Shown here piece after piece: positions 1 through 64,000 of a DNA stretch of 64,000 nucleotides. This DNA is from an uncultured Bacteroidota bacterium (GTDB taxonomy: Bacteria; Bacteroidota; Bacteroidia; Bacteroidales; P3), in NCBI GenBank assembly GCA_902771735.1, contig CACXXO010000017.1, positions 1 to 64,000 of the forward strand, given 5' to 3'. The notes beneath the pieces are model-generated. The model searched no databases and was not told the origin of the DNA. It saw only the letters and a program-made list of their open reading frames with translations. The position numbers were made by a program, and so were the translations under genes. Within the stretch, counting starts at the first letter, position 1. Each line of letters begins with the position of its first letter.

Positions 1-249
1 CAAAATAATATTATCGTTGACAAGAAGGTCCATACGATAGGTTTGGTCAAGTTGCACGTCATCCCAAAAGATAGGGAGGAAAACCTGACGTTCTACCTTA
101 TAGCCATCGATTTCAAGAAGATACTTGAGTGCTGCCTCATAAGCAGATTCCAGCAATCCAGGACGGTACTTGTTGTATACCTTCATGGCGACACCCGTGA
201 TGTCGTGGAAGAACTGGTATTTCTTGTTATGCTCCTGAATCAAATTCAT
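1..249 (-). CDS. GxxExxY family protein, 3' part beyond window
   Basis: Reading the minus strand from an ATG at 249 gives 83 uninterrupted codons that run off the left edge. The product begins MNLIQEHNKKYQFFHDITG and contains GLLESAYEAAL, the G-x-x-E-x-x-Y signature of the GxxExxY family, followed by MDLLVNDNIIL. The family is small (about 125-135 residues), related to PD-(D/E)XK nuclease-like folds and common in Bacteroidota; its function is not settled. A second copy with a 124-bp internal deletion lies at 4874-5172 and a diverged third member at 52505-52903. The gene abuts the repeat array that starts near 279. Family assignment is firm; activity is unknown. Confidence 0.85.
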   Translation of the reverse strand, partial: MNLIQEHNKKYQFFHDITGVAMKVYNKYRPGLLESAYEAALKYLLEIDGYKVERQVFLPIFWDDVQLDQTYRMDLLVNDNIIL

Positions 250-1152
250 TTTCTGGATTTTAATTGGATTTTGTTGGATTTTGAGGCCTTTAGGCCGACC
301 CCTTCATTTCCAGGGAGACAATGGCGGCGGGGCGGCGGGAGGTCGGCCTGAAGGCCTCAAAATCTGGCAAAATCTTTTTTATAATCTTCTTTTATTCTCA
401 TTTTTTGGTCGCTACACTTTTTTGGGTCGCTACGCTCAAAATCTGGCAAAAATCTTTTTTATAATCTTTATTTCTTTTTATCGGCGTTTCTTTCTTTTTG
501 CGGTTGCCGCTACTTCGTGCGGCAGGGGTTGGGGGGTCGCTACGCTCAAAATCTGGCAAAAATCTTTTTTAAAATCTTTATTTCTTTTTATCGGCGAATG
601 TTTCTTTTTGCAGTTGCAGCTTCTTCGGGCGGCGAGGAGGGGGGTCGCTACGCTCAAAATCCTTCAAAATCAATCTTAAAATCTTCTTATCATTGTTTTA
701 ACGGCGAATGTCTCTTATTTTGCGGATGCAGCAGGCTTCGCTGCTGCGGGGGGAGGGAAGGGTCGCTTCGCTCAAAATCTGGCAAAATCTTTTTTAAAAT
801 CTTTTTTCTTTTTATCGGCGTTTCTTTCTTTTGGCGGTTGCAGCTTCTTCGTGCGGCAGGGGATGGGGGGTCGCTTCGCTCAAAATCTGGCATAATCTTT
901 TTTAAAATCTTTATTTCTTTTTTTATCGGCGAATGTTTCTTTTGGCGGTTGCCGCTTTCTTCGTGCGGCAGGGGTTGGGGGTCGCTTCGCTCAAAATCTG
1001 TCAAAATCTTTTTTATAATCTTTATTTCATTTTTTTACGGCGAATGTTTCTAATTGTGCGAATTGCTTGCGCAGGGCAATTGCGGGGCCAATGGGGCGGA
1101 TGCAGCAGGCTTCGCTGCTGCGGGGGTTGGGGGGCGCTTCGCTCAAAATCTG
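250..1152. repeat. array of ~110-bp hairpin-bearing repeats
   Basis: About seven head-to-tail degenerate units start near 425, 535, 644, 760, 869, 979 and 1131; the last continues into the ABC ATPase gene to about 1240. Each begins with GGTCGCT(A/T)CGCTCAAAATC, continues through a T-rich tract containing TCTTTTTTAAAATCTTT, then CGGCG and TTTCTTTTTGCGG, and ends in a GC-rich stem-loop plus a G-run. Stems differ but keep pairing: GCCGC/GCGGC at 506-523 and 1211-1228, GCAGCAG/CTGCTGC at 728-747 and 1102-1121, usually with TTCG in the loop. Open frames across the array (for example minus 690-1004) only translate the repeat. I see no other gene here. Confidence 0.85.
279..362. repeat. 22-bp inverted repeat pair at edge of array
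   Basis: The 22 bases at 279-300 (TTTTGAGGCCTTTAGGCCGA then CC) are the reverse complement of 341-362 with one mismatch, separated by 40 bases. Each arm also contains a small AGGCC/GGCCT palindrome. One further arm lies at 5203-5224, where it supplies the last codons and stop of the gene ending at 5214. The pair marks the border between the GxxExxY gene and the ~110-bp repeats. It resembles a mobile-element end or recombination border, but no transposase is present. Confidence 0.7.
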
Positions 1153-1863
1153 TCAAAAATCTTTTTTAAAATCTTTTTTCTTTTTACGGCGTTTCTTTCT
1201 TTTTGCGGATGCCGCTTCTTCGGGCGGCGGAGGGGCGGCGGGAGGGGTTTCATCCACTGTGATGGTCTTAGAGCAGAGGGTGCGGACGGCGTCGAGGTTG
1301 TGGGTGGAGAGGAGGATGGCGGTACCCGAAGCACTGAGAGATTCTATCTCGCGGCGCAACATGGCGGCGTTGTCCTTATCGAATCCGGAGAAGGGCTCGT
1401 CAAGAATCAGGAGCTGCGGATGGTGGACAACCGATGCGATGAACTGTACCTTCTGCTGCATGCCCTTGCTCAGCTTGGAGGCAGGACGGTCCCACCACGC
1501 CCCGGCTCCCAATCGCTGGAACCATTCGTGTGCCGACGTCTCGGCCTCAGACTTTTTCATACCCTTGAGGCGTGCCAGGTAGAGCACCTGCTCCCCCACC
1601 TTCATGCGGCGATAGAGGCCTCGTTCTTCCGGGAGGTAGCCCACCCGAGCGAGGTCGTCCCGGGTCATGGGATGGCCATCGAAGAACACCTGGCCTTCAT
1701 CGGCCTCGAGAAGGCATGTAACAATGCGCAGGAGGGTGGTCTTCCCCGCCCCATTGGCACCCAACACACCCACAATCTCCCCCCTCTCCACAGTAAAGCT
1801 GATATCAGAGAGGACCTTGTGGGAGCCATAGGATTTGGTGATATTATTTACTTCTAAGAGCAT
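1153..1863 (-). CDS. ABC transporter ATP-binding protein with repeat-derived C-terminus
   Basis: This 236-residue nucleotide-binding subunit would energise a membrane transporter. Walker A GANGAGKTT is at 35-43, the Q-loop/PEERGLY segment at 79-84, signature LSKGMQQK at 131-138, Walker B LLILDEPF at 151-158 and the switch histidine in STHN at 186-189. PEERGLY is typical of ABC-2 family ATPases of about 300 residues that carry a C-terminal DUF4162-like domain. Here the family sequence stops near residue 204 and is replaced by a Pro/Ala then Lys/Arg-rich tail (about 205-236) encoded by the neighbouring ~110-bp repeat, which also provides the TGA. No permease gene is adjacent; upstream is the BatA-like gene, 13 bases away. 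The ATPase core looks intact; transport competence is doubtful. Confidence 0.85.
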   Translation of the reverse strand: MLLEVNNITKSYGSHKVLSDISFTVERGEIVGVLGANGAGKTTLLRIVTCLLEADEGQVFFDGHPMTRDDLARVGYLPEERGLYRRMKVGEQVLYLARLKGMKKSEAETSAHEWFQRLGAGAWWDRPASKLSKGMQQKVQFIASVVHHPQLLILDEPFSGFDKDNAAMLRREIESLSASGTAILLSTHNLDAVRTLCSKTITVDETPPAAPPPPEEAASAKRKKRRKKKKDFKKDF

Positions 1864-1876
1864 GAGGCATCTGCTG

Positions 1877-3937
1877 TTAATGGGTTTTATTGGTTTTATG
1901 GGTTTTATGGGCTTTCAGGAAAACTGTCTCACCCAAGAGTGCAAGGAGTGCAAGGATGAGGCACCAGCGCCAGAGGGGGGTGCCATTCTCGCGAGCACGA
2001 ATTTCCTGATCGAGGGGTTTGGCGGCATTGCGGACCATAGAGACATTGGGGAGGTCCTCCACCAGCTCCTCTATCTCGCCACGCGAGAGGAAATCCAACC
2101 GGGATTCCAGGCGGGGGTAGTTGAAGGCCAGATGCTCGGAGGGGATGGTGCTACTGCGCTGGATGAGTTGGTAGTGTCCGTCGGCAGTAAGCTCGCCATG
2201 GAGCATCAGTGCCGAGCGGCTGCCCAACCGGCGAAGGTCAGGGATCATGCTGAATCCCGAGTTTCGGCTTACGAGTTCCGAAGGCGAGGAGGTGGGTTCA
2301 TAGCTGCCTTGGAGGAAAATGGGATTACGGTCGCCAAGGGTATGGGAAGCGGCGGGCTGCTGACGGCTATAGAGGGCCATATTGTAGAGCGTCGGCACGA
2401 AAAGGGCCTGCGACACGAGGGTGGTCCATTCCTCTGTGAGGGGAGTCGTGAAGAGGTAAAGGCGCCCCTCGCCACAAGGGGTGGCGGAGAGGAGGCTGGT
2501 GCCATCGGCCAACGTGATGATGTTCTGTCGCACGGCGCCCTGGTCGGACAAGGTATAGTGGCCCTGCACGGTAGGCATCTCCATCTCGTCGCTGGTGCCG
2601 TTGAAAACGCCTCGGTAAAGGCTGCTCTGACAGTCGACCGAGGAGGCTTTGACCGGACGTTTCACCCAGCGGTCGAGACGAGGGGCCTGCAACTGTGCCA
2701 GCAGGACATTCAGATGCTCCACTTTGCTGTCGGCCGGTGGGACGACCACCAGGGTACCGCCTTGCTTCACCCATGAGTCGAGGGCCTGGGCTTGTCCGGA
2801 GGGCAAATCGCGTAGATCGTTGAGAACAATAACGTTTAACGGTGAGAGATTAACGGCCAAAGAGGATTGTTGCTGGTAGCTGATGGCGCTGTCGATAGAG
2901 AACAGTTTGGACAAATATCCATTCGGTGCGCCATCGACTTCGAGCATATTGATACGTTCGCCTGCGAGGAGGGAGAAATGGTAGTGGTCGTCGAAGGTGA
3001 TGGGGTAGTCGGTCAATTCCACATGTCCGTCCATCCACCCGGCGCTGTCGATGGTGAAATGGAGGGCTGCTTTGGCGGAGCCTCCGGCAGGGACATCGAG
3101 TGTAGCGAGTGCGCGCTCGCGACCGTTGACGATGAGCTTGACGGGCAGTTTCTCCACATCGGAGCTGCCACCGTTGACAACCGTGGCCTCAGCGGTGACG
3201 CTGCCACCCACGAAGTAGGCGGGGGCATCGAGCCGCAGGGTGTCGATGTAGATATTATCCGTAGAAACGCCCTCCAACGGAACCATTGTAAAATAGACAA
3301 GGGTGTCGGCAGCGAGGGCGCCGACGGTGCCGTCGTCCACGCAAGAGCGCTGGAAGTCGCTGACGAGGTAAGCATGGCGGTTGGAGGCGCCCGATTGTTT
3401 GAGGAAATCGCTTTGGCGCCGGACCACCTCGCCAAGCTTATGGCTGGCGGGGCTTATGGCCAACTCGTCAACGGCATCGAGAAACTCCTCGCGGCTCAGC
3501 CAGCGGAACTCCTCCCCTCTCATGGTGTTGGTCATCAGCTGGTAGCGGTCGCCGGGGCGGTAGGCAGCCACAATCTCGCGGGCTTTCTGCTTGGCAATCT
3601 CCAACTGGCTGCCGTCGCTGCCGCTGTTCTCCATACTGAACGAGTTGTCGACATAGACGCTCACCGCCGTGCTTCCCGAGTGCAAGGTCAGCCCTTTGCC
3701 AGGAAGGGTGGGTTGGGCAAAAGCCAAAACCAGGAATATGATAGCCAGGCAGCGCATCGCAAGCACCATCCAGCGTCGCAAGGTGCTGCGACGGCGACTC
3801 TCCGCCTGCAAAGCATTCAGGCGTTCTACATTGCTGAAATAAACCTTCTTATAGCGGCGGAACTGGAACAGGTGCACCGCAATGGGGATGGCCAATGCCA
3901 GCAGGCCCCAGAGGAAGAGTGGGTTGGCGAATATCAT
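1877..3937 (-). CDS. BatA-like membrane protein with VWA-type domain
   Basis: The 686-residue protein begins MIFANPLFLWGLLALAIPI, the conserved Bacteroidota N-terminal double-membrane-anchor region (TIGR02226, BatA-like): one membrane span near 5-25 and another near 56-76. A von Willebrand factor A-like domain follows, with a MIDAS-type DNSFSM at 97-102. The middle is extracytoplasmic and resembles a glutamine-amidotransferase-like fold seen in this family (inference). A last membrane span lies near 650-672, ending in a Lys/His/Thr tail encoded by a TGGGTTTTAT-type simple repeat. The start overlaps the end of nth by four bases (ATGA), so the two are probably cotranscribed. Bat-type proteins are linked to stress tolerance, but the role here is unknown. 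Confidence 0.8.
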   Translation of the reverse strand: MIFANPLFLWGLLALAIPIAVHLFQFRRYKKVYFSNVERLNALQAESRRRSTLRRWMVLAMRCLAIIFLVLAFAQPTLPGKGLTLHSGSTAVSVYVDNSFSMENSGSDGSQLEIAKQKAREIVAAYRPGDRYQLMTNTMRGEEFRWLSREEFLDAVDELAISPASHKLGEVVRRQSDFLKQSGASNRHAYLVSDFQRSCVDDGTVGALAADTLVYFTMVPLEGVSTDNIYIDTLRLDAPAYFVGGSVTAEATVVNGGSSDVEKLPVKLIVNGRERALATLDVPAGGSAKAALHFTIDSAGWMDGHVELTDYPITFDDHYHFSLLAGERINMLEVDGAPNGYLSKLFSIDSAISYQQQSSLAVNLSPLNVIVLNDLRDLPSGQAQALDSWVKQGGTLVVVPPADSKVEHLNVLLAQLQAPRLDRWVKRPVKASSVDCQSSLYRGVFNGTSDEMEMPTVQGHYTLSDQGAVRQNIITLADGTSLLSATPCGEGRLYLFTTPLTEEWTTLVSQALFVPTLYNMALYSRQQPAASHTLGDRNPIFLQGSYEPTSSPSELVSRNSGFSMIPDLRRLGSRSALMLHGELTADGHYQLIQRSSTIPSEHLAFNYPRLESRLDFLSRGEIEELVEDLPNVSMVRNAAKPLDQEIRARENGTPLWRWCLILALLALLGETVFLKAHKTHKTNKTH

Positions 3938-4578
3938 GCGTAGCCTCCTTTCTGTTTATACGCACAGAGGTCGTTGATGCAGCACTGGTCACACTTGGGC
4001 TTGCGGGCCTGGCAGACATAGCGGCCATGGAGGATGAGCCAGTGGTGGGCTGTAGGTATCTTCTCCGGGGGTATGTGCTTCGTCAGCTCGCGCTCGGTCT
4101 CGAGGGGAGTCTTGGAATTGCGTGTCAAGCCAATTCTGTTTGAGACGCGGAAGACATGAGTATCTACCGGCATAGCGGGCTGCTCGAAGACCACGGCGGC
4201 GATGACGTTGGCTGTCTTTCTCCCTACCCCGGGGAGCTTCTGCAGGTCACATACATCCTCGGGCACCACACCGCCGAAGTCGCTCACCAGCATCCTCGCC
4301 ATAGCGGCCAGGTGTTTGCTCTTGTTGTTGGGGTAGGAAACCGAATGCACATATTCGAAGATTTCCTCAGGTGTGGCGAGGGCCATAGCTTCAGCGTCGG
4401 GATATGCTTTGAAGAGTGCCGGCGTCACCATATTGACGCGCTTGTCCGTACACTGTGCCGAGAGGATGACAGCCACCAGCAGCTGAAACGGCGTCTCGTA
4501 GTGGAGCTCCGTCTCCGCCACCGGCATAGCCTCCTCGAAACGGGATATCACCTGATTATATCTTTCTTGTATTCTCAT
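3934..4578 (-). CDS. nth: endonuclease III
   Basis: A DNA glycosylase/AP lyase that removes oxidised pyrimidines during base-excision repair in the cytoplasm. The 214-residue product matches the Escherichia coli length closely. It has the helix-hairpin-helix LPGVGRKTANVIA at 115-127 with catalytic Lys121, catalytic Asp139 in VDTHVFRVSNR, and four cluster cysteines at 189, 196, 199 and 205 (C-x6-C-x2-C-x5-C). I chose the ATG at 4578 (MRIQERYNQV), because the in-frame extension to 4626 is repeat sequence (DFERSDP) with no family similarity. The 3' end overlaps the BatA-like start. Confidence 0.95.
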   Translation of the reverse strand: MRIQERYNQVISRFEEAMPVAETELHYETPFQLLVAVILSAQCTDKRVNMVTPALFKAYPDAEAMALATPEEIFEYVHSVSYPNNKSKHLAAMARMLVSDFGGVVPEDVCDLQKLPGVGRKTANVIAAVVFEQPAMPVDTHVFRVSNRIGLTRNSKTPLETERELTKHIPPEKIPTAHHWLILHGRYVCQARKPKCDQCCINDLCAYKQKGGYA

Positions 4579-4873
4579 TTTATGGTCGCTACGTTTTTGG
4601 GGGTCGCTGCGCTCAAAATCTGTCAAAATCTTCTTTCATATCTTCTTGTATTCTCATTTTTGGGGTCGCTGCGCTCAAAATCCTTCAAAAATCTTTTTTA
4701 AAATCTTTCTTTTTTTTTCGGCGTGGGGCTTTTTGTGGTTGCCGCTTCCTTCGGGCGGCGAGGAGGTCGCTACGCTCAAAATCTGGCAAAATCTTCTTTC
4801 ATATCTTCTTGTATTCTCATTTTTGGGGTCGCTACGCTCAAAATCTGGCAAAATCAACTTTAAAATCTTTTTC
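4579..4873. repeat. second cluster of the ~110-bp repeat family
   Basis: Degenerate copies of the unit seen at 425-1240 fill this gap. GGTCGCT(G/A)CGCTCAAAATC starts near 4602, 4665, 4767 and 4828, with T-rich tracts and the stem GCCGC/GCGGC around 4741-4758. Two copies share a variant arm, TCATATCTTCTTGTATTCTC, also present at the 5' end of nth, so nth begins inside the repeat family. No gene is seen. Confidence 0.8.
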
Positions 4874-5172
4874 TCATAACAGGCGCACCTTTTCAATATC
4901 CCCGTTATCATATCGCTCATACCATTCGGAATACAAGCCCTCTGGACCAAAATTGATCAGCATGCCGTATGGCTGATGGGTTAGATTCATATAATTCCAC
5001 AACTGACGGCGATGGCTTTTGTCTACAAAATTAACAGCTTTCAATTCCAAAATAATATTATCGTTGACAAGAAGGTCCATACAGGACGGTACTTGTTGTA
5101 TACCTTCATGGCAACACCCGTGATGTCGTGGAAGAACTGGTATTTCTTGTTATGCTCTTGAAGCAAATTCAT
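4874..5172 (-). pseudogene. GxxExxY family pseudogene (internal 124-bp deletion)
   Basis: The 5' end (MNLLQEHNKKYQFFHDITG from the ATG at 5172) and the 3' part (MDLLVNDNIILELKAVNF from 5080) both match the gene at 1-249. Bases equivalent to 36-159 of that copy are missing at 5084/5085. The 124-bp loss shifts the frame, so the product would stop 13 codons after the junction, and the GLLESAY signature is gone. An ATG at 5080 leaves a 68-residue open fragment covering the C-terminal half (ELKAV, LLINFG-type ending), which could be translated but lacks the family core. Flanked on both sides by the same repeats as the first copy. Confidence 0.85.
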
Positions 5173-5202
5173 TTTCTGATTTTTGGATTAGATTTTGTTG
5201 GA

Positions 5203-5224
5203 TTTTGAGGCCTTTAGGCCGACC
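5203..5224. repeat. solo arm of the 22-bp inverted repeat
   Basis: Identical to 279-300. The minus-strand reading through it supplies the final codons and TAA stop of the gene ending at 5214, so the element sits at that gene's 3' end. Confidence 0.7.
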
Positions 5225-6284
5225 CTCTCTTTTCCAGGGAGACGATGACGGGGTAGTGGTCGGAGATGGGGGTCTTGATGCGGCGGTAGCTGAGGGTGGA
5301 GAACTCCTTGGAGCGGAACACCATGTCGATGCGGAAGCGAGGGAAACTGCCGTTATAGGTGGTGCAGAACCCCAGTCCCTTGTCGCGGTAGGTGTCATCC
5401 AGATACTTGGTAATCTGACTATAGAGGTGCGACGAGGGGATATCGTTCATGTCGCCGGCCAAGATTAGCGGCAGGCTGCAGTCGCTAATGAGCGGCCGCA
5501 ACTGCTCGTTCCATTCTGTCTCGTGGCGGATAACGGTCTCCTTAGCCTTGCCCATGGTGCGTCGCGAGGTAGAGTCAATCTTCAGGCGTGCCATCTGTTC
5601 GATGTCGTTGCGATCGTCGAGGTCGAAGGCATAGCTGTCCATATGGACGCATATGAGGCGGAACGGCTGGTCTCCGTTCATAATCTCCACGAGAATCTTC
5701 TGGCCGTCAATCTTCTTGACGAAAGAGATAGGCAGTTTGGAGAAGACCACCGTGCCAAAGGGATTCGTATTGGATCCATGGGCACCGAAATAATGGTTGT
5801 ATCCCATCAGTTCCAGGCTGTCGGTGATTTTCATGCCACTCACGTTCACGTACTCCTGCAGGCAGAGCACCATGGGTTGTTCCTCGCGCAAGAGGTCGAG
5901 GAAAGCCAGCGCATTGCTGTCCTTTGGAGCCGACTCAAAGCCGTCGCCACCGAAGTTGTGGAGGTTGTAGCTCATGAGGGTCACCATACCGGGATGTTCC
6001 TCAATGGGAGGCACCGTGGAGGTGCCGCCAATCTGGAAGAAGAGGCCCACAAAGGAGAAGCGGGCGGCGATGGCGGCGGTAGAGATGAGGAACTGCCACT
6101 TGCCCATGAAGAGCCACAGCAACAGGAAGATGATATTCACTCCCAGCATCGGCAGATAGCCGTAGGCCAACACCGACGGCAGTATGTTGCTCGACGGCGC
6201 CACGACTCCCGCCAGTGTGGTGGCTATCAGTCCCAACGCAGCGAGGATATTGAGTAACAGCAGTATGGCGCGTATTATCTTCAT
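5214..6284 (-). CDS. endonuclease/exonuclease/phosphatase family membrane protein
   Basis: 356 residues. Three hydrophobic segments lie within about residues 1-85, placing the C-terminal catalytic domain outside or at the membrane. The EEP fold is clear from its ordered motifs: LMSYNLHNFGG, LCLQEYVN (metal-binding Glu), GTVVFSKLPI, ICVHMDSY, LAGDMNDIPSS (catalytic Asp/Asn), DMVFRSKEF and the terminal SDHYPVIVSL (catalytic His). The family includes DNases, phosphodiesterases and sphingomyelinases; substrate cannot be assigned. A -7 box (CAAAGATA on the plus strand, 6298-6305) lies just upstream. The last residues and stop come from the 22-bp repeat arm at 5203-5224. Confidence 0.85.
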   Translation of the reverse strand: MKIIRAILLLLNILAALGLIATTLAGVVAPSSNILPSVLAYGYLPMLGVNIIFLLLWLFMGKWQFLISTAAIAARFSFVGLFFQIGGTSTVPPIEEHPGMVTLMSYNLHNFGGDGFESAPKDSNALAFLDLLREEQPMVLCLQEYVNVSGMKITDSLELMGYNHYFGAHGSNTNPFGTVVFSKLPISFVKKIDGQKILVEIMNGDQPFRLICVHMDSYAFDLDDRNDIEQMARLKIDSTSRRTMGKAKETVIRHETEWNEQLRPLISDCSLPLILAGDMNDIPSSHLYSQITKYLDDTYRDKGLGFCTTYNGSFPRFRIDMVFRSKEFSTLSYRRIKTPISDHYPVIVSLEKRGSA

Positions 6285-6297
6285 CTCTTCAAAAATG

Positions 6298-6305
6298 CAA
6301 AGATA
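6298..6305 (-). promoter_or_regulatory. Bacteroidota -7 box (TATCTTTG) for EEP gene
   Basis: Minus-strand TATCTTTGC sits 14 bases from the start codon at 6284. No clear -33 TTTG is present, and the region overlaps the spacer after aroE. Confidence 0.45.
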
Positions 6306-6327
6306 CTAAAAAATTAGGAACTGAGCA

Positions 6328-7107
6328 TTATGCCTCGAGAGTTTTTTTCCAAAAATGCCAGCTCATGTCGGCCTGAAGGTGCAGCATCTCGAGGCCATCC
6401 TTTGTGCAGGCGCCACGCTCGGCAGCCTGCCGCAACAACAAGGTGGGCGAAGGGTTGTAGACCAAGTCGTAGAAAGTGACCCCTGAAAGGGGCGCCGCGG
6501 AAGAGGACAGGTTGAGCGGGGTGCGGCCGGTTTCGGGATACATGCCCACCGGCGTGGCGTTGACAACCAATATGCCTGTGTCAATGCATGCTTGTGCCAA
6601 CAGATGAGTCAATTGGGCGTATGAGATGGCGTTCCCGTGCCGCTCGGGGTGGCGAGAGACGAAGGTATGGGGGGTGCCGCGTTGACCAAGCGCATAGGCC
6701 ACCGCGCGGGCGGCACCACCGGTGCCCAACACGAACGCTTCCCTCTTCCCGTCTTTCACCTTCCAGGCTCCCCTATCGAGCGTTTGCCCGAATGCCGGGG
6801 CATCGGTGTTGTGGCCTATCAGGCGGCCGTTCTCCACCGTGACACAGTTCACGGCACCCATTTCCGCAGCCACCTCATCGAGAGCATCGAGTTCCCCGAC
6901 AACTGCCATCTTGTACGGCACCGTGACGTTGAAGCCCGACAGCCCTTCGCGCAATGCCCATTCCTTCAGACCCTCCACCGAGGGCAACTCGAAGAGCGCA
7001 TAGTTGTGGTCCTTCAATCCCAACTCTGCAAACTTCCGCGTGAAATACTCCTGCGACCAAGAGTGCCCCAACTTGCGTCCAATCAATCCAAATCTATGCT
7101 TCATCAT
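6328..7107 (-). CDS. aroE: shikimate dehydrogenase
   Basis: Reduces 3-dehydroshikimate to shikimate with NADPH in the chorismate pathway. The 259-residue length is normal. Seen: substrate-binding SWSQ near 16-19, NVTVPYK with catalytic Lys66, HNTDAPAFG with Asp102, and the nucleotide-binding glycine loop GTGGAARA at 128-135. The stop of the upstream 850-residue gene overlaps the aroE start as ATGA, giving translational coupling although the two functions have no obvious link. The start could be either of two adjacent ATGs. Confidence 0.95.
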   Translation of the reverse strand: MMKHRFGLIGRKLGHSWSQEYFTRKFAELGLKDHNYALFELPSVEGLKEWALREGLSGFNVTVPYKMAVVGELDALDEVAAEMGAVNCVTVENGRLIGHNTDAPAFGQTLDRGAWKVKDGKREAFVLGTGGAARAVAYALGQRGTPHTFVSRHPERHGNAISYAQLTHLLAQACIDTGILVVNATPVGMYPETGRTPLNLSSSAAPLSGVTFYDLVYNPSPTLLLRQAAERGACTKDGLEMLHLQADMSWHFWKKTLEA

Positions 7108-9656
7108 TCCTCCTTTTTCAATTCCTCAATCCAGTCCATCAAAGCTTTCACAGCCGCCATCTTGTCGGGATACAAGGCTTCGAAACGGTGGTAGCGACCC
7201 TCGAGGACATATTCGAATACGGCAGTCCCCTGGTCTGTGCAACCTGGCATCGGGCCAGGGCCCACCATGCCCTTATAGTCCTCGGCGGCGAGGACCTCGA
7301 GCCGGCGGCGCAGGGCATCCTGGTCGGCGGCGCTGAGAGCCTGCTTGCGCACCACGACGGTGTCGGGCCACTCCTGCGAAATGTCGGCAGAGTCATAAAG
7401 GTCCCTTGTATTGAACATCTCCTTGACATACAGTGTGTCACCATCGATGCGGACAATCTCGGTGCTGCCCGAGACCGGACTGAAACCAATCCACCGAAAC
7501 GACGGCCATTCCCTCTGCGGGAACACCAGGCTGGGCTCCTGCATGGTGGCAAGGTGGCGGCGATAGCTGTCCGATTCCTCTTGCGCCTCACGGAAAGGGG
7601 TGAGCAGGTCATAGTCGACGTAGTGTTTCTTCTCCCACAGCTCCTCGGGCATCGGCACATAGCAGGTGCTGTCCACCACGGGCTTGTGGATGGTGGAGTC
7701 ATTCTTCAAATCCCAGTTCTTCCAGACAAGGTGCTGGATGGGGTAGTAGAGATAGCCGTATTGCAGGGGGTCGCTGTGGTAGACGCGCCGCAGGCAGTCG
7801 TAGGCCAAACTGTCGGCCTTGGGGAAGGACTGCCAGGTAGGGATATCCTCCAGCAGGGCGTCATAATAGTACAGCTCTCCAAGCTCCAGGTCGTGGTTGC
7901 CTCCGGAGAGTCTTCTGTTGCGGACGATGCCGTTCAGGTGAATGTCCTTCCTGCTGCGCGAGGAGAAGTATTCGCGACTGCGGTCGAGGCGCATCATCAG
8001 GGTGTCGGCCTCCGTCCATGTGCGCACAAACGACACCTGCGAGTGGTACCATCCGCCGCCGCGCCCCACATGTTCAACGAGGTAGTAATCGCAGGCTGCC
8101 GGCACATCGTGGAACACCACCGTCTGCCCTATCGGGTCGAAATCTCCCACGATGGCGCTGTCCACGCCGTCGACATACATCCCAATGGGTCCAGAGAGCG
8201 GCCATCCACTTTCCGTCTGCAGCCGCAGGGTGAGGGTGATGCGCTTGTGACGCATCCGCAGGGTGTCGAGCATAACGTCACCCTTCACGTCGATCGTCCG
8301 CTCAATGGTCTCGTAGCCGGGCTTCTCGACGCTGAGGGTATATTTGCCCTTGGGGACATAGTGGGTCGTGGGTTCGCCCTTCCACCGGTGCGCCTCGCGG
8401 AAGCTCAGCCACCGGCGTCCACGCGTGTAGCTCTCGGCCGAGAAATACTTGTGCCCCGGGAACTCGTCCTCCAGATAGAAACTCACCTTGCAGAGGTGCC
8501 GCAGGCGGAGGCGGATGAGGTAGTCAAAAAGGGTCTTTATCGGTTCCTCCTTTCCGGGATGGTAGCAGATAACACTGCGGTAGTTTCCATCCTTCACCCA
8601 CTCGAACTCGAACGTCGGGCCGTCGATGCCCGGCCAGTCTCCCACGAGGTTGGTCGTGAGGGTGTCGAGGGCGGCGATGCAACGCGCCATCGTGTCGAGC
8701 TCGGCCTTGGTGAGGGCGAAGTCGAGCGCCTCGTCCACCCTCTTGGGCGGCTCGCCGTCCCATGTATACTCGCGGCAGCGGTAATAGAAACGCCCCTCCT
8801 CCACACGCACCGATGTCGGCGTGCTCAACCCGCCGTCCATCACCATGCGGAACGCCAGCCCCTTGCGCTTCGGGTACACCAGGCTCTTCTCGCCCATGGG
8901 TTCCAGGCTTAGTGCCCTCCCCTTCGACCACTCGCGAGCATGCGCTATGAGGTCGCCGTAGTCGGTCGCGGTGTCGTCCATCCAGTTCTCCGGCACCTCA
9001 GGCATAGGGCAATACCATCTTCCGTCGGGCTTGCGCGGAGGCTTCACGCGGAGGTCGGGTTCCAACCCCATCCTGCGCTCCATCTGGCGGATGGTATAGT
9101 AGAGGTAGTCGTATTCATTGCGGTCGCAGAAGTAGCAGAACTTCAGGTAGTACAGCACCGTATCCATACTGTAGGTGCGCCAGCGCGGCAGGCGGTAGAA
9201 CAGGTCGTCCTCCATCATCTGCGCCAGCGTGGCGTAGTTGGGCTGGTAGGGCCAGCGGTTGGTGTCCGTGCCGTAGAGGTCGGCCTTCAGCAATGCCTCG
9301 CGTGCATGGAGGGTGCTGTCCTTCTCGCGCCGCGAGCGATAGCCGTCTCTGTGCATCGGCCAGGGGGTAACTATCAGGTCCAACGCAATGGAGGTATCGC
9401 TCTGCAAGTCGAGGCAGACATCGTCCAGCATCAACGCACTTATCACACAGCGTCCGCGTGGCACCACCATGCGGAAGTGACCCGTGCTGTCGGGTTCAAC
9501 GGAAAAAACGCTGTCCAGGCCGTCGCAGGTCACAGCCACCCCGAAGATTATTGGGAAACCCTCCTCGGTAATCTTGATGTCCGCCGTCACCGTCTGCGCC
9601 TTCGCGCCGACCGTCAGCAACAGCAAAACCGATACTATAAAAAATGTTTTATTCAT
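7104..9656 (-). CDS. large secreted protein with internally duplicated module, function unknown
   Basis: 850 residues with a signal peptide (MNKTFFIVSVLLLLTVGAKA, cleavage before Q). A module in the first half (about residues 110-380) recurs in the second (about 580-845). Shared landmarks in the same order: YLYYTIRQM / YLYYPIQHL, YCPMPEVPENW / YVPMPEELWEK, DYGDLIAHAREW / DYDLLTPFREAQ, and SLVYPKRKG / SLVFPQREW. Between them is a beta-rich carboxypeptidase-regulatory or PEGA-like segment (GKYTLSVEKPGYETIERTI, about 440-470). No catalytic motif or T9SS tail was recognised. It is likely periplasmic or surface-exposed and is translationally coupled to aroE. Confidence 0.75.
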   Translation of the reverse strand: MNKTFFIVSVLLLLTVGAKAQTVTADIKITEEGFPIIFGVAVTCDGLDSVFSVEPDSTGHFRMVVPRGRCVISALMLDDVCLDLQSDTSIALDLIVTPWPMHRDGYRSRREKDSTLHAREALLKADLYGTDTNRWPYQPNYATLAQMMEDDLFYRLPRWRTYSMDTVLYYLKFCYFCDRNEYDYLYYTIRQMERRMGLEPDLRVKPPRKPDGRWYCPMPEVPENWMDDTATDYGDLIAHAREWSKGRALSLEPMGEKSLVYPKRKGLAFRMVMDGGLSTPTSVRVEEGRFYYRCREYTWDGEPPKRVDEALDFALTKAELDTMARCIAALDTLTTNLVGDWPGIDGPTFEFEWVKDGNYRSVICYHPGKEEPIKTLFDYLIRLRLRHLCKVSFYLEDEFPGHKYFSAESYTRGRRWLSFREAHRWKGEPTTHYVPKGKYTLSVEKPGYETIERTIDVKGDVMLDTLRMRHKRITLTLRLQTESGWPLSGPIGMYVDGVDSAIVGDFDPIGQTVVFHDVPAACDYYLVEHVGRGGGWYHSQVSFVRTWTEADTLMMRLDRSREYFSSRSRKDIHLNGIVRNRRLSGGNHDLELGELYYYDALLEDIPTWQSFPKADSLAYDCLRRVYHSDPLQYGYLYYPIQHLVWKNWDLKNDSTIHKPVVDSTCYVPMPEELWEKKHYVDYDLLTPFREAQEESDSYRRHLATMQEPSLVFPQREWPSFRWIGFSPVSGSTEIVRIDGDTLYVKEMFNTRDLYDSADISQEWPDTVVVRKQALSAADQDALRRRLEVLAAEDYKGMVGPGPMPGCTDQGTAVFEYVLEGRYHRFEALYPDKMAAVKALMDWIEELKKEE

Positions 9657-9730
9657 ATAATATATAATAACGCCAAAAACGCCAAATCTCTACACGGCAG
9701 GGTCGGATTTAATATAATTTAACATTAACA

Positions 9731-9830
9731 CCCTGTCATCGACCTACCACCGACCTATCATCTCCTACCGTGGTGGGAGATGATAAGGAGGTGGTAGGGA
9801 GATGGTAAGGAGTTGGGAAAGAGTTGGTGG
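9731..9830 (+). repeat. intergenic hairpin element, copy 1 (11-bp units)
   Basis: The left arm is made of roughly 11-base C-rich units (CCTGTCATCGA, CCTACCACCGA, CCTATCATCTC). The right arm has complementary-style G-rich units (GGAGGTGGTAG, GGAGATGGTAA, GGAGTTGGGAA, AGAGTTGGTGG). At the centre TATCATCTCC-T-ACC pairs with GGTGGGAGATGATA. Three more copies occur at 26398-26498, 34081-34188 and 54281-54385. The rest of 9657-9904 is AT-rich spacer. Confidence 0.8.
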
Positions 9831-9888
9831 TTATGGGACACAGATTTACAGCAAGTTAGAAAAGAGCTTCCAGCGAGGTTCGAGATAA

Positions 9889-9920
9889 AAAAAAGGCCGC
9901 CGGGTTAGCGGCGGGCCTTG
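9889..9920 (-). terminator. rho-independent terminator of the DMT gene
   Basis: On the minus strand AAGGCCCGCCG pairs with CGGCGGCCTT around a loop holding the TAA stop at 9905-9907, followed by a run of eight or more T. The gene's last codons form the 5' arm. Confidence 0.75.
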
Positions 9921-10789
9921 GAGAGGACGACCATGGTTACGGCCGTCAGTATCAGGATGATACCCAGCAAAAGCCGTGGTGAGAAAGGCTCGGCGAAGAC
10001 GAAGACCCCGATGAGGACAGCGGTCATGGGCTCGAGGGCTCCGAGGATGGCCGTGGGGGTGGAGCCGAGGTACTTGGCGGCGTAGACCATCATCACCAAG
10101 GCCATGATGGCGGGGACGACGGCGAGCCAGCCCACCCAGAACCAGGCCGTGGGCGACGGTGGCAGCATGAGTGGCTGATGGCTGAGGAGTGCATAGACGA
10201 CATTGCCTAACGCACAGTAGAAGAGGACATAAAAATTAATCTTGAACGACGACATCTGCAGGGGCGACTTGTCTACGACGATGATGTAGAGCGCATAGGT
10301 GAGTGCCGAGATGAGCACAAGCACGATGCCGAGGAGGGAGAAAGTGCCGCCTTCGTCGTTGAACGACAGGAGTGCCACGCCCACAAGCGAGAGGGCGATG
10401 GAGAGGACTGTAGTCCAGGTGATTCGTTCGCGGAAGAAGAATGTCATGATGGCGGCGGTCATGACGGGATAGGTGAAGAGGATAGTGGAGGCGATGCCCG
10501 AGGGCATGAGGGAGAAGGAGGTGTAGAGGGTGGTGGAGGAGAGGATGAAGAGGATGCCGAGGGCGCTGAGGGTGAGGAATTCGCGTCGGTTGACGCGGAG
10601 GTTTTCTTTTTTCAGCGCGCAGCGGCCGAGCATGACGAGGGCCACGATTATCCAGGCGAGTCCGAAACGGTAAAAGAGTACCGAGGGGATGTTCATCCCC
10701 TCGGCGTAGAGGTAGCGGGCCAGCGGATTGGTACCGTAGCACACCGCAGCGCCAATAGCGCAGACGATGCCTATAATCTTCTTATTCAT
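9905..10789 (-). CDS. DMT superfamily (EamA) transporter
   Basis: 294 residues, almost entirely hydrophobic, consistent with ten membrane helices and two EamA repeats. The N-terminal MNKKIIGIVCAIGAAVCYGT and the later GIASTILFTYPVMTA and LGSTPTAILGALEPMTAVLI segments are typical of drug/metabolite exporters. The substrate is unknown. I chose the ATG at 10789 over an in-frame TTG at 10792: its A lies inside the ftsZ stop (TGATG, one-base overlap), so translation should be coupled to ftsZ. A terminator hairpin overlaps the 3' end, making this the last gene of the dcw transcript. Confidence 0.88.
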   Translation of the reverse strand: MNKKIIGIVCAIGAAVCYGTNPLARYLYAEGMNIPSVLFYRFGLAWIIVALVMLGRCALKKENLRVNRREFLTLSALGILFILSSTTLYTSFSLMPSGIASTILFTYPVMTAAIMTFFFRERITWTTVLSIALSLVGVALLSFNDEGGTFSLLGIVLVLISALTYALYIIVVDKSPLQMSSFKINFYVLFYCALGNVVYALLSHQPLMLPPSPTAWFWVGWLAVVPAIMALVMMVYAAKYLGSTPTAILGALEPMTAVLIGVFVFAEPFSPRLLLGIILILTAVTMVVLSKARR

Positions 10790-12423
10790 CAATCGACACC
10801 GGCGTCGTAGTAGGTATTTTTGGCCAAAGAGCCGTCGGCACGCATGGAATAGGACGGGGCCTCGCGGTCGCTGGAGTGGCGGCCTTCGTAGAGGTCGGTC
10901 TCGGCATACTCGCGTGTGGCGGGCATGGACTGTACGATGTCGGCGCCGTTGGCGTTGTTGCGCAGGAGGTCGTGGATGCGGCGGATGCGGTCGGCCGTGG
11001 TCTTGACGTCGTTTTCGTTCTCGAAGGCGCTGCGGCCGGGTTCGGGAGCCGAATAGACGGGAGCGGGAGCCGGTTTTGGGGCTTCGGCGACGGGGGCCTC
11101 GACGGTCATGGTGTCGAGGATGTGGATTTCGTCGACCATGGCGTCGGCCGTAGGTTCGGCCACGGGGCGCACGGGTTCGACAACGGCCACAGGCTCTTCA
11201 TCCTCGAGGACGAAGACATGCTTCTCGGCATTTGCCGCAGCCATCGGGATTTCGGGGGCGACGGCGATGACCGGGGTCTCGGCGACGGGTTCCTCTTTCT
11301 TGATGAGGACAGGCTCGTCGATGGCCGCGGGCTCGGGAGCCACCACGGGGGCGGGTTTGGCGGGTTCGACGTCCTGAGGCAGTTCGATGACCTTGGGGCC
11401 TTCGGGGATGAGGGTAGACTTCTCGAAGCCGGTGGCGATGAGGGTCACCTTGAGTTCGTCGTCGAGGGTCTCGTCGGCGCCGGCGCCCCAGATGACGTCG
11501 GCGGTGCCGTCGGTCTTCTCGCTGAGGAAGTCGGTGATTTCGCCGAGTTCGTCCATGGTGATTTCGTGGTCGGGGTGGTAGGAGAAGTAGAGGAGGACGT
11601 TTTTGGCGCCGCGGATGTCGTTGTCGTTGAGCAGCACGGAAGTGGAGGCGGCGGAGATAGCGTCGATGGCACGGTTCTCGCCCTTGCCGCTACCGGAGCC
11701 CATGAGGGCGGTGCCGCTGTTCTCCATGACGGTGTTGACATCCTGGAAGTCGATGTTGACGTAGGCGTCGACGGTGATAATTTCGGCGATACCCTTGGCG
11801 GCGGTGAGCAGCACGTCGTTGGCCATGCCGAAGGCCTCGGAGAGTTTGAAGTTGCTGAAGGAGCGGAGCTTGTCGTTGTTGATGATGAGGATGGAGTCGA
11901 CATGCTTGCGGAGCTCGGCGATGCCGGCCTGAGCCTGCTCGCGGCGGGTCTTGTTCTCGAAGCTGAAGGGGAGGGTGACGATGGCCACCACGAGGATGTG
12001 GCTCGTCTCCTCGTTGTCGAGCTCGATGCTCTTGGCGATTTCGGCGATGACAGGTGCCGCACCGGTGCCGGTGCCGCCGCCCATGCCGGCGGTGATGAAG
12101 AGCATCTGGGTGTTGTGGGAGATGGCGTCGCGGATTTCGTCGGCCTTCTCAAGTGCAGCCTGACGGGCGCGCTCGGGTTTGTTGCCGGCACCAAGTCCGT
12201 GACCCAGAGGAATTTTGTTGGGGACAGGCGAGGTGTTGAGGGCCTTCATGTCGGTGTTGCAGACGATGAAGTCGACTCCCTTGATACCCTGACGGAACAT
12301 GTGGTTGACCGCGTTGCCACCGCCACCGCCGACACCAATGACTTTGATGTAGGAGGACTGGCCTTTGGGCGAGTCAAAATCGACATTAGGGGTTCCGAAA
12401 GAGAAATTTACTACTTCTTCCAT
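10789..12423 (-). CDS. ftsZ: cell division protein FtsZ
   Basis: Tubulin-like GTPase that polymerises into the cytoplasmic Z-ring. The GTP-binding VGGGGGNAVNHM loop is near 31-42, the tubulin signature GGGTGTG at 115-121, and the T7-loop region NIDFQDVNTVM follows near 220. The GTPase core ends near residue 335. After that comes an unusually long (~200 residues) Pro/Ala/Val/Glu-rich linker, then a conserved C-terminal segment (TADRIRRIHDLLRNNANGAD). The total of 544 residues exceeds the about 380-430 of many bacteria, but Bacteroidota FtsZ often has long tails. It follows ftsA after 137 bases that contain a possible promoter. Confidence 0.97.
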   Translation of the reverse strand: MEEVVNFSFGTPNVDFDSPKGQSSYIKVIGVGGGGGNAVNHMFRQGIKGVDFIVCNTDMKALNTSPVPNKIPLGHGLGAGNKPERARQAALEKADEIRDAISHNTQMLFITAGMGGGTGTGAAPVIAEIAKSIELDNEETSHILVVAIVTLPFSFENKTRREQAQAGIAELRKHVDSILIINNDKLRSFSNFKLSEAFGMANDVLLTAAKGIAEIITVDAYVNIDFQDVNTVMENSGTALMGSGSGKGENRAIDAISAASTSVLLNDNDIRGAKNVLLYFSYHPDHEITMDELGEITDFLSEKTDGTADVIWGAGADETLDDELKVTLIATGFEKSTLIPEGPKVIELPQDVEPAKPAPVVAPEPAAIDEPVLIKKEEPVAETPVIAVAPEIPMAAANAEKHVFVLEDEEPVAVVEPVRPVAEPTADAMVDEIHILDTMTVEAPVAEAPKPAPAPVYSAPEPGRSAFENENDVKTTADRIRRIHDLLRNNANGADIVQSMPATREYAETDLYEGRHSSDREAPSYSMRADGSLAKNTYYDAGVD

Positions 12424-12519
12424 GTGCTTGTATATTTCTATCTTACTGAATAAGAATTCGTTATTAAAATATTCCGTATTATTTTGGCAGTATAAAATTA
12501 CTACTTTTCTGTCGTATAA

Positions 12520-12550
12520 ATAAACTATCTACCAATTAGTTATCAACAAA
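12520..12550 (-). promoter_or_regulatory. possible ftsZ promoter
   Basis: On the minus strand TTTG (12550-12547) is separated by exactly 19 bases from TAGTTTAT (12527-12520), a near match to the Bacteroidota -33/-7 arrangement. It lies between the ftsA stop and the ftsZ start, about 95 bases upstream of ftsZ. Confidence 0.4.
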
Positions 12551-12560
12551 ATAATTCACA

Positions 12561-13973
12561 TCAGTCGTCGATACCCTCGTCGAAGAGTTTCTTGAAAAAG
12601 CCTCCGATGGTCTTCTCGAAGTTATCGCCTTTCTTCTCTTTCTTTTCCTTCTTGACCTTTTTGGGCTGTTTCTCCGAGGTCTCGTCGTCGCTGTCGGGAG
12701 TGGGATCGGCGGCGGGTTCCATATCCATATTGGCGAAGATGTCGACCTTGCCGTCGTTGTTGTCCGCCTCGGTTTTCACGTCATCCTCGAACGAGTCCTC
12801 GTGCTCGGCTTCGGCCTGTTCGAGACCGTAGAGGACGAGGCCGATACCGGTGGCATACATGGGATGGGCCAGGTCGGCGAAGGAGACGCTGTCGGGCGAG
12901 AGATGTTCGTTGGGGACACCGATGCGGGTGTCGGTGGTGGTGATGAGTTCGCAGAGTTCCTTGATGTTCTTGAGCTGGGCACCGCCGCCGGTGAGGGTAA
13001 CGCCGGCGATGAGTTTCTTGTGGAAGCCAGAAAGCTTGATGGAGTAGTCGACCTGCTCGAGAATCATGCGTGTGCGGGCATTGATGATGCCGGCGAGGGT
13101 TTTGACGTAGATCTCGCGCGGGGCCTGGCTACGGATGCCGGGGATGGAGATGACGTCGTTCTCGGAGACGGCGGAGGTAAGGCAGGAGCCAAACTTGACT
13201 TTGAGACTCTCGGCCTGCTTCTTGAGGATGTTGCATCCCTCGCGGATGTCGTTGGTGATGGCGTTGCCGGCCAAGGGGAGCACCTCGGTGTGGCGGATGA
13301 TGCCGTCGTGGAAGATGGCGATATCGGTGGTGCCGCCGCCGATGTCGACCATGGCGACGCCGGCGTCGCGGTCGGAGTCGTCGAGGACAGCCTTAGCCGA
13401 GGCCACGGGTTCGAGGACGACACCCTTGATGTGGAGACCGGCATCCTGGACGGCATACTTGATGTACTGGAGGTTCTGCACGTTGGCAGTAACCATGTGG
13501 AAGTCGGCCTCAAGATTTTTGCCCACCACGCCCACGGGAGAGATCTCGCGGCTGAGGGGTTCGCGGTCGACGATATACTGCTGGGGGAAGATGTGGATAA
13601 TCTCCTCACCGGGCTCGAGCATGGTGTTGTACTGCTCGGAGATGAGTCGGTCGACATCCTCCTGCTCGATGAGGCGATGCTCGACGGGAATCATGACGCT
13701 GCCGTGGGAGGGGCGCGACTTGATGTGCTGGCCGGCAATGCCCACCCAGACCTCGTCGATGTCGACGTCGGCCTGGTCGGCGGCTTCGCTGACGGCGCGA
13801 CGGATGGACTCGGCGGTATCGGTGACGCTCTTCACCACGCCATGCTCAACGCCTTTGGAGTCGGTTTTTCCAAAACCCAGGATTTTCACTTTGCCATTTT
13901 CGGCACGCATGCCCACGAAACAGGCAATCTTGGTGGTGCCAATGTCAAGACCTACAATGATTTCGTTTTCCAT
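12561..13973 (-). CDS. ftsA: cell division protein FtsA
   Basis: Actin-like ATPase that tethers FtsZ filaments to the membrane. 470 residues. The phosphate-1 loop GLDIGTTKIACFVG is at the N-terminus; VDIGGGTTDIAIF (phosphate 2) and LTGGGAQLKNIKEL (adenosine motif) follow in order. The C-terminus has an acidic then Lys-rich linker (SEKQPKKVKKEKKEKKGDN) leading to an amphipathic helix, TIGGFFKKLFDEG, the likely membrane-targeting sequence. It lies 19 bases downstream of ftsQ. Confidence 0.97.
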   Translation of the reverse strand: MENEIIVGLDIGTTKIACFVGMRAENGKVKILGFGKTDSKGVEHGVVKSVTDTAESIRRAVSEAADQADVDIDEVWVGIAGQHIKSRPSHGSVMIPVEHRLIEQEDVDRLISEQYNTMLEPGEEIIHIFPQQYIVDREPLSREISPVGVVGKNLEADFHMVTANVQNLQYIKYAVQDAGLHIKGVVLEPVASAKAVLDDSDRDAGVAMVDIGGGTTDIAIFHDGIIRHTEVLPLAGNAITNDIREGCNILKKQAESLKVKFGSCLTSAVSENDVISIPGIRSQAPREIYVKTLAGIINARTRMILEQVDYSIKLSGFHKKLIAGVTLTGGGAQLKNIKELCELITTTDTRIGVPNEHLSPDSVSFADLAHPMYATGIGLVLYGLEQAEAEHEDSFEDDVKTEADNNDGKVDIFANMDMEPAADPTPDSDDETSEKQPKKVKKEKKEKKGDNFEKTIGGFFKKLFDEGIDD

Positions 13974-13992
13974 AAAATGTGTTATTTTTGAT

Positions 13993-14742
13993 TTATTTTT
14001 TCGTACAAACTACTTGTCCTTTGAACTTGAGACTTATCTTGGAATAGGTGTTCCATCCGGCGCGGGGCATTCCTTTTCGATAGAAGGTGAGGAGATTGGA
14101 GAACTTGTTGTCGAGGTCGTCGACGGCGCCAAGTTCGATGACATGGTCGCCCACTTTGGGGACCATCATCATGTTGCCGTCGCGCTCGATGAATATCTGG
14201 TCGATGAGGTCGCGGTAGTCGTCCTCGTCGTCGAGGAAGCAAGCCAGTTTCCAGATAGCCGTGGCTTGGGCGTTGAGGCTATCGAGGCGCAGAGGCTCGG
14301 TGAAGGAGCCCCCTGCCACGAGGACATCACAGAAACCCAAAGCCGAGGGAGGGAAGAGCACCCCATCGCGGTCGATGTAGAACTCGCGTGTGCCATAATA
14401 GAGGCGTGCGATGGGACGGCGCTGCCCGGCACGCACCACCACCTTGCCACCCACGCTGACGGAAGCGGAGACCTGGGTGAGGAACGGCACTCGGCGTGCC
14501 ACCGAGGCCACGCGCTTGCAGTCGACATTCTTCACACTCAACTGCAGGAGGTTGGGCATGCTGCGAAGGACGGTGTCGACCACTGTCTGGCTACCCACCA
14601 GCTGTGGGGTGTCGCCATAGCGGATGACAACCTCGATGCCACGCACCTGCGAACGCGAGCGCACCACATTGGCGACAATCACCAACACGGCGAGCACCAC
14701 GGCGCTCAGGACGATGAGCATGATTTTGGCAGGACGTTTCAT
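13993..14742 (-). CDS. ftsQ: cell division protein FtsQ
   Basis: 249-residue bitopic divisome protein. A short basic N-terminus (MKRPAK) is followed by one membrane helix at about 7-25 (IMLIVLSAVVLAVLVIVANV), then a periplasmic POTRA-like region (VRGIEVVIRYGD) and the FtsQ/DivIB beta domain. It links early cytoplasmic to late periplasmic division proteins. Sequence conservation is weak, as usual for FtsQ; the position between murC and ftsA supports the call. Confidence 0.88.
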   Translation of the reverse strand: MKRPAKIMLIVLSAVVLAVLVIVANVVRSRSQVRGIEVVIRYGDTPQLVGSQTVVDTVLRSMPNLLQLSVKNVDCKRVASVARRVPFLTQVSASVSVGGKVVVRAGQRRPIARLYYGTREFYIDRDGVLFPPSALGFCDVLVAGGSFTEPLRLDSLNAQATAIWKLACFLDDEDDYRDLIDQIFIERDGNMMMVPKVGDHVIELGAVDDLDNKFSNLLTFYRKGMPRAGWNTYSKISLKFKGQVVCTKK

Positions 14743-14771
14743 TGTGACGGTTAAAGTTTATCGATTAAAGA

Positions 14772-16229
14772 TTATAGGAGTTGTTCTCTAAGGGTGGTTT
14801 CGAGACGGGGTACAAGGCGGTCGATGTCGCCGGCGCCGAGGGTGAGAACCACGTCGGGGCAGAGGGCCGGGATGAGCTCGAGGGCCTGGTCGGGCGTGCA
14901 GAGGTACTTGGACATGGTATCCATCTTGCGAAGCACCATGGAGGAGGTGACGCCAAGGATGGGTTTTTCGCGGGCAGGATAGATGGGGAGCATGACGACC
15001 TCGTCGAGGGTTTGCAGCACACGGGCGAAATCGTCAGCGAAGTCGCGTGTGCGGGAGTAGAGGTGAGGTTGGAAGATGCCTACCACGCGCTTGCCGGGAT
15101 AGAGGAACCGGACAGCCTCGATGGTGGAGGCAATCTCATTGGGATGATGAGCATAGTCGTCGATGTAGATGAGGTTTTTCTCACGGATACGGTAGTCGAA
15201 GCGGCGGCGCACGCCGGAGAAGGATTTCAGACCATGGCGCAATTGATATTGGTCGAGGCCGCAACTGAGGGCTACCGCCGAGGCGACCACGGCATTCTCG
15301 ACATTGACAAGTGGTGCGCCGTCGAGTTCGAGGTCGAAGAGCACACCGTCGGGGGTGCGGAGGTCGAAGAAGAGGTTGCCATTATAGTTGCGGACATTGA
15401 TGGCATAGTAGTCGGCCTCGATGCCGCGTGCGGTATAGGTCTGAATGTTTGGATGTGCGAGTGTATGGGTGTGGGGATGGTCGTGGCCGTCGTGGTCGTG
15501 GCCGTCGTGGTCGTGGTGGTCATGGTCGTGGTGGTGCTCGTGGCCGTATTCGGCAAATTCCTCGCCGTCGGCGGTACAGAAGATGCCCTGCTTGAGGAAG
15601 AGACGTCCGTTGGGGTCGGTTTGGTTGGCGAACTGGAGATAAGCCTCCATCATGGCCTCATGGGTACCATAGATATCCAGATGGTCGGGGTCGGTGGCAG
15701 TGATGACGGCCATGTGAGGATGAAGCTGGAGGAAGGAGCGATCATACTCGTCGGCCTCGACGACGACATAGTCGCTATTGTTGTTCACGAGGAGGTTGCT
15801 ATTGAAGTTTTTGCTGATACCGCCCAAGAAAGCATTGCACCCACAAGGAGCTTGTGAAAGCATATGGGCAATCATGGTGGTGGTGGTGGTCTTTCCATGG
15901 CTGCCGGCCACAGCGATGCATTTCTTGCCATGTGTCACCTCTCCCAGCACCTGCGAACGTTTCTCCATCTTCACACCACGGGCGGCGAGGGATTGGAACT
16001 CACGGGTATCGGCAGGCACGGCGGGCGTATAGACCACGAGGTCGATCTCGGCAGGGAGCAAATCGGGGTTGTCCTCGTAATGTATGGCGATGCCTTCGTC
16101 CTCGAGCTCGGCCGTGAGAGGGCTGGGGGTGCGGTCGTAGCCACTGACGTGGTCGCCACGCCGATGGAAGAAGCGCGCCAGAGCGCTCATGCCTATGCCT
16201 CCTATGCCAAGGAAATAGTAGTTCATCAT
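14772..16229 (-). CDS. murC: UDP-N-acetylmuramate--L-alanine ligase with His-rich insert
   Basis: Adds L-Ala to UDP-MurNAc, the first peptide step of peptidoglycan synthesis. 485 residues. The N-terminal Rossmann-like loop is GIGGIGMSALARF (8-20), the ATP loop AGSHGKTTTTT is at 108-118, and the central EADEYDRSFL is near 158-167. A C-terminal Mur ligase domain contains DDYAHHPNEI. Residues 230-259 are an insert with 15 His and 7 Asp in the central domain, just before the conserved IEADYYAINVR region; it is encoded by a short GTCGTGG-type DNA repeat at 15453-15542. The insert could bind Zn, Ni or Cu (inference). All catalytic motifs are intact. It abuts murG with no spacer. Confidence 0.95.
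   Translation of the reverse strand: MMNYYFLGIGGIGMSALARFFHRRGDHVSGYDRTPSPLTAELEDEGIAIHYEDNPDLLPAEIDLVVYTPAVPADTREFQSLAARGVKMEKRSQVLGEVTHGKKCIAVAGSHGKTTTTTMIAHMLSQAPCGCNAFLGGISKNFNSNLLVNNNSDYVVVEADEYDRSFLQLHPHMAVITATDPDHLDIYGTHEAMMEAYLQFANQTDPNGRLFLKQGIFCTADGEEFAEYGHEHHHDHDHHDHDGHDHDGHDHPHTHTLAHPNIQTYTARGIEADYYAINVRNYNGNLFFDLRTPDGVLFDLELDGAPLVNVENAVVASAVALSCGLDQYQLRHGLKSFSGVRRRFDYRIREKNLIYIDDYAHHPNEIASTIEAVRFLYPGKRVVGIFQPHLYSRTRDFADDFARVLQTLDEVVMLPIYPAREKPILGVTSSMVLRKMDTMSKYLCTPDQALELIPALCPDVVLTLGAGDIDRLVPRLETTLREQLL
15453..15542 (-). repeat. GGTCGTGG-type microrepeat encoding the MurC His/Asp tract
   Basis: The plus strand reads repeated GGTCGTGGCCGTCGTGGTCG-type words. On the minus strand these give HDH, HDGHDHDGHDH and related strings. 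The in-frame simple repeat suggests expansion by slippage. Confidence 0.75.
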
Positions 16230-17405
16230 TTAAAGGTTTTTGAGATTCTCAAGTTGCTGAAGCGGGTCGGGCAATTTTGCAGAAGCCTTTCTTGTGGCGC
16301 CATAGACGAGGTCGTCTATTTGATCGACAATCTTGTTGGCGGCGTTGCGAACGGCCATCTTGGCAATGGCGGTGCACATGGTGGCCTGCCGCTCGGGTGC
16401 ATCGAAGAGTTCTTTGACAGCCGCCAGGCCCTGGCTGTTGCAGTCGGCATCCTTCACCATGACAGCGGCACCGCGGTCGACGAGGGCGAGGGCGTTCTTG
16501 GTCTGATGGTCTTCTGCCACATTGGGCGATGGGATGAGCACCACGGGTTTTCCCACAAGGCAGAGTTCGCTGATGGCTATGGCGCCGGCGCGAGACACCA
16601 CAATGTCGGCGGCGGCATAGGCCATGTCCATGCGCGAAATGAACTGGTGCACCTTGACCCACTGACCTACCTGGGCACGCTCGACAGCGGTTACCGCTTG
16701 GTCGTACATCCAGCGGCCCGTTTGCCAAAGAAGCTGGATGCGATTTTCACGGAAAAAATGGAGGTGACTGATGATCATCTCGTTGATACTTCGAGCGCCG
16801 AGACTTCCTCCCACAGAGAGCAACACACGTCCTTCAGCCTCAAGACCGAAATGAGCACGACCCTCGGCGGAAGAGACGTTCATCTGCTCGATGTCGGCAC
16901 GCACGGGATTCCCGGTGAAGACAATCTTCTCGCGAGGGAAGAAACGCTCCATGCCATCGTAGGCCACGCATATTCTCTCGGCCTTGCGTGCAAGCATTTT
17001 GTTGGTCAGGCCGGCATAGGAGTTCTGCTCCTGGATGAGCGTCTTGTAGCCCATGGAAGCAGCGGCCTTGAGCGTGGGCTCGCTGGCGAATCCTCCGACC
17101 CCCACCACAATATCGGGGTTGAATTCGCGGATGACCCCCTTCACCATGCGACGGCTCTTCATGATGCGGAAAGGCAACTGAAGATTCTTCACAATATTCT
17201 CGGGTGTGAGTTTGCGCTGGAGACCGGCGATAGGCAGACCCACAATCTTATAGCCTGCCGCAGGCACCTTTTCCATTTCCATACGGCCCTCGGCACCCAC
17301 AAAGAGCACCTCGGCATCGGTCCAACGCGCCTTGACTGCGTTGGCGATAGCCACGGCGGGGAATATATGTCCGCCACTTCCTCCTCCACTAATGATTATC
17401 TTCAT
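16230..17405 (-). CDS. murG: UDP-N-acetylglucosamine--N-acetylmuramyl-(pentapeptide) pyrophosphoryl-undecaprenol GlcNAc transferase
   Basis: Adds GlcNAc to lipid I to make lipid II at the inner face of the membrane. 391 residues, GT-B fold. Seen: the N-terminal glycine loop GGGSGGHIFPAVAIA, the second-domain loop LLSVGGSLGARSINE, and the UDP-GlcNAc site VVSRAGAIAISEL followed by LIPSPNVAEDHQTKNA. The start ATG lies three bases after the ftsW stop and the TAA abuts murC. Confidence 0.97.
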   Translation of the reverse strand: MKIIISGGGSGGHIFPAVAIANAVKARWTDAEVLFVGAEGRMEMEKVPAAGYKIVGLPIAGLQRKLTPENIVKNLQLPFRIMKSRRMVKGVIREFNPDIVVGVGGFASEPTLKAAASMGYKTLIQEQNSYAGLTNKMLARKAERICVAYDGMERFFPREKIVFTGNPVRADIEQMNVSSAEGRAHFGLEAEGRVLLSVGGSLGARSINEMIISHLHFFRENRIQLLWQTGRWMYDQAVTAVERAQVGQWVKVHQFISRMDMAYAAADIVVSRAGAIAISELCLVGKPVVLIPSPNVAEDHQTKNALALVDRGAAVMVKDADCNSQGLAAVKELFDAPERQATMCTAIAKMAVRNAANKIVDQIDDLVYGATRKASAKLPDPLQQLENLKNL

Positions 17406-17408
17406 ATC

Positions 17409-18635
17409 TTATACTTTTTTTTCTTCGTTATCAGTATCGTCTGTTATCACCATACCCTCACCCTCCACAGCCACCTGGGGCTCCGTCTCGGGCAGTTCTT
17501 TCTTTTTCTCTCCATAGACATCGGCTGCCACCGATTGGATAACGCCCAAACCGCAGCCGAGGAAGATGTAGGCCGTGCCGCCATAGGAAATGAACGGCAG
17601 GGTCTGACCGGTGACAGGAAGGACACCGACAGCCACACACATATTGGCCAGTGCCTGCAGGTAAATCATAGTACCGAATCCTGCCACAGCCAAAGCTCCG
17701 AAACGGCCTTTGCAGCGCCAAGTCAACCGGATACACCTGAAATAGAAGAAACTGTAGAGCACCAGCACCAGAATACCGGTCAACATGCCAAGTTCCTCAA
17801 TAATGATGGCGTAGATGAAGTCATTGTGAGCCTGCGTCATGAGGCGGGCGTGGACAGTGTTGCCGGGGCCCTTGCCGAAGAAACCGCCGCGGGCAACAGC
17901 CATACGGGCCATATTCTCCTGAGAGAGCTCGTCGGGTTGCGGGTTTATCCATGAATGGACACGATGGCCCCACGTGGCCTGACGCTCGATGGTCATCTCA
18001 GTCCCTACATCGTTTTGCGTTTTTTCATATTTATAATAGCTCACCGCAAGGAAACCAATCGCACACACCACGCCCACCAGGAATAGTCGCCACCACCACG
18101 TGCGATTGACCCCACCAAAGAGCATCATCAAATAGCACGAGAGGAAAATCAAGGCAGCAGTGGAGAAGTTCTCGGGGAGAACCAGCACCACCACAAGACC
18201 GATATAGATAAGCAAGGAGACGAAGGTGCCGATGTCGTCGGTTTTCTCTTTCCTGAGAGCCAGTTGGCGTGCCACAAAGAGCACCAGCATCACCTTGGCC
18301 ACCTCCGATGGCTGGAATTGGCCCACCACCGGCAGGCGGAACCAGCGTCCTCCCATCATGAGCACCACCGCCAGCAGAACCACCGATATCCAGAAGCCCA
18401 TCAATGCAAATCGCGAGAAGAAGCGGTAGTTGACATGCGAGAGGAATACCACCACCACCCATGTGACAACGACAATAAACAGGTGCTTCAGGAAAAGACC
18501 CGTGGGCCACCCGCTGCTCTGAGAATAGGCAAAGAGGCCGATGGAGCTGTAAACCTCCACCAGCGATATGATGCTGAGCAGCAGGAACACCACCCAGATC
18601 GTCCGATCGCCTCTGAATATCTTGGATACTTTCAT
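17409..18635 (-). CDS. ftsW: FtsW-type SEDS peptidoglycan glycosyltransferase
   Basis: 408-residue polytopic protein of the RodA/FtsW/SpoVE family that polymerises lipid II at the septum with its partner FtsI. About ten hydrophobic segments span residues 13-380. Recognisable family stretches include LPVVGQFQPSEVAKVMLVLF (catalytic-region QPSE), GPGNTVHARLMTQAHNDFIY and the late LPFISYGGTAYI. The charged C-terminal tail is cytoplasmic. It starts one base after the stop of the MurD-like gene. Confidence 0.95.
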   Translation of the reverse strand: MKVSKIFRGDRTIWVVFLLLSIISLVEVYSSIGLFAYSQSSGWPTGLFLKHLFIVVVTWVVVVFLSHVNYRFFSRFALMGFWISVVLLAVVLMMGGRWFRLPVVGQFQPSEVAKVMLVLFVARQLALRKEKTDDIGTFVSLLIYIGLVVVLVLPENFSTAALIFLSCYLMMLFGGVNRTWWWRLFLVGVVCAIGFLAVSYYKYEKTQNDVGTEMTIERQATWGHRVHSWINPQPDELSQENMARMAVARGGFFGKGPGNTVHARLMTQAHNDFIYAIIIEELGMLTGILVLVLYSFFYFRCIRLTWRCKGRFGALAVAGFGTMIYLQALANMCVAVGVLPVTGQTLPFISYGGTAYIFLGCGLGVIQSVAADVYGEKKKELPETEPQVAVEGEGMVITDDTDNEEKKV

Positions 18636-18636
18636 T

Positions 18637-19176
18637 TTACAATTCGTTTACTTCATGACGGAAAGCCTCGCCACGGTCCTCGACAGTTTGTCCATTGTCG
18701 CATGCCGGAGAATAGAGCACCTTGACGTCGTCGGCCTCGTAGCGGTAAGCCTTCTGCAATGCAGCGGCCATCGAAGGGCAGGCCTCGATGGTGGGAATGA
18801 TACCGGAGAAGGATTTGCGCATACGTTCGCTGTCGCCTCCAACAATGAGAAGCATCCTCACTTTGCGCAGTGCCGGAGGCACCAGACGGCTGTAGTCGGC
18901 ATCGGCCTTGGGAGCGTCGGCAATCCATATCAGGCCGCCTTTGGTACTTTCAAGGGTATACCAAGTGGCATTGATGTTACGCGCAGCGGCATCGTTGATA
19001 TATTCGCGACCACGGACACGGGCAACGAATTCCATGCGGTAGCGGGTCTCTTCCATGCGGTTGAAGCAGGCTCGCAACGATGCGTTGCGCATCGCTTTGA
19101 GACGCTGGGTGTCGATACCGGCCAACCCGGTGTGGATTCTGTCGCGGCTCTGAACGGCCATAGTTTCAATAGTCAT
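18637..19176 (-). CDS. truncated MurD-like protein: C-terminal Mur ligase domain only
   Basis: 179 residues where murD normally stands (about 440). From about residue 48 it follows the MurD C-terminal domain: YRMEFVARVRGREYINDAAA, then NINATWYTLES, an IWIA strand, DYSRLVPPALRKVRMLLIVG, and SPAC with VEDRGEAFRHEV near the end. Residues 10-47 look like the tail of the central domain. The UDP-MurNAc-Ala domain and the whole ATPase domain are absent. Remaining motifs are degraded: the usual NDSKATN is NDAAARN, and the D-Glu loop after SPAC (normally ASFDxFxxY) is replaced by DNGQTV. Only 44 bases separate it from mraY, so no missing part is hidden. The frame is open and packed in the operon, arguing for a retained product, but it cannot be a D-Glu ligase. 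Confidence 0.82.
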   Translation of the reverse strand: MTIETMAVQSRDRIHTGLAGIDTQRLKAMRNASLRACFNRMEETRYRMEFVARVRGREYINDAAARNINATWYTLESTKGGLIWIADAPKADADYSRLVPPALRKVRMLLIVGGDSERMRKSFSGIIPTIEACPSMAAALQKAYRYEADDVKVLYSPACDNGQTVEDRGEAFRHEVNEL

Positions 19177-19220
19177 GTTCTGAATGTGTGATTGTTTGAT
19201 TGTGTTATTAGTGTTTGTTT

Positions 19221-20399
19221 TTATCGCAGTTTAAGTGTCGAGAGGGTGAAGATGGCGAGAAGAATGGCGATAATGATGAAACGGATAACCACCTTCTCTT
19301 CGGCCACCCCTTTCTTCTGGTAGTGGTGATGGAGGGGGGTCATGAGGAAGGGGCGTTTCTCGACAGGCACTATCTGTCCCGCAGGTAGTTTGTGTTTCCT
19401 TCGATAATGCTTGCAGTAGGTGGTCTGTATGATAACCGAGAGATTCTCCACCACATAGATACCACACAATACGGGTAGCAGGAGTTCCTTCTTGATAAGC
19501 ACGGCGAAGACAGCGATGATGCTTCCGATGGCCAACGAGCCTGTGTCGCCCATGAAGATTTCCGCCGGGTGTCCGTTGAACCACAGGAAACCCAGCGTGG
19601 CTCCCACGAAGGCGGTGCTGAAGATGGCCAACTCGCCGATGTTGGAAAGGTACATGATATTGAGGTAACTGGCCATCACGATATTGCCGCTCACCCATGC
19701 CAGCAGGGCCAGGGCGCCACCATTGACAGCCGCCACTCCGGTGGCGATGCCGTCGATACCGTCGGTGAGGTTCGAGGCGTTGCTGATGGCAGTAACAATA
19801 AATATAATGATAAGCACATAGACCACCCACACCAGGTCGTTGGCCCAATCGCCCATCCAGGTGACGAGCCACGCATAGTCGAACTCATTGTTTTTCACGA
19901 AAGGAATGGTGGTAGTGGTGGAACCCGACATCGAGGGGTGGTGCATGATGAGCAAACCCACGACGAGACCGAGAATGACCTGGCCGAGAACCTTGTACTT
20001 GCCCGGAAGACCTGCTTTGCCACGGGTCTTCTTCAAGTAGTCGTCAAGAAACCCTATCATACCCATCCACACCGTGGTGCCCAACATGATAAGGACATAG
20101 ATGTTGTCGAGTTTGGCAAAGAGCAGCGTCGGGATGATGATGGCCGCCAGGATGAGCAAGCCGCCCATCGTGGGTGTCTGGCTCTTGCGGGCAGCGCCCT
20201 CAAGGCCCAATTCCGTACGAACCTCATCCATCATACCCAGTTTGTTCTTCATCCAGCGGATGAATGGCTTGCCGAGGAACAGCATGATGAACAGAGCCGT
20301 CACCATGCTCGCTCCCGACCGGAACGAGATGTACTCGAACACGCCCGTTCCCGGAACGTTCAGGCTCTCATGCAACCAGTGAAACAGATAATATAGCAT
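19221..20399 (-). CDS. mraY: phospho-N-acetylmuramoyl-pentapeptide-transferase
   Basis: Transfers phospho-MurNAc-pentapeptide to undecaprenyl phosphate to make lipid I in the inner membrane. 392 residues with about ten membrane helices. Key stretches: GFLDDYLKKTRGK (catalytic Asp pair), NLTDGIDGIATGV, the MGDTGSLAIG Mg site and the HHHYQKKG loop near the C-terminus. It lies five bases from the murE stop. Confidence 0.97.
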   Translation of the reverse strand: MLYYLFHWLHESLNVPGTGVFEYISFRSGASMVTALFIMLFLGKPFIRWMKNKLGMMDEVRTELGLEGAARKSQTPTMGGLLILAAIIIPTLLFAKLDNIYVLIMLGTTVWMGMIGFLDDYLKKTRGKAGLPGKYKVLGQVILGLVVGLLIMHHPSMSGSTTTTIPFVKNNEFDYAWLVTWMGDWANDLVWVVYVLIIIFIVTAISNASNLTDGIDGIATGVAAVNGGALALLAWVSGNIVMASYLNIMYLSNIGELAIFSTAFVGATLGFLWFNGHPAEIFMGDTGSLAIGSIIAVFAVLIKKELLLPVLCGIYVVENLSVIIQTTYCKHYRRKHKLPAGQIVPVEKRPFLMTPLHHHYQKKGVAEEKVVIRFIIIAILLAIFTLSTLKLR

Positions 20400-20404
20400 A
20401 ACTT

Positions 20405-21856
20405 TTAACTCTTATTTCTTAATTCTCTCTCCGCCTCCTCCACGTCATCGAAGTGGCTGCGCACGCCATTCACTTCCTGATATTTCTCATGGCCCTTGCC
20501 GGCAATGAGGATAATATCGCCCTCGCGAGCCATCATACAGGCTGTGCGTATGGCCTGTCGGCGATCGGTGATGCGCACGGTATGGCTCAGCTGCTCGGCA
20601 GTGAGTCCGGCCTCCATGTCGTCAAGGATGCTGTCCGGCTTCTCCGTACGAGGATTGTCGGAGGTGAGCACCAGCTTGTCGCTGCCCTTGCAGGCAATCT
20701 GTGCCATCTCGGGACGCTTGGTCTTGTCACGGTCGCCGCCGCAGCCCACCACGGTAATCAGTTGTTGTGTGGGACGGCGGATGGCGTCAATGGTCTCTAT
20801 CACGTTCTGCAGGGCATCGGGAGTGTGGGCGTAGTCGACGATGGCGGTGATACCGCTACCGCTGACATACTGGAAACGTCCCGGCGCGGGCTCGAGGGTT
20901 GACAGCAGACGCACCACCTCGTCTTCCTTGGCACCGCTCAACACTGCGGCTCCGTAGATAGCCAACAGATTGTAGGCGTTGAAGCGGCCCACCAGCCGGC
21001 ACCACACCTCGCGGCCGTTGATGCCGAGATGCATGCCTTCGAATCCTTCCTCGATAATCTTGCAGTGGAAGTCACCCATCTGGTTGAGTCCGTAAGTGCT
21101 CACTTTGGCCTTGGTGTTCTGCACCATGACGCGACCGTTCTTGTCGTCGATATTCACCAGTGCCCATGCCGTTGCGGGCAATCCGTCGAAGAAGCCCTTC
21201 TTGGCGGCAATGTAGTTGGCCATGGTCTTGTGGAAGTCCAAGTGGTCGTGGGTAATATTACTGAAGATACCGCCGGCGAACTCCACGCCTGCAATGCGCT
21301 GTTGCACCACAGCGTGAGAACTCACCTCCATAAAGCAGTAGTCGCATCCCGCATCCACCATCTTTCTCAGCAGTTGGTTCAGTTCCAGCGAGTCGGGAGT
21401 TGTGTGACCCGTGGCCAGTTCCTCCTCGTCAATTTTATTGACGATGGTGGAGACCAATCCCACATGGTGGCCCATCATGCGGAACATCCTGTGCAGCAAG
21501 GTCACCGTGGTGGTCTTGCCGTTGGTTCCGGTGATGCCGATGAGCTTCAGGCTGCGCGACGGGTGTCCGTAGAAGTTGGCTGCCATCTCACCGAGGGCTT
21601 TGCTGCTGTCTTTCGTCACCACATAGGTCGTCCCTTCGGGGGCTTCCGCAGGCACCTGCTGGCAAACCACGGCCACAGCACCCGACTCCACGGCTTTGCC
21701 TATGAAGTCGTGTCCATCAACCTTGGTGCCCGGCTGCGCCACAAAGAGAGTGCCTTTTTCCACCTTGCGCGAGTCAAACTGGAGATTTTCCACCTCCACT
21801 CCGGCATCCCCGCGCACCTCGCAGTCAATTCCTTTTATGATATCTTTCAGTTTCAT
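20405..21856 (-). CDS. murE: UDP-MurNAc-L-Ala-D-Glu:meso-diaminopimelate ligase
   Basis: 483 residues. The ATP loop is GITGTNGKTTTVTLLH, the central domain has YCFMEVSSHAVVQQRI and FSNITHDHLDFHKTM, and the C-terminal domain has DYAHTPDALQNV. The specificity motif DNPR (in LTSDNPRTEKPDSI) predicts meso-diaminopimelate rather than lysine. Acts after MurC and a MurD, which is not intact in this cluster. It lies 36 bases downstream of ftsI. Confidence 0.97.
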   Translation of the reverse strand: MKLKDIIKGIDCEVRGDAGVEVENLQFDSRKVEKGTLFVAQPGTKVDGHDFIGKAVESGAVAVVCQQVPAEAPEGTTYVVTKDSSKALGEMAANFYGHPSRSLKLIGITGTNGKTTTVTLLHRMFRMMGHHVGLVSTIVNKIDEEELATGHTTPDSLELNQLLRKMVDAGCDYCFMEVSSHAVVQQRIAGVEFAGGIFSNITHDHLDFHKTMANYIAAKKGFFDGLPATAWALVNIDDKNGRVMVQNTKAKVSTYGLNQMGDFHCKIIEEGFEGMHLGINGREVWCRLVGRFNAYNLLAIYGAAVLSGAKEDEVVRLLSTLEPAPGRFQYVSGSGITAIVDYAHTPDALQNVIETIDAIRRPTQQLITVVGCGGDRDKTKRPEMAQIACKGSDKLVLTSDNPRTEKPDSILDDMEAGLTAEQLSHTVRITDRRQAIRTACMMAREGDIILIAGKGHEKYQEVNGVRSHFDDVEEAERELRNKS

Positions 21857-21892
21857 CTATTTCGTCTATCGTATCTATAATATCTATCCAAT

Positions 21893-24145
21893 CTATTTCA
21901 GTGTCAACGTCACCACCGAGCCTCGCTTGGCAACAGTCGTTCCTTTGGGCACCTGCGAATACACCTTGCCATAACCCACAACCTTCGCCTTGTATCCCAT
22001 CGATTGCAGCAGTGCCACTGCATCCTTGGCCGTCATGCCATAGCAGTTGGGCACATTGCCTTCGGCGGGCGTGTAGGCTACATAACCTCCGGGAATGGAA
22101 TCGGTACCTGTCCGGTAGGTGACCCATTCGCTCGTGGGATCGGCCGAACAGTATTGCTGTCCCAGAAGTTTGTACACCCGCATAATTTCCTCCTGGTCGC
22201 CCCGTTCCAGAACGGGCTGCTGAAGCATCTTCGTACTGTCGGCCTCCAACGTCGGCCAGGCGCTCTTCACAGCGCCGTCGCTCAACCGCTTGTCGACAGC
22301 CACCACGCAGTCGCTGATGGCTTTGAACACCAAAGCCGCCTGACGGCCGTAGGCAGGGCTGTTCTCGATGACCACCAGACAGGTGTAGCGCGGATTCTCC
22401 GACGGGAAGAAGCCCGCGAAGGAACCGTTGTAGCGACTCTTGTCGCGATAGCTGTGGACAGCCGTTCCGGTCTTGCCGGCAATGCCGTAAGTGTTGTTCT
22501 TTATGTTGTCGCCCGTGCCATTCTCCACTACGCCCTCCAGCAGGGTTTTCATCATGGCGGCAGTCTCTTTCGAGCAAATCTGCGGGTTGAGGACAATAGG
22601 CTTCACCTCACGCACCTTGTCGCCCTCCACAATGCCGCGGCAGAACAGCGGCTTCACCATACGTCCTCCGGCGCCAAGGGCGTTGTAGAACGTGATCAGC
22701 CGCATGGCCGACACCGTGGTGGAATAGCCGTAGCAGAAGTTCAAGAAGTCGCGGTTCGAGGCGTTGACGTTGTTCACACGGGTGTCGTATTCGTCAGCCT
22801 GCACATCCAAATGCAACTTGTCGTAGGGGAAAAGATTCTTCACCAAGTCCACCAGCTTGTTACGCCGGTTGTTGTAATACATCCAGCCCAGGTCGCACAT
22901 ACCCACGTTCGACGACTCTTCCATCACCTCCTTCACGCTCAGCGAGTCTTTCTTCTTGTGCGAATCCTTGATGACACCATTCTTGCCGCCGAAGTCCTTG
23001 TAGAAAGACTTGACCTTCATCGCAGTGTCTATCTTTATGTCGGGGTCGCTCATCATGGCAGTAAGGATGATGGTCTTGAAGGTCGAGCCCGGCTCATAGA
23101 CATGGCTCACTGCCACATTGGCGTCTCGCAACTCCACATAGTCGTGTCTCGAGGTGTCTATGGTCAGGTTGGCACATGCCAGCACATAACCCGTCTCCAT
23201 CTCCATCAGCACCGCGCAGCCCGATGTGCCGCCATACTGGTTCAATGCCTTGCGAAGCGAATTCTCGGCAATGTCCTGATAGCGCGTGTCGATGGTCGAC
23301 ACGATGCTCATGCCGTCCACCTTGTTCTGCACCACGATAGTGTCGATGCGGTCGTTGTCGGTGCGTTGCGGCACCTCTTTGCGCTCACGCGGTTCGTCGG
23401 GAAGCCAGATACCCTTGGTCAGGCGGCGGCAGTTGAAGATGCCGTCCTGGCCGCGGAGGATGGAATCGTAGGCACCTTCGAGTCCGGTGAAGGTACCCTG
23501 TTTCTCCGAGTTGTTGAAACCTATCGTGTTGCCGGCCATATTGCCATAGATATGGGCACGCACCTGGCGGATGACACTGCGGCCATCCACCTGTTTCACC
23601 ACGCCCACCTTCCAACCCGGCAAACGGCCTATGGCCTGCCAGGTGGAATAGGGGATGCGGCGTTCCACGAGGAAACAGCGCCGTGGCGTCTCCTTGGCGC
23701 GCTCGGCGCTGATACGGTCGTAGTAGTAGCGTTTGTCGTGGCCCGACGACACCTCGGCCAGCATCTCGCAGACAGTGTCGAGGTAAAGGGCGAAGCACGA
23801 GTCGGCAATGCCGCTCTCCAAGGGCTGGCCCTTGGCATTGAGCTTGGGCTTGCCATTCTCTACAACAGGCTTGTTGAGCAGGTCGAGATAGAAGTCGCAT
23901 TCCGTCACCGTGGTAGCCAATATCTTGCCGTCGCTCGAATAGATGTTGCCCCTGCGTGCGGGGTCGGTGCGCAGACCCAGCTCGCGCTTCTCGCCTCGCG
24001 CGCGCCATTCGTCGCCGTGAACCCACTGTATGTTGATCAGGCTTGCCACAATGGCGATGCCACCCACTATCGTCAGCAGCAGGTAGAACACCGTCATTCC
24101 GCGGGTCATCCTTGTGTCTTTCTTTTCGGTCTTGTCCTTTTTCAT
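21893..24145 (-). CDS. ftsI: division transpeptidase (FtsI/PBP3 type) with PASTA domain
   Basis: 750-residue class B penicillin-binding protein that cross-links septal peptidoglycan. A short cytoplasmic tail is followed by one membrane helix (about 18-38, MTVFYLLLTIVGGIAIVASL), a dimerisation domain, and the transpeptidase with active-site STFK (in EPGSTFKTIILTAM), ESSNVGM for the SxN motif and GKTGTAVHS for KTG. A single PASTA domain closes the protein (VPNCYGMTAKDAVALLQSMG to the end). PASTA-bearing division PBPs are usual in Bacteroidota. Confidence 0.95.
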   Translation of the reverse strand: MKKDKTEKKDTRMTRGMTVFYLLLTIVGGIAIVASLINIQWVHGDEWRARGEKRELGLRTDPARRGNIYSSDGKILATTVTECDFYLDLLNKPVVENGKPKLNAKGQPLESGIADSCFALYLDTVCEMLAEVSSGHDKRYYYDRISAERAKETPRRCFLVERRIPYSTWQAIGRLPGWKVGVVKQVDGRSVIRQVRAHIYGNMAGNTIGFNNSEKQGTFTGLEGAYDSILRGQDGIFNCRRLTKGIWLPDEPRERKEVPQRTDNDRIDTIVVQNKVDGMSIVSTIDTRYQDIAENSLRKALNQYGGTSGCAVLMEMETGYVLACANLTIDTSRHDYVELRDANVAVSHVYEPGSTFKTIILTAMMSDPDIKIDTAMKVKSFYKDFGGKNGVIKDSHKKKDSLSVKEVMEESSNVGMCDLGWMYYNNRRNKLVDLVKNLFPYDKLHLDVQADEYDTRVNNVNASNRDFLNFCYGYSTTVSAMRLITFYNALGAGGRMVKPLFCRGIVEGDKVREVKPIVLNPQICSKETAAMMKTLLEGVVENGTGDNIKNNTYGIAGKTGTAVHSYRDKSRYNGSFAGFFPSENPRYTCLVVIENSPAYGRQAALVFKAISDCVVAVDKRLSDGAVKSAWPTLEADSTKMLQQPVLERGDQEEIMRVYKLLGQQYCSADPTSEWVTYRTGTDSIPGGYVAYTPAEGNVPNCYGMTAKDAVALLQSMGYKAKVVGYGKVYSQVPKGTTVAKRGSVVTLTLK

Positions 24146-24162
24146 TTCTTCCTCTTTTCGTT

Positions 24163-24630
24163 CTATCGCTCTATCTCATACGGCGGGCCGCTCGTGATGC
24201 CCACCCCGCTCTCTCTCAGTTCCTCGGCTATCTGCGAAATCTTCACACTCTTCTGATATTGTTTCTGCATCTGTATCCTCTGCTCGCGCAGGTCGTTGAT
24301 GCGCTCCAACGAGGCTATCTTCTCGCGGCTGAGGCTCTCCACCTTGTATCGGTTGGCCACCAGCAGCAACAGGAAGAACAGGCACAACAGCAGCAGCGGT
24401 ATCTGCTTCACCACCATCTTGTCGCCCAGAATGTCGCCGCCCAGCACCTTGGCCACTCCCTTCGCCACCTTGTCGCCCTTGCCATTAGTCCTCGGATGCT
24501 GCTCCTCTTCGGCACTCTCCGGCTCCTCCACCATCACGTCGTTCTCCTTCTCCTCCATCTCCACAGCCCGCTGTTCCACAACCTCTTCCTGTCGCTTCTC
24601 TGTTGCTTTCTCTCTAAACCTGTTTCCCAT
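24163..24630 (-). CDS. FtsL-like division protein
   Basis: 155 residues. An acidic, Glu-rich cytoplasmic part (about 1-70) precedes one membrane helix (IPLLLLCLFFLLLLVANRY, about 75-93). A periplasmic coiled coil follows (REKIASLERINDLREQRIQM), then SQIAEELRESGVGIT. The size, topology and position between rsmH and ftsI are those of FtsL, which recruits and activates FtsW/FtsI. Sequence identity in FtsL is always low, so the name rests on topology and context. Confidence 0.8.
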   Translation of the reverse strand: MGNRFREKATEKRQEEVVEQRAVEMEEKENDVMVEEPESAEEEQHPRTNGKGDKVAKGVAKVLGGDILGDKMVVKQIPLLLLCLFFLLLLVANRYKVESLSREKIASLERINDLREQRIQMQKQYQKSVKISQIAEELRESGVGITSGPPYEIER

Positions 24631-24663
24631 ATATATTATTAATGTATACTAATTTATACTTTT

Positions 24664-25620
24664 TTATCGGTTATTCTGCGGCACGGCCTTGGAGTCATTC
24701 TCGGCCTCCACCTTCTCCCCCACCCTCAACCTGGCGCTGCGGGCCCGGTTGTTCACCGCCAGTTCGGCCTCGCCGGCCTGCACGGCGCCGCGGCTCACCA
24801 TCCTGATGGGCGACAGCACATTGCCGTAGAAATCCTTCTCCACCTCGCCTTCGAAATTGCCGCTCCGCATGAAATTCTTCACCAAACGGTCCTCGAGCGA
24901 GTGATAGCTGATGACCACCAGCCTTCCGCCCGGCTCCAGCACCTCGCAAGCCTGCTGCAGCATCGCCTTCAACGCCTCAAGTTCGCCGTTCACCTCGATG
25001 CGCAGCGCCTGGAAGAGCATGGCCAGATACTTGTTCTCCATACCCCTCGGCAGATGTCTCTGCACCGCAGCCTTCAACTCGCCCGTCGTCTGGATGGGAG
25101 AGCCGGCCTCCTGCCGGTATTTCACAATGGCCCGGGCCATCTGCTTGGCATTGGGCAGCTCGCCGTAGAGCTTCAGCAGCCGCGCCAACTCACTCTCGTC
25201 GAGGCTGTTCACCAGGTCGGCGGCCGTCATCTCGCCACGGCGGTCCATCCGAAGATCGAGGGCGCCGTCGAAACGGGTAGAGAAACCGCGTTCGGCCACG
25301 TCGAACTGGTGGCTGCTCACTCCCAGGTCAGCCAGTATGCCGTCTACCCGGCGCACCCCGTGGAGCCGCAGGAAATTCTTCAAGTATCTGAAATTCTCGT
25401 TGATAAGCACAAAGCGGGAATCATCGATGGCATTGGCGAGTGCATCCTCGTCCTGGTCGAATGCAAAAAGCCGTCCCTCGGAACCGAGAGCGGAGAGAAT
25501 GGCACGCGAATGACCGCCGCCTCCGAAGGTCACGTCGACATACGTTCCCCCGGGACGGATGGCGAGCCCCCCAAGGGCCTCGTCGAGCATCACTGGCCTA
25601 TGATATTCATACTCTTGCAT
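24664..25620 (-). CDS. rsmH: 16S rRNA (cytosine(1402)-N(4))-methyltransferase
   Basis: SAM-dependent enzyme that N4-methylates C1402 in the ribosomal P site. 318 residues from the ATG at 25620 (MQEYEYHRPVML). In-frame upstream codons to 25698 lie within mraZ and have no family similarity. Seen: substrate/SAM loop VDVTFGGGGHSRAIL, FAFDQDEDAL, ILADLGVSSHQFD, and the late SYHSLEDRLVKNF. It overlaps mraZ by 14 bases. Confidence 0.95.
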   Translation of the reverse strand: MQEYEYHRPVMLDEALGGLAIRPGGTYVDVTFGGGGHSRAILSALGSEGRLFAFDQDEDALANAIDDSRFVLINENFRYLKNFLRLHGVRRVDGILADLGVSSHQFDVAERGFSTRFDGALDLRMDRRGEMTAADLVNSLDESELARLLKLYGELPNAKQMARAIVKYRQEAGSPIQTTGELKAAVQRHLPRGMENKYLAMLFQALRIEVNGELEALKAMLQQACEVLEPGGRLVVISYHSLEDRLVKNFMRSGNFEGEVEKDFYGNVLSPIRMVSRGAVQAGEAELAVNNRARSARLRVGEKVEAENDSKAVPQNNR

Positions 25621-26095
25621 CGCTCTCAACCGGCTTTTCTTTCCCCTGTGCGGGGACGCATCCCAGCAACGACTCCGCCCTCTCGGCATAGTCGCCACCA
25701 GACTGGTTCATCTTGTCGTAGGCCTCACGGTTCCAGAGCTCGATGAACTTGCCAGTCGATTGCAAAACGATTTCTTTCGCCTTGGCTATCACATGCTTCT
25801 GCTCGGCAGGCACCAGCAGGCGGTCGTTCGAGTCGAGCTCGATGACGTTGCCCTCGGTCAGCTTGCGCAGCAGGTTGCGATCCTCGCGGCGATAGGGATT
25901 AAGCTTCTCCTGGAGTTTCTCCACTTCCTCCCTGAAACTGGCGTAAGTCCACAGCTCCAAACACTCGGCATAGACACTCTCGCGAATCACGAAACGACCG
26001 TCCTCGGTCTCCAACTGGCGTTTCAGCGCAATTGGGAACTTGAAGCGACCGTTCGAGTCCACCTTACAGTATTCTTTTCCAAGTATTAAGGCCAT
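25607..26095 (-). CDS. mraZ: transcriptional regulator/cell-division protein MraZ
   Basis: 162 residues with two SpoVT/AbrB-like halves: CKVDSNGRFKFPIAL near 10-24 and VIELDSNDRLLVPAEQK near 84-100. MraZ binds direct repeats upstream of dcw operons and represses them in other bacteria. It is the first gene of the cluster. Upstream on the minus strand is a 660-base gap; I did not find a convincing set of MraZ-box direct repeats. Confidence 0.93.
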   Translation of the reverse strand: MALILGKEYCKVDSNGRFKFPIALKRQLETEDGRFVIRESVYAECLELWTYASFREEVEKLQEKLNPYRREDRNLLRKLTEGNVIELDSNDRLLVPAEQKHVIAKAKEIVLQSTGKFIELWNREAYDKMNQSGGDYAERAESLLGCVPAQGKEKPVESDARV

Positions 26096-26397
26096 TTCAC
26101 CTACTTTTTTTCAGGTTGTAAAATTACGAAGAAATTTCCAATTTCTGCCTAAAAAATCCTTTTTTTGTTTTTTTTAACCAATTTTTGTTGTTCATAACCT
26201 TAAACGAACAAATCGGAAAAAAGTTTCATCCCGGAGCAACTTTTTTTACAAAGCCCACAAAATCCGCCCCTCCCGCAACCACCACCCTTCAACTTCCAAC
26301 CTCCACCCCCCTATCGACCCACCCTTCTCCCCTGTTGAAAACTTTTTTCCTCCCGCCCCCCTCCTGCCACCCCCTTGCCTCCTTCTCCGCCCCACCG

Positions 26398-26498
26398 CCC
26401 TGCCACCACCCTACCCTCGCCCTACCATCTCCCACCGTGGCCGGAGATGACATGGAGTTGGCAAGGAGTTGGATAAGACTTGGGAAAGAGTTGATATT
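26398..26498 (+). repeat. intergenic hairpin element, copy 2
   Basis: Same orientation as copy 1: C-rich units (CCTGCCACCAC, CCTACCCTCGC, CCTACCATCTC), centre CCCACCGTGGCCGGAGATG, then GGAGTTGGCAA, GGAGTTGGATA and TGGGAAAGAGTTGATATT. The central palindrome is less perfect than in copies 1 and 4. Confidence 0.75.
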
Positions 26499-26699
26499 AA
26501 CAAAGCACTATGTATAAGCATCTTGCAATCACGGTCTCCTCTCCGGTTAACGGTGGCGGACAACGCCTGCGGAGCGTCGAACCCACCGTTTTTGGCGACA
26601 CATCCTGTACTGTCACCCCCGGTGCCACCTGTCACCGTCACACTTGTCCTATAACTCCACGCCATGCAACATTTTTTTCCCCATTTCGGGGATTTTTTG

Positions 26700-26707
26700 T
26701 ATCTTTG
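26700..26707 (+). promoter_or_regulatory. -7 box (TATCTTTG) for S46 peptidase
   Basis: TATCTTTGC lies 47 bases upstream of the ATG at 26755. The -33 region is only T-rich. Confidence 0.5.
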
Positions 26708-26754
26708 CATTTTCGATTCAATTAAATTATTAATAATAAAAAACATTTAAGACA

Positions 26755-28917
26755 ATGAAAATTCGTACATTAGTATTGGCCCTGGTCATGACGCTGGTGC
26801 TGCCCAATGCAGTGCGCGCCGACGAAGGCATGTGGCTTCTCTCCCTGATTGGCAAGAACTATCAGGACATGCAGAAAGCCGGTTTCAAACTCACTCCCGA
26901 GGACATCTACAGCATCAACAAGAGCTGCCTGAAGGATGCCATCGTGGGTCTCGGCAATGCCGGCAGCCCCTTCTGGCACTTCTGCACCGGTGAAATCATC
27001 TCCTCGAAAGGTCTCGTGAGCACCAACCATCACTGCGGATACGGCAAGCTGCAGGAGCACTCGAGCGTGGAGCACGACTATCTGCGCGACGGTTTCTGGG
27101 CCTACAGCATGGACCAGGAACTGCCCAATCCCGGACTCACCGCCTCGATTCTCGTGCGCATGGAGGATGTCACCGCCAAGGTGAAGGAAGCGCTCACCGA
27201 CGAGATGAGCGAGAGCGACCGCCAGACTGCCATCGAGAAGGTCTCCAAGATGATTGCCGACGAGGCTGTCAAGGGTACCCAGTACAACGCCACGGTGAAG
27301 CCTATGTTCAACGACAACCAGTTCTTCCTCTTTGTCCACATCATCTACAAGGATGTCCGCCTCGTGGGCGCTCCTCCTTCGTCGATGGGCAAGTTTGGTG
27401 GCGACACCGACAACTGGAGCTGGCCGCGCCACACCTGCGACTTCTCCATGTTCCGCATCTACACCGCCCCCGACGGCAGCCCCGCCGAATACAGCAAGGA
27501 CAACGTTCCCCTGAGCCCCAAGCATCACCTGCCCGTCAACGCCGGTGAAATCAAGGACGGCGACTTCGCCATGGTCATGGGCTTCCCCGGCACCACCGAC
27601 CACTTCCTCACCTCCTTCGGCCTCGAGGAGACCATGAACATCACTAACAAGCTGGTCTACGAAATCCGCACCGTCAAGATCAACATCCTCCGCGAGGAGA
27701 TGGCCGCCAGCCAGGCCACCCGCATCAAATACGCCTCGAAGTATGCCTCCTGCTCCAACTACTGGAAATACAGCAACGAGCAGAACAAAGCCCTCAAGGC
27801 CCTCAACACCATGGGTGTCAAGAAAGAGGTGGAGAAAGATTACATGCAGTGGGCCAGCCGCCAGACCAACCCCAAATACAGCCGCGCCCTCGACCTCATC
27901 AAGAAAGGCTACGCCGCCCGCGCCACCGTCGAGGAAGCCCAGCTCTACCTCCGCGAAGGCCTCCTCTCCGGCCCCGAGAGTCCTCTCTTCGCCTTCCGCA
28001 TCTCCAACACCTTCAAGAAAGTTCTCGAGAACGACCCCAAGGCCGACCTCAGCTTTATCCAAGGCTACATCGACAACTTCTACAAAGACTTTGACGTGAA
28101 CGTCGAGAAACGCCTCGTCTCCTCTCTCTTCAAGTATGTCGTCGACCATATGAATCCCGACTACTGCCCCCAGTTCCTCCTCGACGCCAACAAGAAATAC
28201 AAAGGCAAATTCGACGAGTATACCGAAAAGCTCTTCAGCAAATCCATCTTCGCCGATCCCGAGAAGCTGGCCAAGTTCATGAACAAACCCAACATCAAGT
28301 CCCTCGACAAAGACCCGCTGGTCCAAGTTGGCAACAACATCTATGAGGCCTATGTTGCCCTCGGCGACCAGGTGCCCCAGGAGGTGCAGGACAACCTCGA
28401 GCGCGGTATCCGCGACTTCACCGACGGTATCCTCCAAATCAACGACGGCAAGAAACTCATGTCGCCCGACGCCAACTCCACCATCCGTCTCACCTACGGC
28501 AATGTGAAGAGCTACGACCCGCGCGACGGCGTCTCCTACCACTACTACACCACCCTCCGCGGTGTCATCGAGAAAGAGGATCCCGAGAGCAGCGAGTTTG
28601 CCGTTCCCGCACGCCTCAAGGAGCTCTACGCCAAGAAGGAGTTCGGCCGCTACGCCAACAAAGACGGTGAACTGCCCACCTGCTTCATCACCAACAACGA
28701 CATCACCGGCGGCAACTCCGGCTCGCCCGTCATCAACGGCAAAGGCCAGCTTATCGGCCTGGCCTTCGACGGCAACAGCGAGGCCATGAGCGGCGACATC
28801 GACTTCGAGGAGAACCTCCAGCGCTGCATCTGCCTCGACAGCCGCTACATGCTCTGGGTCATCGATATCTTCGCCGGTGCCAAGAACCTCATCGAAGAGA
28901 TGGATATCGTCAGATAA
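26755..28917 (+). CDS. S46 family dipeptidyl-peptidase, DPP7 type
   Basis: A periplasmic serine peptidase that releases dipeptides from oligopeptides in protein-fermenting Bacteroidales. 720 residues with a signal peptide (about 1-22, ending VRA before DEGMW). Catalytic His is in STNHHCGYG (His92/93), the Asp block is DNWSWPRHTCDF (219-230), and catalytic Ser655 is in GGNSGSPV. Residue 673, 18 after the Ser, is Gly (in LAFDGNSE). In characterised members Arg673 gives DPP11 acidic specificity and Gly the DPP7 hydrophobic specificity, so DPP7-like activity is inferred. The TAA is followed immediately by the next ATG. Confidence 0.93.
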   Translation: MKIRTLVLALVMTLVLPNAVRADEGMWLLSLIGKNYQDMQKAGFKLTPEDIYSINKSCLKDAIVGLGNAGSPFWHFCTGEIISSKGLVSTNHHCGYGKLQEHSSVEHDYLRDGFWAYSMDQELPNPGLTASILVRMEDVTAKVKEALTDEMSESDRQTAIEKVSKMIADEAVKGTQYNATVKPMFNDNQFFLFVHIIYKDVRLVGAPPSSMGKFGGDTDNWSWPRHTCDFSMFRIYTAPDGSPAEYSKDNVPLSPKHHLPVNAGEIKDGDFAMVMGFPGTTDHFLTSFGLEETMNITNKLVYEIRTVKINILREEMAASQATRIKYASKYASCSNYWKYSNEQNKALKALNTMGVKKEVEKDYMQWASRQTNPKYSRALDLIKKGYAARATVEEAQLYLREGLLSGPESPLFAFRISNTFKKVLENDPKADLSFIQGYIDNFYKDFDVNVEKRLVSSLFKYVVDHMNPDYCPQFLLDANKKYKGKFDEYTEKLFSKSIFADPEKLAKFMNKPNIKSLDKDPLVQVGNNIYEAYVALGDQVPQEVQDNLERGIRDFTDGILQINDGKKLMSPDANSTIRLTYGNVKSYDPRDGVSYHYYTTLRGVIEKEDPESSEFAVPARLKELYAKKEFGRYANKDGELPTCFITNNDITGGNSGSPVINGKGQLIGLAFDGNSEAMSGDIDFEENLQRCICLDSRYMLWVIDIFAGAKNLIEEMDIVR

Positions 28918-31254
28918 ATGAAACAAGTTCAGCGACAGCAACTGCAGCAGAAACTATCACCGCAACAGATACAACTGATGCGGCTGCTGCAGTTGCCCGT
29001 CACTGACCTTGAGCAGGCCATCAAGGAGGAGATAGAGAAAAACCCCCTCCTCGAGGCCGAAAGCCCCGACGCCGAGGATATAGACAACCTGGCTGCCGAC
29101 AATAACCAGTCCGACTGGGACTCCGACGAGGAAGACTTCGACTACGACTACCGCGGGCGCCTTGAGAGCGACCCCAACGTACAACATCGCGAGTTCGTCC
29201 TCTCCGACACCCCCTCGTTCACCGAACGTCTCTCCTCGCAACTCTTCACCCGTCGTCTCACCGAGCGACAACAACTCATCGCCACCGAGCTCATCGGCTC
29301 CCTCGACGATGCAGGCTACCTCGGCCGCGACCTCGACCTGGTGACCAACGACATGGCTTTCCGACAAGGCATCGACGCCTCGCGCGACGAGGTCCTCGAA
29401 GTGTTGCACATCATCCAGAGCCTTGACCCCGCCGGCATCGGCGCCCGCAGCCTTCAGGAATGTCTGCTGCTGCAACTGGAACGGATGGCCGACAACACCG
29501 AATACTCCGAGTATTCCGACATCCTTCCCATCGCCACCACCATCATCAAAGACCATTTCGACGACTTCGCCAACCACCGCTACGAACGCATCTGCAACGC
29601 CCTCGCCATCAATGACGGGAAACTCGAAGAGGCCGCCGCCCTCATCCGCCGCCTCAACCCCAAGCCGGGTTCCTCCGATGCCGACAGCGATTTGGTGGCC
29701 AATGCCATCACTCCCGATATCATCATCTACCAACACGACGGCGAACTCCATTTCTACCTCAACGACGGCAACCTCCCGCGACTCTCCCTCAACACCTACT
29801 ATACCGACCTCCTCGCCGAATATGAGAAAACCAAGGGTGACCGCGAAACCATCTCCTTCCTGCGCACCAAACAGGCCGACGCCCAAGGATTCATCGACCT
29901 CCTCCAGCAGCGCCACGACACCATCGTGCACGTCATGCGCTACATCGTCCGCCATCAGCGCCGCTTCCTCCTCACAGGAGACCCCGACCAGAAGCAACCC
30001 CTGCGCCAACGCGAGGTGGCCGACGCCACAGGGCTCGACATCTCCACCGTCTCGCGCATGGCCAACAGCAAATACCTTCAGACCGACTTCGGCACCATTC
30101 CCCTCAAGGAGTGCTTCTCACAAGGCATGGCCAACGCCGAAGGCGAAGAAGTGTCGGTCGAGGCCGTCAAGCAACGCCTTGCCGACGCCATCGAGCACGA
30201 GGACAAACAGGCGCCCCTCTCCGACGACGCCCTGGCGCACCTGCTCAACGAGCAAGGCTACCCCCTGGCTCGCCGCACCGTGGCCAAATACCGCGAGCAA
30301 CTCGGCTTCCCCGTGGCACGCCTCCGCCGACTGCTGATACTGGCTATTATCCTACTTTCCTCCCTCCAACTTCCGCTTTCTGCCCAGGTCTCCTACTACG
30401 ACTCCCTCGTCAACGCCCGCCTCGAGGCCTCGCGGCAAACAGCCAAGAGCCCGGTCCCTGAGACTGCACGGCAGGCCTCCTCCTTCCTCCAATCCAAGCA
30501 ACAGAAAGCCGAGAGCAAACTGGCCGTCAAAGCCATCCGCGAAGCCGCCAAAACCACCGACGACGACACCTCGGCCCTCACCGCTGCCATGGTGCCTCTC
30601 TGGTACGACGCCTTCCCTCACCACCGCGTCAACCCCCTCGGCCGCACACGCCTCGACAACCTGCCCGACGAAATCAACCTCAAGCTCGTCAAAGACTCCT
30701 CCGACTTCTGCTTCCCCGTGCGCAACAGCAAGACCTCCAACTACGGCTGGCGGTGGCAGCGTGGCCACCACGGCGTCGACATCCGACTCAACACCGGCGA
30801 CCCCGTCTATAGCGCCTTCAGCGGCATAGTGCGCATAGCAACCCGCATGGGAGGCTACGGCAACTGCGTCGTCATACGCCACCCCAACGGCCTTGAGACC
30901 CTCTACGGACACCTCTCCAAAATCAACGTCCATCCCAACCAACCCGTCGCCGCAGGCGACCTCATCGGCCTCGGCGGCTCCACCGGCAATTCCACCGGCC
31001 CACACCTCCATTTCGAGTGCCGTTTCCTCTATCAAACCTTCGACCCCGAATGGATTCTCGACTTCAACAACTTCTCTCTCCGCACTCGCCGACTCCACCT
31101 CGACAAGACCTACTTCGGCATCCACCAGCCCCGCAAGGGCCAACGTCTCGACTACAAAGCCGACAACAGCATCATCAAGGAACCCAAGAAAAAGAGAAAA
31201 AACACCTCCTCCGCTGCTGCCGCCACCTATACCTTCAACCCCAAAGACTTTTAG
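28918..31254 (+). CDS. rpoN: RNA polymerase sigma-54 factor fused in frame to an M23 metallopeptidase
   Basis: One open frame of 778 residues. Residues 1-471 are a complete RpoN: the Gln/Leu-rich activator region (QQIQLMRLLQLPVTDLEQ), core-binding and HTH regions (TGLDISTVSRMANSKYLQ), and the RpoN box ARRTVAKYRE at 451-460, ending FPVARLRR as expected. With no stop, the frame continues into a signal-peptide-like stretch (LLILAIILLSSLQLPLSA, cleavage before Q490) and a complete M23 domain with GHHGVD and GPHLHFE metal ligands. An in-frame GTG at 30313 would start a 313-residue secreted peptidase with a basic MARLRR n-region. Either a true fusion or a nested gene with internal start is possible; an assembly error cannot be excluded. 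Directly abuts the S46 gene. Confidence 0.85.
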   Translation: MKQVQRQQLQQKLSPQQIQLMRLLQLPVTDLEQAIKEEIEKNPLLEAESPDAEDIDNLAADNNQSDWDSDEEDFDYDYRGRLESDPNVQHREFVLSDTPSFTERLSSQLFTRRLTERQQLIATELIGSLDDAGYLGRDLDLVTNDMAFRQGIDASRDEVLEVLHIIQSLDPAGIGARSLQECLLLQLERMADNTEYSEYSDILPIATTIIKDHFDDFANHRYERICNALAINDGKLEEAAALIRRLNPKPGSSDADSDLVANAITPDIIIYQHDGELHFYLNDGNLPRLSLNTYYTDLLAEYEKTKGDRETISFLRTKQADAQGFIDLLQQRHDTIVHVMRYIVRHQRRFLLTGDPDQKQPLRQREVADATGLDISTVSRMANSKYLQTDFGTIPLKECFSQGMANAEGEEVSVEAVKQRLADAIEHEDKQAPLSDDALAHLLNEQGYPLARRTVAKYREQLGFPVARLRRLLILAIILLSSLQLPLSAQVSYYDSLVNARLEASRQTAKSPVPETARQASSFLQSKQQKAESKLAVKAIREAAKTTDDDTSALTAAMVPLWYDAFPHHRVNPLGRTRLDNLPDEINLKLVKDSSDFCFPVRNSKTSNYGWRWQRGHHGVDIRLNTGDPVYSAFSGIVRIATRMGGYGNCVVIRHPNGLETLYGHLSKINVHPNQPVAAGDLIGLGGSTGNSTGPHLHFECRFLYQTFDPEWILDFNNFSLRTRRLHLDKTYFGIHQPRKGQRLDYKADNSIIKEPKKKRKNTSSAAAATYTFNPKDF
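30313..31254 (+). CDS. possible independently started secreted M23 peptidase nested in the rpoN frame
   Basis: Starting at the in-frame GTG, the product would be 313 residues: basic n-region (MARLRR), hydrophobic core (LLILAIILLSSLQLPL) and an SA-Q cleavage site. A linker follows, then the M23 domain: HHGVD Zn ligands, SAFSGIVRIATRMGGYGNC, LYGHLSKINVHPNQPV, and HLH. M23 enzymes cut peptidoglycan cross-bridges in the periplasm and could not act as part of a cytoplasmic sigma factor, which favours a separate product. The start codon is inferred; Bacteroidota often lack Shine-Dalgarno sites, so none is expected. Confidence 0.5.
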   Translation: MARLRRLLILAIILLSSLQLPLSAQVSYYDSLVNARLEASRQTAKSPVPETARQASSFLQSKQQKAESKLAVKAIREAAKTTDDDTSALTAAMVPLWYDAFPHHRVNPLGRTRLDNLPDEINLKLVKDSSDFCFPVRNSKTSNYGWRWQRGHHGVDIRLNTGDPVYSAFSGIVRIATRMGGYGNCVVIRHPNGLETLYGHLSKINVHPNQPVAAGDLIGLGGSTGNSTGPHLHFECRFLYQTFDPEWILDFNNFSLRTRRLHLDKTYFGIHQPRKGQRLDYKADNSIIKEPKKKRKNTSSAAAATYTFNPKDF

Positions 31255-31275
31255 ACCCCTAATTCCCTTATAACA

Positions 31276-31764
31276 ATGAAAAAGACCAACCTTTCCGACT
31301 ACTCACCCTCCACCGTGCCCAACGGCGCGCCTTGGACCATCGCCGTTGTGGCGGCCGAATGGAACCCCGAGGTAACCAACGCCATGCTCAAAGGCGCCGT
31401 CGAAACACTCCTCCTCCACGGAGTGAAAGAAGACAACATCATCGTCCACCGCGTGCCCGGCACCTACGAACTCTCCTATGCCGCCGACACCCTGGCCGAG
31501 CTCGACAGCATCGACGCCGTCATCTGCATCGGCTGCGTTATCCAGGGCGAGACACGCCACTTTGAATTCATCTGCCAGGCCGTCTCGCAAGGGCTCACCA
31601 ATGTGGCCCTGGCCAACCACAAACCCATCATCTTCAGCGTCCTCACCACCGACACCATGCAGCAAGCCCTCGACCGTGCCGGCGGCCAACACGGCAACAA
31701 GGGGGTCGAAGGCGCCATCACCGCCCTCAAGATGCTCCAATTCACCGACCAAGCAGTCTTCTGA
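31276..31764 (+). CDS. ribH: 6,7-dimethyl-8-ribityllumazine synthase
   Basis: Condenses 5-amino-6-ribitylaminouracil with 3,4-dihydroxy-2-butanone phosphate, the penultimate riboflavin step. 162 residues, normal length. Seen: VAAEWNPEVTNAMLKGA (substrate loop), HRVPGTYELSYAAD, and GCVIQGETRHFEFI with the catalytic His after ETR. Two bases separate its TGA from the fmt GTG. No other rib gene is nearby. Confidence 0.96.
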   Translation: MKKTNLSDYSPSTVPNGAPWTIAVVAAEWNPEVTNAMLKGAVETLLLHGVKEDNIIVHRVPGTYELSYAADTLAELDSIDAVICIGCVIQGETRHFEFICQAVSQGLTNVALANHKPIIFSVLTTDTMQQALDRAGGQHGNKGVEGAITALKMLQFTDQAVF

Positions 31765-31766
31765 AC

Positions 31767-32705
31767 GTGAAAATAGTCTATTTCGGCACCCCCGACTTCG
31801 CCGTCGAAAGCCTCGACGCCATCATGCAGAGCCCCCGCCACGAGGTCTGCGCCGTTGTCACTGTCCCCGACCGCCAGGCCGGCCGCGGACAAAAGGTCGT
31901 CTTCAGCCCCGTCAAGCAGTATGCCCTCGACCACCACCTGCCCCTCCTCCAGCCCGAGAAGCTCCGCGACCCGCAGTTCCTTGAACATCTGGCCTCCTAT
32001 GGCGCCGACATGTTCGTCGTCGTGGCCTTCCGCATGCTCCCCGAGGCGGTATGGAACATGCCCGCACACGGCACCTTCAACCTCCACGCCTCGCTCCTCC
32101 CCCGCTACCGCGGCGCCGCACCCATCAACCACGCCATTATCAACGGCGACACCGTCACCGGCGTCACCACCTTCCTCCTCAACCATCAGATCGACGAAGG
32201 CCAGATCCTCCTCCAGGCCGAGACACCCATCCTGCCCGACGACAACGCCGGCACCCTCCACGACCGCCTTGCCGCCATGGGCCGCACGCTCGTCGTGCAA
32301 ACCCTCGACGGCATCGCCGACGGCACCCTCACCCCGCGCCCACAGGAAGGCACACCCACCGCAGCCCCCAAAATCTTCAAGGACGACTGCATCATCCGTT
32401 TCGACCAACCCGCACAGAAGGTCGTCGACTTCATCCGCGGCCTCTCGCCCTACCCCGCCGCCCTCCTCACCCTCGTCAACCCCCAGGGCGAAGAAGTGCT
32501 CTTCAAAATCTTCGACGCCGTGGCGGTTTCCGACCCTTCGGCCACCCCAAAAACACTCATTTGTGACGAAAAAAAAGTGCTAAAAATCGGTGTAAACGAC
32601 GGATTTCTACAGATTTTGAGCCTGCAAATGAGCGGGAAACGAAAAAATTCCGTCGAAGATTTTCTTCGTGGCAACAAACTAACTGGCTGGAAACTAAGAC
32701 CTTGA
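31767..32705 (+). CDS. fmt: methionyl-tRNA formyltransferase
   Basis: Formylates initiator Met-tRNA using 10-formyl-THF. 312 residues from a GTG start at 31767. The N-terminal YFGTPDFAVESLDAI, folate-site FNLHASLLPRYRGAAPINHA (Asn-His with the downstream Asp) and C-terminal OB-fold RGLSPYPAALLTLV are all present. A hydrophilic C-terminal end (SGKRKNSVEDFLRGNKLTGW) is typical. Confidence 0.96.
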   Translation: MKIVYFGTPDFAVESLDAIMQSPRHEVCAVVTVPDRQAGRGQKVVFSPVKQYALDHHLPLLQPEKLRDPQFLEHLASYGADMFVVVAFRMLPEAVWNMPAHGTFNLHASLLPRYRGAAPINHAIINGDTVTGVTTFLLNHQIDEGQILLQAETPILPDDNAGTLHDRLAAMGRTLVVQTLDGIADGTLTPRPQEGTPTAAPKIFKDDCIIRFDQPAQKVVDFIRGLSPYPAALLTLVNPQGEEVLFKIFDAVAVSDPSATPKTLICDEKKVLKIGVNDGFLQILSLQMSGKRKNSVEDFLRGNKLTGWKLRP

Positions 32706-32745
32706 AAATATAGTGAAAAAATTTCTTAAAAAAATTTAAAAAAAA

Positions 32746-32778
32746 TTTGTGTCGTATTAAAAAAAATTGCTACATTTG
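32746..32778 (+). promoter_or_regulatory. promoter of the HU gene
   Basis: TTTG at 32746-32749 and TACATTTG at 32771-32778 with 21 bases between match the Bacteroidota -33/-7 pattern, 49 bases before the HU ATG, in a very AT-rich region. Confidence 0.65.
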
Positions 32779-32826
32779 CAGCGAAAAGAAATACAAAGTA
32801 TTATAAACCCTTAAACACAAATCATT

Positions 32827-33093
32827 ATGAACAAAACCGAACTTGTTAATGCAATGGCCGCCAAAACCGGCATGACCAAAGTTGCCGCCAAACAGGCTAT
32901 GACCGCTTGCTTCGACAGCATCCAGGAACAGCTGAAAAAAGGTGAGAAAGTGACTCTCATCGGTTTCGGCACCTTCAGCGTTGTGAAGCGCAAAGCCCGC
33001 ACCGCCAAGAACCCCCGCACTGGCAAAGCCGTCAAAGTGCCCGCCAAGAAAGTGGCCAAATTCAAAGCCGGCAGCAAGCTCCTTGGCAAATAA
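32827..33093 (+). CDS. HU family DNA-binding protein
   Basis: 88-residue nucleoid-associated protein that bends DNA as a dimer. It starts MNKTELVNAMAAKTGMTK, has the beta-arm region GFGTFSVVKRKARTAKNPRT and a Lys-rich end (VPAKKVAKFKAGSKLLGK). It is monocistronic, with its own promoter and a strong terminator. Confidence 0.95.
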   Translation: MNKTELVNAMAAKTGMTKVAAKQAMTACFDSIQEQLKKGEKVTLIGFGTFSVVKRKARTAKNPRTGKAVKVPAKKVAKFKAGSKLLGK

Positions 33094-33124
33094 TCCAAGA
33101 GCAGCAGCCTAAATCAACTGTTGA

Positions 33125-33158
33125 GCGGACCGACAATCTCGGTCCGCTTACTTTTTTT
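33125..33158. terminator. terminator between HU and DUF6266 genes
   Basis: GCGGACCGA (33125-33133) pairs perfectly with TCGGTCCGC (33139-33147) around CAATC, followed by TTACTTTTTTT. It serves HU and may also end the convergent DUF6266 transcript. Confidence 0.85.
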
Positions 33159-33171
33159 CCCCCCGGCACGG

Positions 33172-33927
33172 TTATCCAGTGACATTCCACACAATCGGTC
33201 CCGACACGCCAGGCCACGCCTCCTGCTGCACCGCCGTGTGCGGCAACACCGACGGACACTCCTCCACCGACGGAGGCTCCGGAGCCGGAGCCGCATCGGC
33301 AACAGTCTCATTGTCGACAACAATATACACCGTCTCCGACGCCCGCTGCGCATAGTCGGTCACAAAACCATAGAAGTGCAGCTCTCGCCCTGCAAACTCG
33401 TCGGGGAGCCTCATTTCCAAATGTTTGCTACGACGATAGGCTGCCGCCGACAACACACCGCGCCCCAGAGACGGGCAATAGGCGTAGACCCTCACCTCGT
33501 CGTCTCCACAGGCACTCAGATGCAACGGATTCTTGGAAAACTCGCAATGCAACACCAGGTCGGAGTCGAGCTCGGCCTGCAGGAAAGCCACCGGCGCCAC
33601 CGGCCCGGCGCTCACCTGCATATGTTGATAGTCAACACCTTGCGGTGTAAAAAGATCCTTGTTGGTCTTCACGAAGAGGTTGCCCTCGGTCATCTTCTCC
33701 TCGAGGGCGGCGGCGCGGAAGCCCACGCGCAGCGTATGGTTCATGCGCGAGGCCATCTGCACCATGTCGCGGAAAAGCATGCGGTGTTCCTGCTGCCTCT
33801 CTGTCTGGGGGTTGTGCACACGGCGCGGCCGCGAGCGCAGGCACCAGCGCCCGCGCCACTGATAGCCGATGACGGGACCCACCGTCCCACAATAACCGTC
33901 CAAAATTCCAAATGTTTGCTTTGCCAT
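33172..33927 (-). CDS. DUF6266 family protein
   Basis: 251 residues. The N-terminus follows the DUF6266 pattern seen across Bacteroidota: an initial GILDGYCGTVGPVIGYQWRG, then RSRPRRVHNPQTERQQEHR, and a beta-rich body. No signal peptide is visible and the function is unknown. The last ~40 residues are a Pro/Ala/Glu-rich tail (DAAPAPEPPSVEECPSV) that looks like a species-specific extension. It points towards the HU terminator; its upstream region holds hairpin element copy 3. Confidence 0.75.
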   Translation of the reverse strand: MAKQTFGILDGYCGTVGPVIGYQWRGRWCLRSRPRRVHNPQTERQQEHRMLFRDMVQMASRMNHTLRVGFRAAALEEKMTEGNLFVKTNKDLFTPQGVDYQHMQVSAGPVAPVAFLQAELDSDLVLHCEFSKNPLHLSACGDDEVRVYAYCPSLGRGVLSAAAYRRSKHLEMRLPDEFAGRELHFYGFVTDYAQRASETVYIVVDNETVADAAPAPEPPSVEECPSVLPHTAVQQEAWPGVSGPIVWNVTG

Positions 33928-34080
33928 ACTTTCTATTCATTTTTTAATGTTCAACATATATATATATAATATAATCCTAAAACTGTTTCCTGTCAAGTAA
34001 AAAATTAAAAAAAATCAACACCCGGACATAAATCCCTGAGCACAAACCCGATACAAAACACCCTCCTACTGCCCGACAGC

Positions 34081-34188
34081 GACCTGCCGCGTCCCATCGT
34101 CCTGCCACCGCCCTACCATCACCCACTGCCGAGGGCGATAGCAAGGAGGAGGCAAGGAGGAGGGAAGGCGATGGGAAAGAGTTGATGC
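34081..34188 (+). repeat. intergenic hairpin element, copy 3
   Basis: The most diverged copy: C-rich left units (CCTGCCGCGTC, CCATCGTCCTG, CCACCGCCCTA), a weak centre (CCCACTGCCGAGGGCGATAG) and right units GGAGGAGGCAA, GGAGGAGGGAA, then ATGGGAAAGAGTTGATG. It lies between divergent genes. Confidence 0.7.
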
Positions 34189-34264
34189 CATTTTTTGCCG
34201 CCGCGGCGGGGAAGCGTTAACGGATTTTAACATAAATATGTTATAAAATGTGAAAAAAGATTCG

Positions 34265-34272
34265 TATCTTTG
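34265..34272 (+). promoter_or_regulatory. -7 box (TATCTTTG) for gpsA
   Basis: TATCTTTGC lies 58 bases before the gpsA ATG; there is no clear -33 TTTG. Confidence 0.45.
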
Positions 34273-34330
34273 CATTTAAAACCTAAAGCACCCAATGGCT
34301 ATATGCCATTGTATAACAGTTATATATAAA

Positions 34331-35323
34331 ATGATAGGAGTGATTGGAAGTGGCACATGGGCCACTGCAATTGTAAAAATACTGCTTGAGCAGGAGGACC
34401 GGACGGTCAATTGGTGGGTGAGAAGCGACGAAGTGCGCGAAGGGCTGGAGCGCGAGGGACGCAACCCCAAATACCTGCCCACTGTCCAACTCGACCATTC
34501 GCGGCTGAACATCAGCGGCGAGCTGGCCAAAGTGGTGGCAGAGAGCGACTACCTGTTCCTGGTGACACCCTCGGCCTACATTGCCAACGTGCTGGAGACC
34601 CTCCCCAAATCGGCCTACAAAGGCAAGAAATTCATCTCGGCCATCAAAGGCATCATCCCCGACAAGCGCACCAGCGTGTCGGTATACCTCGAGACGACCT
34701 TCAAAATCAAGAAGAACGACATCTGCGTCATCAGCGGGCCGACACACGCCGAAGAGGCGAGCCGCTGCATGCCGACCTTCCTCACCATGGCATCGAACAG
34801 CCCGACGCTGGCCATCGAGGTGGAGCAGATGATGCGCTGCCCCTATCTTCACACCACCCACACCACCGACATCTGGGTGGTGGAGCGCATAGGACTCATA
34901 AAGAACATCTACGCCATCTGCGCCGGCATGTGCCAGGGGCTGGGCTACGGCGACAACCTCAACGCCGTGATGGTGAGCGCCGCCATGCGCGAAACGGGGC
35001 GTCTGACGAGGCTCTACGGCTCGCAGCAGACCCCCATCGTCGACAACTGGTATCTGGGCGACATGATGGTGACCTGCTGGTCGAAACACAGCCGCAACCG
35101 CCGTCTGGGTGAGGAAGTGGCCAAAGGCAAAAAGCTCGAGGACATCTTTGCCGAGATGGGCATGATTGCCGAAGGCTATTTCTCGGCCAAGAACTACCAC
35201 GAACTGGGCCTGATGACCGGCAAGGTCGACGAGATGCCCATTGTGGAAGCCGTCTACCACATCCTTTACGAAGGCGCCGACCCCAAGACAGAAATCGACT
35301 ACCTTATCGACAACGTATTCTAA
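34331..35323 (+). CDS. gpsA: NAD(P)-dependent glycerol-3-phosphate dehydrogenase
   Basis: Makes sn-glycerol 3-phosphate from DHAP for phospholipid synthesis. 330 residues from the ATG at 34331, which places the dinucleotide loop IGVIGSGTWATAIV at the N-terminus. Also seen: FISAIKGIIPDKRTSV (catalytic Lys region), VISGPTHAEEASR, and ERIGLIKNIYAICAGMCQGLGYGDN (substrate-binding Lys/Asn). Its TAA overlaps the next ATG (TAATG), coupling it to the acyltransferase that would use its product. Confidence 0.94.
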   Translation: MIGVIGSGTWATAIVKILLEQEDRTVNWWVRSDEVREGLEREGRNPKYLPTVQLDHSRLNISGELAKVVAESDYLFLVTPSAYIANVLETLPKSAYKGKKFISAIKGIIPDKRTSVSVYLETTFKIKKNDICVISGPTHAEEASRCMPTFLTMASNSPTLAIEVEQMMRCPYLHTTHTTDIWVVERIGLIKNIYAICAGMCQGLGYGDNLNAVMVSAAMRETGRLTRLYGSQQTPIVDNWYLGDMMVTCWSKHSRNRRLGEEVAKGKKLEDIFAEMGMIAEGYFSAKNYHELGLMTGKVDEMPIVEAVYHILYEGADPKTEIDYLIDNVF

Positions 35324-36432
35324 TGGAAACCAACCTTTTCGACGACATAAGACCCTACAACGACAGCGAATTGCGCGAGGCCATCGGACGTATCTCCCAG
35401 TGGAGCCTCATCCCGCAGATTCTGCGTTTCATCTACCCCGAGGTCCCCGTGGAGGATTCGATGAAACAACTACGCAGCGTGCAGACCGTCAAAGACTTGC
35501 AAACCACTTTCATGTATGACGCCATCTGCCGCATCATCAAGACCACCTCGCAGGGCTTCACCTGCTCGGGATTCGACTATATCCGTCGCGACAGGCCCTG
35601 CCTCTACATATCCAACCACCGCGACATCACCCTCGACGCCTTCCTGCTCCAGAAAGAGCTCATCGACCGCCAGCGCGACACTTCCTATATCGTCTTTGGC
35701 AACAACCTGATGGAGAGCCCTCTGCTGCGCGACCTGTTCCTGAGCAACAAGCTCGTCCAGATGGAACGCGGCGGCGGCAATCCGCGTGCTTTCTACCGCA
35801 GCCTGCAGCACCTGTCGCAATATCTCCATCACCTGATTGTCGACAAGCGCCAGTCGGTGTGGATAGCGCAGAAAAACGGCCGCAGCAAGGACGGTATCGA
35901 CTCCACGGCACCCGCCATCATCAAGATGCTCACCCTCGGCAGCGAGAAACCCGCCGACCAGGCCCTGGCCGACCTCAACATCATCCCCATGGCCATCTCG
36001 TACGAATGGGACCCCTGCGACCTGCTGAAAGCCACCGAGTTGTATAAACGTTCATTGGGCGAATACCACAAGGTGGAGGGCGAGGATACCAACAGCGTAA
36101 CCACCGGAATCATAGCTCCCAAGGGGCATATCCACCTGTCGATAGGCAAGCCGCTGACCGCCGCCGAGATTTCAGGCGAGCAGGAGGCCGGCAAGAAAGA
36201 CCTGGCCGAGCATGTGGCCAAAGTGCTCGACCGTCGCATCCAGAGACTCTACAAGCTGATGCCCACCAACTACCTGGCCTACGACATGCTGACCGGCACC
36301 AACCAGCACCGCCAGCGCTACTCGGCCGAGGTCAAGAACAAGTTCCTGCAGCGCATGAACCAGCTGCCTCAAGGCGATTGCCAGCAACTGTTCCTCAAGA
36401 TGTACGCCAACCCCGTTTTCTCGACCCAGTAG
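35323..36432 (+). CDS. glycerol-3-phosphate/1-acylglycerol-3-phosphate acyltransferase family protein
   Basis: 369 residues. The acyltransferase NHx4D motif is SNHRDITLD; the acceptor-binding block is near VQMERGGGNPRAFYRS, and a GPxG-like position is replaced by WIAQKNGRSKDGIDST. The protein lacks a strong membrane helix. The one-base overlap with gpsA implies it acylates the glycerol phosphate backbone made there (inference). Exact position specificity (PlsB-like sn-1 or PlsC-like sn-2) cannot be read from sequence. Confidence 0.8.
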   Translation: METNLFDDIRPYNDSELREAIGRISQWSLIPQILRFIYPEVPVEDSMKQLRSVQTVKDLQTTFMYDAICRIIKTTSQGFTCSGFDYIRRDRPCLYISNHRDITLDAFLLQKELIDRQRDTSYIVFGNNLMESPLLRDLFLSNKLVQMERGGGNPRAFYRSLQHLSQYLHHLIVDKRQSVWIAQKNGRSKDGIDSTAPAIIKMLTLGSEKPADQALADLNIIPMAISYEWDPCDLLKATELYKRSLGEYHKVEGEDTNSVTTGIIAPKGHIHLSIGKPLTAAEISGEQEAGKKDLAEHVAKVLDRRIQRLYKLMPTNYLAYDMLTGTNQHRQRYSAEVKNKFLQRMNQLPQGDCQQLFLKMYANPVFSTQ

Positions 36433-36442
36433 GGTTCGGGAA

Positions 36443-37882
36443 TCAATCCCCGGCGAAGAAACGGGATTCGAAATTAAGCAGATAGACCCTGTCGGTGGCT
36501 CGTGTGAAAGCAGTGTAGAGCCACCGCAGATATTCACGGTCGAGTTTCATGTCGGGCGGCAGGAAGCCTTGGTCGACAATGACCGTGCGCCATTGGCCGC
36601 CCTGGGTCTTGTGGCACGTCAGCGCATAGGCGAATTTCACTTGTAAAGCATTGTAATAGGGATTGCGGCGCAGTTCGCGCAAGCGGTCGGCCTTATGCGG
36701 CAGGTCGGCATAGTCCTCCATAACATTGGAGAACAAGGTATTGGACTCCTCGCCAGTGAGCGAGGGCGACTCGGAATAGAGCGTGGAGAGGAGCAACTTG
36801 CAGTCGCGCGGCTCCTCGTCGGGATAGTCGACGAAACGTACCGTGGCGTCGGCAAAACGGAAACCATAGAGTTCCTGCACATGGCGCACACTGAGCACCT
36901 CGACGATGTCGCCATTGGCGATGAAGCCTATGGTGCTCTCCTCGTCGAGCCAGAAATAGTTGTTTTTCACCACCATGAGATAGTCGCCGGCATTGACCTC
37001 CTCCTCGCGGAAAAGGACACTGTTGCGGATGCCCTGGTTGAAGAGATTGGCACGCTTGTTGGATCGGCAGATGACCACCACCTGGTCGAGGGCGAAGTCG
37101 CCATACTCGCGGAAGAGGGTTTCCATGAGGTCCTCGCCGGCGAGGCGGATAACGTCGGTGCCGTTGGGGCTGAAAAGGGGCAAGGAGGCCTCGTCGCCGC
37201 CCGGAAGGGTGGCAATCTGGCCGCGCAGGGCGGTGGCACCGGCGAGGATGCCGGAGAGCTGGCGCTGACGCACCACCTCGGTGAGCTCGGCTGAGAGGAC
37301 ATTGAGCGAGAAAGCGGCCGAAAGGTAGCGCTCGTCGAGGGCGGGGCTCTCACTCTGTCCCACGGGCGGCAACTGAGCGCTGTCGCCGATGAGCATCAGG
37401 CGGCAATGGTTGCCGTCGTAGACATAGTCGATGAGATCCTCAAGGAGGCTCTGGCGCGAAGAGGTAGGTTCGAGGCCTATCATCGACGCCTCGTCGACGA
37501 TGAAAAGGGTATAGGCATGCTTGTTGACGGCGCGGACTGTACGCACGGCTCCGGAGGAGTCGGTGACAGTCATGTAGATTTTCTTGTGGATAGTGTAGGC
37601 CGGGCGCTCGGCATAGGAGGAAATGACCTTGGCGGCGCGGCCAGTGGGCGCCAGCAAAAGGGAGTTGACGCGCAGCGACGGGAGGGTCTGGATGAGGGCG
37701 GAGACGAGGGAGGTCTTGCCGGTGCCGGCATAGCCCTTCAGCAGGAAAGCCGAACGAGGGTCGCTGTCGTAAAGGAAACGTGCCATAGCGGCACAAGCAT
37801 CCCACTGACCACACGTTGGGTCGTGTGGAAAGTGGGATAATATGAGTTTTTGGACAACCGGCCCGAAGCCTGAAGTAGCCAC
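36443..37882 (-). CDS. RecD-like superfamily 1B DNA helicase
   Basis: 479 residues. Walker A is LKGYAGTGKTSLVSAL near 49-64. LLLAPTGRAAKVIS (motif Ia), TLFIVDEASMIG (motif II), LMLIGDSAQLPPVGQ (motif III), LTCHKTQGGQW (motif V) and YTAFTRATDRVYLL (motif VI) follow in order. This is the common Bacteroidota short RecD2/Dda-type 5'-3' helicase. I chose the GTG at 37882, three bases after the secG stop; there is no ATG before the conserved region. Confidence 0.88.
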   Translation of the reverse strand: MATSGFGPVVQKLILSHFPHDPTCGQWDACAAMARFLYDSDPRSAFLLKGYAGTGKTSLVSALIQTLPSLRVNSLLLAPTGRAAKVISSYAERPAYTIHKKIYMTVTDSSGAVRTVRAVNKHAYTLFIVDEASMIGLEPTSSRQSLLEDLIDYVYDGNHCRLMLIGDSAQLPPVGQSESPALDERYLSAAFSLNVLSAELTEVVRQRQLSGILAGATALRGQIATLPGGDEASLPLFSPNGTDVIRLAGEDLMETLFREYGDFALDQVVVICRSNKRANLFNQGIRNSVLFREEEVNAGDYLMVVKNNYFWLDEESTIGFIANGDIVEVLSVRHVQELYGFRFADATVRFVDYPDEEPRDCKLLLSTLYSESPSLTGEESNTLFSNVMEDYADLPHKADRLRELRRNPYYNALQVKFAYALTCHKTQGGQWRTVIVDQGFLPPDMKLDREYLRWLYTAFTRATDRVYLLNFESRFFAGD

Positions 37883-37885
37883 GAC

Positions 37886-38236
37886 TTACTGCTGGTCGGC
37901 CTCGGGAGCCGGGGCTGTGGCGGGCATGGCGGCGGGGGCGGCGGGAGCCTGCTGCACGGGGCTGTAGTCGGCAACCTTCACCTCAGACTTGAGAGGATCG
38001 GAAGCCTGTCCACGGTGGATGCTGATGGTAGCAATCAGGCTGAGAGCCACGAGGAGACCGGCGAGCCACCAGGTAGCCTTCTCAATGAAGTCGGCCGACT
38101 GGCGGGCACCCAGCACCTGGGTGGGAGCAGAGAAGTTGGCGGCAAGGCCACCACCTTTGGAATTCTGGACAAGCACAACCAATGCGAGCAAAACGCAGAT
38201 GATGATAATCAGGATTACGATGATGTTATACAGCAT
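37886..38236 (-). CDS. secG: preprotein translocase subunit SecG
   Basis: 116 residues. Two membrane helices (about 5-22 and 52-73) flank the conserved loop VLVQNSKGGGLAANF; a Pro/Ala/Gln-rich tail follows. SecG assists SecYEG-mediated export. It lies 11 bases after the TPR-type gene and three before the helicase. Confidence 0.93.
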   Translation of the reverse strand: MLYNIIVILIIIICVLLALVVLVQNSKGGGLAANFSAPTQVLGARQSADFIEKATWWLAGLLVALSLIATISIHRGQASDPLKSEVKVADYSPVQQAPAAPAAMPATAPAPEADQQ

Positions 38237-38247
38237 ATTTTTGTAAT

Positions 38248-38856
38248 TTATTTACTATTTATTAATGATGTCAGTCTCTCAATTCGGGGTGCAAAAATAC
38301 TACTTTTTTCGGGATTATGAGCCAATAAATTCTTATAAATTGCCAAAGCCTTGTCGTAACGGCCTTGCTTTTCAAGTATAACAGCAAGTGTTTCAGTGCC
38401 TAACGAAACATCGGGTGTTAGGCTTTTTTTATCATTGACATCGCTGCCGGCAGGGGCTTTGGGGTTGGTTTTTCTCTCTTCGGAGGGGTCGACTTGCAAA
38501 AAATTGGACAGGATGACACTCTTGGGAGCGGTCTTGAAAGAGACCTCCTGGAAGGTGTTGATTTCCGACAGGATGTCGAAGTTCGTGTCGACAACATTCT
38601 GGGGGGCGGGGATGGCAGTAGCGGTAACGGCACCGGCCATCAGGCCGTCGAGGACAGCAGGGTTGCAAACCGAGAGGGCCACGGCGCGGCGTTCGACGGG
38701 GGTGTCATAACCGAAGGCATGATCGGCCAACAGCGCCAAGGTGCTGACAACAGAGGAATAAGGATACTTGGCCAGCATGGCCTTGAGCCACCCACGGTCC
38801 TGCGAGGTGAACCGCTCGGGGGCTGCCGTCATGTCGATAAACTGTTTTTTGTCCAT
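38248..38856 (-). CDS. TPR-like protein upstream of secG
   Basis: 202 residues, no signal peptide. The C-terminal part ETLAVILEKQGRYDKALAIY plus KNLLAHNPEKSSIF is one TPR-like repeat; the middle is low complexity. Bacteroidota often carry such a protein beside secG, but its role is unknown. A -7 box (minus TACATTTG, 38944-38937) lies upstream. Confidence 0.7.
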   Translation of the reverse strand: MDKKQFIDMTAAPERFTSQDRGWLKAMLAKYPYSSVVSTLALLADHAFGYDTPVERRAVALSVCNPAVLDGLMAGAVTATAIPAPQNVVDTNFDILSEINTFQEVSFKTAPKSVILSNFLQVDPSEERKTNPKAPAGSDVNDKKSLTPDVSLGTETLAVILEKQGRYDKALAIYKNLLAHNPEKSSIFAPRIERLTSLINSK

Positions 38857-39157
38857 ATCCGATGTTGTTTTTTTCGATTTCTAACTTCACTAATTATGCT
38901 CCAATTAACAACTTTTTAGATTGAAAATTGGATTTGCAAATGTACAAATAATTTTTTAAACAGAAAAAAAAAGAATTTATTTTTATTGCTTTTTTATTGA
39001 CAGACAGCAATTTAAATGCGAAAAAGTTTTTGGGGGAAGAAATTTTTATCAACAATTCAAAAAAATTGTGTACTTTTGCAAACTCAATTTTGACGAAAAC
39101 GAGGGTCGTTTTGAGAAAAAAACAAGAAGAAAAAAGAAACAAAAAATATAGCTTAAA
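38857..39157. other. AT-rich divergent promoter region
   Basis: About 80% A+T. It contains the minus-strand -7 box TACATTTG (38937-38944) for the TPR gene and the plus-strand TACTTTTG (39071-39078) for rpmH. No gene is seen. Confidence 0.55.
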
Positions 39158-39304
39158 ATGAAAAGAACATTCCAACCTTCGCTGAGAAAAAGAGCAAACA
39201 AGCACGGTTTCCGCAAGAGAATGTCTACCGCCAACGGTAGAAAAGTGCTGGCCGCCCGCCGCAGAAAAGGCAGAAAGAGACTGACCGTTTCTGACGAGCG
39301 CTAA
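39158..39304 (+). CDS. rpmH: 50S ribosomal protein L34
   Basis: 48 residues: [20 protein letters not shown], then [20 protein letters not shown], ending RLTVSDER. This is a full-length L34, very basic, part of the large ribosomal subunit. It has a promoter box (TACTTTTG, 39071-39078) upstream and a terminator at 39352-39379 downstream. Confidence 0.98.
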
Positions 39305-39351
39305 ACAGGTCCTCCACAAGCATGGAGAACAGAAAGGCGTTGCAAAGGAAA

Positions 39352-39379
39352 AAGAAGTATTGAGGATACTTCTTTTTTT
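39352..39379 (+). terminator. rpmH terminator
   Basis: AAGAAGTAT (39352-39360) pairs perfectly with ATACTTCTT (39366-39374) around TGAGG, followed by TTTTTA. It lies 29 bases before the rlmD start. Confidence 0.8.
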
Positions 39380-39407
39380 ATTTATACACCTCAAAAACAG
39401 AATCATC

Positions 39408-40838
39408 ATGGGAAGAAGAAACAGAGAATTGCCACTGTTGGAACACATCACGATTAGCGACGCTGGCGCCGAGGGCATGGCCGTGGCCAAGGTCGACGGA
39501 CTGGTGGTTTTTGTGCCGTTTGTCGTACCGGGCGATGTTGTCGACATCCAGCTCTACAAGAAGAAAAAGAGCTATGCCGAAGGGCGCGCCGTGAAGTTCC
39601 ACCACTACTCCGACCTCCGAGTGGAGGCCCGCTGCCCCCATTTCGGCATCTGCGGTGGCTGCAAGTGGCAGACACTCAACTACGCTTCCCAACTGGAGGC
39701 CAAGCAGCGCCAGGTGCGCGACAACCTCGAGCGATTGGGCAACGTCGACTGTTCCGGCATGCGTACCATCTGTGGTTCGGAGAGCATCTATTACTATCGC
39801 AACAAGCTGGAATTCACCTTTTCGACCAAAGCGTGGCGCACCGCCGAGGAGATTGCCTCGGGCGACGCTTTGCCCTCACGCGGTGCCTTAGGGTTCCACA
39901 TTCCGCAGCTCTTCGACAAGGTTCTCAACATCGAGCACTGCGCCCTGCAGGCCGACCCGAGCAACCAGATACGTCTCGCCGTGCGCGACTATGCCGAGGC
40001 CCACGACCTCGACTTCTATGACATACGCAACCACACGGGTTTCCTGCGCAACCTCGTTGTCCGCAACACCTCGACAGGCCACTGGATGGTTATCGTCATT
40101 GTGGCCAACGACGACCATGAGCGGCTCTTCCCCTTGCTCGACATGCTGGCTGACAAGTTCCCGCAGATCACCTCTTTGCAGTATATCGTCAACACCAAGA
40201 TGAACGACTCCTATAATGACCAGACCGTGGTGACCTACCGAGGCAGCGACCACATCGAGGAGCACATGCAGGGCTACAACGGCGGCCGCGAACTGAAGTT
40301 CATCATCAATCCCAAGTCGTTCTACCAAACCAACTCGGCCCAGGCGCAGCGTCTCTACAGTTTCGTGGCCGAACTGGCCGAGCTACAGCCCACCGACACC
40401 CTCTACGACCTCTACACCGGCACTGGCACCATCGCTCTGTTCCTGGCCGACAAATGTCGTCAAGTAGTGGGCATCGAATATGTCGAAGAGGCCATCGCCG
40501 ACGCCAAAGCCAACGCCCTCCTCAACGGTTTCGGCAACACCCGCTTCTATGCCGGCGACATGGCGCAGGTGCTCACCGAAGAATTCATCGCTGCCAATGG
40601 CCGACCCGACGTGGTAGTCACCGACCCCCCACGCGCCGGCATGCACGAGAAGGTGGTGACCCAACTCCTCGCCACGGCGCCACGCAAAATCGTCTACGTC
40701 AGCTGCAACCCCGCCACCCAGGCCCGCGACCTGCAGATGCTCGCCGACCGCTACGAAGTGCAACGCATACAGCCCGTCGACATGTTCCCTCACACCCAAC
40801 ACGTGGAAAACATCGCCGAATTGGTGTTAAAATCTTAA
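39408..40838 (+). CDS. rlmD: 23S rRNA (uracil-C5)-methyltransferase, RlmD/RumA type
   Basis: 476 residues from the ATG at 39408; an upstream in-frame TTG lies in the rpmH terminator. A TRAM domain covers about 10-65. Iron-sulfur cysteines are at 76, 82 and 85 (CPHFGICGGC), with a fourth in NIEHCALQ. The SAM domain contains LYDLYTGTGTIALFLA and VVTDPPRAGMHEKV, and the catalytic Cys is in YVSCNPATQARDL. The TrmA/RlmD family has several uracil targets (747 and 1939); I cannot say which one here. Confidence 0.9.
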   Translation: MGRRNRELPLLEHITISDAGAEGMAVAKVDGLVVFVPFVVPGDVVDIQLYKKKKSYAEGRAVKFHHYSDLRVEARCPHFGICGGCKWQTLNYASQLEAKQRQVRDNLERLGNVDCSGMRTICGSESIYYYRNKLEFTFSTKAWRTAEEIASGDALPSRGALGFHIPQLFDKVLNIEHCALQADPSNQIRLAVRDYAEAHDLDFYDIRNHTGFLRNLVVRNTSTGHWMVIVIVANDDHERLFPLLDMLADKFPQITSLQYIVNTKMNDSYNDQTVVTYRGSDHIEEHMQGYNGGRELKFIINPKSFYQTNSAQAQRLYSFVAELAELQPTDTLYDLYTGTGTIALFLADKCRQVVGIEYVEEAIADAKANALLNGFGNTRFYAGDMAQVLTEEFIAANGRPDVVVTDPPRAGMHEKVVTQLLATAPRKIVYVSCNPATQARDLQMLADRYEVQRIQPVDMFPHTQHVENIAELVLKS

Positions 40839-40887
40839 AAAAAAACAGTTTTTTCAACAAAATTCTGTTCATTCCGAAAAAAAGTGT

Positions 40888-40895
40888 TATCTTTG
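40888..40895 (+). promoter_or_regulatory. -7 box (TATCTTTG) for T9SS repeat protein
   Basis: TATCTTTGC lies 113 bases upstream of the ATG at 41009; the intervening leader is A-rich. Confidence 0.5.
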
Positions 40896-41008
40896 CATGT
40901 TGTTCCTAACGGCAAGGATAATACTTTTGTCGGCGCAACAAACTATATAACAAAAGAATATATAAAAACAAATAAGAATAATAATAAATAAAAATACACA
41001 CTAACAAG

Positions 41009-42910
41009 ATGAAAAAAGCATTATTGAGTCTGTTATTGGCTATTGCATGCATGCCTATGGCTATCGGCCAGAACAAGTCCGGCCAGTTAGTAACCACCGA
41101 CACCACGGTCTGCAGCAAATTCCTGTGGACTGTTGACAGTGTTGAGTACACGAACGACACCGTCGTTCTCTACCAGAAGCCTGGTGACACCACCAACACC
41201 ACCTATGTACTCAACCTCACCATGCTGGACCGCAACTACGACACCGTGAATGTCCGTGAGATATCGGGCAACTGCGTTGTCTTCTGGAACCACAAGACCT
41301 GGACCGAAGAAGGCACTTTCCTCGACACCATTACCCCCGCCCGTGGCTGCGACACCATCGTTAGGGTCAACATCACCTTGAACAATGCCGACACCACCCA
41401 TGAGACCGTCACCGCTTGCGACAGATACATCTTCCACGGCGACACGCTCACCACCAGTGGCACCTATACCCATGTCGACACAGCCACCGCCACCACCGAC
41501 TGCCACGCATATGTCGTCGACCTTACCATCGTCAACAGTTTCCTCGACACCGCCAACACTGTTGTTCGCGACATCGAGGGTGGTTGCCGTGTGCAATGGC
41601 TCGGCACCACCTATACCTTTGGTGACACCAACGAGGTCTTCTACGGCATTGGCACCACCACCGTTGGTGGCTGCGACAGCCTCATGGCCATCCGCATCAC
41701 TTCTTTCACCGGAGTCCAGCATGACACCTCCTTCGTTGAGAGTTGCGGTCTCTACCGTTGGACTGTCAACAACATCGCCTACACCGAGGATGGCGTCTAC
41801 ACTGTGACCGACACCACCTCCACCTGCATAGAAAACCGCCACCTCGCCTTGACCATCGTTGACAACCACGACACCGTCACCGTCACCGCCTGCGAAGATT
41901 ACACCTATAGCTTCGACGCACGTTCCGGCAGTGGTCCTCGCGACCACGGCTATTACAACGCAAGCGGTATCTATGACACCGACGAGAACGGCGACACCCT
42001 CTACTCCACCCACTTCTACACTGGCTGCAAGACCTACCACACCCTTGACCTCACCATCCTCACTCCCGAGCATCGCGAGCACCCCGAAGTCATTGACACC
42101 ACCGTCTGCGACGCTTTCGTCCTCTCCTTCGGTACTGCCCATACATTCACCGAGAGTGTCGACACCACCCTCATCCGCAGCCTTCGCACCCAGAAGAACT
42201 GCTACGACACCATCGTCCACCTCGACATAACTGTCAAGCACAAATCCTACAAAGACTACAATATCACCGCTTGCGACAGCTACCTCTGGCCCTTCACCAA
42301 CGAGACCTACACCACCACCACCACCCAGACCATCACCCTCGACAGCATCCAAAATGCCGAAGGTTGCGACTCCATTGGCCGCCTGAACCTCACCATCAAC
42401 TACACCCCCGAAGTGACCATCGAAGGCAACTGGCACCTCAACCCCGACTCCACCAACATCGCCACCCTCTCCGCCGTCGACAACGCCGCCGACCACAACA
42501 CCTACAAGTGGTTCAAGAACAACGAGAGCACTCCCTTCAGCACCGCCAAGGACGTCACCCTCACCATTAACGGCAACACCGACGTGCACCTCGAGACCAC
42601 CAGCAACAAGGGTTGCACCGCCAACAACTGGATTACCGTCACCTGCCATGTGGGCATCGACGAGGTGGAGACCCTCAACGTCAACCTCTACCCCAACCCC
42701 GCCAGCCGCTACCTCAATGTTGAGAGCTCCGAAGGTCTCAGTCAGATTGTCATCTACAACACCCTTGGTCAGCAGGTCATCGTCCGCAACGACATCAACG
42801 CCGCCGCCACCCAGCTCGACCTCGGAGCCCTGGCCACCGGCCACTACACCATGCAGATCCTCACCGGCAATGGCACCAAAGCCACCCGCACATTCATTGT
42901 CAATAAATAA
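41009..42910 (+). CDS. secreted repeat protein with T9SS type A sorting domain
   Basis: 633 residues with a signal peptide (MKKALLSLLLAIACMPMAIG, then Q). The body holds about eight degenerate repeats of 45-70 residues. Each opens with a Cys near an aromatic residue (TVCSKFLW, TACDRYIF, ESCGLYRW, TACEDYTY, TVCDAFVLSF, TACDSYLW) and closes with a CDxI/L...LxIT-type strand (GCDTIVRVNIT, GCDSLMAIRIT, NCYDTIVHLDIT, GCDSIGRLNLT). The C-terminal ~75 residues are a T9SS sorting domain (NVNLYPNPASRYLNV to the end), so the protein crosses the outer membrane and is probably anchored on the surface. A likely adhesin; no enzyme domain is seen. Confidence 0.88.
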   Translation: MKKALLSLLLAIACMPMAIGQNKSGQLVTTDTTVCSKFLWTVDSVEYTNDTVVLYQKPGDTTNTTYVLNLTMLDRNYDTVNVREISGNCVVFWNHKTWTEEGTFLDTITPARGCDTIVRVNITLNNADTTHETVTACDRYIFHGDTLTTSGTYTHVDTATATTDCHAYVVDLTIVNSFLDTANTVVRDIEGGCRVQWLGTTYTFGDTNEVFYGIGTTTVGGCDSLMAIRITSFTGVQHDTSFVESCGLYRWTVNNIAYTEDGVYTVTDTTSTCIENRHLALTIVDNHDTVTVTACEDYTYSFDARSGSGPRDHGYYNASGIYDTDENGDTLYSTHFYTGCKTYHTLDLTILTPEHREHPEVIDTTVCDAFVLSFGTAHTFTESVDTTLIRSLRTQKNCYDTIVHLDITVKHKSYKDYNITACDSYLWPFTNETYTTTTTQTITLDSIQNAEGCDSIGRLNLTINYTPEVTIEGNWHLNPDSTNIATLSAVDNAADHNTYKWFKNNESTPFSTAKDVTLTINGNTDVHLETTSNKGCTANNWITVTCHVGIDEVETLNVNLYPNPASRYLNVESSEGLSQIVIYNTLGQQVIVRNDINAAATQLDLGALATGHYTMQILTGNGTKATRTFIVNK

Positions 42911-43938
42911 TGAATAGATACTTAAAAAACAGAAGCGTTCGGCACCACGGTGCCGGACGCTTTTTGGTAGCAGTGGCAGTCGTCGCTTTCCTCGTCTCCT
43001 GCCACCAGCCGTCGCCCATGCAGTTCCTCGGACAAGCCCAGGGAACCTATTACAGTATCCAATACTATGACGCGCAGCAGCGGAACTTCCAGCCCCAAAT
43101 CGACTCCCTCCTCGACGCCTTCGACCTCTCGGCCTCCCTCTGGGTCGACAGTTCACTCCTGCGACGCATCAACGCCAACCTCACCGACAGCCTCGACAAC
43201 ATCCTCTACACACTCCTCGGAAACTCCCTCGCTATCGAGCACTACACCGACGGGGCCTTCAACTGCCGTGTGGGTCGTCTCGTACAAACCTGGGGCTTCA
43301 GTTTCAAGCAACGCAGTGAACCCGACAGCACCGCACTCGCCGCCATGCTGCAGGCCGCCCATGCCGAGGTCACCCTCGACAACCGCCACCTGACCAAAAA
43401 ACCTGACACCGAATTCGACTTCAACGCCATCGCCCAAGGATACGCCTCCGACCTCGTGGCCCATTTCCTTGCCTCTCAAGGCATCGAGAGCTACCTCGTC
43501 GATATCGGTGGCGAAGTGATAGCCCATGGCCGCAAAGCCGACGGAAAGCCGTGGAAAGTGGGTATCGAGCGTCCTGCCGAGGACAGCATCAGTGCTCCTG
43601 TCGTGGACATTGCCATACCCCTCGTCGACCGTTCCGTCGTCACCTCGGGCAACTACCGCAAATATTATGAAAAGGACGGCGTGAAATACTCCCACACCAT
43701 CGATCCCTCCACCGGCCGTCCTGTCACCCACTCACTTCTCAGTGTCTCCGTCGTCGAGAAGGAATGCTGGCTGGCCGACGCCATGGCCACAGCCTATATG
43801 GTCATGGGGCTCGAACGAGCCAAAAACTTCATTGCCGACAATCCCCAAGGGCCCGGCACCGACGCTGTATTCTTCATCTACGACTCCTGCGGCACCATGG
43901 CCACCTATGCCACCCCCGGATGGAAAAAACTAAAATAA
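42910..43938 (+). CDS. apbE: FAD:protein FMN transferase (ApbE), lipoprotein
   Basis: 342 residues. The signal peptide ends in lipobox LVSC with lipidated Cys31, so it is periplasmic and membrane-anchored. ApbE covalently attaches FMN to threonines of exported or membrane flavoproteins such as Rnf and Nqr subunits. Seen: LGQAQGTYYSIQYYD, the FNAIAQGYASDLVA substrate region, DIGGEVIAHG, and the Mg/FAD-site ending HTIDPSTGRPVTHSLLSVSV. The ATG overlaps the previous stop (TAATG). A terminator-like hairpin at 42933-42965 lies inside codons 8-18. Confidence 0.92.
   Translation: MNRYLKNRSVRHHGAGRFLVAVAVVAFLVSCHQPSPMQFLGQAQGTYYSIQYYDAQQRNFQPQIDSLLDAFDLSASLWVDSSLLRRINANLTDSLDNILYTLLGNSLAIEHYTDGAFNCRVGRLVQTWGFSFKQRSEPDSTALAAMLQAAHAEVTLDNRHLTKKPDTEFDFNAIAQGYASDLVAHFLASQGIESYLVDIGGEVIAHGRKADGKPWKVGIERPAEDSISAPVVDIAIPLVDRSVVTSGNYRKYYEKDGVKYSHTIDPSTGRPVTHSLLSVSVVEKECWLADAMATAYMVMGLERAKNFIADNPQGPGTDAVFFIYDSCGTMATYATPGWKKLK
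42933..42965 (+). terminator. terminator-like hairpin inside the apbE signal-peptide codons
   Basis: AAGCGTTCGGCACC (42933-42946) pairs with GGTGCCGGACGCTT (42949-42962) with one G-T pair, then TTTTT. It begins 22 bases after the T9SS gene's stop, so it can end that transcript or attenuate apbE. Confidence 0.75.
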
Positions 43939-43945
43939 AACATAT

Positions 43946-44821
43946 ATGAAATCAATGACCGGCTATGCCAAAGTACAGTCTGTCTTTGGCGACAAGAAAC
44001 TGAACATAGAAATCAAAACCCTCAACAGCAAGCAGCTTGACCTTATTGTGAAGGTTCCCGCAGCCTATCGTTCTCGCGAACTCGACATCCGCGCCATGCT
44101 GGGCCGGTTGGAGCGCGGCAAGGTGGAATGCATCCTTTCGGAAGAGTCCACCGACACCGACACCATCACCTTCAACCGAGACCTCGTCATCGCACGCTTC
44201 AACGCGCTCTGCCAGACTGCCGACGAACTCGCAGCCATCAACCCCGACAGCCGTTCAGCGCTCTTCAACACCATCGTCTCCATGAACGATATATGGAGCA
44301 GCGCGGCCAACGATGAAATCAGCGACGAACAGTGGACCATGGTCAGTGCCGACTTGCAGCGCGCCATCGACCTCTGCGACCAATTCCGCAGTCACGAAGG
44401 CAGTGTCCTCGAGGTCGACTTCCACAAACATGTAGACCTCATCGAGGAGAAGCTGCGCCAGATTCCCGCCCTGGAAGGTGAGCGCATCGACACTGCCAAG
44501 GAGCGCATCAAACGCTACATGGCCGATGCCGCCGTCAAGGACATCGACGAGAACCGCTTCGAGCAGGAACTCATCTACTACCTCGAGAAACTCGACATCA
44601 CTGAAGAGAAGGTGCGTTTGCAGAAACACATCGACTACTTCCGCCAGACCATGGCCGTCGAGCCCGTCTGTGGCAAGAAACTCGGATTTGTGGCTCAGGA
44701 GATGGGGCGCGAAATCAACACCACCGGTTCCAAGGCCAACCATGCCGGCATTCAGAAGATTGTCGTCGAGATGAAAGACGAGCTCGAGAAAATCAAAGAG
44801 CAGCTGGGCAACGTATTGTAA
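43946..44821 (+). CDS. YicC/YloC family endoribonuclease
   Basis: 291 residues with N-terminal MKSMTGYAKVQSVFGDKKL and KTLNSKQLDL, and C-terminal CGKKLGFVAQEMGREINTTG and SKANHAGIQKIVVEMKDELE, all hallmarks of the YicC family. Escherichia coli YicC is reported to be an RNase acting on small RNA. It lies seven bases after apbE. In many bacteria gmk follows yicC; here a convergent T9SS gene does. Confidence 0.9.
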   Translation: MKSMTGYAKVQSVFGDKKLNIEIKTLNSKQLDLIVKVPAAYRSRELDIRAMLGRLERGKVECILSEESTDTDTITFNRDLVIARFNALCQTADELAAINPDSRSALFNTIVSMNDIWSSAANDEISDEQWTMVSADLQRAIDLCDQFRSHEGSVLEVDFHKHVDLIEEKLRQIPALEGERIDTAKERIKRYMADAAVKDIDENRFEQELIYYLEKLDITEEKVRLQKHIDYFRQTMAVEPVCGKKLGFVAQEMGREINTTGSKANHAGIQKIVVEMKDELEKIKEQLGNVL

Positions 44822-44875
44822 AGAAAGCCTCCATTAGGGGCTTCCGCCGAAGGCGGAGAACACCATACAAAAAAA

Positions 44876-44903
44876 AGGCTCCCGATTTGGGAGCCTTTTT
44901 TAG
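44876..44903. terminator. bidirectional terminator
   Basis: AGGCTCCC (44876-44883) pairs with GGGAGCCT (44889-44896) around GATTT, with an A-run before and T-run after. It serves yicC on the plus strand and the convergent T9SS gene on the minus strand. Confidence 0.85.
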
Positions 44904-44917
44904 TATCAAGTGAAAAA

Positions 44918-47713
44918 TTACTTGATGATGAGTTTCTCAATCTTGCTGAAGGTGTCGTTGGTGACGCGGACGAAGTAGGCGCCGGCAGGCATGCTGCTGA
45001 CGTTGAGGGTCGTCTCGACCTCAGCGTTGATGTTGGCATTGTAAACCACGCGGCCGCTCATGTCAATGATGCTGCAGTTGACCATACCGGTGACACCGGC
45101 GATGTCGAGCTTAACAGAGTTGGTGGCGGGGTTGGGCGAGAGGTGGAGGTAGGACTCGGGGGCAACGGGGTCGATGCCGGAGAGATCCCAAGGCTCCCAG
45201 CTGTACTCGGCGGTAATCACATAGCCGTCAGCGTTGTCAGCGATGCCATTGATGTGGAGAGTGTAGGCATAGCGGTCGAGGATGGAATACTCACCACCGT
45301 GGCGGTGCTCCATCACGTTGTCCTCGGAAGCAACAATGTACATGTTGCCATCGGGCACATCGCCACCCTGGACATACTCGGGAACGGTCTGACCGTTAAC
45401 CTTGATAGCGGTGATAACGCTGTGCTCTCCGATAGGATAGATATCGAAGCTCTGGTTGGAACCAATAGCGACATCGGCAGCACCATGGCAGAGGTTATCG
45501 GTACCGCGCTCGACGGTGACACCGAGGGTATCCATATTGTTGTTGGTGCAGTTCTCAGCACGCACGGAGACGGTGGGCAGAGCCTGAGGAGTACCAACGA
45601 TGGGGCGAATCATAGGATAGTTGTCAATGTTCCAGCCATAGATCCAGTGGCTTCCGCTGCTGTTGGTACCGGAGTAGTCATACACCAGAACCTCGAGAGG
45701 CATGATGGGGCTGTTCTGACGATAGTAGGGGGCGGTAGCCTCATTGGCGTTGTAACGGACGGTCTGACCATCTTCGACATAACCCCACTGCTGTTTGGCA
45801 ACGGCGAACTGAGCATCCTCGTTGAGCTGATAGCCAAAGAGGTAGGCGGTGTTCTTCTTCAGACGGGGCTGGTCGGGGAACTGGATGTTGACAGCGCTGT
45901 AGTTAGACTCACTGCCGGGGAGGGCATAGGTCTGAGGCAGGTTGCTGACAGCGTCGGGAGTAATCTTATAGGCGGAACCAGCGATACCGCAGGGGAGCTC
46001 GACCCAGTCGAGGCCACCTTCACCGTTGGCCACCTCTTCATAGATGATGGGCACCAGGACATAGTCATCGGTAGCCATGTTGCCATCGACGAATTCGCCA
46101 GCCTGATTCTGGAGGGTGGTGTGGGGGATGTACTCAACGCCACGGAAGACGAAGTCATTGGGAACCTCGCTACCAGTGACATAACGCAGGAAGACGCCGT
46201 AACCGGCATTGAAGACGTGCTCGGCATCGTCGTCAGCATCGAGATAGTGGTCGGCAGTGAAACCAACTTTGAAGATGGATCCACGGGGAATCAGACCATT
46301 GTCGCGAGCCCAACGGTAACCGTCGATACGGTTGGAGTCGGCGGCCTCAGTGAACTCAAAGTAGTCGGAAACAGTGTAGAGAACAGTGTCGAGTTCGGTA
46401 ACCAGACCGGTGCCGCCCTGAGCCTTGATGGCATAGAAATTGGGGCCAAGGGTGCTGGTGTTGAGCGAACGGCCTTGGTAGCCACCGGTGAGGGCACCCT
46501 GGTTGCCGTAGTTCTCAAACTGGCCAAGCATGCTGTGGGCACCCCAGTCGAAGAGGGTGTCGTCGCGGTTGGTGGTGCACATGAAACCACGCTCGTTGAT
46601 ATACATCTTATAGTCTTTCGTGGTGTTGCCAGAGACCAGGGTGAAGGGGGTACCTTCGGCGACAGTGGTGAAGGAACCACCGGCAGGAGCGTTGGTGATG
46701 ACGAGGCGAGCGTTGTTAATGTCAGAGATGTTGGTGTTGCGGACATGGATACCGTAGGTCACGGGGATGGTCATGTTCTGGGGGATCATGCCATAGAGAC
46801 CGTCGAGGGCGGAACCGCGGTGGAACTCCCACGACTCGGCACGGAGGTCGTTGATAACGGCCACATCGTCGAGGAACCAAGCATAACCATAAGCAGCATA
46901 CTTCTGAGCGCTCACGCGGATACGAAGTTTGATGTTGGCCTGGTCGACGAGGTTGTAGGGCATGACGAAGCGAGCCTTGTAGGCTGCAGTGCTGTTGACC
47001 TCAACGTCGATACCGTTGACGTTGATTTCGCGGGTGTACCAAGTGGTACCAATCTGATAGTCGACGAAGCACTGGTCATAGAAGCTGTAGTAGAACTGGC
47101 TGACGCTGACGGCCACAACATGGTGGGCGTCGGTACGGGTAACGACGGGGAGCTCCATGTAGACGTTGACGTTACCGATGTTACCCTGACCGTTGTTGTT
47201 GTCATAAGCAAACACCATGAAACCATCGTTGTAGGAAGATTTCATGCGCTGAAGGAGCCAGGAGTACTCATCGGGAGTCGAGGCGTTAGCGGAGGCACCG
47301 AAGAAAAGGCGGTTGATCCAGGTGGGATAATCGGTAGCGAAGTTGGCAACGAGGTCGGCGGAGTCAGCATAACGCTTCCAAGCGGCCCAGCTCTGCGAAC
47401 CGGGGATGCTGTGGGCATCACGGTTGAAGATGCTGTCGTGACCATCAATATTGATGTGGTCGCTGCTACCGATGGTACCAAAGGTAATGTCACTCATATC
47501 AGTGCTGCTGAATGAGAAGGTACGGAGAGTGTCGAGCTGCGAATCCTTGGTGAAGATGGAAGCCTTGTAGTCGACCTCCTTCTGGGCGTCCACGCTCGAA
47601 GTGGGGATTTTCTCAGTACGGAGCATTCTGTCCGGGCTGAGGGTGGATTGCGTTTGTGCAAAAGCAAAGGTGCTGCACATAGCAAAACCAAGAGCCAATA
47701 ATGCTTTTTTCAT
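44918..47713 (-). CDS. large secreted protein with T9SS type A sorting domain
   Basis: 931 residues from the ATG at 47713, which gives a good signal peptide (MKKALLALGFAMCSTFAFA before Q); an upstream in-frame TTG adds 13 useless residues. The body is beta-rich. Its N-terminal half resembles carbohydrate-binding or choice-of-anchor jelly-roll regions (SWAAWKRYADSADLVANFAT, FLDDVAVINDLR). No catalytic motif was recognised. The C-terminus is a T9SS domain (LHLSPNPATNSVKLDI, then CSIIDMSGRVVYNANI and AGAYFVRV). It is expressed from a well-formed promoter at 47815-47844. Confidence 0.85.
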   Translation of the reverse strand: MKKALLALGFAMCSTFAFAQTQSTLSPDRMLRTEKIPTSSVDAQKEVDYKASIFTKDSQLDTLRTFSFSSTDMSDITFGTIGSSDHINIDGHDSIFNRDAHSIPGSQSWAAWKRYADSADLVANFATDYPTWINRLFFGASANASTPDEYSWLLQRMKSSYNDGFMVFAYDNNNGQGNIGNVNVYMELPVVTRTDAHHVVAVSVSQFYYSFYDQCFVDYQIGTTWYTREINVNGIDVEVNSTAAYKARFVMPYNLVDQANIKLRIRVSAQKYAAYGYAWFLDDVAVINDLRAESWEFHRGSALDGLYGMIPQNMTIPVTYGIHVRNTNISDINNARLVITNAPAGGSFTTVAEGTPFTLVSGNTTKDYKMYINERGFMCTTNRDDTLFDWGAHSMLGQFENYGNQGALTGGYQGRSLNTSTLGPNFYAIKAQGGTGLVTELDTVLYTVSDYFEFTEAADSNRIDGYRWARDNGLIPRGSIFKVGFTADHYLDADDDAEHVFNAGYGVFLRYVTGSEVPNDFVFRGVEYIPHTTLQNQAGEFVDGNMATDDYVLVPIIYEEVANGEGGLDWVELPCGIAGSAYKITPDAVSNLPQTYALPGSESNYSAVNIQFPDQPRLKKNTAYLFGYQLNEDAQFAVAKQQWGYVEDGQTVRYNANEATAPYYRQNSPIMPLEVLVYDYSGTNSSGSHWIYGWNIDNYPMIRPIVGTPQALPTVSVRAENCTNNNMDTLGVTVERGTDNLCHGAADVAIGSNQSFDIYPIGEHSVITAIKVNGQTVPEYVQGGDVPDGNMYIVASEDNVMEHRHGGEYSILDRYAYTLHINGIADNADGYVITAEYSWEPWDLSGIDPVAPESYLHLSPNPATNSVKLDIAGVTGMVNCSIIDMSGRVVYNANINAEVETTLNVSSMPAGAYFVRVTNDTFSKIEKLIIK

Positions 47714-48083
47714 GGTTGTTGTTTTTTGATGGTTAATATTACTTTTTTTCAATCAATTATTTTCCAACGGTTTAAATCATCCAAGTACACTATTCCACAC
47801 TATATTTTACGATGCAAATATAGTACTTTTTTTTTACATGACAATTTTTTTTTATTTTTTTAACCATCCGTCAGCGGCCATGAGTCATCCCCCACCCTTC
47901 CCGCCGCAGCATCCACCCCTCCCGGAAGGGGCGCCGGGAGGCAGGGGGTTGATATCATGGGAGTTTTTTGCGGTTTTTTGCGGCCACTGACACAATAAAA
48001 AAAGGGTTTTTGAGTTGTTTTAGGAGTAAAAAAAGACATCCCCGGAAGATTGGGGAGACGCTATCGGGAAAAATAAAAATATA
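47714..48083. other. divergent intergenic region
   Basis: 47714-47860 is AT-rich with the minus-strand promoter. 47880-47950 is GC-rich with an inverted repeat (CCTCCCGG near 47929, CCGGGAGG near 47945). 47955-48083 has a doubled TTTTTTGCGG and runs of A. No gene or clear plus-strand promoter is seen. Confidence 0.6.
47815..47844 (-). promoter_or_regulatory. promoter of the 931-residue T9SS gene
   Basis: On the minus strand TTG (47844-47842) is followed after 19 bases by TATATTTG (47822-47815), about 100 bases before the ATG. Confidence 0.6.
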
Positions 48084-49733
48084 ATGTATACATATAAAAA
48101 AGGAAATATCATCCTTTGGGTTGTGGCGATGGCGCTGCTGTGGAGTTGCGGCGGCGGGAAGAAGGCTGCCGTTGACAGCCGCGGACGCTACGAGCGTCCG
48201 CCCATCAAGGAGGTGACCGAGGAGGAACTCGAGGCCGACGGCATGCTCATCGACGCACTGTCGCTGCAAGAGAGCGGCCGCACGGGCGAGGCTCTCGAGG
48301 CCTACGGCCGTGTAGTGGCGAAGCACCCCGAATGTGCGGCAGCATGGTACGGCATGAGCCAGCTGCTGGGAGCCCGCGGATGGATAGACAGCGCCGAGTC
48401 CTGTGCCTGGCACGCCGTGACACTGAACACTGACAACGTGTGGTACCGTTTGGCGCTGGCGCAGTGCCAGCAGGCGAAAGGCGACACCAAGGGGCTGACC
48501 GCCAATTGGGAAGCCATCGTCAAAAGCCATCCCGAGACACTGGAATACTACTACGAGCTGTCGAACGCCTATATCGCCGCCGGCGACCTGCCTCGGGCCG
48601 TCGAAGCGCTGAACCGCGTGGAGAAGCAAATTGGCGTCACCGAGCCCATCTCGCTTCAGAAACAGAAGCTGTGGAACGCTGCCGGCAAACCCGACAAAGC
48701 CATGAAAGAGGTCGAGGCGTTGGCCGAAGCCATGCCGCAGGAGAAGCGCTACCAGGCCATCCTGGCCGAGATGCACATGCAACAGAAGAACTATGCGAAA
48801 GCCAAGACCTACTACGACCGCATTGTTGCCGCCGACCCCGACGACCCCTATATCCACATCCAACTGGCTGAATACTACAAGGCCCTGGGCAAAGCTGCCG
48901 AAGCCGACAGCGAGATGGTGCGTGCCTTCGACAACCGTGCCCTCGACAGCAAGAGCAAGTTGCAGATCCTGGGGTCCTTCTACACCAACGAGGAATTCTT
49001 CGGTTCGCGGCGGCAGACGACGTTCCGCCTGATGGACAAGGCCATGGAGGGCTGCAAGGACAGCACCGAGTTTGCAGCCTTCTACGGCAACGTGCTCTTC
49101 AACCAGGAGCGCTATGCCGAGGCGGCGCGCCAATTTGAGACGGCACTGGGCAAGGACAGCAGCATGTACGAGGTGTGGGAGCTCCTGCTGGTGAGCCTGG
49201 CGAGCAGCCCCGGCAACGAGACCAAAATAGAACACTATGCGCGGCGCGCGGCACAGCTCTTCCCGGTACACACGCTGCCGCACTTCCTGCTGGCTCAGTC
49301 GGCCCTCGTGAAAGAGCGCTACGACGAAGCCCTCAAGGAACTGCAGACGGCCGAGCGCTGGGGATTCACCAAAGGTTACCTCGAGGCCGAGACCTACGGC
49401 CTGATGGGCGAGGCCTACTACCGCACGGGGCAATACGACAAAGCATGGAAGAGCTATGAGCGCTGCCTGTCGCTGCGACCCGACGATATGGAGACCCTCA
49501 ACAACTACGCCTACCACCTGGCCGAGCAAAACACCGAGCTGGAAAAAGCCGAGCGGATGAGCCGCCGAACCATCGAGGCTCAGCCCGACAACGCCAACAG
49601 CCTCGACACCTACGCATGGATTCTCCATCTGATGGGGCGCGACAGCGAAGCACTGCCCTATATGGAGAAGGCCGTCAGCCTCGACCCGAAAAGCGAGACT
49701 CTGAGGGAGCACCTTAAGGAAATAAAGAAGTAA
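48084..49733 (+). CDS. TPR-repeat lipoprotein
   Basis: 549 residues. Signal peptide II with lipobox LLWSC (Cys22). Most of the rest is tandem TPR helices: about a dozen pairs such as GRTGEALEAYGRVVAKHPEC, QKNYAKAKTYYDRIVAADPD, GQYDKAWKSYERCLSLRPDD and DSEALPYMEKAVSLDP. It probably scaffolds envelope complexes. Bacteroidota commonly place this gene just before a DUF4292 lipoprotein, as seen here. Confidence 0.85.
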   Translation: MYTYKKGNIILWVVAMALLWSCGGGKKAAVDSRGRYERPPIKEVTEEELEADGMLIDALSLQESGRTGEALEAYGRVVAKHPECAAAWYGMSQLLGARGWIDSAESCAWHAVTLNTDNVWYRLALAQCQQAKGDTKGLTANWEAIVKSHPETLEYYYELSNAYIAAGDLPRAVEALNRVEKQIGVTEPISLQKQKLWNAAGKPDKAMKEVEALAEAMPQEKRYQAILAEMHMQQKNYAKAKTYYDRIVAADPDDPYIHIQLAEYYKALGKAAEADSEMVRAFDNRALDSKSKLQILGSFYTNEEFFGSRRQTTFRLMDKAMEGCKDSTEFAAFYGNVLFNQERYAEAARQFETALGKDSSMYEVWELLLVSLASSPGNETKIEHYARRAAQLFPVHTLPHFLLAQSALVKERYDEALKELQTAERWGFTKGYLEAETYGLMGEAYYRTGQYDKAWKSYERCLSLRPDDMETLNNYAYHLAEQNTELEKAERMSRRTIEAQPDNANSLDTYAWILHLMGRDSEALPYMEKAVSLDPKSETLREHLKEIKK

Positions 49734-49752
49734 GACCGAAGAATCAAGAATC

Positions 49753-50238
49753 ATGAGGAGATGTGTTGTATATATCATGCTGCTGGCGGCGATGGTCGTT
49801 GCGGGATGCCGCGGGACCAAGAGCATCGTCGAACCCACCCCACAGCAGGAAGAGCGCCACGACTACACGGTGATGACCTTCAACGGGACGGTGGACGGCA
49901 TGAGCGTGAACGGACAGGTGCGCATGGAGCGCGACAAGCAGATATGGTGCAGCGTGAACAAGTTCATCGAGGTGGGACGCGCCCTGGCGACGGCCGACTC
50001 GGTGTGGGTGCGGGTGCCGCTGATGAACCGCTACCAGAAAGGCGACTACAAAGACCTGAGCCGCCTGGCGAATATGCAACTCACCTTCAAGGACCTGCAA
50101 GGCATCCTCGAGAGCGACGACGTCGAGCAGAAAATCGAAGAGCTGGGCCGACGCTTCGGCGTGGCGATGCGGGTGAAAATCCTCCGCAAGGAGAAGGTGG
50201 AGAAATTGACATTCCCGTTCGACAAGGGGAATTTCTGA
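49753..50238 (+). CDS. DUF4292-like lipoprotein
   Basis: 161 residues with lipobox VVAGC (Cys19). The body has MTFNGTVDGMSVNGQVRMER and KQIWCSVNKFIEVGRALATA, the beta-sheet pattern of DUF4292, which has a LolA/LolB-like fold. It is shorter than the about 230-260 residues typical of the family, ending near LTFPFDKGNF, so the C-terminal third may be missing. The murein hydrolase activator gene that often follows DUF4292 in this phylum is not next; a LolA-like gene is. Confidence 0.65.
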   Translation: MRRCVVYIMLLAAMVVAGCRGTKSIVEPTPQQEERHDYTVMTFNGTVDGMSVNGQVRMERDKQIWCSVNKFIEVGRALATADSVWVRVPLMNRYQKGDYKDLSRLANMQLTFKDLQGILESDDVEQKIEELGRRFGVAMRVKILRKEKVEKLTFPFDKGNF

Positions 50239-50260
50239 TAAACATAGATTGGATAGAAAA

Positions 50261-51004
50261 ATGAAAAAACTGGCATTGTTTTTTATGCTGCTGGCGCCAA
50301 TGGCCGGCTGGGGGCAGAACCACGAAGACCTGCTGAGCGACACGGCACAGACGGTGGTGGAGCGCTACCTGGCGATGCTCAACATCGACGGCCTGCCGCA
50401 GGACAGCCTGCTGGTGATGGAGACCGCCATCACCTTCTACGGCGAGAAAGACACCATCTGGATGCGGCGCTGGTATGCCGCGCCGGAGAAATTCCGCGTA
50501 GAGGTGTGGAACCGGGGAAAACTGGAGACGGGATTGGTGACCAATGGCAAAGACCGGTTCCGCTACTATGTGGAATCGCTCAAGAGATGGGAGAGCACCG
50601 ACCGCGACAACTTCGCGGAACGGTTGCAGGGCTACGACTTCCGCGGACCCCTCTACGGATGGCGCGCCAAAGGAGCCACCCTGACATGGAACGGAACGAC
50701 GACCCTCAAGGGAGAACCGTTGCAGGTGGTGAAAGTGAACTGCCCGGCAATGTATGAGCGCTACTACATGTTCGAGCCCGAGAGCGGACTGCTGACACTG
50801 ATTTTCGAGACGGAGACCCTGCCTGAAGGCTATTCGACACTGCTGAAGGGTCATATCGACTGGAAGAGCGTGCACGAATACCAGCCGCTGGCAACGGGCA
50901 TCCTGCCGTCGCTCGAAAGCTTCATGCGCAACGGCGTGCTGACCATCATGAGCAGCACGACGCACTTCGAGAAAATGGACTCCGGACTGTTCGAGCGCGA
51001 CTGA
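50261..51004 (+). CDS. secreted LolA-like outer-membrane lipoprotein sorting family protein
   Basis: 247 residues from the ATG at 50261 with a signal peptide (MKKLALFFMLLAPMAGWG, then Q). The beta-rich body (AAPEKFRVEVWNRGKLETGL, TNGKDRFRYYV, LKGEPLQVVKVNCPAMYERY, GLLTLIFETETLPEG) resembles the LolA/DUF4292 class of periplasmic lipid or lipoprotein carriers. Assignment is by fold-like pattern only. It lies 22 bases after the DUF4292-like gene. Confidence 0.6.
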   Translation: MKKLALFFMLLAPMAGWGQNHEDLLSDTAQTVVERYLAMLNIDGLPQDSLLVMETAITFYGEKDTIWMRRWYAAPEKFRVEVWNRGKLETGLVTNGKDRFRYYVESLKRWESTDRDNFAERLQGYDFRGPLYGWRAKGATLTWNGTTTLKGEPLQVVKVNCPAMYERYYMFEPESGLLTLIFETETLPEGYSTLLKGHIDWKSVHEYQPLATGILPSLESFMRNGVLTIMSSTTHFEKMDSGLFERD

Positions 51005-51028
51005 TTGAGGATTTAAGAATCGAGAGAT

Positions 51029-51475
51029 ATGGGAATATTGCAGCCTGACGACGACTACTTCATGGGCGAGGCCCTGCGCGAGGCGCGCAAAGCCGAGGCC
51101 AAGGGAGAGATCCCCGTGGGTGCGGTGGTGGTGGCTGGCGAGAAGGTAATCGCCCGCGCCCACAACCAGACAGAGTTGCTGCACGACGTGACGGCACATG
51201 CCGAGATGCTGGCCATCACGGCGGCGGCAGAGCACCTGGGGGCTAAATACCTGACGGGATGCACTCTTTTCGTGACGCTGGAACCCTGCGTGATGTGTGC
51301 GGGAGCTTTGGGCTGGAGCCAGGTGGAGAGGATTGTCTACGGGGCGTCCGACGAGAAGAGAGGTTTCGAGCGATTGGGACGCGGGATGCTACACCCGAAG
51401 ACCGAAGTCAAGGGCGGCGTCAGGAGCGAGGAATGCGGGACCTTGGTGAAGGAGTTTTTCAAGAAAAAACGATAG
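51029..51475 (+). CDS. tadA: tRNA adenosine(34) deaminase
   Basis: Converts A34 to inosine in tRNA-Arg. 148 residues with the CDA-fold zinc motifs TAHAEM (His and catalytic Glu) and EPCVMCAGAL (two Cys), plus GEIPVGAVVV. Normal length. Confidence 0.93.
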   Translation: MGILQPDDDYFMGEALREARKAEAKGEIPVGAVVVAGEKVIARAHNQTELLHDVTAHAEMLAITAAAEHLGAKYLTGCTLFVTLEPCVMCAGALGWSQVERIVYGASDEKRGFERLGRGMLHPKTEVKGGVRSEECGTLVKEFFKKKR

Positions 51476-51512
51476 AATACAAATAGAAACAATAGATTAA
51501 ACAGAAAGCATT

Positions 51513-52403
51513 ATGAAACCTACATTACTTGTTCTGGCTGCCGGCATGGGCAGCCGCTATGGCGGACTGAAGCAGATGGACGGCGTGGGTCCTCACGGCG
51601 AAATCATCATGGACTACAGCATCGAGGATGCCATCCGCGCGGGCTTCGGCAAGGTGGTCTTCGTCATCCGCCACTCGTTCGAGGAGGAGTTCAAGCGCCA
51701 CATCAACGCCGACCATTTCGGCAACCGCATCGCGGTGGAGTATGTTTTCCAGGAGCTCGACAAGCTGCCGCAAGGCTTCTCCGTCCCCGAAGGACGTGAG
51801 AAACCCTGGGGTACCAACCACGCCATCCTCATGGCCAAGGAGGTCATCCACGAACCCTTCGCCATCATCAACGCCGACGACTTCTACGGCCGCGACGCCT
51901 TCATGGTGATGGCCCGGCACCTGATGACCCTCGACGGCACCAAGGGCAAATACTGCATGGTGGGCTACCGCTTAGAGAACACGCTGAGCGAGAACGGCAC
52001 CGTGAGCCGCGGCGTCTGCGAGACCGACGCCGAGGGTCTGCTCATGGGCATGACCGAGCGCACCTCCATCGGCCGCACCGCCAACGGCATCGAATACAAG
52101 GATGCCGACGGCAGCATGCACCCCCTGGCAGCCGACGCCACGGTGAGCATGAACCTCTTCGGCTTCACACCCGACTATTTCGCCAAGAGCGAGGAACTCT
52201 TCGTCGACTTCCTCCGCGAGCACGGCAACGAGCTGAAGAGCGAATACTACATCCCCTTCGCGGTGAACACCTTCATCCACAGCGGCTATGCCACGATGAC
52301 GGTGCTCAAGACCACGGCCCAGTGGTTCGGCGTCACCTACAAGGAGGACCGCCCCATGGTCGTCGCCCGCCTCGCCAAGCTGCATGAACAGGGAGTGTAT
52401 TGA
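51513..52403 (+). CDS. nucleotidyltransferase family protein
   Basis: 296 residues of the NTP-transferase fold. The N-terminus has LAAGMGSRYGGLKQMD; KPWGTNHAILMAKEV and INADDFYGRDAFMVMARHL (metal-binding Asp pair) follow. Such proteins make sugar nucleotides (MobA/GlmU/RfbA-like), but the sugar is not clear. The isolated position between tadA and a GxxExxY gene gives no pathway. Confidence 0.8.
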   Translation: MKPTLLVLAAGMGSRYGGLKQMDGVGPHGEIIMDYSIEDAIRAGFGKVVFVIRHSFEEEFKRHINADHFGNRIAVEYVFQELDKLPQGFSVPEGREKPWGTNHAILMAKEVIHEPFAIINADDFYGRDAFMVMARHLMTLDGTKGKYCMVGYRLENTLSENGTVSRGVCETDAEGLLMGMTERTSIGRTANGIEYKDADGSMHPLAADATVSMNLFGFTPDYFAKSEELFVDFLREHGNELKSEYYIPFAVNTFIHSGYATMTVLKTTAQWFGVTYKEDRPMVVARLAKLHEQGVY

Positions 52404-52404
52404 T

Positions 52405-52470
52405 TCTCCCCGCCTCTGGATTGTAAATCTCCCCGCCTCTGGATTATAAATCTCCCGCCTCCGACGGAAA
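52405..52470 (+). repeat. 23-bp tandem repeat
   Basis: Two near-identical units of TCTCCCCGCCTCTGGATT-(G/A)TAAA (52405-52427, 52428-52450) and a degenerate third (to 52470), between the nucleotidyltransferase and GxxExxY genes. Confidence 0.75.
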
Positions 52471-52504
52471 TCTATAAATCCAGATTAATAATTACATATA
52501 ATCG

Positions 52505-52903
52505 ATGATACCATTAGAGTATTTGACTGACCTTTCCTATGAAATCAGGGGTGCCGCCATGGACGTGTACAATGAGCTTGGGCCGGGCCTTCTGGAGTCC
52601 GTCTACGAGAAAGCCCTTATCCACGAGTTCAAACTGAGAGATATCAAAGCAACCTCGCAGATTCCAGTCAACATTGTTTACAAAGGCGAGTTGGTGGGTA
52701 ACGATTTGAGAGCGGATATTCTAGTGGAAGACACCGTTATTCTGGAATTGAAATCGGTCGAGGAAATCAAGAGGGTGCACTATAAGCAATTGCGTACCTA
52801 CATGAAGCTGTTGAACAAACCGGAAGGATGGCTCATAAACTTTGGCGAGGATGATTTTGCCAAAGGATTGATAAAACTGAAAAACCTACAGTTTGTCCAA
52901 TAA
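52505..52903 (+). CDS. GxxExxY family protein
   Basis: 132 residues, complete. It has ELGPGLLESVYEKALIHEF with the GxxExxY signature, then DILVEDTVILELKSVEEI (the PD-(D/E)XK-like D...ExK pattern) and a WLINFG ending. It is diverged from the copies at the left end (for example YEIRGAAMDVYNE in place of FFHDITGVAMKVYNK) but full length. It also sits beside a short tandem repeat. Confidence 0.88.
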   Translation: MIPLEYLTDLSYEIRGAAMDVYNELGPGLLESVYEKALIHEFKLRDIKATSQIPVNIVYKGELVGNDLRADILVEDTVILELKSVEEIKRVHYKQLRTYMKLLNKPEGWLINFGEDDFAKGLIKLKNLQFVQ

Positions 52904-52920
52904 ACGACCTCTACAGACCC

Positions 52921-54201
52921 ATGCCGAAAAATGGATTTATAGATTACGCCGCAGGCGGGAATAATAATTTCCAAGATTTCCAGGATCTCGCGAAGCGGGA
53001 AATCATCGAGTTTGCCAGGGAGCATGAATGGGACGATACCGCGAGGCTGCTGCTGAGTGCCGCGCGGTATCCTCATATTGATATGGCGGCGGCGGTGCAG
53101 CAGATAGAGGGACGGCGCACGGCGCGGGAGAAATGGCCTTCGCTGCTGGAGTGCCCCGATTTCGTCTACCCGCCCCGACTGAACCGCGAGCAGTCCTCGT
53201 CGGAAGCCACAGCCCTCCACAAGGCAGGGATAATCCTCCGGCACCTCGGCGAGACCCCTGCCCGACCGCTCCGCATCGCCGACCTCACGGGCGGCATGGG
53301 CATCGACACCTTCGCCCTGGCCGGATGGGGGGCCGAAGAGACGACAGAGGTGGAGGTGGACTATGTGGAACAGGACAAAGGACTTTGCGACCTGGCACGC
53401 CACAATGCCGATGCACTGGGGCTACACAACATACGTTTCCACTGCGCCGACAGCATGGAGTGGCTGCAGAAGCAGCAGCGGCGCTTCGACCTGCTCTTTG
53501 TCGACCCCGCCCGCCGCGACAAACAGGGGCGCAAGGTGGCCGCTTTCGAGGACTGCACGCCCGACATCTTGATGCGCCGGGACCTGCTGCTGTCGATGAG
53601 CCAAGAGCTGATGGTGAAGGCGAGCCCGATGATCGACCTCACATTGGGGGCTTCTCAGCTGGCCAACGTCAGCGATATCTACGTCATAGCCGTCAATGGC
53701 GAGTGCAAGGAGGTTCTGTTCCGCTGTCGACAGTCCGACAGAGAACCACGCATCCACTGCCACCACCTGCACCACGGCGAAACAGACGACTATGTCTTCA
53801 CGCGCGAGGACGAGTCGCGTGCGCAGGCCTCCTATGCCAGCGAGGTGGGAACATATCTCTACGAACCCAACGCCGCGCTGATGAAAGCAGGCCCCTTCAA
53901 ACTGCTGAGCCAGTGGGAGGGGGTGGAAAAACTGTCGCAGAACACACACCTCTACACGAGCAACCGCCTCATTCCCCACTTCCCCGGACGCGTGTTGAGC
54001 GTCCGGGTGGAGACCAGCCTCAGCCGCAAGGAGATGCAGAAATGGATTCCCGACGGGAAAGCCCACGTGGTGACGAGAAACTACCCCGTGGCGGCAACAG
54101 AGCTACAGAAACAATTGGGGCTGAAAGAGGGGGGAGACCTCTTTGTCGTCGCGGCGACGATGGGACGGAAACGGTACGGCTGGGTGTGCAGCGAGTGTTA
54201 A
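52921..54201 (+). CDS. class I SAM methyltransferase with PG_1098-like and THUMP-like domains
   Basis: 426 residues. From residue ~29 it follows the PG_1098 family: FAREHEWDDTARLLLSAARY, then the SAM loop IADLTGGMGIDTFALAG, VEVDYVEQDKGLCDLARHNA, and the catalytic-region FDLLFVDPARRDKQGRK. A ferredoxin-like and THUMP-like C-terminus follows. The fold suggests RNA methylation; the substrate is unknown. The first ~25 residues come from low-complexity DNA (repeated ATTTCCA-like words) and look like a recent extension; no other start is available. Confidence 0.82.
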   Translation: MPKNGFIDYAAGGNNNFQDFQDLAKREIIEFAREHEWDDTARLLLSAARYPHIDMAAAVQQIEGRRTAREKWPSLLECPDFVYPPRLNREQSSSEATALHKAGIILRHLGETPARPLRIADLTGGMGIDTFALAGWGAEETTEVEVDYVEQDKGLCDLARHNADALGLHNIRFHCADSMEWLQKQQRRFDLLFVDPARRDKQGRKVAAFEDCTPDILMRRDLLLSMSQELMVKASPMIDLTLGASQLANVSDIYVIAVNGECKEVLFRCRQSDREPRIHCHHLHHGETDDYVFTREDESRAQASYASEVGTYLYEPNAALMKAGPFKLLSQWEGVEKLSQNTHLYTSNRLIPHFPGRVLSVRVETSLSRKEMQKWIPDGKAHVVTRNYPVAATELQKQLGLKEGGDLFVVAATMGRKRYGWVCSEC

Positions 54202-54220
54202 AAAAACAACTTTTTGAAAA

Positions 54221-54253
54221 GGGTCTTCCGGAAACACCGGAAGACCCTTTTTT
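54221..54253 (+). terminator. terminator of the PG_1098-like gene
   Basis: GGGTCTTCCGG (54221-54231) pairs perfectly with CCGGAAGACCC (54237-54247) around AAACA, followed by TTTTTTATTT. Confidence 0.9.
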
Positions 54254-54280
54254 ATTTCGCTGATTCACAGCATACTGTAA

Positions 54281-54385
54281 GTATCAACTCTTTCCCAACT
54301 CCTTACCATCTCCCAACCAACTCCTACCCATCTCCCACCGTGGTGGGAGATGATAGGTCGTTGACAGGCCGGTGGCAGGCTGTTG
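54281..54385 (-). repeat. intergenic hairpin element, copy 4 (reverse orientation)
   Basis: The reverse complement matches copies 1-3: CCTGCCACCGGCCTGTCAAC, GACCTATCATCTCCCACC, GGTGGGAGATGGGTAGGAG, GGGAGATGGTAAGGAGTTGG and GAAAGAGTTGATACTT. Its centre, CATCTCCCACCGTGGTGGGAGATG, is the most perfect palindrome. 54386-54512 contains nothing else I can name. Confidence 0.8.
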
Positions 54386-54512
54386 GCACCCGTTCTGTTC
54401 CTCTGCGCCCCCACGTCCTGCCCGCCCCGGGCGGTAAATGTTAAAAATTCATAAAAACAAAGGGGCCGTGTTAGATTTTGGGGAAAACGTGGTTATTATA
54501 TATAGTAGAAAA

Positions 54513-54526
54513 GAGACACGTGTCTC
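54513..54526. promoter_or_regulatory. 14-bp perfect palindrome before the sigma-factor start
   Basis: GAGACACGTGTCTC is fully self-complementary and ends one base before the ATG at 54528. It could be an operator or a start-site hairpin. Confidence 0.45.
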
Positions 54527-54527
54527 C

Positions 54528-55013
54528 ATGGACGACAAGGAACAATACACAGCCCTTCTGCTTCGGCACCGGAAGCTTGTCTGGAAGCTCTGCAGCAGAT
54601 ATGCCAAAGGCGATTACGACCTCTGTGCCGACTTGGTGCAGGAGGTGTCCATTGCCCTATGGGAGCGCTATGGGCTGTTGCGTCCCAAGTCGCCTTTCTT
54701 TGTGGAGCGGAGATGGGTGGAGCTGAACACCCGCTCGGTGCTGGCCCACAGGCACCGCCGCGGCGTGATAGCCACGGTCCCCATCACCCCCGAGATGGCC
54801 GAGCGCATTGCCGTCGAGCAGGACAAGGGGGAAGAGCTCATCGACGAGCTGGCGGCGGCCCTGTCGGACAAGGAGAGGGAGATCCTGCAGCTGAGGCGCG
54901 ACGGCTACAGCGCCGACGAGATTGCCGACCGGATGCGCATGAGCCGCCCCGCCGTCTACCAGAGTATATACAGAATAGTTGGAAAACTAAAACAGGCTTA
55001 TGATGAAAGATAA
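54528..55013 (+). CDS. RNA polymerase sigma factor, sigma-70 family (ECF-like)
   Basis: 161 residues from the ATG at 54528 (MDDKEQYTALLLRHRKLVWK). Region 2 is LLLRHRKLVWKLCSRYAKGD with DLVQEVSIALWERYG. Region 4 is ALSDKEREILQLRRDGYSAD with EIADRMRMSRPAVYQSIYRI. It overlaps the next gene by 14 bases. A small sigma followed by two membrane or export genes is a common Bacteroidota layout. Confidence 0.82.
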   Translation: MDDKEQYTALLLRHRKLVWKLCSRYAKGDYDLCADLVQEVSIALWERYGLLRPKSPFFVERRWVELNTRSVLAHRHRRGVIATVPITPEMAERIAVEQDKGEELIDELAAALSDKEREILQLRRDGYSADEIADRMRMSRPAVYQSIYRIVGKLKQAYDER

Positions 55014-55272
55014 GATGACAGAAACCGTCGACGCCCTGCTGGGTTTCGACAGCGACGAGCTACAGCGGCGCATGACCGACGGGCTTGCCGAGTGGATGCA
55101 CCGCCGCAAGGAGGCCGCACACACGCGAAAGCTGTGCCTGCCGGTGCTGTGCACCGTGCTGCTGGCGGCCTCCGCGACCTACTACGCGACACCCGCCCTC
55201 GACTATTGCCTCGGCGACGGCATGACCTACGAGGAGGCAGCGGCGAAGACCGGAAAAATGCTGGAGTTATGA
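55000..55272 (+). CDS. small single-span membrane protein, possible sigma-factor partner
   Basis: 90 residues. A charged cytoplasmic N-terminus (TETVDALLGFDSDELQRRM) is followed by one membrane helix (LCLPVLCTVLLAASATYYA, about 45-63) and a short outer part. Size, topology and the 14-base overlap with the sigma gene suggest an anti-sigma-like or modulating role, by context only. Its stop overlaps the next start (ATGA). Confidence 0.65.
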   Translation: MMKDKMTETVDALLGFDSDELQRRMTDGLAEWMHRRKEAAHTRKLCLPVLCTVLLAASATYYATPALDYCLGDGMTYEEAAAKTGKMLEL

Positions 55273-55748
55273 AAAGGAGACACTACATAGCGCTGGCCAT
55301 CGTCCTTGGAGGCATTGCCCTCTGCTCCTGGATCCACGCCCATCCGCGCCAGCTGCCCTACGACCAGTGCAGCGAGGTCTTCCTGCGGTACAAAGATGCC
55401 GACGGGGTCAGCGCCGCTTTCCTCAAGAATTTCCGCGCCAACGACACCACCACTGTCGACGTGACAATACTCCAAGCCAATGATTCCACAAGTTGGGAAA
55501 AACTAAAAATAGAGTTCGGTCTTCGAACATTGCCAGCAGAATTCATGAAAATGATTGAGGGCAAAAATGATTTTATAATGACATACATTGCAGCATCGGA
55601 TTACAAAGAACAATTCAAAAAAATCGGGATTGAAGAGATGGATGTCATTGCAGGAAACTATACACGAAAGAATATCGGGATATTCCATGTTCGGTCGAAA
55701 GAACAGCAACATGCCTTGTTGCACTACAATTTAAACAAATCAATTTAA
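55269..55748 (+). CDS. DUF4252-like secreted protein
   Basis: 159 residues with a signal or anchor segment (HYIALAIVLGGIALCSWIHA). FLRYKDADGVSAAFLKNFRA matches the start of DUF4252 domains, often encoded after sigma factors in Bacteroidota. The second half (from about 55480) is much richer in A+T than the first, perhaps marking a recombination joint. Confidence 0.6.
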   Translation: MKRRHYIALAIVLGGIALCSWIHAHPRQLPYDQCSEVFLRYKDADGVSAAFLKNFRANDTTTVDVTILQANDSTSWEKLKIEFGLRTLPAEFMKMIEGKNDFIMTYIAASDYKEQFKKIGIEEMDVIAGNYTRKNIGIFHVRSKEQQHALLHYNLNKSI

Positions 55749-55816
55749 CCAAATTAGAAAATATAATATAGAATGATTGAATAATGAATAAATTTAACCT
55801 ATAAAAATAAAACATT

Positions 55817-56716
55817 ATGAAAAAATTAACATTAGTAATGGCCTTTGTGGCGGCCTTCGGTGTCACTGTTATGGCACAGGACACCATTGCGACGGACACC
55901 CTCAAGAGCTCCTATTTCCACAACCGGTGGTTCGACCAGGATACCCTCCTGCTGTCACAAAATGGATACGTGAGCTTTCATTTCAGCGAGCTTGCCTTCG
56001 CCTACCACACCGACGACACCATGAAAGTCTACGGCGTGGCTATCAGTTCGAGCTTGGATACTAATATTTATGGCAACACCTGGCTCGACACCACGTTGGA
56101 CAAAGTCTACCGCACGGTGCGTCTCTATGTTCCCGAAGGCGACTCGCTGCGAATGCTGGCCGAGCGCCAATTTCCTGTCTACGAACTCTTCTTCGACAGC
56201 CCGGTTGCCGTAAAGGACACGTTCTATATCGGGTTCAACTTTGAGACCAACTGTAGGTATCACGACCCCACCCTTGGACGGGTATTCAACTATAAATATA
56301 CAATGACGCTCAACGGACTCTTGCCAGCCTGGGTAGCCGGAAGAAGAGACACCGTCACCATAGCGCAACGAAGGACAGAAGAGAGCCCAAATTATGACCA
56401 GGGCACCTGGCTAATCAGGACGCGTATTGCTCCTCAGACAATAGTTTTCCTGTATGCCATCACAGAGCCTGATGACGGCACCGGCGGCGGCAGTGGCAGC
56501 GACACGACATTGACAATTACGGCTTCGGACGCCGCAGCCCGCTATGTGTCGGTGCAGCCGAACCCGGCGGTGGACGAGGCGCGGGTGCTGTCGAGCCTCG
56601 GGCTGCGCGGCATCGAGGCCTACAACGCCGGCGGGCAGAAGGTCTACGAGGGCAAGGCCGAGGGCCTCGAGGCCACCCTCGACGTCAAGGGCTGGCCCCG
56701 CGGCACCTTGGAGTGA
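55817..56716 (+). CDS. secreted protein with truncated T9SS sorting domain
   Basis: 299 residues with a signal peptide (MKKLTLVMAFVAAFGVTVMA, then Q). A beta-rich body is followed by a Gly/Ser linker (DDGTGGGSGSD) and a T9SS type A domain that begins normally (YVSVQPNPAVDEARVLSS, IEAYNAGGQKVYEGKA, LDVKGWPRGT). It then ends at GTLE, about 15-20 residues before the usual end (the PRGxYxLRI...KKL strand pair is missing). The cut is followed at once by GC-rich hairpin DNA. Export through T9SS is therefore doubtful. Confidence 0.8.
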   Translation: MKKLTLVMAFVAAFGVTVMAQDTIATDTLKSSYFHNRWFDQDTLLLSQNGYVSFHFSELAFAYHTDDTMKVYGVAISSSLDTNIYGNTWLDTTLDKVYRTVRLYVPEGDSLRMLAERQFPVYELFFDSPVAVKDTFYIGFNFETNCRYHDPTLGRVFNYKYTMTLNGLLPAWVAGRRDTVTIAQRRTEESPNYDQGTWLIRTRIAPQTIVFLYAITEPDDGTGGGSGSDTTLTITASDAAARYVSVQPNPAVDEARVLSSLGLRGIEAYNAGGQKVYEGKAEGLEATLDVKGWPRGTLE

Positions 56717-56737
56717 GGCTCCCGAGAGGGACAGAAA

Positions 56738-56780
56738 CCGGGAGGGGCCACCCGCAAGGGTGGCCCCTCCCGGCTGTTTT
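56738..56780 (+). terminator. strong GC-rich terminator
   Basis: CCGGGAGGGGCCACCC (56738-56753) pairs perfectly over 16 bp with GGGTGGCCCCTCCCGG (56758-56773) around a GCAA tetraloop, then CTGTTTT. Confidence 0.8.
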
Positions 56781-56835
56781 AGGAAGGAGAAAGGGGGAGG
56801 GTGAAAAAAAGGCGTGAGGGTTGGAAAATTTTTCG

Positions 56836-56843
56836 TATCTTTG
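56836..56843 (+). promoter_or_regulatory. -7 box (TATCTTTG) for the UvrD/PcrA gene
   Basis: TATCTTTGC lies 23 bases before the ATG at 56867. Confidence 0.5.
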
Positions 56844-56866
56844 CAACTTTAATTTGAAGGGAAAAA

Positions 56867-59161
56867 ATGAGTGAATTGCTTGACCAACTGAATGAACCCC
56901 AGCGCGAGGCCGCCGAGTGTGTCGACGGGCCGGTGATGATTATCGCCGGAGCCGGCAGCGGCAAGACGCGCACGCTGACCTACCGCATAGCCCACCTGAT
57001 GGAGCTGGGCGTGGACCCGTTCCACATCTTGGCACTGACATTTACGAACAAGGCCGCCAACGAGATGAAGGAAAGAATCATCAAGCTGGTGGGCGACGAG
57101 GGAAGGAACCTGTGGATGGGCACCTTCCACTCGATTTTCGCCCGCGTGCTGAGGGCCGAGGCCACGAAGCTGGGCTACACGTCGAGCTTCACCATCTACG
57201 ACACCGACGACTCGAAGTCGGCCATCAAGCAGGTTGTCAAGCAGCTGAACCTCGACCCGAAGGTCTACAAACCCACCACGGTGTTGAGCCGCATCTCGAT
57301 GGCCAAGAGCAACCTGATGGGTCCGAAGGACTATCAGGAGAACCCCGAGGTCTACCAGACAGACATCGACTCGAAGCGTCCCGCCATCGGCATGATCTAC
57401 CAGATGTACGACCAGCGGCTCCACAACTCGAACGCCATGGACTTCGACGACCTGCTGTTCAACATGAACATCCTGCTGAGGGACTTCCCCGACGTGCTGC
57501 TCAAGTACCAGCAGCGGTTCCAGTACATCATGGTTGACGAGTACCAGGACACCAACTATGCGCAGTACCTCATTGTGAAGAAGCTAGCGGCGCGGAACCA
57601 GAACATCTGCGTGGTGGGCGACGACGCGCAGAGCATCTACGCCTTCCGCGGGGCCAACATACAAAATATCTTCAACTTCAAGCGCGACTACCCGACGATG
57701 CAACTCTTCAAGCTGGAGCAGAACTACCGCTCGACCAAGAACATCGTCAACGCCGCCAACAGCATCATCAGCCGCAACCGCGACCAGATACAGAAGGAGC
57801 TGTGGAGCGACAACGGGGAGGGCAACCGCATCAAGCTTGTGCGTGCCGTCGACGAGAAGGAGGAGGGCATGCGCGTGGCCGATGCCATACAGAACTACCG
57901 CCTCGGCGAGGATGCCGACTGGCGCGACTTCGCGGTGCTCTACCGCCAGAACTCCCTCTCGCGTTCCATCGAGGACGCGCTGAGGAAGATGAACATCCCG
58001 TACAGAATCTATCAGGGGCTGTCGTTCTACGGGCGCCGCGAGGTGAAGGACGTGCTGGCCTACATGCGCGTGGCCATCAATCCCCACGACGACGAGAGCC
58101 TGGTGCGCATCATCAACTATCCCACCCGCGGCATCGGACAGACCACGATGGACAAGATTCGCGTGGCGGCGGCCGACAACGACGTGAGCATCTGGACGGT
58201 GCTGGAGAACCTCGCCGACTTCGGCCTGCCCCTCCAGAGCGGCGCGGTGCAGAAGATTGGCGAGTTTGTATACATGATGAAACGTTTCGGCGCCGAGGTG
58301 CCGACGAAGGATGCCTTCGCGCTGGCCAAGGAGATTGTCGTCGCCAGCGGCATAGTGAAAGCCCTGCGCGAGGAGGACGACCCCGAGAGTGCCGAGCGCA
58401 TAGACAATATCGACGAGCTGCTGAACGGTGTGCAGGAGTTCTGCGAGGAAGAGGAAGCGGAATATTCAGAAAACTCGGAAAAATCTGATAAACCCTTCCG
58501 CACCCTCGACGAGTTCCTCCAGCAGGTGCTGCTCTACACCAGCGAGGACAAAGACAAGGACAAGGATGCCGACAAGGTGAGCCTGATGACCATCCATGCC
58601 GCCAAGGGATTGGAGTTTCCCTATGTTTTCGTGGTGGGCATGGAGGAGCAGATTTTCCCGTCGTTCCTGGCCATGAGCCGTCCGGAGCTGGAGGAGGAAC
58701 GCCGCCTGTTCTATGTGGCGGTGACGAGGGCCGAGAAGCAGGTGACGCTGAGCTATGCCCAGACGCGCTTCAACAACGGGCAGCGCATGGGTGGCGAGAT
58801 GAGCCGCTTTGTAGAGGAGATAGACCCGCAATATATCGAGACACCGTCGCAGCGACGCAGCATGCCCGAGCCGGGGACGCTGCCGAGGGCCTTCTTCAAT
58901 GCCGGGAAACCGGTTCAGAATACTCAGAATATTAGGAGTACTCAAAATATTCAAAAGCCCCGCACGGCCCCCATTCCCAACAATCCGGCCCAGATTGGCG
59001 CCATCATGCCCGGCATGAGGGTGAGCCACGAGAAGTTTGGCATCGGCAAGGTGCTGGGAGTGGAGGGTTCCGACGCCTCGCGCAAGGCCACGGTCTTCTT
59101 CGAGGGCGTGGGGCAGAAACAGCTGATGCTCAAGTTTGCCAAACTGACGATAGTGGAATGA
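56867..59161 (+). CDS. UvrD/PcrA-type superfamily 1A DNA helicase
   Basis: 764 residues, a 3'-5' helicase of excision repair and replication restart. Walker A is IAGAGSGKTRTL near 26-37. ALTFTNKAANEMKERI (Ia), YIMVDEYQDTNYAQY (II), VVGDDAQSIYAFRGANI (III), LEQNYRSTKNIVNAAN (IV), SLMTIHAAKGLEFPYVFVVG (V) and RRLFYVAVTRAEKQV (VI) follow. The C-terminal Tudor-like end is MRVSHEKFGIGKVLGVEGSD. Its stop overlaps the next ATG. Confidence 0.94.
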   Translation: MSELLDQLNEPQREAAECVDGPVMIIAGAGSGKTRTLTYRIAHLMELGVDPFHILALTFTNKAANEMKERIIKLVGDEGRNLWMGTFHSIFARVLRAEATKLGYTSSFTIYDTDDSKSAIKQVVKQLNLDPKVYKPTTVLSRISMAKSNLMGPKDYQENPEVYQTDIDSKRPAIGMIYQMYDQRLHNSNAMDFDDLLFNMNILLRDFPDVLLKYQQRFQYIMVDEYQDTNYAQYLIVKKLAARNQNICVVGDDAQSIYAFRGANIQNIFNFKRDYPTMQLFKLEQNYRSTKNIVNAANSIISRNRDQIQKELWSDNGEGNRIKLVRAVDEKEEGMRVADAIQNYRLGEDADWRDFAVLYRQNSLSRSIEDALRKMNIPYRIYQGLSFYGRREVKDVLAYMRVAINPHDDESLVRIINYPTRGIGQTTMDKIRVAAADNDVSIWTVLENLADFGLPLQSGAVQKIGEFVYMMKRFGAEVPTKDAFALAKEIVVASGIVKALREEDDPESAERIDNIDELLNGVQEFCEEEEAEYSENSEKSDKPFRTLDEFLQQVLLYTSEDKDKDKDADKVSLMTIHAAKGLEFPYVFVVGMEEQIFPSFLAMSRPELEEERRLFYVAVTRAEKQVTLSYAQTRFNNGQRMGGEMSRFVEEIDPQYIETPSQRRSMPEPGTLPRAFFNAGKPVQNTQNIRSTQNIQKPRTAPIPNNPAQIGAIMPGMRVSHEKFGIGKVLGVEGSDASRKATVFFEGVGQKQLMLKFAKLTIVE

Positions 59162-60945
59162 GGAATGAGGGATCAGGGATGAAGGATTCGGCGGCCGCAG
59201 GGAACTTGCGCAAGCTTTTTTTGTTCTTCATTTTCAATTCGTCACTCTTCGTTTCCGTTTCCGGACAGGCGGTGGTGTTTTCGCATCCGGGAGGCTTCTA
59301 TGCCGACACTTTCAGCCTGTCGATGCACATCGACTTTGCCCCCCAGGGTGCGGAGGGCTATGCGATACACTACACCCTCGACGGGGGCGAGCCCACGGAG
59401 TGCGCCACACGCTACGAGGCGCCGCTCCCGCTGTCGGCGGCATGCTATTCGCAATCGGAGGCCTACAAGGTGAAGACGGTGCCCGACGACCGGTGGTTTG
59501 CACCCGACAGCGTGGAGCGCATCATCGTGGTGAGGGCGGCGGCTTTCGACAGCAACGGCTACCGCTGCTCGCCGGTAACGTCGCATTCCTACTTGATAGA
59601 CAGCCTGCTGGGACGACGGATAAGTCTGCCCGTGGTGTCGGTATGTGCCGACTCGTTGAGCCTCTTCGACCACGACACGGGGCTTTTTGTCCCGGGGTGG
59701 TACCACGACCCGCACTATGCCTACAGCACCGGCAACTATTTCCAGAAAGGACGCCACTGGGAACGCGAAGCCGCCATGGGCTACTATGCTCCCGACGGCA
59801 CCGCCCTGGAACAGGACTGTGGCCTGCGGGCTCACGGCAACAGCCAGCGTGTGCTGGTACAGAAAGGCATGTCGCTCTATGCGCGGAACGACTACGGCGA
59901 GCGAAGCTTCGACTACCCCTTCTTCGGCGACCGCGGCCGACGGAATTACCGCCGGCTGGTATTGCGGCCGTGGTCCACCTCGTGGAGTGGCGCAGGGGTG
60001 GAGGACTGGCTCTGCCAGCATCTGGCCGACTCGCTGCGCTTCGACCATCTGTCGACGAGGCCCGTGGTGCTTTTCCTCAATGGTGAATACTGGGGAATCT
60101 ATTTCCTCGAGGAGAAGGCCGACGAGCACTACCTCGAGGCGCGTCATGGCGTCGAGGCCGACAGCGTGGACCTGCTGGCCTACTGGGGCAGCGAGGTGGA
60201 GAACGGGGCGGCGGAACGGTGGGAACACTTCTACCGATGGCTGGAACGTGAGGGAAGCGACATCGGATACATAGCCGCGCAGGTGGACACCGGCGCAGTG
60301 ATGGACTACATGCTGATGCAGATACTCATCCTCAACGACGACTGGCCGGTGAGCAATGTGCGGCAGTGGGCCGCGCCGCAGGGCCGCTGGCGCTGGATTT
60401 TCTTCGATGCCGACGGCGCCCTGTCGTCGTTTCCCGACAATGCAGCCATCCTTGACTATATGACCTACAAAGCATCGGGGGCAGGCTCCCATACCTCGCA
60501 TCGCTCCACGCTGTTGTTCCGTCGGTTGTTTGCCGACCGACAGTTTCTTGAGCGGTCGATGGCGCGTCTGCGCGAGGTGGTGGACACACGCTTCTCCTAT
60601 AGTCGTTCGGGGGCGCTGCTGCGCGATATCGTGGCGCAGGTGGAATCGGAGGTGCCGTACCAGATACGGCGGTTCGACAAGCCTTCGTCGATGGTGAAAT
60701 GGAGGCTGTCGGTGTCGCTCATCGACGATTACCTGCGCACCGAGCCCGAAGCCATGGTGAACGAGTATGCACAGTATTTCGGCCTTGAGGTGCCACGGGA
60801 TGGCTCCTTTGCCGCCTACGACCGCGTGGGACGCCAGGTGCTACCCGCAGGGAGCCGGGAAGTGCAGATGCAGGCGTTGCCCAAGGGTGTCTATTTTCTG
60901 CGCATGGCCGGCGGAGAAATAAAGAAAAAGGAAATCAAAGACTGA
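59158..60945 (+). CDS. secreted CotH kinase family protein with T9SS tail
   Basis: 595 residues; the ATG overlaps the helicase stop (ATGA), or translation could begin at the ATG at 59179. A hydrophobic signal (KLFLFFIFNSSLFVSVSG) is followed by a chitobiase-like beta domain (YAIHYTLDGGEPTECATRYE) and a CotH kinase-like domain (GLRAHGNSQRVLVQKGMSLY, VLFLNGEYWGIYFLEEKADE, the late WRWIFFDADGAL). The T9SS-like end is YDRVGRQVLPAG with LPKGVYFLRMAG. CotH proteins phosphorylate secreted proteins in Bacillus; here a surface protein kinase is plausible but unproven. Confidence 0.83.
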   Translation: MRNEGSGMKDSAAAGNLRKLFLFFIFNSSLFVSVSGQAVVFSHPGGFYADTFSLSMHIDFAPQGAEGYAIHYTLDGGEPTECATRYEAPLPLSAACYSQSEAYKVKTVPDDRWFAPDSVERIIVVRAAAFDSNGYRCSPVTSHSYLIDSLLGRRISLPVVSVCADSLSLFDHDTGLFVPGWYHDPHYAYSTGNYFQKGRHWEREAAMGYYAPDGTALEQDCGLRAHGNSQRVLVQKGMSLYARNDYGERSFDYPFFGDRGRRNYRRLVLRPWSTSWSGAGVEDWLCQHLADSLRFDHLSTRPVVLFLNGEYWGIYFLEEKADEHYLEARHGVEADSVDLLAYWGSEVENGAAERWEHFYRWLEREGSDIGYIAAQVDTGAVMDYMLMQILILNDDWPVSNVRQWAAPQGRWRWIFFDADGALSSFPDNAAILDYMTYKASGAGSHTSHRSTLLFRRLFADRQFLERSMARLREVVDTRFSYSRSGALLRDIVAQVESEVPYQIRRFDKPSSMVKWRLSVSLIDDYLRTEPEAMVNEYAQYFGLEVPRDGSFAAYDRVGRQVLPAGSREVQMQALPKGVYFLRMAGGEIKKKEIKD

Positions 60946-60951
60946 GAAACA

Positions 60952-61413
60952 ATGAGAATAGTGATTCAACGGGTGCTGTCGGCCGCGGTCGACATCGAAG
61001 GCCACCGCAGGAGCGAGATTGGGAAGGGGATGATGATACTGGTGGGTATCTGTGACGAGGATACCGACGAGGACATCGAATACCTGTGCCAGAAGGTGGT
61101 GAAGATGCGTATCTTCGACGATGCCGAGGGGGTGATGAACCTGCCCATCACCGACGTGGAAGGCAGCGGCATCCTCGTGGTCAGCCAGTTCACCCTCATG
61201 GCATCCACCCGCAAGGGCAACCGCCCCAGCTACATCCATGCCTCGAAACCCGACATCGCTGTGCCGCTCTACGAGCGTTTCGTCGCTCGTCTCCAGGAGC
61301 TCTTCGGCCGCGAGGTGCAGACGGGCACCTTCGGCGCCGACATGCAGGTGGCCCTCGTCAACGACGGTCCCGTCACCATCATCATGGACTCCCATCTGAG
61401 CGAGCAGTTCTAG
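60952..61413 (+). CDS. dtd: D-aminoacyl-tRNA deacylase
   Basis: Hydrolyses D-aminoacyl- and Gly-mischarged tRNA. 153 residues with the two cross-subunit motifs SQFTLMASTRKGNRPSY and LVNDGPVTIIMDS (the Gly-Pro dipeptide). It starts at the ATG at 60952, six bases after the CotH gene. Confidence 0.95.
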   Translation: MRIVIQRVLSAAVDIEGHRRSEIGKGMMILVGICDEDTDEDIEYLCQKVVKMRIFDDAEGVMNLPITDVEGSGILVVSQFTLMASTRKGNRPSYIHASKPDIAVPLYERFVARLQELFGREVQTGTFGADMQVALVNDGPVTIIMDSHLSEQF

Positions 61414-61429
61414 CGAAAAAAAAAAAGAA

Positions 61430-61453
61430 GAAGGCACCACTATGGGTGCCTTC
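61430..61453 (-). terminator. terminator of the minus-strand membrane-protein gene
   Basis: GAAGGCACC (61430-61438) pairs with GGTGCCTTC (61445-61453). On the minus strand it is followed by a long T-run (opposite 61416-61426), right after the convergent dtd gene. Confidence 0.75.
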
Positions 61454-61474
61454 CTGTATCAGGAGTGTGTCCGC

Positions 61475-62053
61475 TTAGGCCATGGGAGCAACGTCGACGT
61501 TGGCGTTCTTCACCTTGCCCCAACCCACGATGAACATGATGAAGGCAATGATGGCGAGGATGGCGCCGATGATGTTGATGAGGGGGATGATGCTCAGAAT
61601 GGCAGCGATGAGCTGCAGGATGGCGGTGGTGTAGAGGGTCTTCATACCGTCGCGGCCAGGGAAGTTGGCGTCGTTGCGCAGGCTGCCGTAGGCCATCAGG
61701 CACATGATGAAGGCAATGAGGTTGATGATGCCGGCAATGATGCCACCGGCAACGGGAATCATCGAGCACAGGGCAGCCACGATGTTGAGGATGGCGGCGG
61801 TGCGAATCTTTTTGATGTTGTTGCTGGTGTCGCCGTCAAACTCTTTGTAGAGGTCGCCCAGACCGAGGAAATAGTACACGTATCCCAGTATCGTCAGGAT
61901 GGGCACCACATAGACATACCAGCTCGAACCACCCGACAAGGCTGAGAGGATGGCAATGGCAGAAATGAATCCGCCAAGGATGCTCAGGATGGCAATGCAA
62001 AGAACACCATAATAAATCTTGGTGGTTGCTGCTTTGTAGTTGTTTGCGTTCAT
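61475..62053 (-). CDS. multi-span membrane protein, function unknown
   Basis: 192 residues from the ATG at 62053. About five hydrophobic helices: YGVLCIAILSILGGFISAIA, VVPILTILGYVYYFLGLG, AILNIVAALCSMIPVAGGII, AILQLIAAILSIIPLINIIG, AIIAFIMFIVGW. The pattern has two similar halves (LYKEFDGDT-x-AAILNIVAA and SLRNDANFPGRDG-x-AILQLIAA), hinting at internal duplication. Preceded by a good promoter at 62183-62212. It resembles generic four- or five-helix Bacteroidota membrane proteins. Confidence 0.72.
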   Translation of the reverse strand: MNANNYKAATTKIYYGVLCIAILSILGGFISAIAILSALSGGSSWYVYVVPILTILGYVYYFLGLGDLYKEFDGDTSNNIKKIRTAAILNIVAALCSMIPVAGGIIAGIINLIAFIMCLMAYGSLRNDANFPGRDGMKTLYTTAILQLIAAILSIIPLINIIGAILAIIAFIMFIVGWGKVKNANVDVAPMA

Positions 62054-62182
62054 AATATTTCCCCGGTTGTCGCATCGGGCCGTCGGTTTTAAAAGGATTA
62101 ATAATTCCAAACGCTCTCGATGAGGGTTAGACAAGCTGGTAATCAATGTGTTGTGTGTAGTGTTCTAATGGTTTCCTCAATG

Positions 62183-62212
62183 CAAATATACATTTTTTTG
62201 AAATATTAGCAA
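62183..62212 (-). promoter_or_regulatory. promoter of the membrane-protein gene
   Basis: On the minus strand TTG (62212-62210), 19 bases, then TATATTTG (62190-62183). Confidence 0.6.
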
Positions 62213-62229
62213 TATTTTATTAAAAAAAG

Positions 62230-63111
62230 TTAATTTCTTTTTGCACTGATGAATCGTGATTTGCCACGGAAATCGATGTGGAGGGTGGGAGAAAAACCGT
62301 GTTTGTGCAACAAATTGCAGGTCTCCCCGGCAAGAGACTCGTTGATTTCCAATATCAAGAGGCCGTCGTCGCTCAGACTCTTCTGCGCGGTAAGGGCGAT
62401 GGCCTGATAGAAACACAGCGGGTCGTCGTCGGGCACAAAGAGGGCCAGCGAGGGGTCGTAGTCGAGGACGTTGCGTTGCATCTGAGCCCGCTCGCTCTCC
62501 ATAACATACGGCGGGTTGCTGACAATAAGGTGAAAAGTGGGAGACGGGAGGCGGAAAGCCGGGTCGAGGAGATTGGCTTGGATGAAGTTGATGGTTGTGC
62601 CATTGCCTCGGGCATTCTGCCGTGCCATCTCCAGCGCAGCTGACGAGACATCCAAGGCAGTCACTTCCGCTCCGAGGAATGCCTTCTTCAGGGCGATGGC
62701 GATGCAGCCGCTGCCGGTGCAGAGGTCGAGGATGGCGAGAGGAGGATGATGGGCCAAATGACAGATAGTCCAGTTGACGATTTCCTCAGTCTCGGGACGG
62801 GGGATGAGCACATCGGGGCTCACCTTGATGCGGCATCCACAGAAATCGGTATGGCCGATGATGTGCTGGATGGGCCGCTGTCGCTTCAGGTCCTCGAGGG
62901 CCCAGTGGAAGCGCAACAGGTCGCTTTGGTCAACGGTATGTTCCTTGGAGGTCAACAGTCGCACTTTGTCCCAGCCGAGGAAAGCCTCGAAGAGCATGTC
63001 GACAAACATGCGCACCTCGTCACTGCCATACATGCCGTCGAGTTCTTCATGGAAGAGCCCGATGATGTCGCTGACGCGATTGGAACGGAAACGAAGGTCG
63101 CGCGTATTCAT
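62230..63111 (-). CDS. prmC: peptide chain release factor N(5)-glutamine methyltransferase
   Basis: Methylates the GGQ glutamine of RF1/RF2. 293 residues from the ATG at 63111. The N-terminal helical domain leads to QRPIQHIIGHTDFCG and VLIPRPETEEIVNW; the SAM motif is ILDLCTGSGCIAIALK, and the substrate motif IVSNPPYVMESER. Its ATG overlaps the RNase H stop (TGATG). Confidence 0.93.
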   Translation of the reverse strand: MNTRDLRFRSNRVSDIIGLFHEELDGMYGSDEVRMFVDMLFEAFLGWDKVRLLTSKEHTVDQSDLLRFHWALEDLKRQRPIQHIIGHTDFCGCRIKVSPDVLIPRPETEEIVNWTICHLAHHPPLAILDLCTGSGCIAIALKKAFLGAEVTALDVSSAALEMARQNARGNGTTINFIQANLLDPAFRLPSPTFHLIVSNPPYVMESERAQMQRNVLDYDPSLALFVPDDDPLCFYQAIALTAQKSLSDDGLLILEINESLAGETCNLLHKHGFSPTLHIDFRGKSRFISAKRN

Positions 63112-63794
63112 CACCCTTTCCTCCCGAAGTCTGCGGGGATCTCGCCCCAGTGGTCGGTGTCCCATTTGCGAATCTCAGTGGTATAGGTGTTGGTGCGGAG
63201 CCAGTTCTCGGCGCGGTGGATGTAGTCCCACAGCTCGGCGGTCGAGGCGTCCTCCACCAGCTTGCTCTTGCACTTTTTCTGTCGCACCCAGCTGATGGCA
63301 TTGACCGAGTCGGAGTAGATAATCTGGTTGAGACGGTGTTTCTTGAGATAGGAGAGTCCGTGGACGATAGCCAGGAACTCGCCGATGTTGTTGGTGCCCT
63401 TCTCGGCGCGGTAGTGGAAGACTTGGGTGCGCGTGGGGATGTAGATGCCCTGGTACTCCATCACACCGGGGTTGCCGCTGCAGGCGGCATCGACAGCCAG
63501 CGCGTCGAGCACGGGCGGGTTGGCGGTGCCGGGCTTTACGGCGGTCATGCCGTTCTCGTCGATGACGAGACACCCACTCTGCCCATTAGACCCATTAACC
63601 CCATTCGCCCCACTCGACTGCACCACACTGCTATACGGCAGCCTTATTGCCGCCTCGGCCTCGGCCATGCTGTCGAAGCCCTTGTACTGCGCACCCTGCA
63701 CGCCCACGACCTGCTCCTTGCACGCGTCCCAGTCGCTGTAGATGCCCGGCTTCTTGCCCTGCCACACCACGTAGTATTTCTGTTTCTTAGCCAT
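63111..63794 (-). CDS. ribonuclease H with N-terminal RNA:DNA-hybrid-binding domain
   Basis: 227 residues from the ATG at 63794. A viroplasmin-like hybrid-binding domain covers about 1-48 (KKQKYYVVWQGKKPGIYSDW, YKGFDSMAEAEAA). After a variable linker rich in Asn, Gly and Ser comes the RNase HI fold with Asp in VDAACSGNPG, Glu in NNIGEFLAIVHGL, Asp in IIYSDSVNAISW and the last Asp in KWDTDHWGEIPADFG. Removes RNA from RNA:DNA hybrids. A -7 box (minus TATCTTTG, 63815-63808) lies just upstream. Confidence 0.9.
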   Translation of the reverse strand: MAKKQKYYVVWQGKKPGIYSDWDACKEQVVGVQGAQYKGFDSMAEAEAAIRLPYSSVVQSSGANGVNGSNGQSGCLVIDENGMTAVKPGTANPPVLDALAVDAACSGNPGVMEYQGIYIPTRTQVFHYRAEKGTNNIGEFLAIVHGLSYLKKHRLNQIIYSDSVNAISWVRQKKCKSKLVEDASTAELWDYIHRAENWLRTNTYTTEIRKWDTDHWGEIPADFGRKG

Positions 63795-63807
63795 AAGTTT
63801 CGAAGTG

Positions 63808-63815
63808 CAAAGATA
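63808..63815 (-). promoter_or_regulatory. -7 box (TATCTTTG) for the RNase H gene
   Basis: Plus-strand CAAAGATA, 14 bases from the ATG at 63794. Confidence 0.5.
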
Positions 63816-63875
63816 CGATTTTTTTTGCACATAGCGAAAATATGTATATCTTTTCACATGAATGGTTGCAAATAA

Positions 63876-63904
63876 AAAGCGCGCTCCGGTACGGGGCGCG
63901 CTTT
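63876..63904 (-). terminator. hairpin between RNase H and the right-edge gene
   Basis: AAAGCGCGC (63876-63884) pairs with GCGCGCTTT (63896-63904). On the minus strand TTT ATT follows, so it probably ends the gene at the right edge. Confidence 0.6.
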
Positions 63905-63933
63905 CTGCGGTAAATCTTGCTTAGGCGTTAGGC

Positions 63934-64000
63934 TTAGGCGCCGAGTTCGAGGCGCTTGAAACCGGTGCAGCGGAGATCCTTGTCGGCCTTGGCGATGAAG
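63934..64000 (-). CDS. 3' end of an unidentified gene, truncated by window edge
   Basis: On the minus strand an open frame enters from the right edge and ends at TAA 63936-63934, giving FIAKADKDLRCTGFKRLELG followed by A. The terminator at 63876-63904 just downstream supports a real gene end. Too short to assign a family. The next ~15 bases hold a small CCTAA(G/C)GC-like repeat. Confidence 0.5.
   Translation of the reverse strand, partial: FIAKADKDLRCTGFKRLELGA

Follow-up and report, generated by a model that had tools for sequence, protein, structure and literature searches.

A sigma-54 gene joined in frame to a predicted secreted M23 peptidase in uncultured gut Bacteroidales

The question raised by this locus is how a cytoplasmic sigma-54 and a peptidase predicted to be secreted to the cell wall can share a single polypeptide chain, and what would become of each half once that chain is made. 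In the window, i.e., the whole stretch of 64,000 nucleotides of DNA that was analysed, positions 28918–31254 (+) form a single open frame of 778 codons that runs from ATG to TAG. No stop codon is found in this frame between the final RpoN residues, RLRR, which end at 30330, and the M23 peptidase.

The fused frame and its two halves

The features of the locus are given below by coordinates, strand, and content.

26755..28917, +, preceding gene, an S46 peptidase, the stop of which directly adjoins the ATG of rpoN
28918..30330, +, RpoN (sigma-54) part, residues 1–471, through RLRR and without a stop of its own (Pfam AID, CBD, and DBD)
30268..30294, +, ARRTVAKYR, read from the sequence, which we take to be the RpoN box; 12 residues separate its end from the hydrophobic core
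30313..30315, +, in-frame GTG proposed as a nested start, confirmed as present in the window
30319..30330, +, RLRR, the final RpoN residues, which would serve as the positive n-region of the signal peptide
30331..30384, +, core and c-region of the predicted internal signal peptide, residues 472–489, placed by hydrophobicity
30382..30387, +, predicted signal peptidase I site A489/Q490, a small residue followed by Q
30385..31254, +, predicted mature M23 peptidase, residues 490–778 and the stop (Pfam Peptidase_M23)
31276..31764, +, following gene, a frame of 162 codons from the list of open frames, presumably ribH

Four Pfam domains are found in the 778-codon product, each matched across nearly its entire profile: Sigma54_AID (PF00309, residues 2–46), CBD (PF04963, residues 94–295), DBD (PF04552, residues 314–471), and Peptidase_M23 (PF01551, residues 616–710). 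Sigma-54 chains of solved structure align with residues 7–473 of the product and reach chain residue 476 of 477, so the joint lies at the natural end of RpoN. A reading made earlier from the sequence alone had described RpoN as complete to its usual end, lacking a stop, and in frame with M23, and this description is borne out by the Pfam matches, the structure alignment, and the open frame. At the joint itself the window reads FPVARLRR-LLILAIILLSSLQLPLSA-QVSYYDS.

The RpoN half thus carries the activator-interacting (AID), core-binding, and DNA-binding domains of a sigma-54 together with the box; the stop that ends a soluble sigma-54 is absent, and none precedes M23 in any of the 86 fused genes described below. 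The M23 half carries, within the PF01551 domain, the HxxxD and HxH residues that we assume to form the metal site of this family. Residues H617, D621, H665, H696, and H698 are invariant across 22 aligned fusions. In some fused genes (L016–L019 and L113–L119, among others) the M23 part ends in an extra tail, presumably LysM-like, which is missing from the group that includes the window's gene.

The fusion is the only Sigma54_DBD match, and the only RpoN detected, in the window's genome. The same genome encodes one strong PF00158 activator of 400 residues in which GAFTGA is present, and we regard its four weaker PF00158 matches as belonging to other AAA+ proteins. Strong activators, at least one per genome, are also present in 12 further genomes of the genus. 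Two strong activators are found in G061 (L239 and C11:115765–116265), the RpoN of which is unfused. Exact −24/−12 sites number six in the window's genome compared to three for the reversed pattern, and three of the six lie 37–81 bases upstream of plausible genes (L203, L205, and L207, on contigs C1, C8, and C27). These promoter-like sites are suggestive only. The frames that follow them look like those of a Lon-type protease, a DUF3467-type protein, and a secreted thioredoxin-type protein, respectively, as far as we can presume from their appearance.

Distribution and origin of the fusion

The search covered 41 relatives and then 190 genomes of the family, comprising 120 of the window's genus and 70 of other genera. 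The 128 rpoN loci fetched from the matches include 86 that are fused, 85 of them from the window's genus and one, L178 in genome G196, from another genus. The same plan of the joint (RpoN, RLRR or RLRK, hydrophobic core, small residue, Q, and M23, all in one frame) is found in 85 of the 120 genomes of the genus, and its recurrence in frame marks the joint as real rather than a product of chance. Where a full-length match is listed, the fused relatives are 46–86% identical to the window's protein. The near relatives for which a name is given are Bacteroidales assembled from metagenomes, in many cases those of the rumen and other gut samples, and the fusion is widespread in this large group of uncultured gut Bacteroidales.

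An error of sequencing or assembly that deleted a stop might be imagined in a genome that consists of 37 contigs. It was rejected, because the same joint is present in 86 species genomes, and its probability is negligible. The sequence-only reading had named two results that would count against it. One of them, an indel in the window that hides a stop, is excluded by the relatives that carry the same joint. The other, that the two genes are always apart in relatives, does not hold for the 85 fused genomes of the genus, although 31 genomes do keep the genes unfused.

These 31 (27 of them among the fetched loci, together with G066, G098, G116, and G128) are part of the remaining 35 genomes of the genus; in the other four (G003, G050, G092, and G140) no RpoN was found. 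None of the four has a match to Sigma54_DBD, yet each still has a sigma-54 activator, and for this reason their rpoN may as likely lie on unassembled contigs as have been lost; many genomes of the genus are incomplete. With 35 of the 120 genomes not shown to be fused, the fusion is dispensable. In G116 (L253) the match to rpoN shifts frame inside the gene, and the frame of M23 comes only after a stop.

Outside the genus, one fusion, that of G196, was found in 70 genomes of sister genera, most of the others having been judged among the matches listed. When 393 genomes sampled from the order were searched, none of the matches listed, apart from that of the window itself, is unbroken over both halves. 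A TAA interrupts the match in G157 of this sample. Where long open frames had been seen around rpoN in other genomes, the loci fetched (10 loci and G158) all have an RpoN that ends in its own stop.

In a quick tree built from the RpoN parts, with 128 rows, one support measure, and 43 of 125 inner branches drawn open, the label fused or unfused requires 3 changes, compared to a mean of 35.6 in 500 shuffles. The label requires 4 changes in a tree of 131 rows, to which three rows were added; G116 was not placed. L178 is placed next to three unfused genes from its own genus, at a support of 100 in the 128-row tree and 99 in the 131-row tree, so that, most simply, the RpoN–M23 fusion would have arisen twice. 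The fusion in L178 follows the same plan, with RLRK, a hydrophobic core, and G-Q, and the genes of its relatives lie apart.

An unfused gene within the fused clade shows the reverse course. G066 (L254) nests there with a support of 100 together with L138–L140, its RpoN ends in HLRRTH followed by a stop, and no M23 match is found within the 5-kb stretch. This suggests a natural loss of the exported half, and, as G066 retains an RpoN with a stop and without an adjoining M23, a sigma-54 half that is worth keeping alone.

The unfused pairs likely show the steps by which the fusion was reached. In outgroups a further frame lies between rpoN and M23, and, for 28 unfused M23 neighbours, frames 0, 1, and 2 relative to rpoN are occupied 13, 6, and 9 times. 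The two genes overlap by four bases, ATGA, in L166–L169, G098, and G128, and in L137, L144, and L157 the stop of rpoN is followed immediately by the in-frame ATG of M23. Since pairs of the latter kind are parted by one in-frame stop, a single change can fuse them.

Both halves of the fusion are under purifying selection. In 16 close pairs dN/dS ranges from 0.038 to 0.220 for RpoN and from 0 to 0.202 for M23 (15 computable pairs). The signal segment, with 14 computable pairs, ranges from 0 to 0.475; looser constraint is usual for signal peptides.

The joint as a signal peptide and the fate of the chain

The residues that precede the joint are RLRR in 72 of the 86 fused genes, RLRK in nine, and other basic forms in five, and unfused RpoN mostly ends in RLRKEL or a longer sequence. 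Of 42 unfused genes, 33 have an acidic residue in the tail of RpoN, compared to one of the 86 fused genes (L141) within the first four residues past the joint, and the tail of RpoN for this reason looks remodelled into the n-region of a signal peptide. The suggestion that the last RpoN residues double as such an n-region, made from the window alone, therefore gains support from the relatives, where basic residues are kept and the acidic residues of the tail are nearly all gone.

A hydrophobic segment follows the joint in all 86 fused genes, with a best-10-residue mean that has a median of 3.13 and a lowest value of 2.22. The corresponding median is 2.88 in 33 of 34 unfused M23 neighbours, the signal peptides of which are ordinary and include [AGS]Q. 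In this phylum, Q is the residue in front of which signal peptidase I cuts. The cut site predicted in the fusions lies 12–21 residues past the joint in 84 of 86 and 28 or 29 residues past it in two, with A (76), G (5), or S (5) at position −1 and Q at +1 in all 86, under a loose rule that 35.5% of shuffled segments also pass. A stricter test was added on account of this looseness, in which the first Q that lies at least 12 residues past the joint has A, S, or G before it in 74 of the 86 fused genes, with failure in 12, the background for Q preceded by these residues in the RpoN parts being 11.5%. The available part of one report describes Q at +1 as a habit of the phylum in substrates of signal peptidase I, with an average of 71% per species (PMC5837995), and the habit is followed up in another, likewise available in part (PMC10653852). 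The fused chains have the features of this Bacteroidetes rule, namely, a basic n-region, a hydrophobic core, a small residue, and Q at +1 of the predicted site. In the window's protein these features are not at the N terminus of the chain and start after 471 residues of RpoN.

Taken together, the arrangement points to a single precursor with an internal signal peptide, from which M23 would be freed and sigma-54 left on a membrane tail; we consider this reading rather probable. The order of the precursor would be cytoplasmic sigma-54, an internal Sec signal peptide, and a secreted M23 cell-wall peptidase, with the last, positive residues of sigma-54 serving as the n-region. A basic and then hydrophobic segment that follows a cytoplasmic domain inserts with its N terminus in and its C terminus out, and the segment found here would be expected to do the same. 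Signal peptidase I would then cut after the small residue before Q490 and free M23 to the periplasm, and sigma-54 would keep a hydrophobic tail of ~18 residues in the inner membrane, on the spent signal peptide. It would then either function in place, at the membrane, or be released from it, for which the simplest agent would be a site-2 protease of the type that removes spent signal peptides.

The RpoN part is not closed by a stop, so each copy of RpoN is synthesized with the tail attached. This agrees with the point raised in the sequence-only reading that such a chain calls either for cleavage or for a sigma-54 that stays at the membrane; sigma-54 is probably made at the membrane, where it must work or from which it must be cut free. 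The RpoN box contacts the −24 element, according to the available part of a paper on sigma-54 (PMC3162934). With the box 12 residues from the core, little room would be left for promoter DNA as long as the tail stayed in the membrane, which in our view makes release likely. Release by a site-2 protease is plausible by analogy, since an enzyme of the kind needed for the last step exists: RseP of E. coli, in the available part of its description, clears signal peptides and makes a cytoplasmic fragment of FecR that serves transcription (PMC8144685). The window's genome encodes a signal peptidase I as well as a site-2 protease in which HEAGH is present; as these are general enzymes, we count their presence as weak evidence. 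We can tentatively speculate further that sigma-54 is here an obligate membrane-born precursor, for which export of M23 would provide the first cut and the site-2 protease the second, so that active sigma-54 would report on export or on the envelope and one peptidase would be exported per sigma-54.

Other fates of the chain have to be compared with the cleaved precursor. The order of the parts and the basic residues before the core would also fit, N-in/C-out, a type II membrane protein that stays uncut, with sigma-54 inside, one helix, and M23 outside, similar to ToxR or CadC and with the peptidase as a sensor or a wall anchor; the joint preservation of both halves under purifying selection is consistent with it as well. 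Such an anchor is nevertheless unlikely, as the core is short, given the 12–21 residues from the joint to the cut site in 84 of 86 fusions, the small residue and Q fit a cut signal peptide and would be unneeded, and the metal-site residues of the 22 aligned fusions are invariant as in an enzyme. The fusion might also be a neutral accident, in which a stop was lost once, the halves work after cutting, and tethering has no regulatory role. Unfused neighbours that occupy every frame, some of them one in-frame stop before the ATG of M23, make such an accident easier to accept, and G066 shows that the joint can be lost again; yet the fusion has been kept in 85 species and occurs again in another genus, and its tail is free of acidic residues in 85 of 86 fused genes, so that a purely neutral origin appears somewhat doubtful to us.

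The GTG at 30313 had been put forward as a nested start that would turn the last RpoN residues into the n-region of a separate enzyme. As a conserved element it did not stand, since GTG occupies this position in 48 of the 86 fused genes and valine, by any codon, in 67, and in L021 the 51 codons that precede the joint include no ATG, GTG, or TTG. In a more general form, the peptidase would be made also or mainly from some internal GTG, ATG, or TTG near the end of rpoN, and in the other 85 fused genes one of these codons is indeed found between 17 codons before the joint and two after it. Between the box and the joint GTG and TTG are seen 143 times, compared to 95.0 (sd 6.9) expected from the genes' own codon use. 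GTG is also more frequent in fused than in unfused genes at V15 (48 of 67 versus 11 of 34, Fisher 0.0002) and at V4 (68 of 84 versus 22 of 37, Fisher 0.02), in tests that ignore kinship. Much of this excess is, however, a habit of codon use, because in the remainder of the fused genes 210 of 332 valines that precede alanine are encoded by GTG, compared to 17 of 44 in the unfused ones. With no single start conserved, and with RpoN given no stop by any of them, so that the fusion would still be made, a nested start is quite improbable as the source of the peptidase. An extra internal start may exist in some species, the window's included, and would not yield a tail-less RpoN. A tail-less RpoN would be obtained, together with the fusion, by a programmed frameshift that ends RpoN in another frame at the joint. 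In 58 of the 86 fused genes a +1 stop is present no more than 13 codons away from a position four codons before the joint, that of the window being the TGA at 30335; this striking number is matched by synonymous shuffling, from which 58.2 (sd 3.4) would be expected. For the other shift 6 are seen where shuffling predicts 9.0, no shared slippery sequence is seen among the joints listed, and the frameshift was rejected as very improbable.

Comparison with known systems

Several kinds of arrangement to which the cleaved precursor would be related are known: polyproteins split by signal peptidase, membrane-bound sigma precursors, sigma factors targeted to the membrane, and regulators similar to ToxR. 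The closest in terms of the chain is FbcH, the cytochrome b/c1 precursor of Bradyrhizobium, in which signal peptidase separates two proteins by a cut at a signal sequence inside the chain. The fusion described here likewise has two proteins per chain and an internal signal sequence, cleavage of which is predicted; whereas FbcH yields a pair of subunits of a membrane enzyme, here a transcription factor is joined with a wall enzyme. ToxR and CadC each have a cytoplasmic DNA-binding part, one crossing, and a periplasmic domain, but they are not sigma factors, and their crossing is an anchor rather than a cut signal peptide.

Pro-sigma-K of Bacillus, which is freed by a site-2-type protease, resembles the proposed RpoN–M23 precursor in its membrane association and in the manner of its release. 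It differs in belonging to the sigma-70 family and in having a pro-part that is N-terminal and includes no enzyme. The available part of one study describes it as a membrane-associated sigma precursor (PMC6242693). FecR, as far as described in the available part of the work on RseP, is a type II membrane protein, the cytoplasmic part of which is released stepwise with a cut by RseP (PMC8144685). This part serves transcription, as would the sigma-54 released here, although FecR is a regulator of a sigma factor and not a sigma factor itself, and its first cut is not made by signal peptidase I. Sigma-32 is brought to the inner membrane by SRP, and its control needs this targeting, according to the available part of PMC3866087; it is thus a sigma factor with membrane targeting, as proposed here for sigma-54, but has no signal peptide and no fused secreted enzyme.

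No fusion of sigma-54 with a peptidase was found in the literature searched, which comprised titles and the openings of abstracts among the matches listed. What appears to be new, as judged from the sequences, is a sigma-54 that would carry an exported enzyme behind a signal peptide built from its own C terminus. The genes that it controls have led to the argument, in the available part of the paper cited above (PMC3162934), that sigma-54 holds central control over the bacterial exterior; in 85 species of this genus, and once in another, sigma-54 shares one chain with a wall enzyme that is predicted to be secreted. Should sigma-54 indeed arise at the membrane, a link between its activity and export or the state of the wall could exist without an anti-sigma factor. 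The locus also indicates how a signal peptide can be fashioned from the C-terminal end of a DNA-binding protein although no start codon of its own is conserved, and a secreted enzyme that lies behind an internal signal peptide would be missed by prediction tools that consider only the N terminus.

On the opposite strand, two mirror open frames, at 26770–28941 (−, 723 codons) and 28957–30009 (−, 350 codons), run antisense to the S46 peptidase gene and rpoN, and are probably a by-product of codon use.
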